Shown here: one piece after another, positions 1 through 64,000 of the stretch
Layout: the number at the start of each line of letters is the position of its first letter
How positions within the stretch are numbered: position 1 is the stretch's first letter
DNA from: Dokdonella sp.
Lineage (GTDB): Bacteria; Pseudomonadota; Gammaproteobacteria; Xanthomonadales; Rhodanobacteraceae
Length of the DNA: 64,000 bases
Assembly: GCA_019634795.1 (NCBI GenBank)
Contig: JAHCAR010000001.1
Coordinates: 536,981 to 600,980 of the forward strand
Reading direction: 5' to 3'
Program-made: the position numbers and the translations under genes
Notes under the pieces: generated by a model
Told to the model about the DNA's origin: nothing
What the model saw: only the letters and a program-made list of their open reading frames with translations
The model's database searches: none

Positions 1-461
1 AACGCGATCATGATGCCCCAGACGGTGCCGAACAGGCCGACATACGGGCTGATCGAGCCGACGTTGGCAAGGAATTCGAGATTCTGCTCGAGGCGCTCGA
101 CCTCGCGCGACTGCGAGACGCGCATGGCCCGTTGCGCGCTTTCGAGCAGGGTGCGCGAATCGACGCCGCGACGCTGGCGCTGGCGGGCGAACTCGCGGAA
201 ACCCGATTCGAAGATCGCCTCAATGCCGCCGATGCGGTCGCCGCTGGCATTGACGTCCTTGAACAGCGCGGCGAGGTCGGAACCCGACCAGAAGCGCTCC
301 TCAAAGTCGTTGGCGCCCGAATCCGCGCGGTTGATCATGGCCATCTTGCGGAAAATGATGACCCATGAGGCCAGCGAGAAGGCCACCAGCATGCCCAGGA
401 CCAGCTTGACCGGAAGGCTGGCGCCCCAGATCAGGGCGAAGACATTGAGTTCGTGATTCAT
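1..461 (-). CDS. tolQ: TolQ, Tol-Pal proton channel subunit (partial, 5' half)
   Basis: Inner-membrane subunit of the TolQ-TolR motor, which uses the proton gradient to energise the Tol-Pal system for outer-membrane constriction at division. The window edge cuts the gene, leaving about 153 N-terminal residues. Visible are the N-terminal membrane segment (about residues 11-33), the soluble stretch containing ESGFREFARQR, and the beginning of the second membrane segment (SPYVGLFGTVWGIMIA), which is typical of the TolQ/ExbB/MotA family. The ATG at 461 overlaps the ybgC stop by 4 bases (ATGA), so the two are translationally coupled. The ybgC-tolQ order is the usual start of the tol operon, which favours TolQ over ExbB. 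The rest of the operon (tolR, tolA, tolB, pal) should lie to the left of the window. Confidence 0.93.
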   Translation of the reverse strand, partial: MNHELNVFALIWGASLPVKLVLGMLVAFSLASWVIIFRKMAMINRADSGANDFEERFWSGSDLAALFKDVNASGDRIGGIEAIFESGFREFARQRQRRGVDSRTLLESAQRAMRVSQSREVERLEQNLEFLANVGSISPYVGLFGTVWGIMIA

Positions 462-877
462 GATTGTGCGATCTCTTGCAGCAGGAATTCGGGAATCGGG
501 ATGGGCCGCCAGCGTTCGACATCGAGGCAGGCGATGCGCACACGCGCATCGACCAGCCTGCGCTCGTCGGCAGTCCGGCGCAGGGACTGTTCTACCTTGA
601 AACTGGCGCTGCGCAGTTCGGTGACGCTCACGCTGGCCTCCAGCATGTCGTCGAGTCGGGCCGGCTGGATGAAGCGCAAATCCATGCCATGGACCACGAA
701 CACGACGCCGTGTTCTTCACGCAAGGCCTGCTGTCCGATGCCGGCCGCGCGCAACCACTCGGTCCGTGCCCGCTCGAAGAAGCGGACGTAACTGGCATGG
801 TAGACGACACCGCCGGCGTCGGTATCTTCCCAGTAGACACGCAAAGGCCAGATGAACGGCCCGTTTCGACCGCTCAC
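458..877 (-). CDS. ybgC: YbgC, Tol-Pal-associated acyl-CoA thioesterase
   Basis: Small hotdog-fold thioesterase of 139 residues, first gene of the tol cluster. The family hydrolyses short-chain acyl-CoA or acyl-ACP thioesters and is tied to phospholipid homeostasis at the inner membrane. The diagnostic N-terminal signature YWEDTDAGGVVYHASYVRF is present at about residues 15-33, including the catalytic Asp of the family and the conserved HASYVRFFERARTEW run. Length is normal. The stop overlaps the tolQ start. The ruvB stop lies only 37 bases upstream, so ruvB, ybgC and tolQ probably share transcripts, as in other Lysobacterales. No signal peptide is seen, so the protein is cytoplasmic or membrane-associated. 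Confidence 0.95.
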   Translation of the reverse strand: MSGRNGPFIWPLRVYWEDTDAGGVVYHASYVRFFERARTEWLRAAGIGQQALREEHGVVFVVHGMDLRFIQPARLDDMLEASVSVTELRSASFKVEQSLRRTADERRLVDARVRIACLDVERWRPIPIPEFLLQEIAQS

Positions 878-914
878 CGCTTCGCCGCCTGCAGCTGCTG
901 GCGGGGCGAGGCGA

Positions 915-1961
915 TCACTCGCCCCCCGGGTCGAAAAGTTCTCCGGGAACAGGCACTTCCGCGCGTCGCGGCGGGCTCAGGCCGAGATGGCGCCAGGTGC
1001 GGTTGGTGACCATGCGCCCGCGCGCGGTGCGGATCAGGAAACCCTGCTGGATCAGATACGGCTCGATCACGTCCTCGAGCGTGCCGCGCTCCTCGCTGAG
1101 CGCCGCGGCCAGCGACTCGACCCCGACCGGGCCGCCATCGAAGAACTCGATGATCGTGGTCAGCAGCCGCCGATCGAGCGCATCGAAGCCTTCGGCGTCG
1201 ACATTGAGCATCTTCAGCGCGTCGCGAGCCACCTCCGGTGTGACCTTGCCGTCCGCCCGGATCTCGGCGAAATCGCGAACCCGGCGCAGCAGCCGGTTGG
1301 CGATACGCGGGGTGCCGCGCGAGCGCCGCGCGATCTCGCCGGCACCGTCGGCATCGCAGGCCACGCCGATGATCTTCGCGGCGCGTTGCACGATCAGGGT
1401 CAGTTCGGAAGGCGAATAGAATTCCAGGCGCTGGACGATGCCGAAGCGGTCGCGCAACGGCGCGGTCAGCAATCCGGCCCGGGTCGTCGCCCCGATCAGG
1501 GTGAACGGCGGCAGATCGAGCTTGATCGAGCGCGCCGCCGGCCCTTCGCCGATCATGATGTCGATCTGGAAGTCCTCGAGCGCCGGATAGAGCACTTCCT
1601 CGACGACAGGCGAAAGACGGTGGATCTCGTCGACGAACAGCACATCGCGCGGCTGCAGGTTGGTCAGCAGCGCGGCCAGGTCGCCGGCGCGCTCGAGCAC
1701 CGGCCCCGAGGTGCTGCGCAGGTTGACCCCGAGCTCGTTGGCGATGACATGGGCCATGGTCGTCTTGCCGAGCCCCGGCGGCCCGAAGATCAGCACGTGG
1801 TCGAGCGCCCCGGCCCGCCGGCGCGCAGCCTCGATGTAGATCGACATCTGCTCGCGCACGGCCTCCTGGCCGAGGTACTCGGCGAGGCGCTGCGGACGGA
1901 TGCTGGCTTCGATCAGCTCGTCTTCGCGGTCGGCGCTGGCGGCGATCAGGCGGTCGGTCAT
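915..1961 (-). CDS. ruvB: RuvB, Holliday junction branch-migration ATPase
   Basis: Hexameric AAA+ motor of the RuvABC resolvasome, driving branch migration of Holliday junctions. The 348-residue product has Walker [10 protein letters not shown] at residues 60-68, Walker B LFVDEIH at 108-114, and the C-terminal winged-helix DNA-binding part ([15 protein letters not shown]). I chose the ATG at 1961 (MTDRLIAAS) because it matches the family start. An in-frame ATG 14 codons upstream lies inside the GGGGAAT repeat and would add a low-complexity leader ([11 protein letters not shown]). ruvB is separated from ruvA by kup, an arrangement seen in Xanthomonas relatives. The product works with the RuvA and RuvC encoded at 4042-5150. 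Confidence 0.97.
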
Positions 1962-1970
1962 TTCTGGGCC

Positions 1971-2125
1971 GGGAATGGGGAATGGGGAATGGGGAATCGG
2001 CAAGAGCGATTATCGGTGGCTTGCTGCCTCCGCGAAAGTAACGACGCGATTTCGAGCCGCGCTACGGCAGTAAAGCACATGCTACCGGCCCGCACCCATT
2101 CCCCATTCTCCATTCCCCATTCCCG
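1971..2125. repeat. Inverted pair of GGGAATGGGG-type repeats between ruvB and kup
   Basis: Positions 1971-2000 read GGGAATGGGGAATGGGG on the plus strand, and positions 2096-2125 carry the complement (CCCATTCCCCATTCTCC and on). The two arms could fold into one large hairpin around a loop of about 95 bases. The same 7-base iteration recurs at 49575-49608 beside other repeats. It is a dispersed low-complexity repeat. It supplies a spurious upstream start for ruvB, and may be transcribed as a hairpin between kup and ruvB. Confidence 0.8.
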
Positions 2126-2130
2126 GCCCG

Positions 2131-4014
2131 TCAGATCTCCACCTGCGTGCCGAGCTCGATCAGGCGGTTGCCGGGGATCTCGAAGTAGGCGGTGGCCGGC
2201 AGGGCATTGCGCTGGAGGAAGGCGAACAGCTTGTCGCGCCATAGCGGCATGCCGTGGTTGTCGGTGGCGACGATGCTCTCGCGGCTGAGGAAGAAGGTCG
2301 TATCCATCATGTCGAAAGGCAGCCCGCACTCGCTGATCGCCATCAGCTGTTGCGGCACGTTCTGGTCCTCGGCGAAGCCGTAGCGCAGGACGACCTTGAA
2401 AAAATCGTCGCTCAGCGTCTCGACTTCGACATGCTCGTCGGCATCGACCGTCGGCACATCGAGCGTTTCCACGGTCAGCAGCACGTTGCGCTCGTGCAGT
2501 ACCTTGTTGTGCTTGAGGTTGTGCAGCAGCGCATTCGGCACCGCGCCCTGGTTGGCAGTCATGAAGATGGCTGTGCCCGGCACGCGCAGCGGCGGATGCG
2601 AGTTGATCGAGGTGATGAACGGTTCGACGGCGAGGCCGGCACGCTTGATCTGGCGCATGACCAGGTCGCGGCCGCGACGCCAGGTGGTCATGACCGCGAA
2701 CAGGATGATGCCGAGCACCAGCGGGAACCAGCCGCCGTGCTCGACCTTGTCGGCATTGGCGCCGAGGAAGGCACCATCGATGGTCAGGAACAGCAGTCCG
2801 ATCGCGAACACGCTGATCCGGCTCCAGCCCCAGATCCGCCGCGAGACGATCATGACCAGCACCGAATCGATCGTCATCGTGCCGACCACGGCAATGCCGT
2901 AGGCGGCGGCGAGGTTGGTCGAGGACTGGAATCCGAGCACGACCGCAATGGTCAGCACCAGCAACATGCGGTTGATCCAGGGCAGGTAGATCTGGCCACG
3001 CGACTCGGTCGAGGTGTGCAGGACCTGCATGCGCGGCAGGTAGCCGAGCTGGATCGCCTCGCGGGCGACCGAGAAGGCACCCGAAATGACCGCCTGCGAG
3101 GCAATCACGGTGGCCGCCGCGGCCAGGATGATCATCGGGAACAGCAGGGCCTCGGGAATCATCCGGTAGAACGGATTGGTCGACGCCGAGGGGTCCGAGA
3201 GCAGCAAGGCACCCTGGCCGAAGTAGTTGAGAACGAGCGCCGGCAGCACGAAGCCGAACCAGGCCATGCGGATCGGCTTCTTGCCGAAGTGGCCCATGTC
3301 GGCGTACAGCGCCTCGGCGCCGGTCACGGACAGCACCACTGCGCCGAGCGTGAAGAACCCGGCCGTGCCGTTGCTGAGCAGGAAATCGATGCCGTAGTGC
3401 GGGCTCAGCGCGGCCAGCACCTGCGGCGCCTGGATGATCTGGACCAGACCGAGCGCAGCCAGCGACAGGAACCAGACCGCGGTGATCGGGGCGAACACCG
3501 CACCGACCTTGCCGGTGCCGTGGCGCTGGAAGGAAAACAGGCCGATCAGGATCAGCACCGTGATCGGCACGACCCAGTGGTCGAGCCCGGGCGCCGCGAC
3601 CTGCAGGCCCTCGACCGCGGACAACACCGAAATGGCCGGCGTGATCACGCCGTCGCCGAAGAACAGCGAGGCGCCGAAGATGCCGAGGACCATGATCAGC
3701 CAGCGCGCCTTGGCATTGTCGCGCACGCCACGCTGGGCCAGCATCATCAGGGCCATGATGCCGCCCTCGCCCTTGTTGTCCGCGCGCAGGATGAAGGTGG
3801 CGTACTTGACCGAAACGACAAGGATCAGCGACCAAAGGAACAGCGACAGCACGCCGATGATGTTGGCCGAGGAATGGCCGATGCCATGCTCGCCAAAAGC
3901 CTCCTTGAAGGCGTACAGCGGGCTCGTGCCGATGTCGCCGAAAACGACGCCGACGGCGCCCGCGGCAAGTCGCAACAGGCGGGTGCGGCTGGCATTGCTG
4001 GTTTCAGTGCTCAT
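2131..4014 (-). CDS. kup: Kup, low-affinity potassium transporter
   Basis: Twelve-helix K+/H+ symporter of the HAK/KUP family; 627 residues, the normal length. The first membrane segment carries the family signature GDIGTSPLY at residues 26-34, followed by DNKGEGGIMALMMLA. Many further hydrophobic helices fill the first 430 residues, and a soluble C-terminal domain ends in IPGNRLIELGTQVEI. The gene sits between ruvA (27 bases upstream) and ruvB (about 170 bases downstream, with an inverted repeat between), all on the same strand. It is probably cotranscribed with the ruv genes although functionally unrelated to them. No K+-responsive regulatory element could be recognised. Confidence 0.96.
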   Translation of the reverse strand: MSTETSNASRTRLLRLAAGAVGVVFGDIGTSPLYAFKEAFGEHGIGHSSANIIGVLSLFLWSLILVVSVKYATFILRADNKGEGGIMALMMLAQRGVRDNAKARWLIMVLGIFGASLFFGDGVITPAISVLSAVEGLQVAAPGLDHWVVPITVLILIGLFSFQRHGTGKVGAVFAPITAVWFLSLAALGLVQIIQAPQVLAALSPHYGIDFLLSNGTAGFFTLGAVVLSVTGAEALYADMGHFGKKPIRMAWFGFVLPALVLNYFGQGALLLSDPSASTNPFYRMIPEALLFPMIILAAAATVIASQAVISGAFSVAREAIQLGYLPRMQVLHTSTESRGQIYLPWINRMLLVLTIAVVLGFQSSTNLAAAYGIAVVGTMTIDSVLVMIVSRRIWGWSRISVFAIGLLFLTIDGAFLGANADKVEHGGWFPLVLGIILFAVMTTWRRGRDLVMRQIKRAGLAVEPFITSINSHPPLRVPGTAIFMTANQGAVPNALLHNLKHNKVLHERNVLLTVETLDVPTVDADEHVEVETLSDDFFKVVLRYGFAEDQNVPQQLMAISECGLPFDMMDTTFFLSRESIVATDNHGMPLWRDKLFAFLQRNALPATAYFEIPGNRLIELGTQVEI

Positions 4015-4041
4015 GGACTCGCATTCCGGATTCGATGTCGC

Positions 4042-4632
4042 TCAACGCAGTGCCGCCTTCAATGCCTTGCGGATGATGTCCTCGGCGCTGTCGCCGGGCG
4101 CGCTGGCATCCTTGACCAGGCGCGAAACCTCGACCGGCTTGTAGCCGAGCGACTGCAGGGCCACGCTGGCCTCGCTGACCGGGTCCTTGGCCACCGCGCC
4201 GAACGCACTCGACGCCGGCGTTCCGACCAGTCCGTTCACGCGATCTCGCAGTTCGACGATCATGCGTTCCGCAGTCTTCTTGCCGATGCCAGGAATGCGC
4301 GTCAGCGCAGCTACATCCCCGCCTTGCACGAATCGGGCAAAGTCATCGGTGTTGACGCCGGAAAGGACCGCGAGGGCGATCTTGGCGCCGATCCCGCTGA
4401 CTTTCTGCACGCCGCGGAACAGGGCGCGTTCGGTTTCGCGCAGGAAGCCGTACAGGGCGACCGCATCCTCCTTGACCGCGTAGTGCGTGCACAGCGTGAC
4501 CGGCTGGCCGACCTCGGGCAGATCGTAGTAGGTCGACATCGGCACTTCGAGCTCGTAGCCGATGCCGCCGACATCGACCATGATCCAGGGCGGCTGCTTG
4601 GTGACCAGGGTGCCCTTCAGTCGACCGATCAT
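4042..4632 (-). CDS. ruvA: RuvA, Holliday junction DNA-binding subunit
   Basis: RuvA tetramers hold the Holliday junction in square-planar form and load RuvB. The 196-residue product begins [15 protein letters not shown], the canonical N-terminus (OB-fold domain I). It contains the helix-hairpin-helix region [14 protein letters not shown] and [18 protein letters not shown] in domain II, and ends with the RuvB-interacting domain III. The ATG at 4632 overlaps the ruvC stop by 4 bases, which decides this start over an in-frame ATG five codons upstream. ruvC-ruvA is therefore a coupled pair. Confidence 0.97.
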
Positions 4633-5150
4633 CGGCGCCTTCTCCATGCCGTTCGTGGGATGCCGAGCCGTTCGGTGCTGGAACGGGTATGAGCGTGGGT
4701 CAGGGCCACGGCCAGCGCATCGGCGGCATCGGCCTGCAGCCGGCCAGGGATGCCGAGCAGCACGCCGACCATATGCTGGACCTGGCTCTTGTCGGCGCCG
4801 CCACCACCGACCACGGCCTGCTTGACCTCCTTGGCCGCGTACTCGGCCAGGCCGAGACCGTGGCTGACCACCGCACAGATGGCCGCGCCTCGGGCCTGGC
4901 CGAGCTTCAGCGCGGAATCGGGGTTGCGCGCCATGAAGACGCGCTCGATGGCGACCTCGGCCGGTGCATGGGCTTCGATGATCGCTCCGACCTCGTCGAA
5001 AATGCGCTTGAGGCGCTCATGGAAGGTATCGGCGCCGAGCAGGTCGATCGCCGCATGGAAGACGTGATGGGAACGCCCGTCCTCGCCGACGTCGATGACG
5101 CCGATTCCGGTGCGCTGGCTGCCCGGATCGATGCCGAGGATGCGGATCAT
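4629..5150 (-). CDS. ruvC: RuvC, Holliday junction resolvase
   Basis: RNase H-fold endonuclease that cuts Holliday junctions symmetrically. The 173-residue protein opens with [13 protein letters not shown] and carries the four catalytic acidic residues at the expected places: D8, E69 (AIERVF), D141 and D144 ([11 protein letters not shown]). Length is normal for the family. It is the first of the ruvC-ruvA-kup-ruvB run. The 175 bases upstream (5151-5325) hold no gene I can support and presumably contain the promoter. Confidence 0.97.
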
Positions 5151-5325
5151 GGCCGCGCTGTCCCTTCGCGTCGGGTTCGAGCTGGATCACGCCGGCAGCT
5201 TCGGATATCACTGACCCCCATCGACGCAGCTCGTCCTTTCCTGTCCACGCCCGTGCCGCCACGAGCGGCTCGGCGCCGGACGGGCAAGTCGCGGATTTTA
5301 GCAGTTGCCGGCAGGCCTGGCTCGT

Positions 5326-6024
5326 TCACTGGCCAGCGCCTTCGTCCGCGGCAAAGCGCCCGCTGCGCAGGAAGCCAGCGGCCAGCGACGCGACCTCGGC
5401 GGAAAACAGCAATCCGGTATGCGTGCACTCGACCACGCAATGGTCGCTGACCCCCGGCAGCCGGGTCTCGGCGACACTGACCGTGCCGTCGTGCGGGCGC
5501 TCCAGCGGTGCGATCAGCGCACCGAGGCCGATCGGCGTACTGCCGGCAATGACGCCGACGTCGCGTGCGCCGTTCCAGGCTTGCAAGCCTTCGTGCAGGA
5601 TCGAGGCGCTCTTGCCCATCAGCAGGCGCCCTCCAGGCAGCCCCTGCAGGCGACTGGCCGCGGTGCTTCCCCTGAGCGGAGAGCCGAGGCAGACGATGCG
5701 GCCCGCAGGCAGGTCCGCATCCTGCGTCGCCAAGTCCAGCGCGAGCATGCCGCCAAGGCTGTGGCCGACCACGTGGACGCGGCCTGCGGATCGTTGGCGC
5801 CAGCGTTCGCGCAGGCGCTCCAGCGAGCCGTTCCATTCACCGGTAACGCTGCGGTAATCGAAGGTCTCCACCGAGAATCCGGCACTGCGCAGCCGCCTGG
5901 CCAGCGGCAGCATGGCGATGCCGCGCATCCAGATGCCATGCACGACGATCACGTGCTCGGCCGATTCATTGCTCACCGGCACGGCTCCTCGTCGTATGCG
6001 TGAGTCGAACATGGACGCGCGCAA
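5326..6024 (-). CDS. Alpha/beta hydrolase (esterase/lipase-like)
   Basis: Predicted serine hydrolase of 232 residues. The alpha/beta-hydrolase fold is indicated by the oxyanion-strand motif VIVVHGIWMRG near residue 26 and the nucleophile elbow GHSLGG at 87-92 (Ser89). Later DRP-type Asp and His positions are plausible (SDHCVVECTHTGLL). No signal peptide, so likely cytoplasmic. The start is uncertain: the ATG at 6024 gives a short basic leader, and a GTG 16 codons later (VSNESAEH) would suit the fold better. Substrate cannot be told from sequence. It sits between aspS and ruvC on the same strand, with a 175-base gap to ruvC. Confidence 0.8.
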   Translation of the reverse strand: MRASMFDSRIRRGAVPVSNESAEHVIVVHGIWMRGIAMLPLARRLRSAGFSVETFDYRSVTGEWNGSLERLRERWRQRSAGRVHVVGHSLGGMLALDLATQDADLPAGRIVCLGSPLRGSTAASRLQGLPGGRLLMGKSASILHEGLQAWNGARDVGVIAGSTPIGLGALIAPLERPHDGTVSVAETRLPGVSDHCVVECTHTGLLFSAEVASLAAGFLRSGRFAADEGAGQ

Positions 6025-6065
6025 TCCGGGGCAGGAAGGGGTACATCAGGCTTCGGACCGGCCGC

Positions 6066-7832
6066 TCAGACGTCCTTGGGCTCGACCACTCGCACGTGCA
6101 GCTCGGCCAGTTGCGCGTCCGGCACCCGCGACGGCGCAGCGGTCATCAAGTCCTGCGCACTGGCTGTCTTCGGGAACGCGATGATGTCGCGGATCGAATC
6201 GGTGCCGGCCATCAGCGCCGCGATGCGATCGATGCCGAAGGCGATGCCGCCATGCGGCGGCGCGCCGTAGCGCAAGGCCTCGAGCAGGAACCCGAACTTG
6301 CCCTGCGCCTCCTCGGCGCCGATGCCGAGCAGTTCGAACACCGCGCTCTGCATGTCGGTGCGGTGGATACGGATCGAACCGCCGCCGATCTCGTTGCCGT
6401 TCAGGACCATGTCGTAACCGCGCGAAACCGCATTCGCCGCGTTTGCCTGGAGGTCGGCCACGTCGTCGATTTTCGGCGCCGTGAAGGGATGATGCAGGGC
6501 GACGAAGCGCTTCGCCTCGGCGTCGTACTCGAACATCGGAAAATCGACGACCCAGAGCGGCTTCCAGGCGTTCTCGACCAGTCCGAGGTCGCGCGCGACC
6601 TTGATCCGCAAGGCGCCGAGGACATCGCAGACGGTCTTGTAGTCGCCGGCGCCGAACAGGACCAGGTCGCCGCTCTGCGCAGCAGTCGCCGCGAGCACGC
6701 CGTCAAGGGCCGCATCGTCGAGGAACTTGGCAACCGGCGAATTGATGCCCTCGCGCCCCTTGGCGAGGTCGTCCACGCGAAGCCAGGCGAGGCCCTTCGC
6801 GCCGTATTTCGCGGCATGCACGCCGAGTTCGTCGATCTGCTTGCGCGTGAACGTGGCGCCGCCCGGCACGCGCAAGGCGGCGACCCGCCCGCTCGGGTCA
6901 TTGGCCGGAGCGCTGAACACCTTGAATTCGACATGGCGCACGTGCTCGGCGACATCGACGAGTTCGAGGGCGATGCGCAGGTCGGGCTTGTCCGAGCCGT
7001 AACGGGCCATCGCTTCGGCATAGCTCATGCGCGGGAACGGCCCTCCAAGATCGACGCCGGAAACTTCCTTGAAGACATGCCTGATCATGGCCTCGACCGC
7101 ATCCTGCACGTCGCGCTCGCCGACGAAGGCGAACTCCATGTCGAGCTGGGTGAATTCGGGCTGACGGTCGGCGCGCAGGTCTTCGTCGCGGAAGCAGCGC
7201 GCGATCTGGTAGTAGCGGTCGAAGCCGGCCACCATCAGCAGCTGCTTGAACAGCTGCGGGGATTGCGGCAGGGCGAAGAACTCACCCGGATGCACGCGGC
7301 TCGGCACCAGGTAGTCGCGCGCACCCTCCGGCGTGGCCTTGGTCAGGATCGGCGTTTCGATGTCCTGGAAGCCGCGCGCGTCGAGGTAATGGCGCAGGCC
7401 CGAAACCAGCCGCGTGCGCAGGCGCATCTTGCGCTGCATGTCGGCGCGGCGCAGTTCGAGATAGCGATAGGTGAGCCGGGTTTCCTCGTTCGGATTCTCG
7501 TGCAGCGCGAACGGCAGGCCTTCGGCCTTGTTGAGGATTTCGATGCGCCCGGCGAGCACCTCGACCTGGCCGCTGCGCAGCTTGTCGTTGGCGCTGACCC
7601 GGCGGCGGACCTTGCCCTCGATGCGCAGGCAGTATTCGTAGCCGACCCCCGAAACCTGCCGGAAGGCCTCCTCCGACTCGCGCTCGACCACGATCTGGAC
7701 GATGCCTTCGTGGTCGCGCAGATCGACGAAGGCCACGTGGCTCTGCAGGCGGACGGTATCGACCCAGCCGCAGACGCTGACGCTCTGGTCGATCAGCGCC
7801 TCGTCGATGAGGCCGCAATAGTGACTGCGCAT
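6066..7832 (-). CDS. aspS: AspS, aspartyl-tRNA synthetase
   Basis: Class IIb aminoacyl-tRNA synthetase that charges tRNA-Asp. The 588-residue length is that of the bacterial type. Visible in order: the OB-fold anticodon-binding domain ([25 protein letters not shown]), motif 2 ([21 protein letters not shown]), the bacterial insertion domain, and motif 3 ([27 protein letters not shown]). I chose the ATG at 7832 ([10 protein letters not shown]), because upstream in-frame starts would add 18 residues the family lacks. Whether the enzyme also charges tRNA-Asn depends on genes outside the window. Confidence 0.97.
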
Positions 7833-7890
7833 GGCAAGCTCCGGGGAAAGGCGCGGAATGCTATAGCCGATCATGCTGCACCGCAAACAA

Positions 7891-7916
7891 GAACGCCCAC
7901 CATGCGGTGGGCGTTC
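7891..7916 (-). terminator. Rho-independent terminator after the DUF3011 gene
   Basis: A perfect 11-base-pair stem (GAACGCCCACC with its complement) closes a 4-base loop at 7902-7905. Read on the minus strand it is followed by TTGTTTG. It lies 28 bases past the stop of the DUF3011 gene and 59 bases before the aspS start, so it separates these two transcripts. Confidence 0.8.
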
Positions 7917-7943
7917 CGGCTTCAGGTGAAGCTTTGCGAAGGC

Positions 7944-8486
7944 TCAGCGCCAGCGGCGATCGACCCGGAAAACGGCCGAGCATCCGCCGCTGACCCAGAC
8001 TCCGGCGCGGTTCCAGCCCCAGCTGCGGCCCTCGATGCAGGCCGAATTCGAGAGCTGGCGGACGATGCGCACGTCACCGCCGCGGCCGACGTCGACCCGG
8101 CACATGCGATAACGGTAGTCCTCGCTCGAGCAGGTCAGGCTGATGTCGCGATCCCAGCCCGGACCCGGACGCCAGTCACCGCCGCCGTGATGATCGCCAC
8201 GCCCGCGTTCGACAAATATGCCGGCACAACCGCGGTCGACCCAGAGACCGCGCCGGTCGATGCCCCAGGTACGGCCCTCGATACAACGCGCTTCCGAGAG
8301 CTGGCGAACGAGGTCGGCGGAGCGCCAGTCCACGTCGCAGCGGGTGTAGCGGTAGTCGTTGCTGCGGCATTCGATGCGGTCGCGACCGCCACCGTAACCG
8401 CCGCGTTGCGGCTCGGCCTGGACCGTCGATGTCATCAGAACCGACCCCGCAACGGCAATTCCGATGGTCAAAATCTTGCTCAGCAT
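7944..8486 (-). CDS. Secreted DUF3011-repeat protein
   Basis: Exported protein of 180 residues and unknown function. Residues 1-24 are a signal peptide (MLSKILTIGIAVAGSVLM, then TVQA before the cut). Two DUF3011-like repeats follow, at about 39-93 and 118-175, each with four cysteines at matching spacing (C40/C50/C68/C87 and C119/C129/C150/C169) and the pattern RQLS..CIEGR.WG....G.WV..GC. A Gly/Arg/His-rich linker joins them. The paired cysteines suggest disulfides and a periplasmic or surface location. The family is common in Lysobacterales, but I know of no assigned role. The gene appears monocistronic, with its own terminator. Confidence 0.88.
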   Translation of the reverse strand: MLSKILTIGIAVAGSVLMTSTVQAEPQRGGYGGGRDRIECRSNDYRYTRCDVDWRSADLVRQLSEARCIEGRTWGIDRRGLWVDRGCAGIFVERGRGDHHGGGDWRPGPGWDRDISLTCSSEDYRYRMCRVDVGRGGDVRIVRQLSNSACIEGRSWGWNRAGVWVSGGCSAVFRVDRRWR

Positions 8487-8553
8487 GCGCCTTCTCCTCT
8501 CTGATGGCGCCTGCAGTGTAGACCGCCCGAAGCTGAACGTCTGCCCTCTTGGC

Positions 8554-8874
8554 CTAGGTGTCGCTCGCGGCAGACGGTTTCGATTCAGGCTTCTTCGTTT
8601 CGGCCTTGGACGGCTCGGACTTGGCCGAAGTATCCGCGGCAGCCGGTTTCTCGGCGGACTCGGTGCTGGCCAGGTTGCGCTTGGTGTCGCCTTCCTTCTT
8701 GAAATCGGTTTCGTACCAGCCCGAACCGGCCAGCCGGAAGGCCGGTGCGGTCAGGCGGCGGCGCACGCCGCTCTTGCCGCATTCGGGGCAATCGCTCGGA
8801 TCGGCATCAGAGACCTTCTGCAGACGCTCGAACCGGTGCGCGCAAGCGGGACATTCAAATTCGTAGATCGGCAT
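8554..8874 (-). CDS. FmdB-family zinc ribbon protein
   Basis: Small putative regulatory protein of 106 residues. It begins MPIYEFECPACAHRFE, the FmdB/CxxC_CxxC_SSSS signature, with zinc ligands C8, C11, C29 and C32. After the ribbon, the C-terminal half is a low-complexity Ala/Lys/Glu/Pro/Ser tail, common in proteobacterial members. I used the ATG at 8874, since the family starts with MPIYEF and longer in-frame starts add unrelated sequence. In many gammaproteobacteria this gene lies just upstream of aspS. Here the DUF3011 gene and a terminator have come between them. Confidence 0.9.
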   Translation of the reverse strand: MPIYEFECPACAHRFERLQKVSDADPSDCPECGKSGVRRRLTAPAFRLAGSGWYETDFKKEGDTKRNLASTESAEKPAAADTSAKSEPSKAETKKPESKPSAASDT

Positions 8875-9175
8875 CGGAAAAATCACCCGCAAACAAGGGA
8901 AGCTGGCCCGGCACATGGTGCCGTACGAGAGCATATCAATGCCTGTGAGGGTGGCGGAAATGTCATGTCCGCTCGCGTCGTGCGCAGGCTCGGGCCGGCC
9001 CGACCGACAACCCTGGACGAGACAACCGCGGGGCAGACCGATACTCTCGTGCCCTGACCACCCCCGGTCCGGTGAGAAATTTCGAGCCGCAGCATGTCGC
9101 GGAAACCGCCCGCACGCGGTAGCCGGATCCGCCGGCTACCGGCCCAATACGGCCGCAAACAGGAGCCTGAAAGCA

Positions 9176-10642
9176 ATGAATGAAGTCATCGGCGCGATCA
9201 ATGACCTGGTCTGGAGCAGGGCGCTGATTGCGTTATGCCTCGGCGCTGGCCTGTATTTTTCGATACGCACGCGTTTCATGCAGGTGCGCTCGATACCCGA
9301 GATGATCCGTTCGATCTTCACCGGCAAGACCTCGCCGTCCGGCGTGTCGTCGTTCCAGGCCCTGACCATGTCGCTGTCCGGCCGGGTCGGCACCGGCAAC
9401 ATCGCCGGGGTCGCCACCGCGATCGCCTTCGGCGGCCCCGGCGCGGTGTTCTGGATGTGGACGGTGGCCTTCTTCGGCGCGTCGACCGCGTTCGTCGAGG
9501 CCACCCTGGCCCAGATCTACAAGGAAAAGGACGATCGCGGCATGTACCGCGGCGGCCCGGCCTACTACATCGAAAAAGGCCTCGGCCTGAAATGGTACGC
9601 ATGGCTGTTCGCGGTGGCGACGATCGTCGCCACCGGCTTCCTGCTGCCCGGCGTGCAGGCCAACAGCATCGGCGCGGCCATGCAGAATGCCTGGGGCATC
9701 GAGCCATGGATCACCGCGGCGGCGGTCGTCTTCGGCCTCGGCTTCATCATTTTCGGTGGGGTCAAGCGCATCGCCCACTTCGCCGAATTCGTCGTGCCGT
9801 TCATGGCCCTGGCCTACATCATCGTCGCCCTGATCATCATGTTCCTCAACATCGAACAGGTGCCGGCCGTGTTCTCGCTGATCCTGAAGAGCGCCTTCGG
9901 CTTGCAGGCCGGGTTCGGCGCGGTCCTCGGCCTGGCCGTGGAATGGGGCGTAAAGCGCGGTGTCTACTCGAATGAGGCAGGCCAGGGCACCGCGCCCCAC
10001 CCCGCCGCGGCTGCCGAGGTCAGTCATCCGGCCAAGCAGGGCTACGTTCAGGCCTTCTCGATCTACATCGACACGATGCTGGTCTGTTCGGCAACGGCCT
10101 TCCTGATCCTCTCGACCGGCATGTACAACGTGCTGAATCCCGACGGTGGCATGCTCGTCGAGAAACTGCCGGGTATGGAGATCGGGCCGGGCTATGCGCA
10201 GGCGGCGGTCGAATCGATGCTGCCCGGCTTCGGCCAGGGCTTCGTCGCGCTGGCCCTGCTGTTCTTCGCCTTCACCACGATCGTCGCCTACTACTACATG
10301 GCCGAGACCAACATCAGCTACATCAACCGCAAGATGCACCGCCCGTGGATCGTCCTGGTCCTGCGCGTCGGCATCCTCGTCATGGTCACGATCGGCACGA
10401 TCAAGACTGCCGGCGCAGCCTGGCAACTCGGCGACATCGGCGCCGGCCTGATGGCCTGGCTCAACATCATCGCGATCCTGATCCTGCAGGGACCGGCATT
10501 TGCGGCCCTGCGCGACTACGAGCGCCAGCGCAAGGCCGGCACCATCGAACCGACCTTCGATCCCGAGGCCCTGGGCATCCGCAATGCCGGCTTCTGGAGC
10601 GACAAGTTGCGCGAGGACGCGAAAGAGGCCGGCACCTCCTGA
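9176..10642 (+). CDS. Sodium:alanine/glycine symporter (AGCS family)
   Basis: Inner-membrane Na+-coupled symporter for alanine or glycine; 488 residues, about ten to eleven helices. Family landmarks include SGRVGTGNIAGVATAIAFGG near residues 62-81 and the conserved EWGVKRGVYSNEAGQGTAPH stretch. The ATG at 9176 follows AGGAG at 9161-9165. An open frame continues upstream but has no family similarity. The 301-base gap before the gene holds a 9-bp hairpin at 9118-9140 in the presumed leader, and otherwise nothing I recognise. Convergent with clpB. Confidence 0.94.
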   Translation: MNEVIGAINDLVWSRALIALCLGAGLYFSIRTRFMQVRSIPEMIRSIFTGKTSPSGVSSFQALTMSLSGRVGTGNIAGVATAIAFGGPGAVFWMWTVAFFGASTAFVEATLAQIYKEKDDRGMYRGGPAYYIEKGLGLKWYAWLFAVATIVATGFLLPGVQANSIGAAMQNAWGIEPWITAAAVVFGLGFIIFGGVKRIAHFAEFVVPFMALAYIIVALIIMFLNIEQVPAVFSLILKSAFGLQAGFGAVLGLAVEWGVKRGVYSNEAGQGTAPHPAAAAEVSHPAKQGYVQAFSIYIDTMLVCSATAFLILSTGMYNVLNPDGGMLVEKLPGMEIGPGYAQAAVESMLPGFGQGFVALALLFFAFTTIVAYYYMAETNISYINRKMHRPWIVLVLRVGILVMVTIGTIKTAGAAWQLGDIGAGLMAWLNIIAILILQGPAFAALRDYERQRKAGTIEPTFDPEALGIRNAGFWSDKLREDAKEAGTS

Positions 10643-10689
10643 GCGCCAGCCGGCAGCCGCCGGGACCTCCGGGTTGCACATTCGAGGAC

Positions 10690-10716
10690 CCCTGCGCGGA
10701 CGACATCCGCGCAGGG
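10690..10716. terminator. Hairpin between convergent symporter and clpB genes
   Basis: CCCTGCGCGGA at 10690-10700 pairs perfectly with 10706-10716 around a 5-base loop. It sits midway between two convergent stops, where a bidirectional terminator is expected. There is no clear T-run on either side, so efficiency is doubtful. Confidence 0.5.
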
Positions 10717-10752
10717 ATCCGGTGCCATGGCCAGACCTGACCGGCGCCGCTC

Positions 10753-13338
<2,586 letters not shown>

Positions 13339-13470
13339 GATTGAATGCCTTCTGGTGAAGTGGCAGCCAGGCCGCCGATGCGCACGAAATGGTGCCCGGG
13401 CGGCGCGGAATCAAGCATCCCGCGCGACGGCAGCGGCGCGCGGCCGGAACGCGGATCGTGCGCGGCGCGC

Positions 13471-15108
13471 TCAGCTCGCCTGGGTGGCGGTTCTCGCGGC
13501 CAGCGTCGCCGCCGGCGACAGGGTGATGCGGAAGCAGGCGCCGCCGCCGGCCACCGGCACGTACTCGAGCGTGGCCTGGCTCGACTCGCACATCTGCCGG
13601 GCCAGGTACAGGCCGAGGCCGGTGCCGTCCTCGCTGGTCGTGTAGAACGGATCGAAGATCTGCGCGGCGACCTTGGCCGGGATGCCCGGACCGCGATCGA
13701 CGACTTCGAGCAGCGGCGGCCCCTTGTCGGTGGCCATGCGCGCCACCAGCACGACGCGCGCCACCGAACCGGGCTCGCGTCCGTAGCGGATCGCATTCTG
13801 GACCAGGTTCCAGATCACCTGCTGCAGATGCTGCGGATCGACCATGGCTTCGATCGTGCGGTTCTGGGTGATCGCGCGCAGGTGGTCCTGGCCGAGGTCG
13901 TTGCTCTGCTTGTACTCCTCGACGAAGGCCAGCGCCCAGGCATTGAGGTCGATGCTCTCGGGTCGCGAGCGCTCGCGCCGCGACAGCTGCAGGATGTTCT
14001 CGATGACTTCGTTGGCGCGCGTGCAGTGGTTGTTGACGATCTCGACGAGGCGCCGGTCTTCCTCGTGCATGTTTTCCGATTCGGCCAGCAGTTGCGCCGA
14101 ATAGCGGATCGCCGCGAGCGGATTGCGGATCTCGTGGGCGATCGACGCGGACAGCCTGCCGAGCGAGGCCAAGGTCATTTCCTCGGCGCGCCTCGAGAGC
14201 AGCGAGGTGTCGTCGAGGAAGATCAGGATGTGTGTGTCGTCATTCGGCGACATGCGCGAGAAGCGCGGGATCACCTCGGGCACGTCGGCGGCCAGGGCGA
14301 CCGGGTTCTGGTCGATGCGGCCGGAGTGGCGCCAGTGGTAGAGACGCCGCGACAGTTCGGGCGCGACCTGGCCGAGATCGCGCTGGTTCGGCGAGGGATT
14401 GCCGATCAGGTGCCAGGCCGACTCGTTGATGCGCAGGATATGGTTGGCATCGTCGACCAGCAGGACACCGGTCTTCATGCGCCGAATGATCAGGTCGTTG
14501 ACCTGCTCGAGATTGAGCAGGTCGACGCCCCGCTGCTCGGCCAGCGCCTCGGTCTCGCGCATCTGCCGTCCGAGGTGGGCACAGAGCGCGGCCACGGCGA
14601 TATAGGCGAGGCCGAACAGGGTCGCTTCGAGGATGCTGCGATCGACCGTTGCGGCGGTGAAGTAGGAAAACAGCGGCGGCGCCATGACCCCGATCGCGGC
14701 CAGTGCCGCCAGCAGCAGCGACTGGCGAAACGGCAGCAGCAGCGCGCCGACGCCGACGTTGACCATCAGCATCATCGGGATCGAGCTGTGCCCGCCACTG
14801 ATCGAAAACAGGACCAGAGCGGCGGCCAGGGTGTCGAGGGTCAGGGCCAGGCCGATGCTGGCGCTGAGCCGTCGCCGCATGCGGTCGGTGGAAATCAGCA
14901 GGATGATGGCGACCGCGCAGTAGATCAGGGTCACCGAGCGGCCGAGGTCGGCGTGGCTGATGCGGATCCAGTCGACGGCGAGGGTGCTGAAAACCAGGCC
15001 CAGATAGACGACAGCCTCGAGCAGGCGGTACAGATTGAAGAAATAGAGTTCGCGCCGGGTGATGTCACCGGCCGCGTCCTCGGATCGCCGCGCCTGCCGC
15101 TCTGCCAA
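13471..15108 (-). CDS. pilS: PilS, membrane sensor histidine kinase of type IV pilus control
   Basis: Predicted partner of PilR in sigma-54-dependent control of pilin expression. It has 545 residues: about six hydrophobic segments in residues 25-180, a PAS-like region (about 200-300), then HisKA with H-box [10 protein letters not shown] (His325), N-box [11 protein letters not shown] (Asn438), DRGPGIP (471-477) and GTGLGL (495-500). The start is probably the TTG at 15108: it sits 8 bases after a strong GGAGG, and the sequence beyond it on the same frame looks noncoding. The gene is divergent from sucC, as in Xanthomonas. pilR, normally adjacent, is 11.5 kb away at 26632. Confidence 0.85.
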
Positions 15109-15343
15109 GATTTGTCCTCCAGTGCTGCCGAAGTATAGGTGCGCCGGCGGCAATGCTACAGCCTGTGCCGACCCTTGCCTGCCCACATTTGACCGAAAGT
15201 GACATCTCGACCCGGGCGAACCACGCCGGGAGGCGACGTCGGCGATGCCGCGGCTGGCGCGATCAGGGGTTTGCGGACGAGACCGCAGCCACCTGACGCC
15301 GGCAGCGCCGGGCGCGTCGGAGCCGCCCCGCACCCCCGACGTT

Positions 15344-15372
15344 TTGCAATCGCCCCGGGCTTTGCCCAAAAT
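15344..15372 (+). promoter_or_regulatory. Possible sigma-70 promoter of sucCD
   Basis: TTGCAA (15344-15349) and CAAAAT (15367-15372) are spaced 17 bases apart, each 4 of 6 to consensus, about 125 bases before the sucC start. It lies in the 388-base pilS-sucC divergent gap (15109-15496), which otherwise shows no gene. The match is weak, and other promoters in the gap are possible. Confidence 0.3.
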
Positions 15373-15496
15373 ACGCGGCCATCCTGCGGGTCGACCCGGT
15401 TTCCCGGCGTCGGCGCTCTCCTCCTCCGCTCAACGGCTTGCGGCCTTGCCCGCCGGGCAATGTTGCATCCCGCGTCTTTCCCATGAAGGTGCCTGC

Positions 15497-16663
15497 ATGA
15501 ATTTCCACGAATACCAAGCCAAGGAACTGTTCGCCGAGTACGGCATCCCGGTACCGCCGGGCAAGGTCGCCGCGTCTCCGGAGCAGGCCGTCGATGCGGC
15601 CAAGGCGCTCGGCGGCTCGCAATGGATGGTCAAGGCGCAGATCCACGCCGGCGGCCGCGGCAAGGCCGGCGGCGTGAAGTTCTGCAAGTCGACCGACGAG
15701 GTCAAGGCGGCTGCAGCCGGCATGCTCGGACGCGACATGGAGACCTACCAGTCCGGCGGGCGTGCATTGCCGGTCAACCTGGTTCTGGTCACCGATGCCA
15801 CCGACATCGCCAAGGAGCTGTACCTGTCGATCCTGGTCGACCGCGACAGCAAGGCCGTATCGTTCATCGCCTCCGCCCAGGGCGGCGTCGACATCGAGCA
15901 GGTCGCCCGCGAAACGCCTGAAGACATCCACACGATCGAGGTCAACTTCGTCGAGGGCCTGCAGCCCTACCAGTGCCGCAAGCTCGCCTTCGACATGGGC
16001 CTCGACGGCAAGCAGGCCAGCCAGCTGACCAAGATCATGCTCGGCCTTTACAAGCTGTTCAACGAGAAGGACCTGGCCCTGGTCGAGCTCAATCCGCTGG
16101 CGATCCTCGAATCGGGCGTGCTGATGGCCCTCGACGGCAAGGTCAATTCCGACGACAACGCCGAATTCCGCCACCCGAAGCTGGTCGCCATGCGCGATCT
16201 GACCCAGGAAGACGCGGCCGAGGCCGCGGCGGTCCAGCACAACCTCAACTACGTGACCATGGACGGCAACATTGGCTGCATGGTCAATGGCGCCGGCCTG
16301 GCCATGGCCACGATGGACGTGATCAAGCTCGCCGGTGGCGAACCGGCCAACTTCCTCGATGTCGGCGGCGGCGCGACCAAGGAACGCGTGACCGAGGCAT
16401 TCAAGCTGATCCTGCGCTCGGACAAGGTGCAGGCGATCCTGGTCAACATCTTCGGCGGCATCGTGCGCTGCGACCTGATCGCCGAGGGCATCATCGCTGC
16501 GGTCAAGGAAGTCGGCCTGAAGATCCCGGTCATCGTCCGCCTGCAGGGCACCAATGTCGAAAAGGGCCGCGAGCTGCTGGCCAACTCCGGCCTTGCGATC
16601 ACCCCCGCCGACGATCTCAACGACGCCGCCCAGAAGGCGGTCTCGTCGGTCAAGGCCGCCTGA
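15497..16663 (+). CDS. sucC: SucC, succinyl-CoA synthetase beta subunit
   Basis: ADP-forming succinate-CoA ligase beta chain, which carries the nucleotide site and catalyses the substrate-level phosphorylation step of the TCA cycle with SucD. The 388 residues match E. coli length exactly. It starts [20 protein letters not shown] and has the ATP-grasp region ([16 protein letters not shown]) and the C-terminal ligase-CoA domain ([30 protein letters not shown]). The ATG at 15497 is 12 bases after an AAGG. sucD follows after 113 bases that contain a GTAG palindrome. Confidence 0.98.
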
Positions 16664-16676
16664 TCAATAAGACACT

Positions 16677-16703
16677 GTAGGAAGCGGCTTCAGCCGCGAT
16701 GCT
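16677..16703 (+). repeat. GTAG-type REP element inside the sucC-sucD gap
   Basis: GTAGGAAGCGGCTTCAGCCG and the following bases form the GTAG-headed palindrome that recurs, in longer paired form, at 28.1-28.8 kb and 49.6-50.0 kb. It matches the description of GTAG/SMAG repeats of Stenotrophomonas. Here it lies 14 bases past the sucC stop, within the presumed operon, and could form a hairpin in the mRNA. Confidence 0.8.
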
Positions 16704-16776
16704 TCTGTCCTGGATCCCCAACGAAGCGCATCGCCGAAGCCGTTCCCGAACGAACAGAATTTTCGAGGATCGATCC

Positions 16777-17649
<873 letters not shown>

Positions 17650-17674
17650 GCCGTGCCGATCGGCTAGTGAAAAG

Positions 17675-17698
17675 GGCCGCCGGAGCGCTCCGGCGGCC
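17675..17698 (+). terminator. Palindromic terminator after sucD
   Basis: A perfect 24-base palindrome (GGCCGCCGGAGC and its mirror) begins 26 bases past the sucD stop and is followed by TTCTGTCTGG. The T content is poor, but position and stability support termination. Confidence 0.65.
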
Positions 17699-17742
17699 TT
17701 CTGTCTGGTTCCTGATCAGCCCTGACCTTCAGCCACCGACAA

Positions 17743-18115
17743 CCGTTCGTGCTGAGCGTGGCTTGCGCCAGCAAGCGAAGATATCCGTTCGTGCTGAGCG
17801 TGGCTTGCGCCAGCAAGCGAAGATATCCGTTCGTGCTGAGCGTAGCTTGCGCCAGCAAGCGAAGTCGAAGCACCGACTCGCGCGACCCTTCGACTCCGGC
17901 CCTGCGGGCCTACGCTCAGGGCGAACGGTGTTAGACGGGCTGAGCGTTGAGGTCATCGGGAATCCGTGTGGATCCAAGGTCCTCATGGGCCCTGATGCTC
18001 AGCCACCGACAACCGTTCGTGCTGAGGGTGCCTTGCGCCAGCAGGCGAAGTCGAAGCACCAACCAGGGCACCCTTCGACTCCGGCCCTATGGGCCTGCGC
18101 TCAGGGCGAACGGTC
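17743..18115. repeat. Two copies of a CCGTTCGTGCTGAG inverted-repeat element, one with a triplicated 42-bp arm
   Basis: Copy 1 (17743-17930): a 42-bp unit starting CCGTTCGTGCTGAGCGTGGC occurs three times head to tail (17743, 17785, 17827), followed by an opposing arm with CTTCGACTCCGGCCCTGC and ending GCTCAGGGCGAACGG. Copy 2 (18013-18113) has a single left arm and the same right arm. Left and right arms are complementary, so each copy can fold as a long hairpin. Related sequence (CGTTCGTCCTGAGCGTAGCG) is seen near 52250. It fills most of the 635-base sucD-kinase gap, and no gene is supported here. Confidence 0.9.
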
Positions 18116-18284
18116 ATCGATGGGCTGAGCCTTGAGGCGAACCAGGCTGGTTTTTTGCCCGTAACCGGCCGACTTGTGTGATCGGGGTCGCCTGCAACCT
18201 GCGCGCGCATGAACGCTTGCGTTAGGCTTCATGCGCCACCCCGCGTGGACAGACCCTCCGTATCGAACGTCCGGGCCAGGCTCG

Positions 18285-20474
18285 ATGCCAGCAAACGACC
18301 AAACCGATCGTCCCGAAAGCGTCGATGCGCGCAGCGACCTGCCGCGCATCGCCGGCTACCGCCTCGTGCGCCGGCTCGGGCTCGGCGGCATGGCGACGGT
18401 CTATCTGGCCGTGCAGGAATCGCTCGACCGCGAGGTGGCGATCAAGGTCATGCGCCCGGCGCGCCAGCTCGATGAGGAGCAGACGATCCGCTTCGAACAC
18501 GAGGCGCGCATCATCGCCAAGCTCGAACACCCCGGCATCGTCGTCATCCATGAGGTCGGCAGGACGCAGGAGGGCGACCTCTACTACGTCATGCCCTACC
18601 TGGCCAAGGGCGACCTCAGCGTGCGCGACTATCGCGACGACGAACCGGGCCTGATCGCCCTGCTGCGCGCCCTGCTCGATGCCCTCGGCTACGCCCATGC
18701 CCGCGGCATCGTGCACCGCGACGTCAAGCCCGAAAACGTCCTGTTCGACAACGCGGACCGGCCGCAGCTGGCCGATTTCGGCATCGCCCTGGCCCAGCGC
18801 GAAGTCAACTCGCGGATCACCGGCGACGGCCTGGTCATCGGCACCAGCGCGCAGATGAGTCCGGAACAGGCGCGCGCGGACCCGGTCGACGACCGCTCTG
18901 ACCTGTACAGCCTCGGCATCCTCACCTACGAGTTGCTGACCGGTCACCTGCCCTACCAGTCCGCCGATTCACTGTCGCTGGCGCTGATGCACGCGCAGGA
19001 TCCGATCCCGAAGCTGCCCGAGGACAAGGCGCACTGGCAGGCTTTCATCAATCGGGCCATGGCCAAGCGCCCCGAGGATCGCTTCCGCAATGCCCAGGCC
19101 ATGCAGCGCGCGCTCGATCCGATCGAGCGGCACGTGCGCCATGCGGCCGGTTTGCTCGGCCGCTTGCGCCAGGCACTGAACAAGCGACCCTCGGTGCTGG
19201 TCGCGATCGGCGCCCTGGTCGCGGTGGCGATCGTTGCCAGCGTGCTGCCGCTGGTGGCCGGCATGCGCGGGCACTCCTCCGCGGCACCGGCAGCGCCCGC
19301 CGCCGGGGTGCCGGAGCTTGCCGCCCAGCTCGCCGATGCGCAGGCCTTGCTGGCCAACGGGGCCATGCTGCAGCCGCCCGGAGCCAACGCCGCCGAGCGC
19401 TTCCTCGCCGTGCTTGCGGTCGACCCGGACAGCGCCCTGGCCCGGAACGGCCTCGAAGCCGTCCTCGCCGCGGCGACCGACCCGATCGTCGAGGCCGCCA
19501 ATGCCGACCGCTACGACGAGGTCCGTGCAAGCGCAGCCAAGGCAAGAACTGTAGCCGGGAAGGCCGGACTCGGCGATTCGCCTGCCTGGCAGGCCCTGCG
19601 CGATCGCAGCGTCGAGGCACTCGCCGGGCGTGCCCGTACGCACCTGGCCAGCGCCGATCGCGAACAGGCCGGGCAAGCGATCACCCTGATGCGCGAACTC
19701 GGCGCCGCCGATGCGCTGCTGCAGCCGCTCGATACCGAATTGCGCGGCATGCCGCAGCCCGGCGTCGTCATCAGCGACCCGGGTGGCCCGCCGCTGCTGC
19801 TGGTACCGGCGCGTTACCAGGGTTCGGTGCTGGCGGCGGCAGTGCTGATGATGCGCAACGAAGTCAGCCGCGACGAATATGCGGCATTCGCCGCGGCCAG
19901 CGGGCGACCGGCCAGCCGCTGCCGCAACAGTCTGTCGCCGCTGCGCCTGTTCGACCGGCGCGACTGGAAGGATCCGGGCTTCCGCCAGTCCGGCAGCGAC
20001 CCGGTCGTATGCGTCAGCTTCGACGACGCGCGCGCCTACGCGCGCTGGCTCGGCCGGCGTACCGGCAGGAAATACCGCCTGCCGACCAATGCCGAGTGGC
20101 TGCAGGCGGAGCGCTCGGCGGCGCGCAAGGCATCGGCCTGCGTGCTCGGTAATGTGCGCGACAGCAGCGCCAAGGGCATCGACCTGCACCACGAGTGCAA
20201 CGACGGCTTCGCCAACACCGCGCCGGCCGGGCGTTTCCGGCCGAGCGCACTGGGCCTGCACGACCTGCTCGGCAATGTTTCGGAATGGTCGGCCGAGTGC
20301 GGCACGGCCAGCAACGCCCTGGCCCGTTCATTCGAGAGCGACACCTGCCCACGCCGCGCTGTGCTCGGACTTTCCTGGCAGGGCGGACCCGACGTCGACG
20401 CATGGAGCGTGCGCATGTTGCCCTCCGACCGTGGCTACGACGACGTCGGATTCCGCCTCGTCCGCGACCTGTAG
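18285..20474 (+). CDS. Membrane Ser/Thr protein kinase fused to a formylglycine-generating-enzyme-like domain
   Basis: Predicted one-pass membrane protein of 729 residues. The N-terminal Hanks kinase is complete: glycine loop GLGGMATVY (32-40), Lys54 in VAIK, HRDVKPEN (144-151, catalytic Asp146), DFG (164-166) and SPEQA. A single membrane helix spans about 303-326. The outer part has a helical region (about 340-510), then a SUMF1/FGE-sulfatase-type domain (YAAFAAASGRPASRC, YARWLGRRTGRKYRLPTNAEWLQAE, LGLHDLLGNVSEWSAE, GFRLVRDL at the end). This architecture is known in bacteria, where the extracellular FGE-like domain is thought to sense or bind. Substrate unknown. The start was set at MPANDQTDR, because the upstream frame is Pro/Arg-rich. 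Confidence 0.88.
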   Translation: MPANDQTDRPESVDARSDLPRIAGYRLVRRLGLGGMATVYLAVQESLDREVAIKVMRPARQLDEEQTIRFEHEARIIAKLEHPGIVVIHEVGRTQEGDLYYVMPYLAKGDLSVRDYRDDEPGLIALLRALLDALGYAHARGIVHRDVKPENVLFDNADRPQLADFGIALAQREVNSRITGDGLVIGTSAQMSPEQARADPVDDRSDLYSLGILTYELLTGHLPYQSADSLSLALMHAQDPIPKLPEDKAHWQAFINRAMAKRPEDRFRNAQAMQRALDPIERHVRHAAGLLGRLRQALNKRPSVLVAIGALVAVAIVASVLPLVAGMRGHSSAAPAAPAAGVPELAAQLADAQALLANGAMLQPPGANAAERFLAVLAVDPDSALARNGLEAVLAAATDPIVEAANADRYDEVRASAAKARTVAGKAGLGDSPAWQALRDRSVEALAGRARTHLASADREQAGQAITLMRELGAADALLQPLDTELRGMPQPGVVISDPGGPPLLLVPARYQGSVLAAAVLMMRNEVSRDEYAAFAAASGRPASRCRNSLSPLRLFDRRDWKDPGFRQSGSDPVVCVSFDDARAYARWLGRRTGRKYRLPTNAEWLQAERSAARKASACVLGNVRDSSAKGIDLHHECNDGFANTAPAGRFRPSALGLHDLLGNVSEWSAECGTASNALARSFESDTCPRRAVLGLSWQGGPDVDAWSVRMLPSDRGYDDVGFRLVRDL

Positions 20475-20582
20475 CCCACCCTGCGCGTGGCATAATCGCA
20501 GGCACGCCGTAGCGCCCGTTTGTGAACCGCTTGAGCGGTCGCAATCGCGCCGACTCCTTCCTGAACCGACGACGATCCCCTC

Positions 20583-22226
20583 ATGCCGACACTGCGCGTC
20601 GCACTGGCCCAGTTCGATTTCCCGGTAGGTGCGGTAACCCGGAATGCCGAGCGCATCAAGGCCCTGGCGGCCGAGGCGCGCGATCGTCACCAGGCCGACC
20701 TGATCGTCTTTCCGGAGCTGGCCCTGAGTGGCTACCCGCCGGAAGACCTGCTGCTGCGGCCGAGCTTTCTCGCCGAATGCGAAGCAGCGCTGCTGCGCCT
20801 GGCCGCCGAGATCGAGGGCATCGTCGCCATCGTCGGCTGGCCGCAATCGGCCGGATCGATCGTCTACAACGCGGCCAGCGTGCTTCGCGACGGCGGCGTG
20901 GAAAAGACCTACCGCAAGCGCGAACTGCCGAACTATGCGGTCTTCGACGAACGCCGCTACTTCGAGGTCGATCCGGACGGCGGCTCCTGCGTTTTCGAGG
21001 TGGCCGGAGTCAAGGTCGGCATTGTCATCTGCGAGGATCTCTGGTTCGCCGAACCGCTGGCCGATACCGCCGCGCACGGCGCCGAACTGGTCGTCGTGCC
21101 GAACGCCTCGCCCTTCGATCACGGCAAGCTGGCCCGGCGCGATGCGCTGCTCGAGACCCGCGCCGCCGAGTCGGGCGTGGCCCTGGCCTACCTCAACGTG
21201 GTCGGCGGGCAGGACTCGGTGGTCTACGACGGCGCCTCGGTACTGGCGGATGGCAACGGCACCATCCATGCCGCCGCGCGCGCCTTCGAGGATCACCTGC
21301 TGATCGCCGATTTCGACGCGGCGACGCGATCCTTCGGCTTCTGCAACTGGCCCGAAGAAACAGATGAGTGCCGCGAAAGCCTGGCCTGGCGCGGCATCGT
21401 GCGGGCAACCCGCGACTACTGCGCGAAAAATCGCTTCGACAAGGTCTGGGTCGGCCTGTCCGGCGGCATCGATTCGGCCCTGGTGCTGGCCATCGCGGTC
21501 GACGCAGTCGGTGCCGGCAACGTGACCGCGGTGCGCCTGCCCTCGCGCTATACCTCAGGGCAAAGCAACGATCTTGCCCAGGTGCAAGCCGAGCAGCTTG
21601 GCGTGCGCATCGAAACGGTACCGATCGCAGCCCCCTTCGAAGGGTTTCTCGAGGCGCTCGGGCCGCTGTTCGCCGGCCTGGCCGCCGACACCGCCGAGGA
21701 GAACCTGCAATCGCGCTGTCGCGGCGTGATCCTGATGGCCCTGGCCAACAAGCTCGGTGGCCTGCTCCTGACCACCGGCAACAAGAGCGAGTACGCGGTC
21801 GGTTACGCCACCATCTACGGCGACATGTGCGGCGGCTATGCGCCGATCAAGGATTTGTACAAGACCGAGGTCTTCGATCTGGCGCGCTGGCGCAATGCGC
21901 AGCAGTCCGGCCGCAAGCCGGCCTGGATGGTGCCGCAGGCAGTGATCGACCGCGCGCCCTCGGCCGAACTGCGCGAAAACCAGACCGACCAGGATTCATT
22001 GCCGCCCTACGAAACACTCGATGCGATCCTCGCCCGCTACGTCGATGAAGAGCAGTCGCGCGAGGATATCGTCGCCGCCGGCTTCGATGCCGAGACGGTG
22101 CGCAAGGTCGTCCACCTGGTCCGCATCAGCGAATGGAAGCGCCAGCAGGCCGCACCGGGGCCCAAGGTCTCGCGTCGCGCGTTCGGTCGCGAACGGCGCT
22201 ATCCGATCACGTCGGGCTGGGATTGA
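20583..22226 (+). CDS. nadE: NadE, glutamine-dependent NAD+ synthetase
   Basis: Last step of NAD synthesis: amidation of deamido-NAD with ammonia channelled from glutamine. 547 residues, two domains. The N-terminal nitrilase-type glutaminase shows the triad E45 (VFPELALSGYPPED), K112 (KTYRKRELPNYAVFDE) and C150 (VICEDLW). The C-terminal NAD synthase has the PP-loop GLSGGIDSALVLAIAVDAVG and TTGNKSEYAVGYATIYGDM. The ATG at 20583 directly precedes the conserved LRVALAQFDFPVG. The gene stands alone between the kinase gene and a MITE-like element. Confidence 0.97.
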   Translation: MPTLRVALAQFDFPVGAVTRNAERIKALAAEARDRHQADLIVFPELALSGYPPEDLLLRPSFLAECEAALLRLAAEIEGIVAIVGWPQSAGSIVYNAASVLRDGGVEKTYRKRELPNYAVFDERRYFEVDPDGGSCVFEVAGVKVGIVICEDLWFAEPLADTAAHGAELVVVPNASPFDHGKLARRDALLETRAAESGVALAYLNVVGGQDSVVYDGASVLADGNGTIHAAARAFEDHLLIADFDAATRSFGFCNWPEETDECRESLAWRGIVRATRDYCAKNRFDKVWVGLSGGIDSALVLAIAVDAVGAGNVTAVRLPSRYTSGQSNDLAQVQAEQLGVRIETVPIAAPFEGFLEALGPLFAGLAADTAEENLQSRCRGVILMALANKLGGLLLTTGNKSEYAVGYATIYGDMCGGYAPIKDLYKTEVFDLARWRNAQQSGRKPAWMVPQAVIDRAPSAELRENQTDQDSLPPYETLDAILARYVDEEQSREDIVAAGFDAETVRKVVHLVRISEWKRQQAAPGPKVSRRAFGRERRYPITSGWD

Positions 22227-22283
22227 AGGCGGGCGTTCGCGGCGCAGAGCGACAGGCCGCGCTGGCAGTCGCCGCGACGACTG

Positions 22284-22584
22284 CGCTAGGGAGGGTCTGA
22301 TCAAGTAGCAAAGTCGTCATGGCGTTCAGAAGGTTTTCCACATGTGCCGCGTGGCGAAGTGAAGGCTGGTTGCCTTGACGAGGCGCGCGGTGCATGTGGG
22401 GAGCCTTCTGGACGCCACCTTTTCACCATCCAATCAATCGGTTAGGCGACGCCTGCCTGCGCGCAGATCAGATCTTTGTTGCGCCGACTTGAAAGACGGC
22501 CAGTCTGTCTGCGTCGACGCGTCGCGATCTGCACACAGGCAGGCGTCGTGACGACTTTGCTACTTGATCAGACCCTCCCTAGCG
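22284..22584. mobile_element. MITE-like element with 36-bp perfect terminal inverted repeats
   Basis: Positions 22284-22319 (CGCTAGGGAGGGTCTGATCA and on) are the exact reverse complement of 22549-22584. Inside are two more imperfect inverted pairs: 22319-22345 with the GCATGTGGGGAGCC..GGACGCC arm near 22391-22420, and CGACGCCTGCCTG (about 22447) with CAGGCAGGCGTCG (about 22536). No coding frame is present. CTAG at 22286-22289 and 22579-22582 could be a 4-bp target duplication, giving an element of 289 bp with 30-bp ends GGAGGGTCTGATCAAG. CTAG targets and such ends are reminiscent of IS5-group elements (inference). It lies between convergent nadE and bamD. Confidence 0.75.
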
Positions 22585-22597
22585 GACCCGGGCCCGG

Positions 22598-23461
22598 TCA
22601 GTCGTTCTTGACCACCGATTTGGCGCCGCGGTTCGAGAGCGGAATCAGCTTCCACCAGTTCGAACGCCAGGACGGCCAGTCGCCGGACAGCGAGGCATGG
22701 TTCGGAAAGTTCAGCTTAAGCACGCGCTCGGCATCCGCCGAGAGCTTGTCCTGGTCGAGTTCGTGGTAGCACTTGACCAGGATCGCCAGGGCATCGGCGA
22801 CCTGGCGTGACTGGTCGTAGGTCTCGATGATCGCCTTGGCCCGGTTGGCCGCGCCGACGTAGGCGCCCTTGCGCAGATAGAACAGCGCCACGTTGAGCTC
22901 GGACTGGGCCATGCCGTCGCGCAGGAAGATCATGCGCTGCTTCGCATCGGGCGCGTAGCGGCTGTCCGGGTGGCGCTTGATCAGGGCCGCGAAGTCGTCG
23001 AACGACTGGCGCACGAAGGCCTGGTCGCGCTGGGTCATGTCGAGCCCGGCGTAGCGCTCGAGAATGCCTTCCTCGCGATCGAAATTGATCAGTCCGCGCA
23101 GGTAGAACGCGTAATCGATGTGCTTGTGTGCCGGGTAGGTCTTGATGAAGCGGTTGATCGTCGAGTAGGCCTCGTCCGGCTTGTTCATCTTGTACTGGGC
23201 ATAGGCCTGGTCGAGCTGGGCCTGCTCGGTGTAGGGGCCGAACGGAAAGCGGCCGATCAGTCGCGCAAACGTCTTGTTGGCGCGTTCGTAATTGCCTTTT
23301 TCGATATCCAGCTTGCCCTTTTCGTAGAGCTGTTCGACCGCAAGCGTCTCCAGCGGGTCGGCTTTCTTCTTGCCGAAAAACGAGCAGCCGGCGACCAGGG
23401 TGACGGCGAGGAGGACAACGACGAGACGGGAAATGACCCGGAACTGACGGGAAACTCGCAT
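22598..23461 (-). CDS. bamD: BamD, outer-membrane assembly lipoprotein
   Basis: Essential lipoprotein of the BAM complex that inserts beta-barrel proteins into the outer membrane. 287 residues. The signal sequence ends in a lipobox LVAGC (Cys26), followed by TPR repeats: LYEKGKLDIEKGNYERANKTFARLIGRFPFGPYTEQAQLDQAYAQYKMNKPDEA is the canonical BamD start. The C-terminal extension beyond the last TPR is short and basic. The start ATG at 23461 is the only one compatible with the signal peptide, and no clear ribosome site precedes it. Divergent from rluD (102-base gap), an arrangement conserved in gammaproteobacteria. Confidence 0.95.
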   Translation of the reverse strand: MRVSRQFRVISRLVVVLLAVTLVAGCSFFGKKKADPLETLAVEQLYEKGKLDIEKGNYERANKTFARLIGRFPFGPYTEQAQLDQAYAQYKMNKPDEAYSTINRFIKTYPAHKHIDYAFYLRGLINFDREEGILERYAGLDMTQRDQAFVRQSFDDFAALIKRHPDSRYAPDAKQRMIFLRDGMAQSELNVALFYLRKGAYVGAANRAKAIIETYDQSRQVADALAILVKCYHELDQDKLSADAERVLKLNFPNHASLSGDWPSWRSNWWKLIPLSNRGAKSVVKND

Positions 23462-23563
23462 GCGGAGGGGGGCTCTGCGATGATGGTGGACGGCGATCAT
23501 ACCGCAGACGCCATGGACGCCGGAAACCTGCGTCAACCCGACCCGAACTCCTGATTGACGCAC

Positions 23564-24517
23564 ATGAACCAAGCCCAACCCACGCTGAATGCGAGCATTC
23601 CGGTCGAATCGGCCGGCCGTCGCCTCGACGCCGCCCTGGCCGACCTGTTTCCGGATTTCTCGCGCTCGCGCCTGAGTGCCTGGATCAAGGCCGGCGATGT
23701 CCTGCTCGACGGCGAGCAGGTGGTGCCGCGGCATATCGTCCACGGCGGCGAATCGGTGGTCCTCAACGCACGCATGCAACGCGAAGTCAGCGCAGCGCCG
23801 GAGAACATCGAACTCGACATCCGTTACGAGGATGAAGACGTCATCGTCGTCAACAAGCCAGCCGGCCTGATCGTGCATCCGGGCGCCGGCAACCCCGACG
23901 GCACGCTGCAGAACGCCCTGCTCCACCACGAACCCGAACTGGTCGGTATTCCGCGCGCCGGACTCGTGCACCGGCTCGACAAGAACACCTCGGGCCTGAT
24001 GGTCGTTGCGCGCAGCCTGCGCGCACACACCAGCCTGGTCGAACAGCTCTCGGCGCGCAGCGTGCATCGCCAGTACGAGGCCCTGGTCTACGGGCCGATG
24101 GTCTCGGGCGGCCGCATCGACAAGCCGATCGGCCGCCACCCGGTCGACCGGCTCAAGCAGGCCGTGCGCGAGGACGGTCGCGAGGCAGTCACCCACTACC
24201 GGGTGCGCGAGCGCTTCCGCGCCATGACCCTGGTCGAGTGCCGCCTCGAAACCGGCCGCACCCACCAGATCCGCGTGCACCTGGCCTCGATCCGGCATCC
24301 GATCGTCGGCGACCTCGCCTACGGCAACCTGCGCCTGCCCAAGGGCGCGACCGCCGAGCTGATCGAGGCCCTGCAGGGCTTCCGCCGCCAGGCCCTGCAT
24401 GCCGAGCGCCTCGAGTTCACGCATCCGGCCAATGCCGAGGCCATGGCCTTCGAGGTCGCACGACCGGCCGACATGACCGCCCTGATCGATACCGTGCGCG
24501 CCGACTCGCAGGCCTGA
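23564..24517 (+). CDS. rluD: RluD, 23S rRNA pseudouridine synthase
   Basis: Makes pseudouridines 1911, 1915 and 1917 in helix 69 of 23S rRNA (E. coli numbering). 317 residues: S4 RNA-binding domain (about 14-74), then the RluA-type catalytic domain with [15 protein letters not shown] (catalytic Asp139) and [21 protein letters not shown] three codons upstream (23555) is an alternative start. The gene is divergent from bamD and followed after 7 bases by pgeF, the standard bamD / rluD-pgeF layout, so rluD and pgeF form an operon. Confidence 0.96.
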
Positions 24518-24524
24518 TTCGGGC

Positions 24525-25274
24525 ATGGGCGGCGGCGCGAACTGGCTGGTACCCGATTGGCCCGTGCCGCGCGGTGTGCACGCACGGGTCACCACGCGGC
24601 AGATGGCCGGGCACTCGCTGGCGCCGTTCGATTCCCTCAACCTCGGCGATCGCTGCGGTGACGAGGCCGTGGCGGTCAGCGCGAATCGCGCGGCCGTGGT
24701 CGACCTGCTCGGACTGCCGGCCGCCCCCTGCTGGCTGCGCCAAGTCCACGGCCGCGGCGTCTGGGTCGCAGATTCGCCCGTGCAGCCGGTCGATCCGCCT
24801 GAGGCCGATGCAGCCGTCACGTCGCACAGCGGACAGGTTCTCGCCGTGCTGACTGCCGACTGCCTGCCGGTCCTGTTCTGCGCCGACGACGGCAGCGAGG
24901 TCGCGGTCGCCCATGCGGGCTGGCGCGGACTCGCTGCCGGCGTCATCGAGGCAACCCTGGCCAGGATGCGGAGCCGGCCCTCGGCCATCCTGGCCTGGCT
25001 CGGTCCGGCCATCGGCCCGGCTTCCTACGAAGTGGGCGACGAGGTTCGCGAGGCGTTTGTCGACGCCGATGCCGAAGCAGGCGATGCCTTCGCGGCCACG
25101 CGACCCGGGCACTGGCGCTGCGACCTCTGCCGGCTGGCCCGACTGCGCCTGTCCGCCAGCGGGGTGCAGCAGATCGACGGCGGCGGTTTCGATACGCGGA
25201 GCGATCCGCGCTTCTATTCGTACCGGCGCGATCCGCGCTGCGGGCGCTTCGCCAGCCTGATCTGGAAGGACTGA
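24525..25274 (+). CDS. pgeF: PgeF, laccase-domain protein (peptidoglycan editing / purine nucleoside phosphorylase-like)
   Basis: YfiH/LACC1-family enzyme of 249 residues. E. coli YfiH prevents misincorporation of serine in peptidoglycan precursors, and relatives show purine nucleoside deaminase/phosphorylase activity. The metal-site residues of the family are visible: H75 (RQVHGRGVW), C113 (TADCLPVLFC) and H130 (VAHAGWRGLA), plus the C-terminal FYSYRRD. The gene starts 7 bases after rluD stops, so it is cotranscribed. Confidence 0.93.
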   Translation: MGGGANWLVPDWPVPRGVHARVTTRQMAGHSLAPFDSLNLGDRCGDEAVAVSANRAAVVDLLGLPAAPCWLRQVHGRGVWVADSPVQPVDPPEADAAVTSHSGQVLAVLTADCLPVLFCADDGSEVAVAHAGWRGLAAGVIEATLARMRSRPSAILAWLGPAIGPASYEVGDEVREAFVDADAEAGDAFAATRPGHWRCDLCRLARLRLSASGVQQIDGGGFDTRSDPRFYSYRRDPRCGRFASLIWKD

Positions 25275-25440
25275 ACCGACGCCCCGGCCCCGCTTCGTCG
25301 CCCCGACCGGCTGCAGCCCCCGGCGGTCGTCGGATCAGCCACCGGCAACGGGCAGATTGGCCTAATGTGAACTTGCGCATGTCCTCGCCGCCGCCGTGGG
25401 CGTAGGGTGGAGTTCTCATTCGGTGCACAGGGGCAAGCCG

Positions 25441-26463
25441 ATGAAACTTCCGATGAGCCTGTTGCCGCTCGCGATCTGCGCCGCCAGCGCCATCGGCGCC
25501 GAGGTCACGGTCAAGAACGATTCGCTGGTCGACAACTCCAGCGCCATCATCGAGGCCGGTTTCGTCATCGGCGAAAAGGGCGCGAGCTGGCTGACCTCCC
25601 CATGTGACGGCAATATCGTCGCCGTCCAGGTGCTCTGGCTCTCGGCCGCCGGCAACACCGGCCAGACCCTCGGCGGTTCGATCGAGATCTATCGATCTGG
25701 CAGCTTCCCGACGCCCGGGACACTGGCCCAGCAGATCAACGGTCCGCTGCTGAGCGACGGGGTGATCAACGAATACCGCTATCTGGACGACAACAACACG
25801 ATTCCGCTCGTCGTTCCGGTAGCCGCCAACGAGACATTCGTCGTCGCCTATGTATTCGATGCCAACCCACCGATGTCGGGTCCAAGCCTGGTGGTCGATG
25901 CGAACGGCATCGTCGCCGCCCGGAATGCGATTTACGCGAACATCGGCGGCTCGTTCTTCTGGTTTTCCTCGGAAACCTTCACGGTCCCGGGCGACTGGGT
26001 GATCCGCGCCGTGGTCGACTGCCAGGCTGGCGGCAGCAGCGCCGACGTGGCCACGGCGATCACGACCAGTCCGTCGCTGTACACGCCGGGCGCAGCGATC
26101 AGCCACACGATCACGATCAGCAACGCCGGGCCGGACGCGGCGCCGAGCGTGGTCGTCGTCGACGCCTTCCCGGGCGCCTACACCGGGGTCACCTGGAGTT
26201 GCGCGGCCAGCGGCGGCGCCACCTGCACCTCCGGCGGCAGCGGCAACATCTCGCAGGTGGTCAGCCTGCCCAATGCGGCCGAGGTCACCTACACCGTCAA
26301 CGCCACTGTTGCCGGCGCCACCAGCGGTATCCTGTCGAACACGGTGACGGCGGTGGTCAATGCACCGACCACCGACCCGAATTCGGCCAACAACTCGGCG
26401 ACCGCGAACACGGCACCGCTGGCCGACCGGATTTTCGCCGACGGTTTCGAAGCGCCGCCATGA
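25441..26463 (+). CDS. Secreted DUF11-domain protein with FADGFE C-terminal tail
   Basis: Exported protein of 340 residues. The signal peptide occupies residues 1-20 (MKLPMSLLPLAICAASAIGA). Residues about 21-195 are a beta-rich region of unrecognised family. About 200-320 form a DUF11/conserved-repeat domain (DVATAITTSPSLYTPGAAISHTITISNAGPDAAP, then SANNSATAN). The last residues are LADRIFADGFEAPP. I have the impression that IFxDGFE endings recur on secreted proteins in this order, which would suggest a sorting or processing tag (inference). No enzymatic motif. The start was chosen at the ATG giving a clean signal peptide. Confidence 0.82.
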   Translation: MKLPMSLLPLAICAASAIGAEVTVKNDSLVDNSSAIIEAGFVIGEKGASWLTSPCDGNIVAVQVLWLSAAGNTGQTLGGSIEIYRSGSFPTPGTLAQQINGPLLSDGVINEYRYLDDNNTIPLVVPVAANETFVVAYVFDANPPMSGPSLVVDANGIVAARNAIYANIGGSFFWFSSETFTVPGDWVIRAVVDCQAGGSSADVATAITTSPSLYTPGAAISHTITISNAGPDAAPSVVVVDAFPGAYTGVTWSCAASGGATCTSGGSGNISQVVSLPNAAEVTYTVNATVAGATSGILSNTVTAVVNAPTTDPNSANNSATANTAPLADRIFADGFEAPP

Positions 26464-26631
26464 GGACAGGGGCTCGCACGGCCTCGAGGCGGCTCGCAAC
26501 TGCAACCTGAACCATGCCGCAGAGAGCCGCTTTCGACCCCTGCCGGAACCCTGCGGCCGCTGAATGCTTTGCCTTAAAGGGCGCCGCGGATTAACCTTGT
26601 GCGTCGCGACGGACACGCACCGAACGAGCGC

Positions 26632-28050
26632 ATGAGCAAACAATTCGCACTGGTAATCGATGATGAGCGGGATATCCGCGAGCTGCTGACCCTCACCCTG
26701 GGCCGGATGGGGCTCGTCGTCGAGACCGCGGCCACGGTCAGCGAGGCCAAGCAGCGCCTCGCCGAAAACCGCTATGCACTGTGCTTCACCGACATGCGCC
26801 TGCCCGACGGTACCGGCCACGAGGTCATCGAACTGATCGCCGCCCAGTACCCGGACACCCCGGTCGCCATGATCACCGCCTACGGCAATGTCGATGCAGC
26901 CGTGGTCGCGCTCAAGGCCGGCGCCTTCGATTTCGTCTCCAAACCGGTCGACATCAACGTGCTGCGCCGGCTCGTGCAGACCGCGCTGCGCCTGTCCGAG
27001 GAGAAAAAGGCGACCGTCGATGCCAGCAGCGCCAAGCTGATCGGCGAATCGCAGCCGATGAAGGAATTGCGCGCCACGATCGCCAAGGTCGCGCGCAGCC
27101 AGGCGCCGGTCTACGTCGCCGGTGAATCGGGCGTCGGCAAGGAACTGGCGTCGCGCCTGATCCACGAACTGGGTCCGCGTGCATCGGCCGCCTTCGTGCC
27201 GGTCAACTGCGGTGCAATTCCATCGGAACTGATGGAAAGCGAATTCTTCGGCCACCGCAAGGGCAGCTTCACCGGCGCCCATGCTGACAAGGAAGGCCTG
27301 TTCCAGGCCGCCGATGGCGGCACCCTGTTTCTTGACGAGGTCGCCGAACTGCCGCTGCACATGCAGGTCAAGCTGCTGCGCGTGATCCAGGAAAAGGCCG
27401 TACGCCCGATCGGCGCGCGCGCCGAAGTGGCGGTCGACGTGCGCATCCTCTCGGCCACGCACAAGAACCTGGCCCGCCTCGTCGATCTCGGCTCGTTCCG
27501 CCAGGATCTGTTCTACCGGATCAACGTGATCGAGCTGCGCGTGCCGCCGCTGCGCGAGCGCCGCGATGACATCCCGCTGCTGGCCAGCCGCATCCTCGAC
27601 CGCCTCGGCCGCGAGGCCGATCGCGCACCGGCGCGGCTGACCCCCGATGCGCTGAAGGCCCTGCAGGCCTACGAATTCCCCGGCAACGTGCGTGAACTCG
27701 AAAACATCCTCGAACGTGCCGTGGCCCTCTGCGAGGACGGCTCGATCAGCGCCGAGGACATGCGCCTGATCGCCCGACCGCCGGCGGCGATGCAGGAACC
27801 GGCCGCCACCACGCAAGCGCCCGCCTACCGGCCTCCCGCGCCACAGGCGCCCGCATCGGAAGCGCCCGGCGTCATGCTGCCCGATTCGGCCTACAGCGGC
27901 GACCTTGCCGCCACCGTCGCCGAAACCGAGCGCGCCGTGATCACCAAGGCGCTCGAGGCGACCCGCTGGAACCGTACGGCCGCCGCCAAACAGCTCGGCC
28001 TGACCCTGCGCCAGTTGCGCTACCGCCTCGAAAAGCTCGGCATCGAGTAG
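26632..28050 (+). CDS. pilR: PilR-like sigma-54-dependent response regulator
   Basis: NtrC-class activator of 472 residues. Receiver domain with acidic pair D10/D11, phospho-acceptor D54 (FTDMRLPDG), T84 and K104. AAA+ sigma-54 interaction domain with Walker A GESGVGKE (164-171) and the sigma-54 loop GSFTGA (211-216). Fis-type HTH at the C-terminus (WNRTAAAKQLGLTLRQLRYRLEKL). The RLPDG receiver motif and FFGHRKGSFTGA fit PilR, the partner of PilS in pilin transcription. The assignment as PilR rather than another NtrC-like regulator leans on the nearby pilS (13471-15108). The 168 bases upstream hold no gene. Confidence 0.82.
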   Translation: MSKQFALVIDDERDIRELLTLTLGRMGLVVETAATVSEAKQRLAENRYALCFTDMRLPDGTGHEVIELIAAQYPDTPVAMITAYGNVDAAVVALKAGAFDFVSKPVDINVLRRLVQTALRLSEEKKATVDASSAKLIGESQPMKELRATIAKVARSQAPVYVAGESGVGKELASRLIHELGPRASAAFVPVNCGAIPSELMESEFFGHRKGSFTGAHADKEGLFQAADGGTLFLDEVAELPLHMQVKLLRVIQEKAVRPIGARAEVAVDVRILSATHKNLARLVDLGSFRQDLFYRINVIELRVPPLRERRDDIPLLASRILDRLGREADRAPARLTPDALKALQAYEFPGNVRELENILERAVALCEDGSISAEDMRLIARPPAAMQEPAATTQAPAYRPPAPQAPASEAPGVMLPDSAYSGDLAATVAETERAVITKALEATRWNRTAAAKQLGLTLRQLRYRLEKLGIE

Positions 28051-28084
28051 TCCGCGAGGCAGGAACGGAAACCCGCGGGCCCTT

Positions 28085-28790
28085 GACGCCGGATGCCGTT
28101 CGTCAAACCGCGGCAAACCGCATCGCGGCTGAAGCCAACAACGAAGCGGAAACGCGAGGACTGTGATCGAAGCCCGCGCCACCCGACCGGCCCTTCGTAG
28201 GAGCGCCTTCAGGGGCGATGCTCTTCGGCAAGATCCGGGGAAAAGGCCTCGCGGCTGAAGCCGCTCCTACAACGAAGCGGAAACGCATTGGCGCTTATCG
28301 ACGCCCGCGTCGCCCGACCAGCCCTTCGTAGGAGCGCCTTCAGGCGCGATGCTCTTCGGCAAAATCCGGGGAAAAGGCATCGCGGCAAAAGCCGCTTCCA
28401 ACAACGAAGCGGAAACGCATTGGCGCTTATCGACGCCCGCGTCGCCCGACCGGCCCTTCGTAGGAGCGCCTTCAGGCGCGATGCTCTTCGGCAAAATCCG
28501 GGGAAAAGGCATCGCGGCTAAAGCCGCTCCAACAACGAAGCGGAAACGCATCGCCGGTCATCGACACCCGCGTCGCCCGACCGGCCCTTCGTAGGAGCGC
28601 CTTCAGGCGCGATGCTCTTCGGCAAGAGTCGGGGAAAAGGCATCGCGGCAAGAGCCGCTTCCAACAACGAAGCGGAAACGCGAGAACCGTGATCGAAGCC
28701 CGCGCCGGCAGGTCGCACGCTCTTGTAGGAAGAACCTTCAGGTTCGATGCCCTTCGTCAAAACCACGGCCTACGCACCGAGCGGCAACGC
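28085..28790. repeat. Tandem array of ~131-bp units made of paired GTAG-type palindromes
   Basis: Four clear units begin at 28191, 28322, 28454 and 28585 (spacing 131, 132, 131), each starting CCCTTCGTAGGAGCGCCTTC. Each contains two opposed GTAG palindromes (TAGGAGCGCCTTCAGGCGCG and the complementary arm TCGCGGCTGAAGCCGCTCC) separated by CTCTTCGGCAAAATCCGGGG. Degenerate half units flank the array at 28085-28190 and 28717-28790. This fills the 770-base pilR to hydroxylase gap. Open frames inside it run through the repeats and are not genes. Confidence 0.92.
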
Positions 28791-28820
28791 ACCAGGCATG
28801 CACCGCGTGGCCGATAGCCC

Positions 28821-29360
28821 CTATCGCCGCCGAGGCGGGCGATGCCGGGTCCCGAGCAGGTGATCCCACAACGAAGTGGTGACACCGAAGTTGCGATCGG
28901 GCAAATGGTGGTGGACGTGATGGCGCGCCGCCCACTGGCGCATCCAGGGTTGCCGGAAGCGCGTGGCGTGGATGGTGAAATGACTGAGCCCGTAGGCCAC
29001 GTAACCGAATCCGATCGAGCCACCGAGCAGGCAGGCGTGCGCGGTCGGCATGAGCAGGGCAAAGACGACCACGAGTCCGAGCAGCAGGCAGGCCGGCAGG
29101 AAGAACGGCAGCGCATCGTAACCGTGCGGATCACGATGGTGCGCGTCGTGCCCGCGCCGATACATCGAGTCGGGGCCATGGAAGATCCAGCGATGGAACA
29201 GGTACTCGATGAAGCTGAACACGAACAGGCCGGCCAGGACCGTACCGAACGCGCCGACCCGGGAGCCATGACCAAGTCGCATCCCGGCCGCCAGCAGCGC
29301 CGCCGACAGGCCGATCGTGAAGGCGAATTCGAGCCAGTAGTTGGTCCGCGTCGACGACAT
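28821..29360 (-). CDS. Fatty acid hydroxylase / sterol desaturase-superfamily membrane protein
   Basis: Membrane di-iron enzyme family member of 179 residues. The histidine clusters that bind iron are present: FHRWIFH (about 55-61), HDAHHRDPH (about 71-79), then HFTIHATRF and HHVHHHLPDRNFG near the C-terminus. About four hydrophobic segments. The family includes fatty acid 2-hydroxylases, sterol desaturases and carotenoid hydroxylases, and the substrate is not evident. An ATG start at 29360 is used. The frame stays open upstream without a good start, so a slightly longer protein is possible. Confidence 0.82.
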   Translation of the reverse strand: MSSTRTNYWLEFAFTIGLSAALLAAGMRLGHGSRVGAFGTVLAGLFVFSFIEYLFHRWIFHGPDSMYRRGHDAHHRDPHGYDALPFFLPACLLLGLVVVFALLMPTAHACLLGGSIGFGYVAYGLSHFTIHATRFRQPWMRQWAARHHVHHHLPDRNFGVTTSLWDHLLGTRHRPPRRR

Positions 29361-29670
29361 GCGGATGATCGCGTCGAGCAGGTTCGGGCCGAGCCGGCGC
29401 AGGCCCGCCAGCAGCGTGCCTGCAGCAGAGGGGCCGGAATTGCGCGTTCGAATGTTCAGGGCGTCGACCGATGCGGCAGGGGTGGAAGGGCAATACGGCC
29501 GGGTACAGGCGACCCGCCGGCCCCATTATGACAATTCCGCGAAAGGCTGCATGGCCTGGCGTTAAAAAGACCTGCGTCCGTTCGGCCCGGGCGGCGGCAA
29601 ACCCGCATCCGGCATTCCACCGACAGAGGCGGGCGGCGGCAAAGCACGGTATCATGGCCGCCGTTACACG

Positions 29671-29875
29671 CGGTGGGAGAAGCGGAACGGGACCGGCGGC
29701 GGGAAACCTCCTGCATGCCGTTCGCGCCGCTGCCGAAGGCGCAACGCCCGTAATCGCTCAGGCCCCGATACCTCCGCGCGCAGACAACTCTGGAGAGTCC
29801 GGTTCGAACCGGCGCCGAAGGGGCAAGAAGCGGGGCTCCGCTTCCAAACTCTCAGGCAAAAGGACAGAGGGGCGC
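29671..29875 (+). promoter_or_regulatory. Tandem glycine riboswitch upstream of gcvP
   Basis: Two glycine aptamers in series. The first, about 29671-29772, has GGGAGAAGCGG, GCTGCCGAAGGCGCAA and GCTCAGGCCCCGATACC. The second, about 29789-29875, has CTGGAGAGTCCGG, GCGCCGAAGGGGCAAG, then CTCTCAGGCAAAAGGACAGA, the diagnostic 3' core. The second ends about 42 bases before the gcvP start. Glycine binding would be expected to switch gcvP on. I could not decide whether control is by termination or translation. Positions 29361-29670 upstream show no gene and should contain the promoter. Confidence 0.92.
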
Positions 29876-29916
29876 CCAGCGTGCGGCTTCGCGCGCGAAC
29901 TTCGGACGCACCCACC

Positions 29917-32823
<2,907 letters not shown>

Positions 32824-32844
32824 GCCGGCATCGGCCGAAACTGG

Positions 32845-32870
32845 AAGGCCCCGCATTGCGGGGCCTTTTT
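32845..32870 (+). terminator. Rho-independent terminator after gcvP
   Basis: AAGGCCCCGC (32845-32854) pairs perfectly with 32858-32867 around a 3-base loop, followed on the plus strand by a T-run. It starts 22 bases past the gcvP stop. The hairpin may also serve the converging aminopeptidase gene. Confidence 0.9.
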
Positions 32871-32908
32871 CGTTTCAGCGCTGCCCGTCGGGCAAGGCCG
32901 CCAGGCGC

Positions 32909-35560
32909 TCAGCCGGAATTCTTCTTCAACCAGGCATCGATCTGGGCGAGGCGCTGCTTGCGGATGCCGATGCGGTAGCCGATATCGGCGATCGCCGTCT
33001 CGGTGGCCCGGCGCGAACTCACGGCGACGTGGCGGTCGGCATAGTTCCTGAGCTTTCCGACCATCGCCGGATCGAGCGAGCCGCTGGCCAGGCGCGGGTA
33101 GTAGCGGCTGCTCGAGGTCGTGTCGATCAGCGGTTCGACCTGCTCGCGATGGGCCAGGGCGAAGTCGAAAGCGAGATCGGGATGATGCTCGCTGACCGCG
33201 CTGATCATGGCCGCACTGTTGGTCGCACCGGGCTCTTCGGTCAGGGCGAGGTCGAGCGCGCGCCGTGCCAGGGCCTCGTCGAGGGCGGCGGCCAATTGCA
33301 GGTAGAGGGCATCACGCAGCATCGAGCGCTGCTCGGAGCGGGCCTGCGCACGGAGGCGCTCCCAGGTCGCCTCGTCGGCATGGCTGGCAACGATGTCGAG
33401 CACGGTCTTGTAGAGGGCCGCCGGCAACAGCGCGGGATCGGTCTCGCGTCCGGCCTCGCGGCGGCGCGCTTCGCGGATCACCCCGGCATCGCCGAGCTCG
33501 CCGAGCACCTCGATCAGCCGCGTGCGCAGGATCGCCACGGTCTCGTCTTCGCCGTCCTTCGCATCCCAGCCCAGCGCACGCAATTTCGGCGCCAGCCTGG
33601 CCATTGCGTAGGCACGGAAGCGCGCCTGGCGCTCGGCGTCGCCCCTGTAGTAGCCGTCGATCTCCTGCAAGGTGTCGGCGATACGCTCCCAGACCTTGCC
33701 ATCGGCATCGAACGGGGTCGCCTTGACCAGGTCGAGCACGTCCGCGGCCGGCTGCAGGCCAGCGAGGCCGAGGGCCAGGGCGTCGCCGATCAGGCCGAGC
33801 TGGTCGATCGGCGCGAGTTCGCCGAAACGATCGCGCAGCGCCGCGAATTGCGCCTGTGGGTAATGCGTGCGGTAGTAGCCGCTCTGGCCCGCGTTGAGCA
33901 GGACCGGGGCGCAGCCCGGCAACTGCAGGCTGCCCTTGCCGCCCTCGACCATGCCACGCACCGGCGCCCCGCCGAGCGTGCGCGCGATCACCGGCACGCG
34001 CCAGCGCAAGGCTTTCTTCTGCGGGCGGTCCTTGCTGAATTCGCCCTGGCTCAGGCCCACCGTGCTGCGACCCTCCTTGCAGTCGACCGCGGTGACTTCG
34101 AGCATCGGTACGCCGGGCTGCAGGGTGAAATCGTGCGCGATCGCCAGCACCGGCTGGCCCGCCGCGGCCTCGACCTCGCGCCAGAGATCGTCCGAACGCG
34201 TGTTCGCATAGGCATGCGCCTTCATGTAGCGACGCACCCCGTCGCGCCAGGCATCGGCGCCAACGTAGCCTTCGAGCATGGCGATCACGGCGGCACCCTT
34301 CGAATAGGTGATCGCATCGAAAGCCTGGCTGGCCTGTTCGACCGTGGCCACGTGCTGCACCACCGGGTGCGTGCTGGCCACCGCATCGAGGGCCATCGCG
34401 CGCTCGCGCGATTCGACCCTGCGCAGGTTCGCCTTCCAGCCGGGGTGCAGCTTTTCGGTGGTGCGCGCGGCCATCCAGGTGGCGAAACCCTCGTTGAGCC
34501 AGAGGTCGTCCCACCACTGCATCGTGACCAGGTTACCGAACCACTGGTGGGCGATTTCATGCGCGGCGGTACCGAAAATGCGCTGGCGATCGGCTTCGGT
34601 CGAAATGCCCGGGTCGAGCAGCAGACCGCGCTCGAAGGTGAAGATCGCACCCCAGTTTTCCATCGCGCCGAAGAACTGGCTGCGCCCCGGAGCGGCGATG
34701 TTGTCGAGCTTCGGCAACGGATACGGCACGCCGAAGTAGTCGTTGTACTCACGCAGCACCGTGCCCGAGGAATCGAGTGCGAACTGCGCCTGCGCGGTCA
34801 GGCCCTTCTGCGTGATCACGCCAAGCTCGACGCCTTCGGCACTTGCCGTCGCCCGCTCGAAGTCGCCGAGGCCGAAGAACAGCAGGTAGGTCGACATCCG
34901 CGGCGAAGTCGCGAAGCGCACGCGCTTCCTGCCGTCGCCGAGATCTTCGCTCTCGCTGACCGGCATGTTGCCGACCGCCATCTGCGCCGCCGGCACGACC
35001 GCGGCGAGGTCGAAGGTCGCCTTGTAGGCCGGTTCGTCCCAGCTTGGAACGAACCTGCGTGCATCGGAATTCTCGAACTGCGTGTAGAGCGCGCGTCGCG
35101 CGCCATCCGCGGTGACGTAGTCGAGGGCGAACAGGCCGTTGGCCTGGGTGCCGATGCGGCCGCTGTAGGCCAGGCTCAGCCGGTAGCTGCCGGCGGCCAG
35201 GGTTTCGGGAAACGTGAAGCTCGCGGTCTGCGCCGCGGCATCGACACTGATCTTCGGATCGCGGTAGACGCGCTTCTGCATTGTCGAGTGCAGGTTGGCC
35301 GACGAGAACTTCAGGTCGACCGCATTCAGGGTGATGCGGTCGGTCGGCTCGAGCACCTCGAGCGCAATCGAGACCTTGCCATCGAATTCGAGCGACTGTG
35401 CGTGCGGCTCGATCTCGATTTCGTAGTGCAGTGGGCGCACGTCGCGCGGCAGCTGGGTCGGCGCCGTCGCGTCGGCGACCGGCAGCGGCGCGCTCGCCGC
35501 CTGCGCTAACGCGACAGCGAAGAAGATGAGGGCGGATACGGCGGTGAGGATCGAACGCAT
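32909..35560 (-). CDS. M1-family metalloaminopeptidase, exported
   Basis: Zinc aminopeptidase of 883 residues. The N-terminal signal peptide is MRSILTAVSALIFFAVALAQAASA. The M1 exopeptidase motif GAMEN is at 298-302, and the zinc site HEIAHQW..E has His334, Glu335, His338 and Glu357 (WLNEGFATWM). A C-terminal ERAP1-like helical domain follows (about 560-880). It probably trims peptides in the periplasm. The ATG at 35560 is chosen because it gives the signal peptide; the open frame runs 52 codons further without likeness to a leader. The 204-base gap upstream shows nothing recognisable. Confidence 0.93.
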   Translation of the reverse strand: MRSILTAVSALIFFAVALAQAASAPLPVADATAPTQLPRDVRPLHYEIEIEPHAQSLEFDGKVSIALEVLEPTDRITLNAVDLKFSSANLHSTMQKRVYRDPKISVDAAAQTASFTFPETLAAGSYRLSLAYSGRIGTQANGLFALDYVTADGARRALYTQFENSDARRFVPSWDEPAYKATFDLAAVVPAAQMAVGNMPVSESEDLGDGRKRVRFATSPRMSTYLLFFGLGDFERATASAEGVELGVITQKGLTAQAQFALDSSGTVLREYNDYFGVPYPLPKLDNIAAPGRSQFFGAMENWGAIFTFERGLLLDPGISTEADRQRIFGTAAHEIAHQWFGNLVTMQWWDDLWLNEGFATWMAARTTEKLHPGWKANLRRVESRERAMALDAVASTHPVVQHVATVEQASQAFDAITYSKGAAVIAMLEGYVGADAWRDGVRRYMKAHAYANTRSDDLWREVEAAAGQPVLAIAHDFTLQPGVPMLEVTAVDCKEGRSTVGLSQGEFSKDRPQKKALRWRVPVIARTLGGAPVRGMVEGGKGSLQLPGCAPVLLNAGQSGYYRTHYPQAQFAALRDRFGELAPIDQLGLIGDALALGLAGLQPAADVLDLVKATPFDADGKVWERIADTLQEIDGYYRGDAERQARFRAYAMARLAPKLRALGWDAKDGEDETVAILRTRLIEVLGELGDAGVIREARRREAGRETDPALLPAALYKTVLDIVASHADEATWERLRAQARSEQRSMLRDALYLQLAAALDEALARRALDLALTEEPGATNSAAMISAVSEHHPDLAFDFALAHREQVEPLIDTTSSSRYYPRLASGSLDPAMVGKLRNYADRHVAVSSRRATETAIADIGYRIGIRKQRLAQIDAWLKKNSG

Positions 35561-35764
35561 GCGGATTCCCGAAACAGGTCGTCGATGAAGGACACGATGG
35601 GCGTGCCGGGGGACGGCCGGCCAAGCGACCAACCGGATCGCGGCGTTCCCCGTGCCACGCGAAAGGACCGCCGATGCTGGTTGGGCCAGCCTGGGGGTAC
35701 CAGCGCCAGAAGTCATGGCCGGGACGTTTCACCACGACGGCCGCGCCACCGCGCTCAATACCCG

Positions 35765-36031
35765 CTAGCGCGTGTAGAAGCCCTGCAGGGCCTGCTCCTC
35801 GAGATCCTCGCGCACCACTTCGTCGACGCGCGCGCCGATCGGGCCGTGATGCAGCCACTGTTCGAGCTGGTGCAGGGCCTCGGGGCTGCCTTCGGCCAGC
35901 ACTTCGACGCGGCCGTCACGCAGGTTGCGCGCGTGCCCGTTGATCCTCAGGCGAACGGCCTGGGCGCGCGTGCCGGCGCGGAACGAAACGCCCTGGACAT
36001 GGCCGGAAACGTGGAAGCGCGCGCAGGCCAT
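35765..36031 (-). CDS. acyP: Acylphosphatase
   Basis: Small cytoplasmic hydrolase of acyl phosphates, 88 residues, standard length. The two active-site residues of the family are visible: Arg18 in HVQGVSFRAGTRAQA and Asn36 in GHARNLRDGRVEVLAEG. It starts 6 bases after the stop of the thioredoxin-like gene, so it is the last gene of a yihY - thioredoxin-like - acyP operon. Confidence 0.95.
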   Translation of the reverse strand: MACARFHVSGHVQGVSFRAGTRAQAVRLRINGHARNLRDGRVEVLAEGSPEALHQLEQWLHHGPIGARVDEVVREDLEEQALQGFYTR

Positions 36032-36037
36032 CGCGAC

Positions 36038-36535
36038 TCAGGGGTGCTTCGCCGGCTTCGCCGCGGCGATCGCCCCAGCGAGGTCCCTGTCCTTGATCGG
36101 ACCGAGGAAGTGCCGGGCGACGGTTCCGTCAGGCGCGATCAGATAGGTGGTCGGCAGGCCGCGTGGCGTATCAAAATCCTGCGGCGGCTCGTTGACGTCG
36201 ACCTGGGCGACCGCATAGCTGACCGGATGCTGCTCGAGGAAAGCGATGATTTCCTGCCGATCGGTATCCTCGTAGGCGAGGCCGATGCCGACCACGTCCT
36301 CGCGCTCCTTGATGAAGGCCGACAGCTCGGGCATCTCGGCGATGCACGGCGCGCACCAGGTCGCCCAGAAATTGACCACGACCCATTTGCCGCGCTGGCT
36401 GGCCAGGTCGAACGTCTTGCCGTCGAGCGTGTCGACCTCGAGGGTCGGCTGGCGGGCCGCTTCGGCGTCGGCTGCGAGCGCTGTCGCATTGACGGCGAGC
36501 AGGCAGGCCAGGAACAGGCAATGGCGCAGGTTCAT
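36038..36535 (-). CDS. TlpA/ResA-family thioredoxin-like periplasmic protein
   Basis: Exported thiol-disulfide protein of 165 residues. A signal peptide (MNLRHCLFLACLLAVNATALA) is followed by a thioredoxin fold with active site WATWCAPC (Cys61, Cys64) and the cis-proline region GLPTTYLIAPDG. This is the TlpA/ResA/DsbE group, usually reductants for cytochrome c maturation or other periplasmic thiols; the precise partner is unknown. The ATG at 36535 overlaps the yihY stop (ATGA), so the gene is translationally coupled to yihY and followed closely by acyP. Confidence 0.9.
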   Translation of the reverse strand: MNLRHCLFLACLLAVNATALAADAEAARQPTLEVDTLDGKTFDLASQRGKWVVVNFWATWCAPCIAEMPELSAFIKEREDVVGIGLAYEDTDRQEIIAFLEQHPVSYAVAQVDVNEPPQDFDTPRGLPTTYLIAPDGTVARHFLGPIKDRDLAGAIAAAKPAKHP

Positions 36536-37827
36536 TGGGCGTTTTCGTCCGGGTCTGGAGGAGCGAGTTCGGCTTGCGCCAGCGGCACCGTGATCAGCGA
36601 GGCCAGTGGCAGATCGAGGCGCTCGTGCAGCAGCGCGGCCAGTTCCCGCAACGGACTGCGGCCGTGTTCGGCCATGGTCTGCCCCGGCAATGGCGTGTTC
36701 TCGACCGGCAAACGGTAATCGCCCTCGCGATAGAGGTCCAGCAGGGTCACCCTGGACAGGTCGCGGGCGAGGATCCACTCGCCCATCTCCGAGCGCCGGA
36801 TCACCGACATCTCGCAGAGATCGCCGAGGTAGCGCTGCAACAGGTCATCGGTCAGATAGGGCTCGTTCTCGAGCAGCTGGGCGCTGTGCAGGCCGCGCCC
36901 GTCGCGATGCGCCGCAGCGAGCTGGCCGAGCACGTGCAGCATGCCGGCCAGTTCCTGGTCGCGCGAGATGCGCTCGCTGGCCGGGCGGTAGTCGAACGAA
37001 CTGAGCGAGGCCGTGATCGAGGCGCCGAGCAGGACGATGATCCACGACAGGTACATCCAGAGGAAGAAGATCGGCACGATCGACAGCGCCCCGTAGACCT
37101 GCTGGTAGGTGGCCAGGGTGCCGGCGTACCAGGCGAAACCGTGCTTGGCCAGTTCGAACAGGACCGCGGCGATCAGGCCGCCGATCGCCGCGTCGCTGAA
37201 GCGCACGCTGCGGTTCGGAATGACCATGAAGCCGGTGATCAGGGCGGTCCAGACGATCAGGAACGGCAACGCAGCCAGCACCCGCGTCTTGATCGAGAAC
37301 TGGGTCGCCGCAGCATCGATGAACGGCAGCGCGACCAGGTAGGAGCTGATCGCCAGCGCCGCCACCAGCAGCATCGGGCCGAGGCTCAGCGCGGTCCAGT
37401 AGATGACGAAGCGCGAAGCGGGCCCGCGATTGGCCTTGACCCGCCAGATCCGGTTGAAGGCGTCCTCGATGCTCATCATCAGCGAGATCGCGCTGAACAC
37501 GAGGACCAGCACGCCGATCGTCGTGGCCTTGCTCGCATTCGCGGCGAACTCGGTCAGGTAGCTCTGCACGGTGTCGCCGGCGGCCGGCACGAAATTGTTG
37601 AACACCCACACGGTCAGCTTGTCGCGCCATTCCTCGAACACCGGGAACGCAGCGAGGATGCCGAGGATCGCCGCAGTCAGCGGGACCAGCGCGAACAGGG
37701 TCGTGAAGGCCAGCGCACCGGCGGTCTGCAGGCAGCGGTCCTCGAGAAAGCGCTGCCAGGTGAACTCGAGGAAGGCGAGGCTGCGCTCGCGCGTGAGTCG
37801 GGACGTGGCAAACTTCGGGATGGCCAT
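36532..37827 (-). CDS. yihY: YihY/BrkB-family inner-membrane protein
   Basis: Polytopic protein of 431 residues, family UPF0761/YihY (formerly mis-called RNase BN). About six membrane segments lie in residues 40-285, including QTAGALAFTTLFALVPLTAA near the N-terminus and the conserved GALSIVPIFFLWMYLSWIIVLLGA. The remaining 140 residues form a soluble C-terminal domain, ending Pro/Asp-rich. Function is not established for the family. First gene of an operon with the thioredoxin-like gene and acyP; divergent from wrbA with 72 bases between. Confidence 0.93.
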   Translation of the reverse strand: MAIPKFATSRLTRERSLAFLEFTWQRFLEDRCLQTAGALAFTTLFALVPLTAAILGILAAFPVFEEWRDKLTVWVFNNFVPAAGDTVQSYLTEFAANASKATTIGVLVLVFSAISLMMSIEDAFNRIWRVKANRGPASRFVIYWTALSLGPMLLVAALAISSYLVALPFIDAAATQFSIKTRVLAALPFLIVWTALITGFMVIPNRSVRFSDAAIGGLIAAVLFELAKHGFAWYAGTLATYQQVYGALSIVPIFFLWMYLSWIIVLLGASITASLSSFDYRPASERISRDQELAGMLHVLGQLAAAHRDGRGLHSAQLLENEPYLTDDLLQRYLGDLCEMSVIRRSEMGEWILARDLSRVTLLDLYREGDYRLPVENTPLPGQTMAEHGRSPLRELAALLHERLDLPLASLITVPLAQAELAPPDPDENAQ

Positions 37828-37899
37828 CCGGCGAGGTTAGCCTAAGCGCCCTGTCCGGCCAATCCGGCCGCCTATGGCCGCCGAGGAAAACGAGCATCC

Positions 37900-38499
37900 A
37901 TGAGTGAAGTGCTGATCCTGTACTACAGCCGCACCGGCAAGGTCGCCCAACTGGCGCGCCTGGTCGCCCGCGGCGTCGAGGAAGTGCCCGGCATGCGGGC
38001 GCGCCTACGCACCGTGCCGCCGGTGGCGCCGGTTACCGAAACCACGGCACCGCCAGTACCCGAGGAAGGCGCGCCCTACGTCACGGCCGAGGACCTGCGC
38101 GAATGCTCGGCCCTGATCCTCGGCAGCCCGACCCGCTTCGGCAACATGGCGGCGCCGCTCAAGCACTTCATCGACGGCCTCGGCGCGGAATGGGCCTCGG
38201 GCACTCTCGTCGGCAAACCGGCCGGCGTGTTCACGTCGACCAGCACCATGCACGGCGGCCAGGAAAGCACCCTGCTGTCGATGATGCTGCCGCTGCTGCA
38301 CCATGGCCTGCTGCTGGTCGGCCTCCCGTTCACCGAGGCCGCGCTGAACAGGACCGTCTCGGGCGGCACGCCGTACGGGGCCAGCCATGTCGCCGGCAGC
38401 AGCGGCGACAACCCGTTCAGCGAGGACGAAAAGACCCTGGCCCGCAGCCTCGGCCGCCGCGTCGCCGATATCAGCGCCCGCCTGGCAGCCGGCGCATGA
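37900..38499 (+). CDS. wrbA: WrbA, NAD(P)H:quinone oxidoreductase
   Basis: Flavodoxin-like FMN enzyme that reduces quinones by two electrons, limiting redox cycling. 199 residues. FMN phosphate loop ILYYSRTGKVAQLA (about 5-18), SPTRFGNMAAPLKHFIDGLG (about 75-94), and STSTMHGGQESTLLSMMLPLLHHG, all WrbA hallmarks, with GGTPYGASHVAG near the C-terminus. Its TGA overlaps the start of the next gene, a DUF2069 membrane protein; this pairing is common in Lysobacterales. Confidence 0.95.
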   Translation: MSEVLILYYSRTGKVAQLARLVARGVEEVPGMRARLRTVPPVAPVTETTAPPVPEEGAPYVTAEDLRECSALILGSPTRFGNMAAPLKHFIDGLGAEWASGTLVGKPAGVFTSTSTMHGGQESTLLSMMLPLLHHGLLLVGLPFTEAALNRTVSGGTPYGASHVAGSSGDNPFSEDEKTLARSLGRRVADISARLAAGA

Positions 38500-38834
38500 C
38501 GCCGCTGCGCTGGGGATACCTGGCCTGGGCGGCCCTGCTCGTGCTGCAGCCGCTCTGGCACGGCTGGCTCGCGCCGCCGGCCAACGGCCGCATCGGCCTG
38601 GCCCTGCTGCTGACCGTGCCGCCGCTGCTGTTGCCGCTGCTGGCCCTGCGTCGCGGCGGCCGCCGTGCCCTGCTCTGGGTCGGCATCGTCAGTCTCGGCT
38701 ACTTCGTGCACGGTGTCGTCGCGGCCTGGGCCGAGCCGGGCATGCGCACGCCGGCCCTGGTCGAAGTCGCCCTCTGCGTGATCCTGATCGGCACGCTCGG
38801 CTGGATCGCGCGCAGCGGCAAGGCCAGAGGGTGA
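38496..38834 (+). CDS. DUF2069 small inner-membrane protein
   Basis: 112 residues with about four hydrophobic helices (GYLAWAALLVLQPLWHGWL, IGLALLLTVPPLLLPLLALRRGGR, LLWVGIVSLGYFVHGVVAAWA, LVEVALCVILIGTLGWIARS), fitting family DUF2069, whose function is unknown. The ATG at 38496 overlaps the wrbA stop by 4 bases, so the two are coupled. Converges on the LysR gene, whose stop is 10 bases away. Confidence 0.85.
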   Translation: MTPLRWGYLAWAALLVLQPLWHGWLAPPANGRIGLALLLTVPPLLLPLLALRRGGRRALLWVGIVSLGYFVHGVVAAWAEPGMRTPALVEVALCVILIGTLGWIARSGKARG

Positions 38835-38844
38835 ACCGCGCCGC

Positions 38845-39789
38845 TCAGGCCACGCGCAGGCGCTCGGCGAGGAAGTCGACCATCGCACGCACCCCGGGCA
38901 GCAAGCCGCGCCGGGTCGGATAGACGAAGTGGAAGATGCCTTCGGGCATCGACCAGTCGGGCAGGATCTCGATCAGTTCGCCGCGCGCGATCGCCGCCGC
39001 GGCAGTCATGTCGGGGACCAGGGCCACGCCGATACCGCGCACGGCAGCATTGACCAGCACCGGAAAGCTGCCGCAGACGAGGCGCGGCTGCATGCGCACC
39101 TGCTCGCGTTCGCCGGCCGGACCGGCCAGATCGAGAGCCTGCAGACCATCGAGCTCGCGCATCGACAGCAAAGGCAGCGGCGCGAGTTCCTGCGGCGATC
39201 GCGGCGTGCCGTGGTGTTCGAGGAACCCGGGGCTGGCGACCAGGATCACCCGCGATTGTCCGATCGTGCGCAGGACCAGGGTCGCGTCGGTATCGATCAC
39301 GTTGCGCACGCGGATTGCGATGTCGAAGGCCTCGCCGATCAGGTCGACGCGGCGATCGCTGACCAGCAGGCGCACCTGCATCTTCGGATAGCGGGCGAGG
39401 AACTCGGGCACGAGCTCGGCCATGACCGTCGGCGCCAGCGAGATCGGGCAGCTCAGGCGGATCCACCCGCACGGTTCGCTGCGCAGTTCCTCGACCACGT
39501 CGCGGGCCGCCTCGGCCTGCTCGATCATTGCCTTGCAGTGGGCCAGGAAGCGTTCGCCGACGTCGGTGACGACGAAACGGCGCGTGGTCCGCTGCAGCAG
39601 GCGCACGCCGAGCCGTTCCTCGAGTTTGGCCACGCGGTTGCTGAGGCGCGACTTGGGCACGCCGAGGGCACGCCCCGCGGCCGAAAAACCGCCGTGTTCG
39701 ACCACCTCGACGAAGAAGCGCAAGTCATTGAGATCGCTGAGCGGATCGCCGTCCAGTCGCATCATCGTTCTCCTCAGTGAACGAACCAT
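38845..39789 (-). CDS. LysR-family transcriptional regulator
   Basis: 314 residues. The N-terminal winged HTH (about 18-76: LNDLRFFVEVVEHGGFSAAGRALGVPKSRLSNRVAKLEERLG) is followed by a periplasmic-binding-type effector domain (about 100-305). It resembles the subgroup paired with quinone or azo reductases. It is divergent from the azoreductase gene with 86 bases between, which is the classic arrangement for a LysR regulator and its target. The inducer is unknown, perhaps a quinone or electrophile (inference). Confidence 0.92.
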   Translation of the reverse strand: MVRSLRRTMMRLDGDPLSDLNDLRFFVEVVEHGGFSAAGRALGVPKSRLSNRVAKLEERLGVRLLQRTTRRFVVTDVGERFLAHCKAMIEQAEAARDVVEELRSEPCGWIRLSCPISLAPTVMAELVPEFLARYPKMQVRLLVSDRRVDLIGEAFDIAIRVRNVIDTDATLVLRTIGQSRVILVASPGFLEHHGTPRSPQELAPLPLLSMRELDGLQALDLAGPAGEREQVRMQPRLVCGSFPVLVNAAVRGIGVALVPDMTAAAAIARGELIEILPDWSMPEGIFHFVYPTRRGLLPGVRAMVDFLAERLRVA

Positions 39790-39875
39790 TCCATTTTCGG
39801 CTACTTATCGCCCGATTGTACAGGCCATAGTCTCTTTGCACCGCTGGCCACGCCAGCCTTCAAGCCGAGATTCCC

Positions 39876-40460
39876 ATGAAACTGATCCATCTCGATTCGA
39901 GCGCCCTCGGTGCCCATTCGGTTTCGCGCGAACTGACCGCCGCGATCGTTGACGACTATCGCCGCGCCAATCCGGGCCTGCAGGTGCACTACCACGACCT
40001 CGTCGCCGATCCGCTGCCGCACTGGACCCCGGTCGCCGACGCCGACAACCCGGCGGTCGCCCGCGGTGGCGAACTGCTCGATGAATTCCTCGCCGCCGAC
40101 GTCGTCGTCATCGGTGCGCCGATGTACAACTTCAGCATCCCGAGCCAGCTCAAGGCCTGGATCGACCGCGTCGCCGTCGCCGGCAAGACCTTCCGTTACG
40201 GCGAGAACGGGCCCGAAGGCCTGGCCGGTGGCAAGAAGCTGATCATCGCCTCCTCGCGTGGCGGCGTGTACAGCGCCGGTTCGCCGGCCGCAGGCATGGA
40301 TTTCCAGGAAACCTACCTGCGCGGCGTGTTCGGCTTCCTCGGCATCACCGACATCGAGGTGGTCCGCGCCGAAGGCGTCAACATGAGCGCCGAGCACAAG
40401 CAGAAGGCGATCGATGCGGCGCGCGCCACGATCGGAAACGAGCAACGCAAGGCGGCCTGA
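39876..40460 (+). CDS. azoR: AzoR, FMN-dependent NADH azoreductase
   Basis: Flavodoxin-fold NADH:quinone/azo oxidoreductase of 194 residues. It starts [21 protein letters not shown] (FMN phosphate loop), has [42 protein letters not shown] at about 80-120, the typical AzoR signature, and SRGGVYS. It likely detoxifies quinones. Divergent from the LysR regulator that probably controls it. Confidence 0.94.
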
Positions 40461-40469
40461 ACGCATCCG

Positions 40470-40493
40470 CCGGTCTCCCGCACGGGAGACCGG
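40470..40493. terminator. Hairpin after azoR
   Basis: CCGGTCTCCCG (40470-40480) pairs with 40483-40493 around CA. It starts 10 bases past the azoR stop, before the acyl-CoA dehydrogenase gene. There is no T-run, so it may terminate weakly or only protect the 3' end. Confidence 0.45.
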
Positions 40494-40526
40494 AAGGCCC
40501 GGCGGGCGGGGTCTATAATCCCGCCC

Positions 40527-42206
40527 ATGAGCCACCCGCGCGCGCCCGACCTCGACAACCAGTACCGCAGCGACCGCGTCCTGCAGACCTGGCTGCAGCA
40601 GCATTTGCCTGTCGCCGTGCGCGAGGCGATCGAGGCCGACCTCGACGCCCTCGGCGCGCAGGCCGTGCAGGCCTGGCAGGACGCGCGTTCGCGGACGCCG
40701 CAGAAGCCGCTGCTGACCCAGTGGGATGCCTGGGGCGAACGCATCGATCGGATCGAATCGACTTCGGTCTGGCAGCAGGGTCCGGCCATGGCCGCGCGCT
40801 ATGCCCTGGTCGCGGCCGGGCACGATCCGCAGCACGGTGAGTTCGCCCGCTGCGACCAGTTCCTGCGCGTCTACCTGCACCACATCGCCAGCGAATTCCA
40901 CACCTGCCCGCTGGCCATGACCGATGGCGCCGCGACCGCGCTCAAGGCCTCGGGCAACCGCGCGCTGATCGAGCGCGCGCTGCCGCGCCTGACCGCACGC
41001 GACCCCGGCCAACTATGGTTGTCCGGTCAGTGGATGACCGAACTGATGGGCGGTTCCGACGTCGGCAACAGCGAGACCGAGGCGCGCCGAGACGAACTGG
41101 GCCAGTGGCGCCTGTACGGGCGCAAGTGGTTCACCTCGGCCGTGATTGGCGAGATGGCGCTGACCCTGGCGCGGCCGCAGGGCGCCGCCGAGGGCGCCGA
41201 CGCGCTGGCCATGTTCTATCTCGAAACGCGTGATGCCGAAGGTCGCTGGAACGGCATCCTCGTCGATCGCCTCAAGGACAAGCTCGGCACGCACGAACTG
41301 CCGACCGCCGAAATCCACCTCGACGGTGCGCTGGCGACGCCGGTCGGCGGTCTCGATCACGGCGTGCGCCTGATCGCGCCGATGCTCAACGTCACGCGCA
41401 CCTGGAACGCGGTCTGCGCGCTGGCCACGATGCGCCGCTGCATCGCCCTCGCTACCGCCTATGCGCGCCAGCGCGAAGCGTTCGGCCGGCCGCTGATCGA
41501 ACACCCACTGCATGTCGCTACCCTGGCCGACATGCAGGCCGAGTTCGAAGTCGCGTTCCAGCTCGTCATGCACGTGACCCACCTGCTCGGGCGCGGCGAA
41601 CATGGCCTGGCCAGTGCGCGCGAAAGCGCCCTGCTGCGCCTGCTCACGCCGCTGGCCAAGCTCTGGACCGGCAAGCTCGCCGTGCGCATCGCCTCGGAAA
41701 CCTGCGAGGCCTTCGGCGGCGCCGGCTATATCGAGAACACCGGCATTCCGCAGTTGCTGCGCGATGCCCAGGTCTATCCGATCTGGGAGGGCACGACCAA
41801 CGTGCTCTCGCTCGATACGCTGCGGGCGATTTCCAGTGTCGGCTCCGAGCCGCTGCTCGAAGCGGCCGCCGCCCTGCTCGACGAAGCCGATGCCAGCGAC
41901 GCCGCGGCGCGCATGGAATGGCCGCTGCGCGAAATCCGCGCCGCCCTCGTCAGGATCCGCGAATGGTTGCCGCGCCAGGCCGCCAACAAGGAAGCCATGC
42001 AGGCCGGCGCGCGCGGACTCGCGATGAGCCTGGCCCGAAGCTTTGCCGCCGCTCTGGCCTGCCGCAACGCAACGCGCGCCGTGGCCGGGCACATCGATCC
42101 GCGCGCGACGCAGGCGCTGACGCGCTTCATCGCACCGGGCCTGACCGAGCTGCGCCCCTTCGATCCGAGCCGGGCCATCGACCTGCTCGATCCTGCCTCC
42201 CGTTGA
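40527..42206 (+). CDS. AidB-like acyl-CoA dehydrogenase
   Basis: FAD flavoprotein of 559 residues, longer than classic acyl-CoA dehydrogenases (about 380) and matching the AidB/DndE-like clade. Landmarks: [36 protein letters not shown] (the AidB version of the TEPxxGSD loop), [19 protein letters not shown], and [36 protein letters not shown]. coli AidB is induced by alkylation stress and binds DNA; whether this one does is unknown. No beta-oxidation partner genes adjoin it. The start lies 66 bases after azoR. Confidence 0.9.
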
Positions 42207-42233
42207 ATCCCGATTTTCCAAGGACTCCTCCCC

Positions 42234-42722
42234 ATGCAGCACCTCTCCATCGTCACCACCGGCGGCACCATCGACAAGATCTATTTCGACGACAAGTCGG
42301 CCTATGAAATCGGTGATCCGCAGATCGGCAAGATCCTCGAGGCGCTCGGCGTCGCCTTCACCTTCGACGTGCTGCCGGCCCTGCGCAAGGACAGCCTGCA
42401 CCTAGACGAATCCGACCGCGACCTGCTGCGCCGCCTGATCGAGGCGCAGCCGCATCGTCACGTGCTGGTCACCCACGGCACCGACACCATGGTCGAGACC
42501 GCCGCCGTGCTGAAGGACATCGAGGGCAAGGTCATCGTCCTGACCGGCGCCCTCAATCCGGCCCGCTTCCAGGGCTCCGATGCGGTCTTCAACATCGGCT
42601 GCGCAGTCGGCGCCGTGCAGACCCTGCCGGACGGCGTCTACATCGCCATGAACGGACGCATCTGGAACCCGGCCCACGTGCGCAAGAATCGCGACGCGAA
42701 CCGCTTCGAGTCGATCAGCTGA
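42234..42722 (+). CDS. Asparaginase-like protein, N-terminal domain only
   Basis: 162 residues resembling only the N-terminal domain of type L-asparaginases (normally about 330). The catalytic threonines are present: TTGGTIDK (Thr12) and HGTDTMVETA (81-90, Thr83, Asp84). FQGSDAVFNIGCAVGAVQ also fits the domain end. It then stops after an intact C-terminus (IWNPAHVRKNRDANRFESIS), so it looks like a natural single-domain form rather than a truncation. Substrate and activity are unproven. It follows the acyl-CoA dehydrogenase gene by 27 bases, likely the same transcript. Confidence 0.85.
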   Translation: MQHLSIVTTGGTIDKIYFDDKSAYEIGDPQIGKILEALGVAFTFDVLPALRKDSLHLDESDRDLLRRLIEAQPHRHVLVTHGTDTMVETAAVLKDIEGKVIVLTGALNPARFQGSDAVFNIGCAVGAVQTLPDGVYIAMNGRIWNPAHVRKNRDANRFESIS

Positions 42723-42839
42723 AGAGACGCCGGCTCCGGTCTGTTCGCAGCGTTGCGACCTCGGTTCGCCGTGCAACGCTGCACCGCAAGAACCGGAAAA
42801 GTGAACCATCGCCTAACCGGAACCCAGCGGACTCGCAAA

Positions 42840-43600
42840 ACGCTCTTCCTTCTCCCCCCGGGAGACCAAACGGCAGGACTGCCGTTTTGCGCAGCGAATG
42901 CTGCCCGCAGGGCGAGCGCCATGGATGGTGCGAGTTCAGGTGCCGAAGGCGGATGAGGGTCCGGGCGAAGCGCAATGTTGACGCCACAGCCCACCCTCAT
43001 CCGACGCTTCGCGCCCCGCTCTTCCTTCTCCCCCCAGGAGAAGGTGCCGAAGGCGGATGAGGGCCCGGGCGAAGCGCGATGTTGACGCCACGGCGCACCC
43101 TCATCCGACGCTGCGCGCCCCGCTCTTCCTTCTCCCCCCGGGAGAAGGTGCCGAAGGCGGATGAGGGTCCGGGCGAAGCGCGATGTTGACGCCACGGCGC
43201 ACCCTCATCCGACGCTTCGCGCCCCGCTCTTCCTTCTCCCCCTGGGAGAAGGTGCCGAAGGCGGATGAGGGTCCAGGCGTAGCGCAATGTTGACGCCACG
43301 ACGCACCCTCATCCGACGCTTCGCGCCACCTGAACTCGCACCATCCATGGCGCTCGCCCTGCCGGGCAGCTCCGCTGCGCAAAACGGCAGTCCTGCCGTT
43401 TGGTCTCCCGACGGGAGAAGGGTTAAAAGCTACAACCATGCGCTCGCGACACGCTGTTTCTTGTTCCGACGGGAGAAGGGTCAAAAGGCACAATCAAGCA
43501 CATTCGCGCCCCGCTCTTCCTTCTCCCTCTGGGAGAAGGTGCTGAAGGCGGATGAGGGTCCGGGCGAAGCGCGATGTTGACCGCGGCCTCCGCGCAATGG
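42840..43600. repeat. 104-bp tandem array of CCTTCTCCC repeats enclosed by a longer inverted repeat
   Basis: GTTGACGCCA recurs at 42977, 43081, 43185 and 43289, exactly 104 bases apart. Each unit holds a stem-loop CTTCTCCCCCCGGGAGAAGG-like, GGTGCCGAAGGCGGATGAGG, GAAGCGCGATGTTGACGCCA, then CACCCTCATCCGACGCTTCG. The array is bracketed by an inverted pair: 42860-42945 (GGGAGACCAAACGGCAGGAC and on to CCATGGATGGTGCGAGTTCA) is the complement of about 43328-43415. Further partial units continue to about 43600. It fills the 986-base asparaginase-protease gap, and no gene is supported. Confidence 0.92.
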
Positions 43601-43708
43601 CTGCGCACCCGACGGAGCTTATGGGATTGACCCAAGAAAGCGACCGGCATCGCTGCCGGTCGCTGAAGAGGCGGCGCCGTCCGAGGCGCCGCATGCCGTG
43701 TCCCGCGT

Positions 43709-46084
43709 TTACGGCGTGAAGCTGGTGCTCAGGGTGACCCCGGAGAACGTCGAGTAGGCGCGGATCCTGACGTAGTAACGGCCCGCGGTCGGAGCGCTGA
43801 ACGTGCAGGTCTCGTTGTTCCCGTTCAGATACGGACGGCAGTTGTAGCTGCTCGTGGTCGGCGCCGAACCGAGACGGACATAGAGGTCCGCATCGCCCGA
43901 TCCGCCGGCAATCGAGAAGCTCAGGTTGCTCGCCCCGGCCGGAACGTCGAGGGTGTAGGTCGAGGTCCAGTTGTTGCGGCTCGCCGACAGCCCGCTGACC
44001 GAAGACCCGTTGCACAGGGTCGTGCCCGAAGGCGTGCAGCCACCGCCACCGGTGGTGTAGCTGCCGGTCAGCGAAACGCCCGAGTAGGTCGCATAGGCAC
44101 GCACCATGACGTAGTAGGTGCCGGCCTGCGCCGGGTTGATGTCGCAGGTCTCATTGTTGCCATTGAGATACGGGCGGCAGTCATAGGTGCCCGTCGTCGG
44201 CGCGGAACCGAACCTGACGTACAGATCCGCATCGCCGGAACCGCCGGCGATCTGGAACTTCAGGTTGCTGGCACCGGCCGGCACCGCCATCGTGTAGACC
44301 ACGGTATTGCCCGTGCTTCCGGAAAGACCCGTCACCGCGACGCCGTTCTGCAGCACGTTGCCACCGCTGCTCGAGACCGTCACCGAGGAGGTCTTCGAAT
44401 TGGTCGCCCCGTCGTTGTCGGTCACGGTCAGCTGCACGCTGTAGGTACCCGCGGACGAGTAGGTGTGCGAGGGGTTGGTCGAGCTCGACGAACCGCCATC
44501 ACCGAAGTTCCACGAGCGCGAGACGATCGATCCGTCGCTGTCGCTCGAGCTGTCGGTGAAACTGGCGGTCAGTCCGCTCGTCGAGACGCTGAAGTTCGCG
44601 ACCGGCGCGGCATTGCCACCGCCACCGAGCGACTGCAGGGTCGCCAGCGAGTCGATGATGCCGGCACCGCAACCGCCCGAGCACGAACCGGGCAGCGCAC
44701 GCGCATTGCTGGTCATTGCATCGCGGACCTGGTCCGGGCTCAGGCTGCTGTTGATCGCCAGCATCAGCGCGGCCAGGCCGGCCACGTGCGGCGCCGCCAT
44801 CGAGGTGCCCTGGTAGTAGGCATAGCCTTCCGAACCCTGGGTGGTGGTGCCGTTGTTGAGCGTCGACAGGATGCCGTTAGCCTGCGTGGCGGTTTCGCCA
44901 CCGGGCGCCGACAGCGTGATGGTCGAGCCGTAGTTCGAATACGAAGCACGATTGCCCTGACGATCGGTCGCGGCGACCGCGATCACGCCCGAGCAGTTCG
45001 CCGGCGAGAAGCCGGAGACGTTGGCGTTCGAGTTGCCAGCGGCCACGACCACGACCGTGCCGTTCGCACGCGCCGTGTTCACGGCGGCCTGAAACGAGCC
45101 ACAGGCGCCGCTGCCACCGAGGCTCATGTTGATCACGCGCGCCGGATTCGGATTCGATGGCACGCCGCTGACCGAACCGCCCGAAGCCCAGACGATGCCA
45201 TCGACGATGTCCGAAACGCTGCCGCCGCATCGGCCAAGCACGCGCACCGGAACGACCTTGGCGCCGTAGGCAATGCCGGCGACGCCTTTGGAATTGTTGG
45301 TCAGCGCAGCGATCGTGCCGGTCACGTGGGTGCCGTGCCAGCTCGAGTTCGACGCGTAGCCCGTGCCGCATTCGGTCGAATTGAACCAGTCGCCTTCGTC
45401 GTTCGGATTCGAATCGCGGCCATTGCCGTCGCGTGCATCCGCCGACGTGCTGATGAAGTCATAGCCACCGATGGTCTGCCCGCTGAGATCGCTGTGCGGG
45501 GTGATGCCGGTGTCGATGACCGCCACGCGAACGCCGCTGCCGGTTGAAATGTCCCAGGCCGAAGTCTGGTTCATGCCGCCGGTGCTCTCGAACAGGTCCC
45601 ACTGGTTCGAGTAGTAGGTGTCATTCGGCGACAACGCGACCTGCATGATGCGGTCCGGCTCGACATAGGCCACGGCCGGGTTCTTGGCGAAGGCAACCAT
45701 CACGGCCTGGGCGCGCGCCTCGCGGCTGCTCGCGGCGAGCATGGATCCGCGTGCTGCGGTCGGCGTGACCGAGAGCAGTTCGGCACCGGTGGCGAGGGTG
45801 CGGACGTGCGATACCTTCATGCCCGTCTCGCGGGCGACTCGGGCAAGATCCGACTGCAGGGCGACGCTGCTCGAACGTTCGGCAGCGTCGGCGGCATAGG
45901 TGACGATGTAGCGGGTGATCTCCCGGCTCGAGAGGTCGGCGCTGAAGTTGGCCCGGTCCGCGTAGGCCTGGATGTCCGCCGATGCGGTGGCGGCGATGGC
46001 GGACGATGCGCTGAAGCCGATCATGGCGAACATGGCTGCAGCGAGGGAAGTACGACGTAATGCTGTGATCGAATCCGATTTCAC
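43709..46084 (-). CDS. Secreted subtilisin-like serine protease with PKD and two C-terminal PPC domains
   Basis: Exoprotease of 791 residues. Signal peptide (SLAAAMFAMIGFSASSAIAATA), propeptide (about 35-150), S8 peptidase with the triad D191 (VAVIDTGITPHSD), H250 (SSWHGTHVTGT) and S428 (GTSMAAPHVAGL). A PKD domain (about 493-571, SWNFGDGGS..HTYSSAGTYSVQLTVTDNDG) and two bacterial pre-peptidase C-terminal domains (about 578-675 and 685-791, each SGDADLYVR.GSAPTT..Y.CRPYLNGNNETC) follow. The start is a GTG at 46084, 6 bases after GGAGAT; longer frames lack a leader. Similar to extracellular serine proteases of Xanthomonas and Lysobacter. A CRP-type palindrome lies 238 bases upstream. Confidence 0.93.
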   Translation of the reverse strand: MKSDSITALRRTSLAAAMFAMIGFSASSAIAATASADIQAYADRANFSADLSSREITRYIVTYAADAAERSSSVALQSDLARVARETGMKVSHVRTLATGAELLSVTPTAARGSMLAASSREARAQAVMVAFAKNPAVAYVEPDRIMQVALSPNDTYYSNQWDLFESTGGMNQTSAWDISTGSGVRVAVIDTGITPHSDLSGQTIGGYDFISTSADARDGNGRDSNPNDEGDWFNSTECGTGYASNSSWHGTHVTGTIAALTNNSKGVAGIAYGAKVVPVRVLGRCGGSVSDIVDGIVWASGGSVSGVPSNPNPARVINMSLGGSGACGSFQAAVNTARANGTVVVVAAGNSNANVSGFSPANCSGVIAVAATDRQGNRASYSNYGSTITLSAPGGETATQANGILSTLNNGTTTQGSEGYAYYQGTSMAAPHVAGLAALMLAINSSLSPDQVRDAMTSNARALPGSCSGGCGAGIIDSLATLQSLGGGGNAAPVANFSVSTSGLTASFTDSSSDSDGSIVSRSWNFGDGGSSSSTNPSHTYSSAGTYSVQLTVTDNDGATNSKTSSVTVSSSGGNVLQNGVAVTGLSGSTGNTVVYTMAVPAGASNLKFQIAGGSGDADLYVRFGSAPTTGTYDCRPYLNGNNETCDINPAQAGTYYVMVRAYATYSGVSLTGSYTTGGGGCTPSGTTLCNGSSVSGLSASRNNWTSTYTLDVPAGASNLSFSIAGGSGDADLYVRLGSAPTTSSYNCRPYLNGNNETCTFSAPTAGRYYVRIRAYSTFSGVTLSTSFTP

Positions 46085-46321
46085 AGTTATCTCCACGATA
46101 GAAGAATGATCGTATGAGCGCCGCGCAGCGGCGCCCCCAGGTAGGGCCTCCGTCCACTTCCCGTGCCGCATCCGCGGGTCTGCGCCCGCCTGCTGTTCCG
46201 TCCCGAAAGACATCGCGGCCGGCCATCCGAGTACCCCACGTCGAATGGCCTAGATGTACTTTTCCCAAGATTTCGGGTTTGTGGAAAGTCGGTCAACCTA
46301 AAGACATGAACCGACCCATAA

Positions 46322-46337
46322 TGTGATGCGTATCACA
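46322..46337. promoter_or_regulatory. CRP/Clp-type binding site upstream of the protease
   Basis: TGTGATGCGTATCACA is a perfect TGTGA-N6-TCACA palindrome. It lies 238 bases upstream of the protease GTG start and just past the stop of the 46345-46764 gene. In Xanthomonads the CRP homologue Clp activates extracellular enzyme genes through such sites. On the protease strand a TTGACC (46291-46296) follows at a distance compatible with class I activation (weak). Confidence 0.65.
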
Positions 46338-46344
46338 AAAATGG

Positions 46345-46764
46345 TTATCGGCGTCTGCCGACCAGGGTCACTTTCTTCGGCCTGAATAGCCATAGCACGG
46401 CGTACAGGACGAGCAGCACGGGCGGTGCCCAGTAGAGCAGCTTTATCCAGCCATGGGTGCCATTGTTGGAGGCACCGAAAATCAGGTCCATGGCCAGGTT
46501 CGGCGCCTCGATCATGGCCGGAAAGGCGTCGGCCAGGCCGTCCTTCATGACAGCGCTGCCGAAGGCGCCGAGCGACGGCATGGCGCCATCGAGCACGCCG
46601 CCCGCGCCGATGTACATCGAGGCCAGGAACGCTTCATTGTGGGCCGACTGTTCGATCAGCGGTCCGGCCGTTTCAAGCTCCGGAACCGCGCCCCAGAGGA
46701 CCAGATCGAAAAAAATGGAAAGCACCAACAGGACCAGCGCGATGTTGTGCAGGTGTTTTCTCAT
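46345..46764 (-). CDS. Small membrane protein of unknown function
   Basis: 139 residues. An N-terminal helix (HNIALVLLVLSIFFDLVLWGA) and a C-terminal helix (WIKLLYWAPPVLLVLYAVLWLF) bracket a soluble, probably periplasmic, segment; the end is basic (RPKKVTLVGRRR), suggesting both termini in the cytoplasm. I recognise no family. The ATG at 46764 is preceded at ideal spacing by a strong AGGAGG, so expression looks real. It lies upstream of the protease on the same strand, but with a 260-base gap carrying the CRP-type site. The 284 bases between this start and the divergent regulator gene at 47049 show nothing else recognisable. Confidence 0.75.
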   Translation of the reverse strand: MRKHLHNIALVLLVLSIFFDLVLWGAVPELETAGPLIEQSAHNEAFLASMYIGAGGVLDGAMPSLGAFGSAVMKDGLADAFPAMIEAPNLAMDLIFGASNNGTHGWIKLLYWAPPVLLVLYAVLWLFRPKKVTLVGRRR

Positions 46765-47048
46765 CGAAGTGCCTCCTTTCCCCACGTTTGCCAAGTATGC
46801 CGCAGGCCGCGCCGGCTTTGCGCGCAGGGCATTTGCCGGAACTGTGAACGGCAGCACCTATGCGGGCCATTGCAGGGGCATCGGGCCGGCGCACTGCACC
46901 GGCAGCCGGCGTAAACTGTGCACCAGTACACGGCTGTTGCCGGCCCCATCAGCCATTCTCGCTGCGCAAGTGCGCCCAAGTCGGCCGGTCGGTCAGGTCC
47001 GGGACGACCCGGTCCATCACCAACAACAACCAATAAACGTGTCGGGTA

Positions 47049-47062
47049 ATGACGTACGTCAT
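47049..47062. promoter_or_regulatory. 14-bp perfect palindrome over the start of the regulator gene
   Basis: ATGACGTACGTCAT is a perfect palindrome whose first three bases are one candidate start codon of the downstream gene; the other candidate ATG (47061) overlaps its last two bases. It could be an operator or a chance palindrome. Confidence 0.3.
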
Positions 47063-49568
47063 GACTGGAACCACTCCCAACCAGGGCATCTCGGACAGCA
47101 CCGCGCGGGAAGCCCTGCGCGAACGCTGCCTGAGCCTGGTGCGTCGCTGGCAACCGCTGGCGCGCTCGGGCTGGGACCATCGCTCGGCGCGCCTGCTCGG
47201 CGAGGAGCTCGACCAGATCGCCAGCACCAGCGAGGCCCTGAACCTGCCCGGAGTGAACAATTCCGCGCTCGAGCTGGCCGCCTACCTGTGCTCGTTCATC
47301 GACGACAAGCTGGTCCCCAACGAGAACGCGCTCGAGCAGCTGGCCGGCATGGTCAACGCGCTCGGCAGCGCGCTCAGCGAGCTGTCCGGCTCGGCCACCG
47401 CCGACGTACGCTCGCTGCACGGTGATGCCGCACAGGCGGAGGCGCCGGCCGATACCTTCATTGCCGAGGAAAGCGTCGATCCCGAACCGCTGGTCGCCGA
47501 CGCTCCGGCTCTCGCGCCGCGCGCCACCTGCCTGCTCGGCGACACGGTCCGCAGCGCGCCGGGCCTCGGCGCGGCCCTGCGCGAACGCGGCTACCAGGTG
47601 CACGAATTCGAGGACGTCGAGGGCCTGCTCGATTATCTGCGCGTGGCCCGGCCCGGCGCCCTGCTCCTCGATGCGCGCGCCCTGAGCCATCTCGGCCGCA
47701 TCCGCGCGCGCCTCGACGAAGGCCATGAAGCCGAGCTGCACGCGCAACCAACCTTGCTCGTGTTTTCACCGAAGGGCGATCTCGGCGACCGCCTGTTGGC
47801 CATGCGCGCCGGCGCGGCCGGCCTGTTCAGCCTGCCGTTCGACTCGCTGCGCGTGCTGGCCTGCCTCGACGGCCTGCTCGTGCATGCCACGCAGACACCG
47901 TGGCGCGTGTTGCTGGCCGAGGTCGATCCGGTTGCCGCCAGCGAACGCGCACGCTGGCTGGCCGAGCGCGGCATGACCGTGCGCCTGGCCAGCAACGGCC
48001 AGGCCGCGCTCGCCGCGCTGCCGGATTTCCGCCCCGACGTGCTCGTGGTCGACCAGGAACTCTCCGACGTGCACGGCCTCGAATTGATCCAGCTCGTTCG
48101 CGACCAGCCCGACCAGGCCGCCCTGCCGATCATCCTGATGTCCTCCAACGGCGACATCGGCCAGCGCTTCGATGCGATCGCGGCCGGCAGCGACGAGGTC
48201 CTGCTCAAGCCGGTCAAGGCGCGCCACCTCGCCCACGCCCTGCTCTCGCGCCTGAACCGTGCGCGCCGCGTGCGCGAACTGATCGGCAGCGCCGGCGGAC
48301 GCGATCCGCGCACCAGCCTGTATTCGCGCACGGTACTGATCGAGAAACTCTCCGCGGCCATCGGCGATCGCTCGGCAGCACTGATGTGCATCGCCATCGA
48401 CCGCTCCCAGGCCCTGCGCGAAGGCATCGGCATCAGCGGCCTGGCCGGCCTCGACGCGCACATGGGCCAGCTCCTGCGCGGCCAGCTCGATGTCACCGAC
48501 GTCGCCGCGCACTACCAGGATTTCCACTATTTCGTGCTCGTGCACCGGCGCTCGCGCAACGAAGTGACGATGGTCGCCGAAGACATCCGCAGCCAGCTCG
48601 CCGAGCAGCCGTGGATGTTCAACGGCAAGGACTACCCGCTGACCGCCAGCATCGGCATGGCCCTGCTCGGCGGCGAACAGGCCACGGTCGATGCGATCGT
48701 GACCAATGCCGAGGCGGCCCAGATCGCCGCCGCGCACATGGGCGGCAACCGCGTGCTCTGGTACGAGGCGCGCGAAGCCGCGCTGCTGCCGAGCGACCCA
48801 TTGCTCGCCGTGCGCGCGGTCATGGGGCGCCCGCTGAAGGCCGAACAGGCCACCTACGACTACCTGCCGATCGTGCCGCTGACCGGCAAGCTCAGCGGCC
48901 AGTTCGACCTGCGTTTCCGCGTCCTCAGCACGCAGAACCCGGGCAGCTCGATCAGCTACGAGGACCTCGTCCCGGCCGCCTCGGAAACCAACCAGCTCGC
49001 CGAAATCGACCGCATGCTGCTCAAGCACACGCTCGAGATGCGCGGCCAGCAGCTCAAGAAGGGCCGCCAGCTGCGCGTGTTCGTGCCGCAGTCGGTCGAC
49101 TCGCTGCTGACCGCCGACCTGTGCTGGTGGCTCGACCGCGAACTGAAGACCCATCACCTGTCTGGCACCGGCCTGACCCTCGGCCTGCCCTGCTCGCCGC
49201 TGATCGACGCCGGCGAACGCGCCCGCGAACGCCTCGCCGAACTGCGCAAGCTCGGCATCCGCATCTGCCTAAGCGACTTCGGCCGCGACTGGGCCGCCGT
49301 ACATGCTCTCAAGCACCTGCAAGCCGATTTCGTCCGCCTCGACCCCACCCTCGTCCACGAACTTGGCAGCGCGCGCTCGATCGCCGACACCGTGCTCGCC
49401 CTCGTGCGCAAGGCCCACGCCGCCGGCGCCGCCGTGATCGCCCCGGAAACCGACAACATCAACCGCGCCCACCTCCTGCTCCGCCTCGGCGTCGACTACG
49501 CCGTCGGCCCAGCCTTCTCGCAACCCCTGCCCCAACCCGATTTCGATTTTAGCCGTCCGCTTTGGTAG
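47049..49568 (+). CDS. Multidomain regulator: two receiver-like domains plus degenerate GGDEF and EAL
   Basis: 839 residues. Residues about 15-115 are helical and Hpt-like. About 158-275 is a receiver-like fold without clear phospho-sites. About 286-400 is a proper REC domain with D335 (VLVVDQELSDVHG) and K387 (LLKPVK). About 420-575 is a GGDEF-like domain in which the signature reads YQDF (489-492). About 600-839 is an EAL-like domain in which EAL is replaced by FDL (619-621), although the later LKHLQADFVRLDP segment is kept. Both catalytic motifs are lost, so it is probably a c-di-GMP or protein-interaction receptor, reminiscent of FimX, rather than an enzyme. The start may be 47049 or the in-frame 47061. 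Confidence 0.85.
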   Translation: MTYVMTGTTPNQGISDSTAREALRERCLSLVRRWQPLARSGWDHRSARLLGEELDQIASTSEALNLPGVNNSALELAAYLCSFIDDKLVPNENALEQLAGMVNALGSALSELSGSATADVRSLHGDAAQAEAPADTFIAEESVDPEPLVADAPALAPRATCLLGDTVRSAPGLGAALRERGYQVHEFEDVEGLLDYLRVARPGALLLDARALSHLGRIRARLDEGHEAELHAQPTLLVFSPKGDLGDRLLAMRAGAAGLFSLPFDSLRVLACLDGLLVHATQTPWRVLLAEVDPVAASERARWLAERGMTVRLASNGQAALAALPDFRPDVLVVDQELSDVHGLELIQLVRDQPDQAALPIILMSSNGDIGQRFDAIAAGSDEVLLKPVKARHLAHALLSRLNRARRVRELIGSAGGRDPRTSLYSRTVLIEKLSAAIGDRSAALMCIAIDRSQALREGIGISGLAGLDAHMGQLLRGQLDVTDVAAHYQDFHYFVLVHRRSRNEVTMVAEDIRSQLAEQPWMFNGKDYPLTASIGMALLGGEQATVDAIVTNAEAAQIAAAHMGGNRVLWYEAREAALLPSDPLLAVRAVMGRPLKAEQATYDYLPIVPLTGKLSGQFDLRFRVLSTQNPGSSISYEDLVPAASETNQLAEIDRMLLKHTLEMRGQQLKKGRQLRVFVPQSVDSLLTADLCWWLDRELKTHHLSGTGLTLGLPCSPLIDAGERARERLAELRKLGIRICLSDFGRDWAAVHALKHLQADFVRLDPTLVHELGSARSIADTVLALVRKAHAAGAAVIAPETDNINRAHLLLRLGVDYAVGPAFSQPLPQPDFDFSRPLW

Positions 49569-49574
49569 GGGAGC

Positions 49575-49608
49575 CGGGAATGGGGAATGGGGAATGGGGA
49601 ATGGGGAT
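49575..49608 (+). repeat. GGGAATG iterated repeat
   Basis: Four to five head-to-tail GGGGAAT units beginning 7 bases after the preceding stop. Same family as the repeat beside ruvB (1971-2000). Confidence 0.85.
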
Positions 49609-49655
49609 TCGGCAAATCCGCCGCTTCGCCGCAGAATCACCGTAGGAGAATCACC

Positions 49656-50020
49656 GTAGGAGCGGCTTCAGCCGCGATGCTCTTTCCACAACGCGCCAAA
49701 AAGCATCGCGCCTGAAGGCGCTCCTACAAGGAGCACGACAGAGGCCGCGGGCTTCGTTTACCCATCCCGCGTTACCTCTCCGTCGTAGGAGCGGCTTCAG
49801 CCGCGATGCTCCTTCGCAACGCGCCAAAAAGCTTCGCGCCTGAAGGCGCTCCTACGAAAAGCGCGACAGGAGCCGCGGACTTCGCCAACCCATCCCGCGC
49901 CACCACTCCGTTGTAGGAGCGGCTTCAGCCGCGATGCTCCTTCCGCAACGTTCCAAAAGGCATCCCCACAAAGGCCCCCCGCATCGCAAGGAAAAGCTTC
50001 GCGCCTGAAGGCGCTCCTAC
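49656..50020. repeat. Three paired GTAG-type REP hairpins (BIME-like)
   Basis: Pairs at 49656-49726, 49785-49855 and 49913-50020. Each begins GTAGGAGCGGCTTCAGCCGC and ends with the opposed arm CGCGCCTGAAGGCGCTCCTA, with about 20-60 bases between. Each arm is itself palindromic, and the two arms also pair with each other. Spacing between pairs is about 130 bases. GTAG heads and the paired layout match REP/BIME (SMAG) elements mobilised by RAYT transposases. The rest of the 683-base gap (50021-50251) has degenerate repeat pieces and no gene. Confidence 0.92.
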
Positions 50021-50251
50021 GAAAAGCGCGCCAGGCGGCGCGGTATCCAAACGCGAACGCCCCAAACACCCTCACCGTCACCCCGGCAAAAGCCGGGGTC
50101 CAGCGCCTTTCAATTCACATCCAGACAGGACAACGCCCACCCACCCGCCCTTCAGCAACAGGGGACGATCCACACATCCGCGAACCATTACAAACGCCAA
50201 AAAGCCGCTCTATCGAATCCCGAATCTCAAATCTCGAATCCCGCCCCTAAA

Positions 50252-51148
50252 TCACCCCAACGCCCGCACCCGAGCCCGCGTCATCGGCCCAAGCCGCAAG
50301 CGATCGAACAAGGCCGAAATCGCCGCATCATCCGGCGGCCGGCGCCCATAGCCATCCAGCTCCAGCGGCACCGGCGCATCCATCGCGATCCCGGTCAGCT
50401 GGCGTGACAGGCGCGCCAGCGCCGCATGCTCGCGCAACTTCTGCGACACGCTGGCCGCGCCGCGCATGCGCAGGAAGGCAACCTCGTCCGAGCGCGCCAG
50501 CAAGGCATCAAGCGTCTCGAAGTGCGCCAGCAGAATCGCCGCCGTCTTCGCACCAATGCCTGGGATACCGGGAATATTGTCGATCGCATCGCCCATCAGG
50601 GCGAGATAGTCGGCCACCTGGCCCGGATGCACGCCGAGCCGCTGCTTGATGCCCTGCGCATTCCAGCGCTGGTCGCGGGAAAAATCCCATTGCTCGACCC
50701 GATCCCCGATCAGCTGGCCGAAGTCCTTGTCGGCCGACACGATCACCGCGTGGCAATCGAGCTTGCCGAGCACGCCGGTCGCGCTGCCGATCAGGTCATC
50801 GGCCTCGAAGCTCGAGTCGGTCAGCACGGTCAGGCCGAGCGCGGCCGCGACCTCGCGGCAATACTCGAACTGACGCTTGAGTTCCTCGGGCGGCAGTTCG
50901 CGGTTGGCCTTGTAGTGCGGATAGATTGCGTTGCGAAACGAAGTGGTCAGCGACTCGTCGAAGCAGATCGCCGCATGGGTCGGTTTCACGCGCTCGAGCA
51001 GGTCGAGCAAAAAGCGCGTGAAGCCATGCACGGCGTTGACCGGATGGCCGTCGACATCGGTGAAATCCGACGGAATCGAATGCCAGGCACGGAACACGTA
51101 GAGGCTGGCATCGACCAAGTAGGCCGACGGCCGCGCCTGCGCACTCAT
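50252..51148 (-). CDS. 5'-3' exonuclease, Pol I small-fragment type
   Basis: FEN-family nuclease of 298 residues, like the stand-alone N-terminal exonuclease of DNA polymerase I or ExoIX. Metal-binding acidic positions fit: AYLVDASLYVFRAWHS (start), AAICFDESLTTSFRN, DSSFEADDLIGSA, VIVSADKDFGQLI, and the H3TH motif DNIPGIPGIGAKTAAILLAHF. Likely role in repair or Okazaki-fragment processing. The ATG at 51148 overlaps the nitroreductase stop by 4 bases, so it is the second gene of that operon. Confidence 0.92.
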   Translation of the reverse strand: MSAQARPSAYLVDASLYVFRAWHSIPSDFTDVDGHPVNAVHGFTRFLLDLLERVKPTHAAICFDESLTTSFRNAIYPHYKANRELPPEELKRQFEYCREVAAALGLTVLTDSSFEADDLIGSATGVLGKLDCHAVIVSADKDFGQLIGDRVEQWDFSRDQRWNAQGIKQRLGVHPGQVADYLALMGDAIDNIPGIPGIGAKTAAILLAHFETLDALLARSDEVAFLRMRGAASVSQKLREHAALARLSRQLTGIAMDAPVPLELDGYGRRPPDDAAISALFDRLRLGPMTRARVRALG

Positions 51149-51708
51149 GGCGTCCACTCGCCGAGCACCTCGGCCAGCTCGACGCGCTGGCGTTCGACCC
51201 CGGCTTCGGCGGCCGTGCCGATATGCACGAAACCGATCACGCGCTCGCCCTCGGCCAAGCCGAGCAGCCCGGCTACCTTGCGGTCGTAGGCCGCCCAGCC
51301 GGTCAACCACTGCGCGCCGAAGCCGAGCGCCTGCGCCCCGAGCAGCAGGTTGTAGGCGACGCAGCCGGCCGACAGCAGCTGCTCCTGCTCGGGAATCTTG
51401 TGCCCGCTGACGATCCTTGCGACCACCGCGACGATAACCGGCGCGGCCTTGTAGCGCTCACGGTCCTTGGTCAGCACCGCCTCCGAGGCGGAAGCATCCT
51501 GCTCGGCATGGATCTCGGCCAGCCGCGCACCGAAACGCGCACGCGCCTCGCCGCGAATCAGCAGCAGGCGCCACGGCGAAAGCTTGCCGTGATCGGGCAC
51601 GCGAATGGCGGTAGCGAGCAGCTCATCGAGCTGGGCCGGATCCGGCGCGGGTTCGCCGAGCTGCCGCGAGGGCACCGACAGGCGCTGTTTGAGAAAGTCC
51701 AGTGACAT
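51145..51708 (-). CDS. Nitroreductase-family FMN oxidoreductase
   Basis: YdjA-like nitroreductase of 187 residues. Landmarks: AIRVPDHGKLSPWRLLLIRGEARARFG (FMN-binding Arg/Ser region), AAPVIVAVVARI and LLSAGCVAYNLLLGAQALGFGAQWLTGW, typical of the family. The natural substrate is unknown. I used the ATG at 51708 (MSLDFLKQRLS); longer starts lie in atypical sequence. First gene of a two-gene unit with the exonuclease. Confidence 0.88.
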   Translation of the reverse strand: MSLDFLKQRLSVPSRQLGEPAPDPAQLDELLATAIRVPDHGKLSPWRLLLIRGEARARFGARLAEIHAEQDASASEAVLTKDRERYKAAPVIVAVVARIVSGHKIPEQEQLLSAGCVAYNLLLGAQALGFGAQWLTGWAAYDRKVAGLLGLAEGERVIGFVHIGTAAEAGVERQRVELAEVLGEWTP

Positions 51709-51799
51709 ACCCGTCATCCGTATCAAATAGGCCCAGTCTAGCGAATGCGCCACGCCACACCCACACCTGCCGCCCGGCCGATGACGAGGCGCGGCTCGC

Positions 51800-52545
51800 G
51801 AGCAATGCCGAATCCACAGCTGCCCTCATCCGCCATCCGGGCACCCTCTCCCGCACGCGGGAGAGGGAACAACAAAAGCTCCCCGACCCCCGTTCGTCCC
51901 CGGATCGCAGTCCGGGGCAGGCTCCGAGCGGAGCGCAGCGAAGTCGAAGGACCGTTTCCCAACACCCCCATCCACAGCCCCCAAAAGTCGTCCGAGTCAG
52001 ATGCTTCTCCCGCTGGCGGGAGAAGCTGCCGACAGGCTGATGACAAGTCCAGGGATGGAATTGGTAGAGCAACGCAGGGAGCAGTTGCCGAGGGTGGCCA
52101 CGCGGAGCATGAAGCCCAAATCACGAGCGCCCCTCATCCGCCCTCCGGGCACCTTCTCCCGCACGCGGGAGAAGGAACAAAAAGCTCCCCCACCCCCGTT
52201 CGTCCCCGGATCGCAGTCCGGGGCAGGCTCTGAGCGTAGCGCAGCACCCCCGTTCGTCCTGAGCGTAGCGCAGCGAAGTCGAAGGACAGTCTCCCAGCAA
52301 CCCCCATCCACAGCCCCCAAAGTCATCCGAGTCAGATGCTTCTCCCGCTGGCGGGAGAAGCTGCCGACAGGCTGATGACAAGTCCAGGGATGGACTTGGT
52401 AGAGCAACGCAGGGAGCAGTTGCCGAGGGTGGCCACGCGGAGCGTGAAGCCCAAATCACAAGCGCCCCTCATCCGCCCTCCGGGCACCTTCTCCCGCACG
52501 CGGGAGAAGGCACAGCCACGCCTGCCTCCATCGCACCCTCTCAAC
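51800..52545. repeat. Duplicated 335-bp block of dispersed repeats
   Basis: The block from 51991 (TCCGAGTCAGATGCTTCTCC) recurs from 52326, 335 bases later, nearly identical through GCTGATGACAAGTCCAGGGA and GGAGCAGTTGCCGAGGGTGG. Each copy includes CCTCATCCGCCCTCCGGGCA then ACCTTCTCCCGC, the same repeat found inside gcvP. A partial third copy is at about 51823-51990. CGTTCGTCCTGAGCGTAGCG pieces relate it to the 17.7-kb element. It fills the 935-base gap between the nitroreductase and pntAA genes, and no gene is supported. Confidence 0.9.
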
Positions 52546-52643
52546 CCAAAAACCCAGCCAATTCAATGACCCATCGCAGACGTGTGTATTTCATGAATAA
52601 ACCGGGCTAGGATGCACCCCGGACTTCATGTCGAGGGGGAGCC

Positions 52644-53780
52644 ATGCCGGTCGTCGTTGCCGTATTGCGCGAATCTGCCGAGGGCGAGCGCCGCGTTGCG
52701 CTGACACCCGAAGTCGCGAAGAAACTCAAGGCGCGTGGCGCCCAGATCGTCATCGAGAAAGGCGCCGCTGCCTCGGCCTATTTCGCCGACGCCGCCTTTG
52801 CCGATGCCGAAGTCGTCGCCGACGGCCCGACCGCCCTCGCCCGTGCCGACGTGCTGCTGCGCGTGCAGCCACCGACGGTCGAGGAGATCGGCCATCTCAA
52901 GGAAGGCGCGGTCGTCATCGCCCACCTGCAGCCGCATCTCGGCCCCGAACGCGTCAAGGCCCTGCGCGACCGCAAGATCACTTCGTTCGCCATGGAACTG
53001 CTGCCGCGCACCACGCGCGCCCAAGCCATGGACGTGCTCTCCTCGCAGGCCGGCGTCACCGGCTACAAGGCCGTGCTGATCGCCGCCGAACGCGCGCCGA
53101 AATTCTTCCCGATGCTGACCACTGCGGCCGGCACGATCCGCCCGAGCAAGGTGCTGATCGTCGGCGCCGGCGTGGCCGGCCTGCAGGCGATCGCCACGGC
53201 CAAGCGCCTCGGCGCCCAGGTCGAAGGCTTCGACGTGCGCCCGGAAACGCGCGAGCAGATCGAGTCGCTCGGCGCCAAGTTCCTCGATCTCGGCGTCTCC
53301 GCCGCCGGCAGCGGTGGCTATGCGCGCGAACTGACCGCCGAGGAACGCGAGCAGCAGCAGAAGGCGCTGGCCGATCATCTCAAGGGCATCGATGTCGTCG
53401 TCACGACGGCTGCGGTACCGGGGCGCAAGGCGCCGCGCATCATCAGCGCGGCGATGATCGCCGGCATGAAGCCCGGCGCGGTCATCGTCGACATCGCCGC
53501 CGAATCGGGCGGCAACACCGAACTCAGCAAGCCCGGCGAAACGGTCGTCACCGACAACGGCGTCAGCGTCATCGGCACGGTCAACCTGCCGGCGACCACG
53601 CCGATCCACGCCAGCGAAATGTACGCGCGCAACCTCTACAACTTCCTCGAGCTCTCGCTCGCCGACGGCGTGCTCACGCTGGACTGGGAAGACGAACTGA
53701 TCGCCAAGACCTGCCTCACCCACGCCGGCCAGATCAAGCACGAACCCACCCAGCAGGCGATCGAAGGAGCCTCGTCATGA
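52644..53780 (+). CDS. pntAA: PntAA, NAD(P) transhydrogenase alpha subunit, domain I
   Basis: Soluble NAD(H)-binding part of the proton-translocating transhydrogenase that makes NADPH at the expense of the proton gradient. 378 residues; alanine-dehydrogenase-like fold with VLRESAEGERRVALTPE, RPSKVLIVGAGVAGLQAIATAKRLGA (NAD Rossmann motif) and DVVVTTAAVPGRKAPRIISAAM. It corresponds to the alpha1 subunit of the three-subunit form. Its TGA overlaps the pntAB ATG. Confidence 0.96.
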   Translation: MPVVVAVLRESAEGERRVALTPEVAKKLKARGAQIVIEKGAAASAYFADAAFADAEVVADGPTALARADVLLRVQPPTVEEIGHLKEGAVVIAHLQPHLGPERVKALRDRKITSFAMELLPRTTRAQAMDVLSSQAGVTGYKAVLIAAERAPKFFPMLTTAAGTIRPSKVLIVGAGVAGLQAIATAKRLGAQVEGFDVRPETREQIESLGAKFLDLGVSAAGSGGYARELTAEEREQQQKALADHLKGIDVVVTTAAVPGRKAPRIISAAMIAGMKPGAVIVDIAAESGGNTELSKPGETVVTDNGVSVIGTVNLPATTPIHASEMYARNLYNFLELSLADGVLTLDWEDELIAKTCLTHAGQIKHEPTQQAIEGASS

Positions 53781-54067
53781 TCGATGGATTTCTCGCCCTC
53801 TACATCTTCATGCTCGCCGCCTTCACCGGCAAGGAAATCATCGGCCGCGTGCCGGTCATCCTGCACACGCCGCTGATGTCGGGCTCGAACTTCGTCCACG
53901 GCATCGTCCTCGTCGGCGCGATGATCGCACTGGCCCAGGCCGATTCGACCCTGGCCAAGACCATCGGCTTCATCGGCGTCGTGCTCGGCGCCGGCAACGC
54001 CGCCGGCGGCTACGTGGTCACCGAGCGCATGCTCGAGATGTTCAAGTCGAGCAAGGACAAGAAATAG
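53777..54067 (+). CDS. pntAB: PntAB, NAD(P) transhydrogenase alpha subunit, membrane part
   Basis: Short membrane subunit of 96 residues with three to four helices (GFLALYIFMLAAFTGKEIIGRVP, MSGSNFVHGIVLVGAMIALAQA, IGFIGVVLGAGNAAGGYVVTERMLEMF), the alpha2 chain of the split transhydrogenase. The ATG at 53777 overlaps the pntAA stop by 4 bases. pntB follows after 120 bases. Confidence 0.95.
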   Translation: MIDGFLALYIFMLAAFTGKEIIGRVPVILHTPLMSGSNFVHGIVLVGAMIALAQADSTLAKTIGFIGVVLGAGNAAGGYVVTERMLEMFKSSKDKK

Positions 54068-54187
54068 GCGGCAGCGCAGCGAGCGCGCCGTTCATCGCGC
54101 GCACCGCGGATCCGCCGCCACACAGCGTGGCCGGCGCCATCCGCAAGCCGATCAAGAAACTCACCATGTAATCCGGGGAACTACGAC

Positions 54188-55597
<1,410 letters not shown>

Positions 55598-55992
55598 GGG
55601 GCCGAAACCATAAGCAGCCGAGCCCCAAGCCCAATTTCTGCATTGAAACCTTGATAAGTCAGTCAACGTGGATCTGACTTGCCAACTACGAATCGCGAAT
55701 GCGGCAAGCTGATCAGCTTTAGGTACTTCGCAAAGGACCGTACATCAGTCCGCCTAGTCACGACACCACCCAAATGCAATCGCTCGAGTCGCGAAAAAGC
55801 AATGCACATGCTTAATCAGCCGACCCATGATTCTATTTCTACCAAAAGCTCCATCGTAGAAGCTGCGTCGATCAATGTGACGTAGCCTGCTCGAAAAAAG
55901 ACTGATTGCCAAATTTTTCTGAGACACCATCCATCAAATGAGAGCGCGAAAAGAACTGAAGCCAAGCCGCTCTTCATAGCGAGGCAATACGA
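55598..55992. other. AT-richer spacer at the island edge
   Basis: A 395-base gap without a convincing gene. Base composition is visibly lower in GC than the preceding 55 kb. A short open frame of 68 codons (55679-55885) has no ribosome site, domain or signal peptide. The promoter of the DUF262 operon should lie here. I found no tRNA gene or obvious attachment-site repeat. Confidence 0.6.
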
Positions 55993-57183
55993 ATGCGATT
56001 GATACCAAGCGACCCAGACATCGAAACGATCTTTGGGCGAATTGATCGAGGAGACCTTGATCTCCAGCCTGACTTTCAGAGAGGAGAGGTTTGGTCCGTC
56101 GCAAAACAACAGCGTCTCATCGATAGCATACTTCGAGATTGGCACGTCCCTCCCATTCACGTAATCCTGGACCCCAAAAGTCAAGATGTATCGGTTCTTG
56201 ACGGCCAGCAGCGGTTGGTCGCCATACGCGATTTTATAAAAGGCAGATTCCCCATTGACGGGAAAATCGAACCGATTGACGACGACATCACTCGAATTGA
56301 TAGAAAGAACTTTGAAGAGCTCCCAAAGGAAATCAAGCGTCGGATCCTCGGATTTCCTTTACGCCTATTCACACTCGTCGACTATGAGCCATCGGAGCCG
56401 GGAGAACTATTCTTTCGACTGAATCAATTAAGCTCTCTAACCCCCGCTGAACAAAGAAACGCATTCTTTGGTAGCGCAAGGAGACAAGTAAAGGATCTGT
56501 CTTCACATTTAGAACAGCTCAAGCTTGACGGAAGTGTCTTCGGATTTTCGAACGCGAGGATGGCTTACGACGACGTCATCACAAGAGCACTTTTCTTGCT
56601 CGACGCAAACACGCTACTACGAAAAACAACTTCAACTGCACTCGCAGACAAATACCGAAGCGGAGAGCCTTTTTCCCCTAGAGCCACAAAATCCGTCAAA
56701 TGTGCTCTCGATATTATGGCCGCCGCGCAAGAACGAGCGAGCAGTTCCATAAGGCTGAACAAGGCGACCGCACAGTCGTGGATGGTATTTCTCTCCGTCG
56801 CTCCCCGATATGCCAATTCAGGAACAGATAGCTCAGCGATCTTTGCCGACTACATGCGCCAATTCGAATTACATAGAGCCACCATCGGACAAAATGCTTT
56901 ATTTGCTAACAATAATACCGACAAAACTTATTGGGAGAGTTTCTCAGTTGCATTCGACGTCTATGAAGATCGAGCCACATCACGCGTTTCAGACATATCC
57001 TCGGTCGTCCTGCGCGATCTAGTCCTCTGGCTATGCTTTGCTGGATGGTGCAAACAGAAATCCGATTGGCTCTCCCCAAACGATCGCATACAGGCACTCT
57101 GCCAACTCGCAAATCGGAGCCCAATCAACGCGGCTGACATCGAGCGCATTGCTCAGGAACTAGACTGGGGAAGAACTCTGTGA
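55993..57183 (+). CDS. DUF262 (ParB/Srx-fold, GmrS-like) protein, probable defence component
   Basis: 396 residues. The N-terminal third fits DUF262: LDLQPDFQRGEVWSVAKQQRLIDSIL (23-48) and the signature VLDGQQRLVAIRDF (68-81), the DGQQR motif used for nucleotide handling in GmrSD, SspE and related nucleases. RLNQLSSLTPAEQRNAFF at about 140-157 is also typical. No HNH/DUF1524 nuclease domain is present, and the C-terminal 240 residues are helical and unrecognised. It overlaps the next gene by 4 bases (GTGA), so the two form a coupled operon. Low-GC, AT-rich codon use indicates transfer. In DUF262 systems this domain often senses modified DNA or uses NTP; here that is inference. Confidence 0.85.
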   Translation: MRLIPSDPDIETIFGRIDRGDLDLQPDFQRGEVWSVAKQQRLIDSILRDWHVPPIHVILDPKSQDVSVLDGQQRLVAIRDFIKGRFPIDGKIEPIDDDITRIDRKNFEELPKEIKRRILGFPLRLFTLVDYEPSEPGELFFRLNQLSSLTPAEQRNAFFGSARRQVKDLSSHLEQLKLDGSVFGFSNARMAYDDVITRALFLLDANTLLRKTTSTALADKYRSGEPFSPRATKSVKCALDIMAAAQERASSSIRLNKATAQSWMVFLSVAPRYANSGTDSSAIFADYMRQFELHRATIGQNALFANNNTDKTYWESFSVAFDVYEDRATSRVSDISSVVLRDLVLWLCFAGWCKQKSDWLSPNDRIQALCQLANRSPINAADIERIAQELDWGRTL

Positions 57184-58628
57184 AGCACGCCAAGATAGGA
57201 GATATCTGGAAAGAGGCGAGACGATACAATCGTCGCAGCGTTCTTAGCGTATACATAAAATGGAGCGGAAATCCACGCCTAAGCGACGGCGAACTGCGAA
57301 TCACACATCCAATAACGATAATCTGTGGAGAAAATGGCGCCGGCAAGTCTTCCCTGCTTCATTCTATATTTCACGCACTCGTCGACGGAAGCGCGACTAA
57401 TGAGGATGCATACGTCGCACGCCCTCAGACTGGCGTGATCGAAGATGTGATCGTTGAGGTTCGCTCCGCTGAAGACGAAAACGATATAGTTACGCTTCAC
57501 CAAAAAGAGGTTCGCGCCCATTTTACACCAAGTGAAGCTCCTCGAAGGCTGACACTCATTGATCCTGGAATGCATGTTCCAAAGATCATCGATATTGTAA
57601 GCCGAGATGCCAACTTCAATGACCACATCGAAGGCGTTGATCCCAAGATACTCGACACAAAGGCCATCGAACAACTCAGCTATGTTGTTGGCCGAGCGTA
57701 CGATCTTGTGGAAGTATATGAAATTGAGGGGATCGGCCCAAACGGTAGTGTACTTCCTTACTTTATTGTTAGTTCTAACGATGCTAAATACGATATCTCT
57801 GCAATGGGGTACGGGGAGATTGCTAGCTTGTATGTATTATGGTCGATTCTTCGAGCGACCCCTGGCACTTTGTTTCTCATCGAAGAACCCGAAGCCTTTT
57901 TGTCGCCGCGGTCGCAGGCAGCCCTTGTTGACGTGTTTGCCTCGTATGTCCGCGAACGCCAACTGACTTTTATTGTCACGTCGCACTCGGGCGCCATTGC
58001 AACTCGCCTGCGCTATGAAGAAATCATTTACACAACAAGAAGCTCCAGCAGAGTAGCTCTTCATTGTCCAGCAAGAAGAGTAGACCTCGTCTCACGACTC
58101 GGCTTGATCCCGCAACGCCCCTTCCTCATCTTTGTCGAAGACCCGGTAGCCGCCATATTCGCAGATGCACTTGTGTCGAACTATTCGACCCACTTGGCGG
58201 GAGCGGTCGAGTTCGCAGTCTGCAACGGCGAATCAGAAGTCGTTGGAGCATTGCGCTTGATACCACACACGGTACGTTCCGTAGTTCATGTAGGGTTACT
58301 TGACGGCGATCAGCGCGCGAATGGCCCCCACGAGCTAAGGATCTGCTATTTGCCCGGTGATGTCCCACCAGAGAAGTTACTGCATGACTTTTTAAGGTCG
58401 CATTCTGTCAGAGCGGGGGCGTCAATTCTTGAAGTTGAAGAGGATATTTACGTTCGAGCGGCCGCCCACGCGGACGGAATGAACATTCACGACTGGGTAC
58501 ACGAGTTATCCAAAACGCTCAATATCCACTTTGGGGAGATTCTGCGAAGAATCGCGTTGTCATGGTCTAAGACGAATATGGAACATACTAGGGAGTTCAT
58601 TGCATGCATTGAAAGGCTTCTTCACTAG
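57180..58628 (+). CDS. ABC-type AAA ATPase with OLD-like TOPRIM C-terminus
   Basis: 482 residues. SMC/OLD-style ATPase: Walker A GENGAGKSS (50-58), signature-like AMGYGE (208-213), Walker B LFLIEEPEAFLSPR (231-244) and the H-loop-like TSHSGA (267-272). The C-terminal half resembles a TOPRIM nuclease: IFVEDPVAAIFADAL (Glu320) and GLLDGDQR (DGD, 375-377), though the canonical VEGxxE reads VEDPVA, so catalysis is uncertain. The start is a GTG at 57180 within the DUF262 stop overlap. OLD-family and related ATPase-TOPRIM proteins act in phage defence (Gabija GajA, OLD, PARIS AriA are known examples); the pairing with a DUF262 protein makes defence the best guess. Confidence 0.85.
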   Translation: MKHAKIGDIWKEARRYNRRSVLSVYIKWSGNPRLSDGELRITHPITIICGENGAGKSSLLHSIFHALVDGSATNEDAYVARPQTGVIEDVIVEVRSAEDENDIVTLHQKEVRAHFTPSEAPRRLTLIDPGMHVPKIIDIVSRDANFNDHIEGVDPKILDTKAIEQLSYVVGRAYDLVEVYEIEGIGPNGSVLPYFIVSSNDAKYDISAMGYGEIASLYVLWSILRATPGTLFLIEEPEAFLSPRSQAALVDVFASYVRERQLTFIVTSHSGAIATRLRYEEIIYTTRSSSRVALHCPARRVDLVSRLGLIPQRPFLIFVEDPVAAIFADALVSNYSTHLAGAVEFAVCNGESEVVGALRLIPHTVRSVVHVGLLDGDQRANGPHELRICYLPGDVPPEKLLHDFLRSHSVRAGASILEVEEDIYVRAAAHADGMNIHDWVHELSKTLNIHFGEILRRIALSWSKTNMEHTREFIACIERLLH

Positions 58629-59075
58629 TTGCATGCACTCCCGGCATCCTAGATTGGACAATCGGGACACGCAATCTTTACCGGGACTATATCTGCGAGA
58701 CATTCGCGGCACCCGGGACGAAGCCTCGAACTGAAAGGACTCGCACCGAGTATGCAGGCACGACTGGAAAACTCACCTTCTAGGATCGCCATCCAGGACA
58801 CCCGGGAATGGATCTGGAAATTCCTCTTGCCAGTATCCAGAAGCTCGCGAACTGGACACTCAAGATTCGGTTTTGAAACTTTGGCTGTCTAGGTTGCTCG
58901 ATCGGGTCGACATCGCATCTCGAGCCAGTCAGACGCCTCGCGAATCCTCAGCGACGGAATTTTGTTCTCTAACCACATCACTCGCTAACCACAAAGCCCC
59001 CCGCCCAAGCGTATGTTTTAGGGGCCCAACCTGCGCAGAAATTGCTGGTTCAATACAAGATTGTCAAGGCCCGAG
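58629..59075. other. Gap between convergent island genes
   Basis: 447 bases without a supported gene. Short pieces such as AATCGGGACACGCAATC (58670) and CAGGACACCCGGGAA (58796) look like eroded relatives of the GGGACACCCA repeats found further right. No terminator stem stands out. Confidence 0.5.
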
Positions 59076-60227
59076 CTAAGTTTCATTCGGAGGAATTGCT
59101 TCAAGAACGGCATTCGCCAAGCGTAGAACTCTTTGATAGTGTTCAATGTTCTTCTGAAGGACAGCGACCAGCTTTTTCTTTGATCTATTTGATTCCACGG
59201 TCATCCTCGGGAACTGCTCCATTGTGGATTTCATTTCTTCCACCGAATGCGCAGCTTCTTTAATGGTCTCTATGAGGGCCAGGATGTCAACCCGAAAGGC
59301 TTGCCTAGACTCTTGATCGTTTCCAGGATTCAGGGCTATTGCCCTTGCCATAGCGGAAAATCCTTCGTTTGCAGCTAGCTCCAGTTTCGAGATGCGCTTC
59401 TCAGCGTCCTCAGAGTAGGCATCCCAAATTTCCGCACCTCGCTTGATGATTCTGCGAAGTTCCGGAGGCTTGATTCCGGAATCATTTAGATTGCTGAGCT
59501 CCATTCGGTTTGCTTGCGTGCGCTCCGTCATTTGATTCAGTGATGCAGCCTGCTCCTCCATGAGGTCGGTGAGATCCGCGAACGCGGCTTCTTGAATGTC
59601 CATGTAGTCAAGAAATCCGAGTTCGTCTTGGTCAATTTCTTCTGGGGGGGATGAATCGGGACGTGACTCGTCTACTTCTACGAGTTCCTTCGAAAGGGAC
59701 GTCACAAATGTTCTCACCGCTGTGGATAGCTCAATCAGCAAAAGGTTCTCGAATTCCGCTGGGTCCTTGAATGACTTGTAGAGCACGCCATTTTCACCTA
59801 ACCAATCTTTGAACCGTTGCAATACGGACAATTGCTCGGCGTCAATCCGGGTCGGATCTAGCGGTAGAGTTTTCATGTAAACCATAACAAGAGGAATTCC
59901 ACCTCCGCTTTTGTGCTCAACAACTGCAGCTTTTACCTCTTCGATGGAACCGGAGTCCCCTCTCGGGGTTGGCGTTCCGGCACGCGCCCAAAAGGTTGCG
60001 ACGAGAATCTCGAATTTTCCATTCAATTGACGGTTAATCACTTCCTGAACGTCACCTCCGACACCAGCAACAACATCACGATCCCATCTAAGAACTTCAA
60101 GTCGATACCCGAGATCTTGACCTGCGGTGCGATTCAATCTGTCAGTAACGGTGTCCAGCAGCTTTGCCTCTTGAGATACGTCACTTGGAAAGCATGAGAA
60201 AAGTTTGATTAAGCGCACCTGATCCAT
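59076..60227 (-). CDS. DUF4062 / TIR-like N-terminus with long coiled-coil C-terminus
   Basis: 383 residues. Residues 5-125 match the DUF4062 pattern (TIR-related fold): KLFSCFPSDVSQEAKLLDTVTDRLNR, VLRWDRDVVAGVGGDVQEVINRQL, FEILVATFWARAGTPTP, then SGSIEEVKAAV (Glu96/Glu97 at the position of the family acidic pair). This is followed by a mixed segment to about 190 and helical, coiled-coil-like sequence to the end. DUF4062 domains occur at the N-termini of signalling and defence proteins. Here it may be a sensor or effector. Convergent with the DUF262-ATPase operon, so not cotranscribed. AT-richer composition indicates recent acquisition. Confidence 0.72.
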   Translation of the reverse strand: MDQVRLIKLFSCFPSDVSQEAKLLDTVTDRLNRTAGQDLGYRLEVLRWDRDVVAGVGGDVQEVINRQLNGKFEILVATFWARAGTPTPRGDSGSIEEVKAAVVEHKSGGGIPLVMVYMKTLPLDPTRIDAEQLSVLQRFKDWLGENGVLYKSFKDPAEFENLLLIELSTAVRTFVTSLSKELVEVDESRPDSSPPEEIDQDELGFLDYMDIQEAAFADLTDLMEEQAASLNQMTERTQANRMELSNLNDSGIKPPELRRIIKRGAEIWDAYSEDAEKRISKLELAANEGFSAMARAIALNPGNDQESRQAFRVDILALIETIKEAAHSVEEMKSTMEQFPRMTVESNRSKKKLVAVLQKNIEHYQRVLRLANAVLEAIPPNET

Positions 60228-60347
60228 TAGAGAATCCGTCCATAATATGGATAATGTGTATAGAATGGTATGCGCCTATGTCTATTGATGCAATATCTCG
60301 GAGGCGCCTTACCGCGGTCCGAGACTGTAATTTGTACTGTGGGTCCG

Positions 60348-60420
60348 CGATCCGGGACACCCACAATCTGGGGAGAGGCGATCCGGGACACCCATGATTT
60401 GGTCCGAGATCGCCTGACTG
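60348..60420. repeat. Two GGGACACCCA REP-like elements
   Basis: Elements at 60348-60370 (CGATCCGGGACACCCACAAT) and 60378-60420 (GCGATCCGGGACACCCATGA, then TTTGGTCCGAGATCGC). The longer form is an imperfect hairpin: GCGATCCGGGAC pairs with GTCCGAGATCGC around a 12-base loop. It is followed by CTGACTGCCGAATCCGGC. The second element starts a 261-base block that recurs at 63372-63632. The 724-base gap 60228-60951 holds these, a transposase remnant, and shorter pieces at 60646 and 60725; no intact gene. Confidence 0.88.
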
Positions 60421-60586
60421 CCGAATCCGGCGAAGGCTAGGCTCGTAAGCAATGCAAGTTGACCAAAATCGGCGCTTTCCGACGTTCCAGCAAGCCCAAT
60501 TCGACGAACGAGCGACTGATTTCCCGACACCGCCCGCCCTCCATCCTCGGAGAGCCCGAATTGTCGTGGAGTCCTGGTGGTGTGAG

Positions 60587-60638
60587 TCAGGCCGGCTGCG
60601 GTCGCGATAGCCGCTGAGCCGTTCCAATACCCTTGAGC
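60587..60638 (-). pseudogene. Remnant of the 3' end of a RAYT-like transposase gene
   Basis: On the minus strand this encodes LKGIGTAQRLSRPQPA followed by TGA, closely matching the end of the transposase gene at 63582 (LKGIGTAQRLLRQQPA). Nothing of the catalytic domain remains upstream; at about 60640 the similarity stops and unrelated DNA begins. Confidence 0.8.
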
Positions 60639-60951
60639 CGCAACAACCGGGACATCCACAATCTCGCACAATCTCGTCAACGGACTACGCTCGGAGTAGG
60701 CAAATTCATACAAGGGACGAGATCTTAGACACCCACTCTCTTCACAGCTGGATCCTCACAGCCCAGTCCTGGCCTTGGAACACTCGTTGGGCTCCATACC
60801 TGCGTCGAGTCCGAGCAGATTCAACTCGGTTGGCTTCAGGTAGCCGCTCTTCCTTGCCTGTCTGAGGCTTGCAAGTCGCCGGCTCGCGCAAGTGCTGATT
60901 CAGCCTCGCACCCATGCAATACTCTGGCGAATCCGAATCCGAGAGCTTCCC

Positions 60952-61308
60952 ATGAAAGACGTTGCTCTATTCTTGCTACTGATCCTCCAGTCCCCATTGG
61001 CTTTGGCTAATTTTTGGAACGCTTCCGATCTTCACGAGCACTTGCACGCGGCTGACGAAGACAAAGCAAATCGCGAGTACCATGAGGCCGTCCAAGGTTT
61101 GGCCTATGTGTTGGGGATTTCAGACTTTCTTTCAAGCGCGGGTGCGCTATGTCCGCCAGTCGGCACGAGCGCGGGCGATGTGGTCAACACGGTCAGACTT
61201 TACGTTGATGTACTGCTAGATCAGGAGGGCAAAGCAAGATTGCGCGAGAGTTCTGCCAGCGAAGTAACCTCTCGCGCGCTACTTGAGCGCTGGAAATGTA
61301 AGAAGTAG
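60952..61308 (+). CDS. Secreted Rap1a/Tai-like small protein
   Basis: 118 residues with a signal peptide (MKDVALFLLLILQSPLALA). The mature part shows YHEAVQGLAYVLGISDFLSSAGALCPPVGTSAGDVVNTVRLYVDVLLDQEG and ends ALLERWKCKK. The GxxYxxGISD, CPP and terminal WxC spacing resembles the Rap1a/Tai domain, named for periplasmic immunity proteins against type VI secretion amidases. Many members have no adjacent toxin, and none is seen here. The ATG at 60952 gives the signal peptide. It lies as an orphan between repeat elements. Confidence 0.65.
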   Translation: MKDVALFLLLILQSPLALANFWNASDLHEHLHAADEDKANREYHEAVQGLAYVLGISDFLSSAGALCPPVGTSAGDVVNTVRLYVDVLLDQEGKARLRESSASEVTSRALLERWKCKK

Positions 61309-61317
61309 ATGAGGAAA

Positions 61318-61920
61318 GAGACGCAGTCCACGATCCGGGACACCCATTTTCTTTACAGCTCGGCCCGCACAGCCCAACCCTGCCCTTCCTTCACTCTTCG
61401 GGCATCAGATCCGCGTCCATGGAGGTCAGATTCTCCCCACTCGGCTTCAGGTAGCCGCCCTTTGACGTCGATCGTCGATTTGCACCGAACAACCGGGACA
61501 CCCACTTTTTGGACCGGTATGCTCGCCGAAATCTTTGGTGTCCTGGCTCACCCGGATCATCCCTCAGAACGGCAACCTTGCGACCCGATCCCGTGGCGAC
61601 GCTTTTAAAAGTGTTTCGAACAAGGATCGCCGGCGCGATCCGGGACACCCACTTTCTGGTCCCGTATGCTTTCAGAATTTTTGACTTTCCCGGATTGCTC
61701 GAGGGGCGCAGTTGGCTGAATTTCTGACATGGATTGGTAGTGAGGCCATCGTCTTTGTCGCGATAGTGGCAGGTATGAGTCTGGGCGCTTTGCTATTTCG
61801 TAGATCGCGATCCGGGACACCCATAATTTGGTCCGAGATCGCCTGACTGAAGACAGCGCGATCTGGGACACCGCGCGATCTGGCGCGCGATCTGGGACAC
61901 CCACTTTTTGATCCGGCATG
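61318..61920. repeat. Scattered GGGACACCCA elements in a gene-free stretch
   Basis: REP-like elements start at about 61331, 61490, 61636, 61806, 61860 and 61890. Most have the form CGATCCGGGACACCCACTTT or the ATAATTTGGTCCGAGATCGC form. The CACTTT type is followed by TCTGGTCCCGTATGC, so GGGAC pairs with GTCCC. No intact gene is supported between 61309 and 61993. Confidence 0.85.
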
Positions 61921-61993
61921 CTTGCCGAAATCATGGATGGTCCTGACAATCTCTGCGGTCCACTATCCGCGAGCTGACCTGGGGGTTTTTGGC

Positions 61994-62347
61994 ATGAAAC
62001 ATGCGTTTCGGTCGACCGCTTTTGCAATGATCCTCATGGGAGGCTTCGCCTATGCGTGCATCTCAATCGCGGAGCCTCCGGTTGACGGAAATCCGTACCG
62101 AATAACTGCAAAGACCGTGCGGTTTGTACCCATGGGAATGTTTGTGGACGACCCTCACTATGCCCTTGCCCTGGTCAATCTCGACAGCGAGCAATGCTTT
62201 GCGGTAACACCGCCGGGAGGCATGAAAATATTCACGGTGAGAAATTACATGGTCGTTGACGAGCCCCAGATACCCGGCGCGATAAGAACCGCATTGATCG
62301 ACCTCTACCCTGAGTGCCGGATTGTCCGGTTGGCGGACGCGAACTAG
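61994..62347 (+). CDS. Small exported protein of unknown function
   Basis: 117 residues. The N-terminus MKHAFRSTAFAMILMGGFAYACISIA is a signal peptide, possibly of a lipoprotein (Cys at residue 22) though the lipobox is weak. The mature part (PYRITAKTVRFVPMGMFVDDPHYALALVNLDSEQCFAVTPPGGMKIF) has no family I recognise. It lies between repeat elements; a REP-like element begins 6 bases past the stop. The start is the ATG that yields the leader; no strong ribosome site. Confidence 0.55.
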   Translation: MKHAFRSTAFAMILMGGFAYACISIAEPPVDGNPYRITAKTVRFVPMGMFVDDPHYALALVNLDSEQCFAVTPPGGMKIFTVRNYMVVDEPQIPGAIRTALIDLYPECRIVRLADAN

Positions 62348-62352
62348 AGGGC

Positions 62353-62680
62353 GCGATCCGCGACATCTGGGCGCGATCCGGGACATCCGCGATCCGGGAC
62401 ATCCACAATCTCGTCAATAATGCGATCCGGGACACCCATAATTTGGTCCGAGATCGCCTGACTGCACGGCAACTGGGACACCCATCAATTGTCCTGGAAG
62501 CCCCTGATGGCGCAATCCGCTGTCGGCTCGGTCGGAACCTTGGCCGTGAGCGGTGCGATTCGGCCAAAATCCGCTCAAGGCGCGATCCGGGACACCCATA
62601 ATTTGGTCCGAGATCGCCTGACTGCTCAATCCGGCATCAACCGGCAACTGGGACACCCATCAATTGTCGCTACCGGAATC
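62353..62680. repeat. Cluster of GGGACACCCA / GGGACATCC elements
   Basis: Elements at about 62353, 62371, 62389, 62421-62464, 62474, 62581-62624 and 62648. Two are full ATAATTTGGTCCGAGATCGC hairpins (62421, 62581). Each is followed about 10-25 bases later by GGCAACTGGGACACCCATCA then ATTGTC, so the larger unit is itself duplicated at a spacing of about 160-175 bases. Confidence 0.88.
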
Positions 62681-62727
62681 GCGAGGAAAAATGCTGCAAC
62701 GAGGAACGTCAGTCCTTTGGTTTTCAT
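62626..62727 (-). pseudogene. Signal-peptide fragment truncated by a REP-like element
   Basis: The minus-strand frame from 62727 encodes MKTKGLTFLVAAFFLAIP and VATIDGCPSC, a good signal peptide that runs straight into the repeat (TTGATGGGTGTCCCAGTTGC) and stops at 62626. The rest of the gene is absent, so the element appears to have replaced or cut off the mature part. Confidence 0.55.
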
Positions 62728-62735
62728 AGGAATCC

Positions 62736-63032
62736 TTAGTGCATACGTGCGACAGTCGTCCCGACCAAGCCGACGAAGAGAGAAGCGGCATCGCCTAAAC
62801 CCAAGACTAGAAGCCAAAGCCACCGCCCGTTCTTGAGAGCGGTGGCCAGCCAGATCGAAACTACTGGACCGAAGACAAGCCCGACGATGGACCAGATCGT
62901 GAAGGTAATGAACTGGACGTTGTCAACCTCACCGTTCTCCGGTCCAAACAAAGACCAACCAAAATAGGCGATGGGTGGCAACATCGCTGCCAGGCCGATA
63001 CCGAGCAAAACGCGTGAAGTCGTGGTCTTCAT
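62736..63032 (-). CDS. Small membrane protein of unknown function
   Basis: 98 residues with three hydrophobic segments: VLLGIGLAAMLPPIAYFGWSLF, FITFTIWSIVGLVFGPVVSIWLATAL and WLWLLVLGLGDAASLFVGLVGTTVA. No family recognised. It begins MKTTTSRV at 63032 and ends 8 bases before the truncated signal-peptide gene start, suggesting the two once formed an operon. It is an orphan in the repeat-rich island. Confidence 0.6.
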   Translation of the reverse strand: MKTTTSRVLLGIGLAAMLPPIAYFGWSLFGPENGEVDNVQFITFTIWSIVGLVFGPVVSIWLATALKNGRWLWLLVLGLGDAASLFVGLVGTTVARMH

Positions 63033-63119
63033 CAGTACACCTACATGGAGTCGATTCGCCAGACTCCGTTCCGGTCACGAGCGACGTGGAGAGGATAGCC
63101 GTTTAGTTGACCGCCCACT

Positions 63120-63420
63120 TCTTGCCCCGATCCGGGACACCCATAATTTGGTCCCACGGTGCCCCGATCCGCGGCGCGATCCGGGACACCCACTTTCTGG
63201 TCCCGTATGCTTTCGCACGATCAGCGCACGATCAGGCGCACGATCAGGGACACCCACAATTTGGTCCGAGATCGCCTGACTGCAGTATCCGGCCTCGGCT
63301 CGGCTCGTAGGCAATGCCAATTGGCCCAAATCGGCGTTTTCCGGTGTTCCAGCTCGCGCCATTCGATAACACGCGATCCGGGACACCCATAATTTGGTCC
63401 GAGATCGCCTGACTGCCGAA
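63120..63420. repeat. Cluster of GGGACACCCA elements next to the transposase gene
   Basis: Elements at about 63126 (ATAATTTGGTCCCACGG form), 63176 (CACTTTCTGGTCCCGTATGC form), 63238 and 63372 (both full ATAATTTGG/ACAATTTGG..CCGAGATCGC form). The last two are each followed by about 100 bases of shared sequence (GGCTCGGCTCGTA, CAAATCGGCGTTTTCCGG), ending 160 bases before the transposase stop. They mark the 3' side of the gene. Confidence 0.88.
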
Positions 63421-63581
63421 TCCGGCGTCGGCTCGGCTCGTACGCAACGCGAATTGGCCCAAATCGGCGTTTTCCGGCCTGCCAGAAAGCCCCATTCGAC
63501 GAACGAGCGGCCGATTTTCCGACACCGCCCGCGCTCCATCCTCGGAGAACCCGATTCGTCGTGGAGTCCTGGTGGTGTGAG

Positions 63582-64000
63582 TCAGGCTGGCTGCTGTCGC
63601 AATAGCCGCTGAGCCGTCCCGATGCCCTTGAGCCAGCCCTGCCCCATCGCCACGGCTTTCTCGATCAGGGCCTGGGCGGAGCCGATCGCTCGCCAGTAGT
63701 TGGTTTCGGTGCCGAGCATCTGCTGATGCCATTGGCGTTCGCTCAGGCCAAGCTTGCGCAGGACGGGCGGTTCTTTCGCCTCGATGCGACCGCGCTTGTC
63801 GGCCCGGGTGAGTCGGGCGGTCCAGTCGATCAGGTCGAGGTAGTCTTGGGTGGTGATGGAAGCAAGACCGGACGCCACTGCGGTGCTGATCGAGGCCAGC
63901 GGCTGTTGCGCGCGATCGGGATTCTCGCGAAGGGTCGCGATTCGATGATGGGCGCTGGTGTGGATCGATGACTCGAGGTTCTCGGCAACACCGGCCCGGA
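63582..64000 (-). CDS. RAYT-like Y1 transposase, C-terminal part (cut by window edge)
   Basis: About 138 C-terminal residues are visible. The frame runs open from the window edge: RAGVAENLESSIHTSAHH corresponds to the NPIRAGIAETPEGSDYTSI end of the Y1/TnpA_REP catalytic domain in Lysobacterales transposases. The C-terminal extension follows (DYLDLIDWTARLTRADKRGRI, PPVLRKLGLSERQW, GTETNYWRAIGSAQAL, WLKGIGTAQRLLRQQPA). The catalytic HUH and Tyr residues lie outside the window. Such proteins mobilise REP palindromes; many GGGACACCCA palindromes lie just downstream, so it may be their cognate enzyme (inference). Confidence 0.78.
   Translation of the reverse strand, partial: RAGVAENLESSIHTSAHHRIATLRENPDRAQQPLASISTAVASGLASITTQDYLDLIDWTARLTRADKRGRIEAKEPPVLRKLGLSERQWHQQMLGTETNYWRAIGSAQALIEKAVAMGQGWLKGIGTAQRLLRQQPA

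Follow-up and report, generated by a model that had tools for sequence, protein, structure and literature searches.

The locus and its two proteins

The window analysed here is a stretch of 64,000 nucleotides from Dokdonella sp., in which two genes stand in tandem on the forward strand. The first (55993–57183), an open reading frame of 396 aa, encodes a DUF262 protein, a predicted GmrS/ParB-Srx-like NTPase. The second (57180–58628), an open reading frame of 482 aa with a GTG start, encodes an OLD-like ABC ATPase with a C-terminal TOPRIM-like domain. The junction reads CTGTGAAG, with the GTG at 57180 and the TGA of the DUF262 gene at 57181; the GTGA at 57180–57183 is common to both genes, as the initial annotation had claimed.

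The pair adjoins pntB in a foreign-looking, variable stretch of low GC content, whose first 395 bases (55598–55992) run from the 3′ end of pntB to the pair. The GC content of the pair is 0.496 compared to 0.667 for window bases 1–55597, in agreement with the AT-richer DNA noted at the outset (about 50% against 67% upstream). On the right the low-GC island is visible only up to the contig end at window base 64000. After 447 bases without a listed gene, a separate, convergent gene follows on the reverse strand (59076–60227; 383 aa). It had been annotated as TIR- or DUF4062-related, a label that found no support in Pfam, with matches that were only sub-threshold and unrelated, or in the PDB, with none better than E 0.9. 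Instead, its N-terminal region (residues 4–249) matches the PADLOC candidate PDC-S60 (1.3e-36).

In the DUF262 protein, Pfam GmrSD_N matches residues 10–159 (E 1.4e-17), and all three GmrS motifs are present: FQR at 28, DGQQR at 70 and FxxxN at 140. The residues Q29, R30, D70, G71, Q73, R74, F140 and N144 are unchanged in 49/49 rows of the family alignment. Up to E 1, Pfam gave only two further families, both sub-threshold, and neither HNH nor DUF1524 was among them, which bears out the early description of a DUF262 protein with DGQQR and without HNH. A profile search of the PDB with this protein gave nothing at E 0.01.

The ATPase matches AAA_21 (4.9e-14) and SMC_N (4.5e-7) in Pfam and carries the motifs GENGAGKS (50), MGYGE (209), EEPE (235), SHS (268), VED (319), DGD (375) and HDW (437). 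The Pfam matches and the fold search identify an OLD-type ABC ATPase domain. AF2 models of the two window proteins have mean pLDDT values of 88.0 and 90.4; the top Foldseek matches were BrxU (7p9k, 1.4e-5) for the DUF262 protein and an OLD nuclease (6p74, 4.4e-12) for the ATPase, with TsOLD, GajA and Eco8 chains also among the best matches of the latter. The fold alignments are loose, at rmsd values of 19.6 and 16.9, and their TM-scores are low.

The C-terminal region of the ATPase is probably a TOPRIM domain. The PADLOC model ATPase-Toprim_I-B matches residues 218–382 (8.6e-16), the TOPRIM-like residues E320, D375 and D377 are unchanged in 49/49 ATPase rows, the region aligns by profile with the PDC-M55B protein, and the predicted topology and fold search point the same way. 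The Pfam TOPRIM model was absent from the 17 families found for the window ATPase up to E 1 and from the matches listed for the 49 family members (25 of 27 families), and no profile match joined the region to any of five neighbour proteins of the P-loop type, a GajA protein included. Of the SMC/OLD-style ATPase with a TOPRIM-like DGD first described, the OLD-like ATPase and the DGD at 375 stand; the TOPRIM assignment has PADLOC and fold support but lacks a Pfam match.

Conservation and spread of the pair

A matching ATPase gene lies directly downstream of the DUF262 gene in 54 of 56 strong DUF262 relatives. The two genes overlap in 47, and by four bases in 33 of the 54, counts that are favoured by the choice of the ATPase start nearest the DUF262 stop. 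Three loci were left out before the count of 56: L101 (a DUF262 frame of just 99 aa, no ATPase match), L102 (at a contig edge, no matching frame) and L137 (a weak viral match, no ATPase match). Both relatives counted without a partner match are incomplete or short: in L080 the contig stops 320 bases past the DUF262 gene, and in L096 the DUF262 frame has 225 aa and a downstream frame has a Walker-A-like motif, with no ATPase match among open reading frames of at least 40 aa. The partner frame is short in L088, L090 and L093. The pairing is beyond chance and constitutes a conserved two-gene unit, as proposed from the window before other genomes were compared. The distances of the DUF262 and ATPase proteins correlate (r 0.88, 51 rows; as high in 0/2000 permutations), a correlation confounded by common lineage.

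The pair is rare, being found in 0/397 other genomes of the phylum sample, a survey that scored at most four candidates per genome and may have missed some; it is patchy and scattered over several phyla. DUF262 relatives occur in 105 plasmid records, each below 60% identity. Searches with the Azonexus hydrophilus homologue (L051) gave nothing in plasmids at E 1e-30 or in phages at 1e-20.

Neighbouring genes were called as longest open reading frames of at least 150 aa, up to three per side. Among them known defence genes are modestly enriched, a point that the initial annotation had proposed checking: at E up to 1e-70, about 9/117 neighbour proteins at 20 loci had PADLOC matches compared to about 1/116 from elsewhere in these genomes (Fisher p 0.019), these protein numbers being derived from per-model counts and four of the nine belonging to one methyltransferase family. 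At E 1e-10 the control family mad3 matched 5/116 control proteins.

Proposed function and alternative readings

The pair is best read, with somewhat better than even confidence, as two genes that together protect against phages or other mobile DNA: a DUF262 NTPase would serve as sensor and would license a TOPRIM nuclease fused to an OLD-type ATPase. From sequence and context we infer a defence role. The DUF262 protein would hydrolyse NTP and sense foreign DNA, plausibly reading modified bases by analogy with the GmrSD family. It would partner the OLD-type ABC ATPase, perhaps in a physical complex, and the C-terminal TOPRIM domain may then cut nucleic acid once licensed; nuclease activity, substrate and trigger are predicted from homology. 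The outcome would be direct restriction or abortive infection. A fuller version is put forward more tentatively, at rather less than even confidence. It holds that the pair is a defence system in its own right, made of two genes and spread horizontally, with a ParB-fold (DUF262) NTPase as the sensor and an OLD ATPase-TOPRIM nuclease of a new class as the effector. It would stand beside Menshen and PDC-M55 and not be a subtype of either; its actinobacterial form would be coupled to a restriction-modification methyltransferase and would read DNA modification or police it.

Narrower than the best explanation, and compatible with it, is the view that the pair assists restriction-modification in the manner of type IV restriction: it would attack DNA whose modification protects it from ordinary restriction, or recognise the mark set by a partner methyltransferase. 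This seems possible, with a chance of perhaps one in three. In one actinobacterial clade an Eco57I-like/N6-type methyltransferase adjoins the pair at 8/9 loci and a candidate endonuclease of about 350 aa at 7/9. In two of the eight linked loci the methyltransferase lies downstream on the opposite strand, so that the link is not due to operon inheritance alone. TgvAB, which according to the available text lies within a type I restriction-modification cluster and targets hypermodified phages (PMC11411939), provides a precedent. Against it, neither Pfam nor PADLOC matches the candidate endonuclease, and neither this gene nor the methyltransferase was matched in the window or, within the DNA fetched, in the other 47 loci. 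With the methyltransferase-linked form one could ask directly whether DUF262 reads DNA modification.

Menshen is a published system of a DUF262 protein, an OLD-like ATPase and NsnC (PMC10952713, as far as the text is available), and the pair might be a divergent Menshen, NsnA and NsnB with a fused TOPRIM domain in place of the NsnC effector. Gene order is identical, a DUF262 gene and then an overlapping OLD-like ABC ATPase gene, and in PADLOC the window proteins score highest against NsnA (110.8 bits) and NsnB (77.1 bits, over a best stretch of residues 200–282 only). PADLOC holds several models of NsnC, which suggests that effectors vary, and the title of a 2025 paper speaks of Menshen domain polymorphism. 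However, a true NsnA-NsnB-NsnC set in a genome of the same genus scores 471 bits for NsnA and 374 for NsnB, so the window DUF262 protein is not of NsnA type. The DUF262 proteins of the pair form one clade (100/99), apart from the NsnA group (99/95), in a tree that left out L080, L096, L097, L093 and L136 and whose NsnA group comprises the proteins scoring more than 150 bits against L011; a midpoint root used for display only places nine other DUF262 rows on the same side as the window protein. ATPases of the window family have about 480 aa with the fused TOPRIM-like domain, whereas those of Menshen mostly have 360–380. The NsnC gene belongs to Menshen and none was seen with the pair: the downstream convergent gene is not NsnC by PADLOC, no NsnC-like neighbour family recurs in 55 loci, and the commonest third gene, at 8/55 at most, is the methyltransferase. 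A divergent Menshen is judged rather unlikely.

It is improbable that the pair is a housekeeping or regulatory OLD-family module residing in variable DNA. OLD proteins are not always defensive, since Cran1 is described as acting in the cell cycle (PMC12796447, available text), but the rare and patchy occurrence over several phyla, the low-GC setting, the defence-gene neighbours and an integrase family beside 5/55 loci (one member confirmed by Pfam) argue against such a module. That all three window genes form one system, the PDC-S60-like protein included, is hardly credible: the facing gene is adjacent and convergent in the window, but only one of 60 loci searched matched it (L073, at 24.4 bits and some 3 kb away from the pair), and it was rejected as a component since linkage to the pair is absent elsewhere.

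Relation to known systems

The initial annotation named no described system joining a nuclease-less DUF262 protein to an OLD-like ATPase as a two-gene unit. Menshen does so, and with HEC-04/IbfA already tested the claim of novelty was too strong; a system without precedent was rejected, Menshen and HEC-04 being close in kind. The pair is apparently a so far undescribed two-gene relative of Menshen and the OLD-type anti-phage systems.

In the available text, HEC-04 is an ABC ATPase-TOPRIM protein active against T4 and T5, but not T7 or lambda; IbfA alters phage gene expression without depleting ATP, and that text describes neither a nuclease activity of IbfA nor a DUF262 partner (PMC12111858). 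The window ATPase, with its probable TOPRIM domain, resembles HEC-04/IbfA in architecture. The HEC-04 profile scores 57.8 bits (1.8e-16) on the window ATPase, with its best stretch at residues 157–413, spans residues 11–423 of the Lysobacter tabacisoli homologue (L049) and is the top PADLOC match in 4/5 other family ATPases scanned. It is nonetheless remote from them, with 41–88 bits in six scanned family proteins compared to 170 for L183, a HEC-04-type relative standing without DUF262.

The window DUF262 protein shares the QR, DGQQR and FxxxN motifs with GmrSD, BrxU, SspE and TgvAB, but differs from them in having no detected DUF1524/HNH domain and an OLD-like ATPase as partner. With a single partner protein, it offers a simple setting in which to test what nuclease-less DUF262 proteins do. 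The ATPase has the OLD-type ABC ATPase and TOPRIM-like domain of TsOLD, Gabija GajA, PARIS AriA/AriB and the retron-Eco8 effector; it differs in that it is not split and has no helicase or reverse transcriptase partner, and beside it stand the DUF262 and PDC-S60-like genes, not the Gabija helicase GajB. The OLD class scheme, in the available text, holds no DUF262 partner (PMC10568477, PMC12796447).

PDC-M55, a PADLOC candidate found on contig C50 of the same genome (M55A 3.7e-70, M55B 7.6e-23, M55C 9.2e-119), likewise unites an ABC ATPase, a TOPRIM-like protein and DUF262. It does so in three separate genes with TOPRIM unfused, in contrast to the two genes and fused TOPRIM-like domain of the window; its DUF262 protein of 571 aa sits on a very long branch of the DUF262 tree, and M55A–C are absent among the PADLOC matches listed for the window pair. 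If the proposed reading is true, DUF262 and an OLD-type ATPase came together on more than one occasion, or their partnership diversified repeatedly, and the nuclease comes as a separate gene, a variable third gene or a fused TOPRIM domain.

The locus and its surroundings

The DUF262 gene (55993-57183, + strand), the first of the pair, encodes a protein of 396 aa, and the second gene (57180-58628, + strand) encodes an OLD-like ABC ATPase of 482 aa. The four-base overlap claimed in the initial annotation is present as GTGA at 57180-57183, and the AT-richer setting described there holds as well, GC being 0.667 over window positions 1-55597 and 0.496 at the pair. The pair begins 395 bases past the 3′ end of pntB, named by inspection. 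The convergent gene (59076-60227, - strand; 383 aa), earlier called TIR/DUF4062-like, has a PADLOC match to the candidate system PDC-S60 and no Pfam family above its cut-off.

The final 72 bases of pntB (55526-55597) recur at about 90% identity on contig C50 of the window's genome (G000:C50:77600-77672; L179:600-674). Some 25 bases separate this copy from the DUF262 gene in a three-gene locus of the PADLOC candidate system PDC-M55. The pntB 3′ end, adjoined by both of these DUF262/OLD loci, is perhaps an integration hotspot. Downstream of pntB the DNA varies among five same-genus relatives (L173, L175-L178), with low-GC segments in two and high GC kept in two; in the fifth, part of pntB is duplicated and a gene that is acyltransferase-like by inspection is present. 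Beyond the convergent gene lie nine copies of a 58-base repeat (60344-63430; core GGGACACCC; identity 60% or more), and positions 63488-64000 are similar to stretches of two other genomes, G002 and G003, that adjoin RAYT-like transposase genes, labelled by inspection.

The DUF262 protein and the ATPase

Pfam places the DUF262 domain at residues 10-159; the rest of the protein is predicted to be helical. Q29 R30, D70 G71, Q73 R74, F140 and N144 are invariant in 49 rows (the window and 48 relatives). The top Foldseek match was BrxU (1.4e-5; TM-score 0.27 on the query), below which came ParB-like folds, none significant.

OLD/SMC-type motifs are present in the ATPase. In the fold search it came closest to the Thermus OLD nuclease (4.4e-12), with GajA and retron effectors next; the rmsd is large, indicating that the domains are placed differently. 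Strands and helices alternate in the predicted C-terminal part, where E320 would directly follow strand 315-319 and D375-x-D377 strand 369-374. All 49 ATPase rows share these three acidic residues, and 55 of 56 in a wider set keep them. Profile alignment of this part with M55B, the TOPRIM-like protein of the PDC-M55 locus in the same genome, gave a probability of 66% and a score of 35.5; none of 40 control proteins scored above 26.6. No TOPRIM model was among the Pfam matches listed for the window ATPase or, in 25 of 27 families, for 49 family members, and a GajA protein had no profile match to the region. The TOPRIM-like C-terminus proposed initially is thus a probable TOPRIM domain, an inference well supported by its invariant residues, predicted topology and M55B alignment but not by a Pfam or GajA match.

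Distribution and neighbouring genes

From a scan of 84,980 species, 80 loci were kept of 125 relatives, and a viral scan yielded 3 loci; the 56 strong loci retained comprise 54 from the first and 2 from the second. The co-occurrence called for in the initial annotation was found: the ATPase gene lies directly downstream of the DUF262 gene in 54 of the 56, and the genes overlap in 47, by exactly 4 bases in 33. Together with genome L131 these relatives (57) collapse to 52 at 90% identity; by their row labels they belong to Pseudomonadota, Actinomycetota, Bacillota, Verrucomicrobiota, Hydrogenedentota and one archaeal bin. The pair is rare. Beyond the window's genome it occurred in 0/397 genomes of a phylum sample, 0/196 of a family sample and, with the ATPase as query, 1/368 of a class sample (G332). 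This patchy distribution points to horizontal spread. Between the two partners, pairwise distances are correlated (r 0.88, 51 rows), to which shared lineage contributes.

A modest enrichment near known defence genes was also seen. At E up to 1e-70, PADLOC models matched about 9 of 117 neighbour proteins of 20 loci vs. about 1 of 116 control proteins taken elsewhere in those 20 genomes (p 0.019); the tables give members per model, and these protein numbers assume that same-named models match one protein set. The nine or so are four methyltransferases and one each of GajA, GajB, RmrA, RmrT and the candidate PDC-S02. At E 1e-10 there were 155 families in neighbours vs. 15 in controls, several models naming the same gene; the commonest control family was mad3 (5 members).

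In an actinobacterial clade of nine loci (support 100/100), an Eco57I/N6-type methyltransferase adjoins eight and a candidate endonuclease, so labelled by eye, seven; neither had a match in the window or, within the DNA fetched, in the other 47 loci. The candidate, of about 350 aa, stands beside the methyltransferase in L071, L073, L077, L078, L081, L094 and L095 and has a conserved GPELLISTKRM-like stretch. No Pfam match (copies L071 and L095) or PADLOC match (copy L095) was found, and it is possibly a new restriction endonuclease family.

Relation to known systems

The available portions of the sources describe GmrSD-family DUF262 proteins as thought to sense modification and control a nuclease via NTP hydrolysis (PMC11411939, PMC12137116), and HEC-04 as an ATPase-TOPRIM with reported anti-phage activity; its studied relative IbfA altered phage gene expression, a nuclease assay not being among the results reported there (PMC12111858). 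By analogy with the GmrSD family and HEC-04, the DUF262 protein would be the sensor and the ATPase-TOPRIM the effector. A limited literature search, which brought up Menshen and OLD papers, found no description of the two-gene family. A 2026 BREX paper credits Aravind and colleagues with an earlier description of TOPRIM-linked OLD-ABC neighbourhoods, which we take to be their 2020 ABC-ATPase survey.

In PADLOC the pair scores best against NsnA and NsnB, the DUF262 protein and OLD-like ATPase of the published Menshen system; a full NsnA-NsnB-NsnC set is present in one same-genus genome (471, 374.1 and 260.9 bits). In a 95-row DUF262 tree, one branch separates the window's family, 53 rows, from the rest (support 100/99), and another does so for 20 NsnA-like rows (99/95). 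An NsnB-like gene lies within 3 kb of 19 of these 20. Of 21 other DUF262 loci, none had an ATPase belonging to any of the three kinds tested within 3 kb, though 15 of them are short, spanning a few kilobases.

HEC-04 was the top PADLOC name for the ATPase in four of five relatives scanned. A HEC-04-type ATPase-TOPRIM gene (L183:6184-7638, genome G647; 170 bits) still retrieves the window's family, with no match to the window's DUF262 protein in the surrounding 14 kb. Another related gene (L132:7817-9289, genome G504) is flanked by a helicase on one side and a DUF1156-like methylase on the other, a locus resembling Hma, with labels by inspection. Since its DUF262 protein branches apart from NsnA and its ATPase resembles HEC-04, the pair seems, from sequence, to combine a HEC-04-like ATPase-TOPRIM with a DUF262 lineage of its own.
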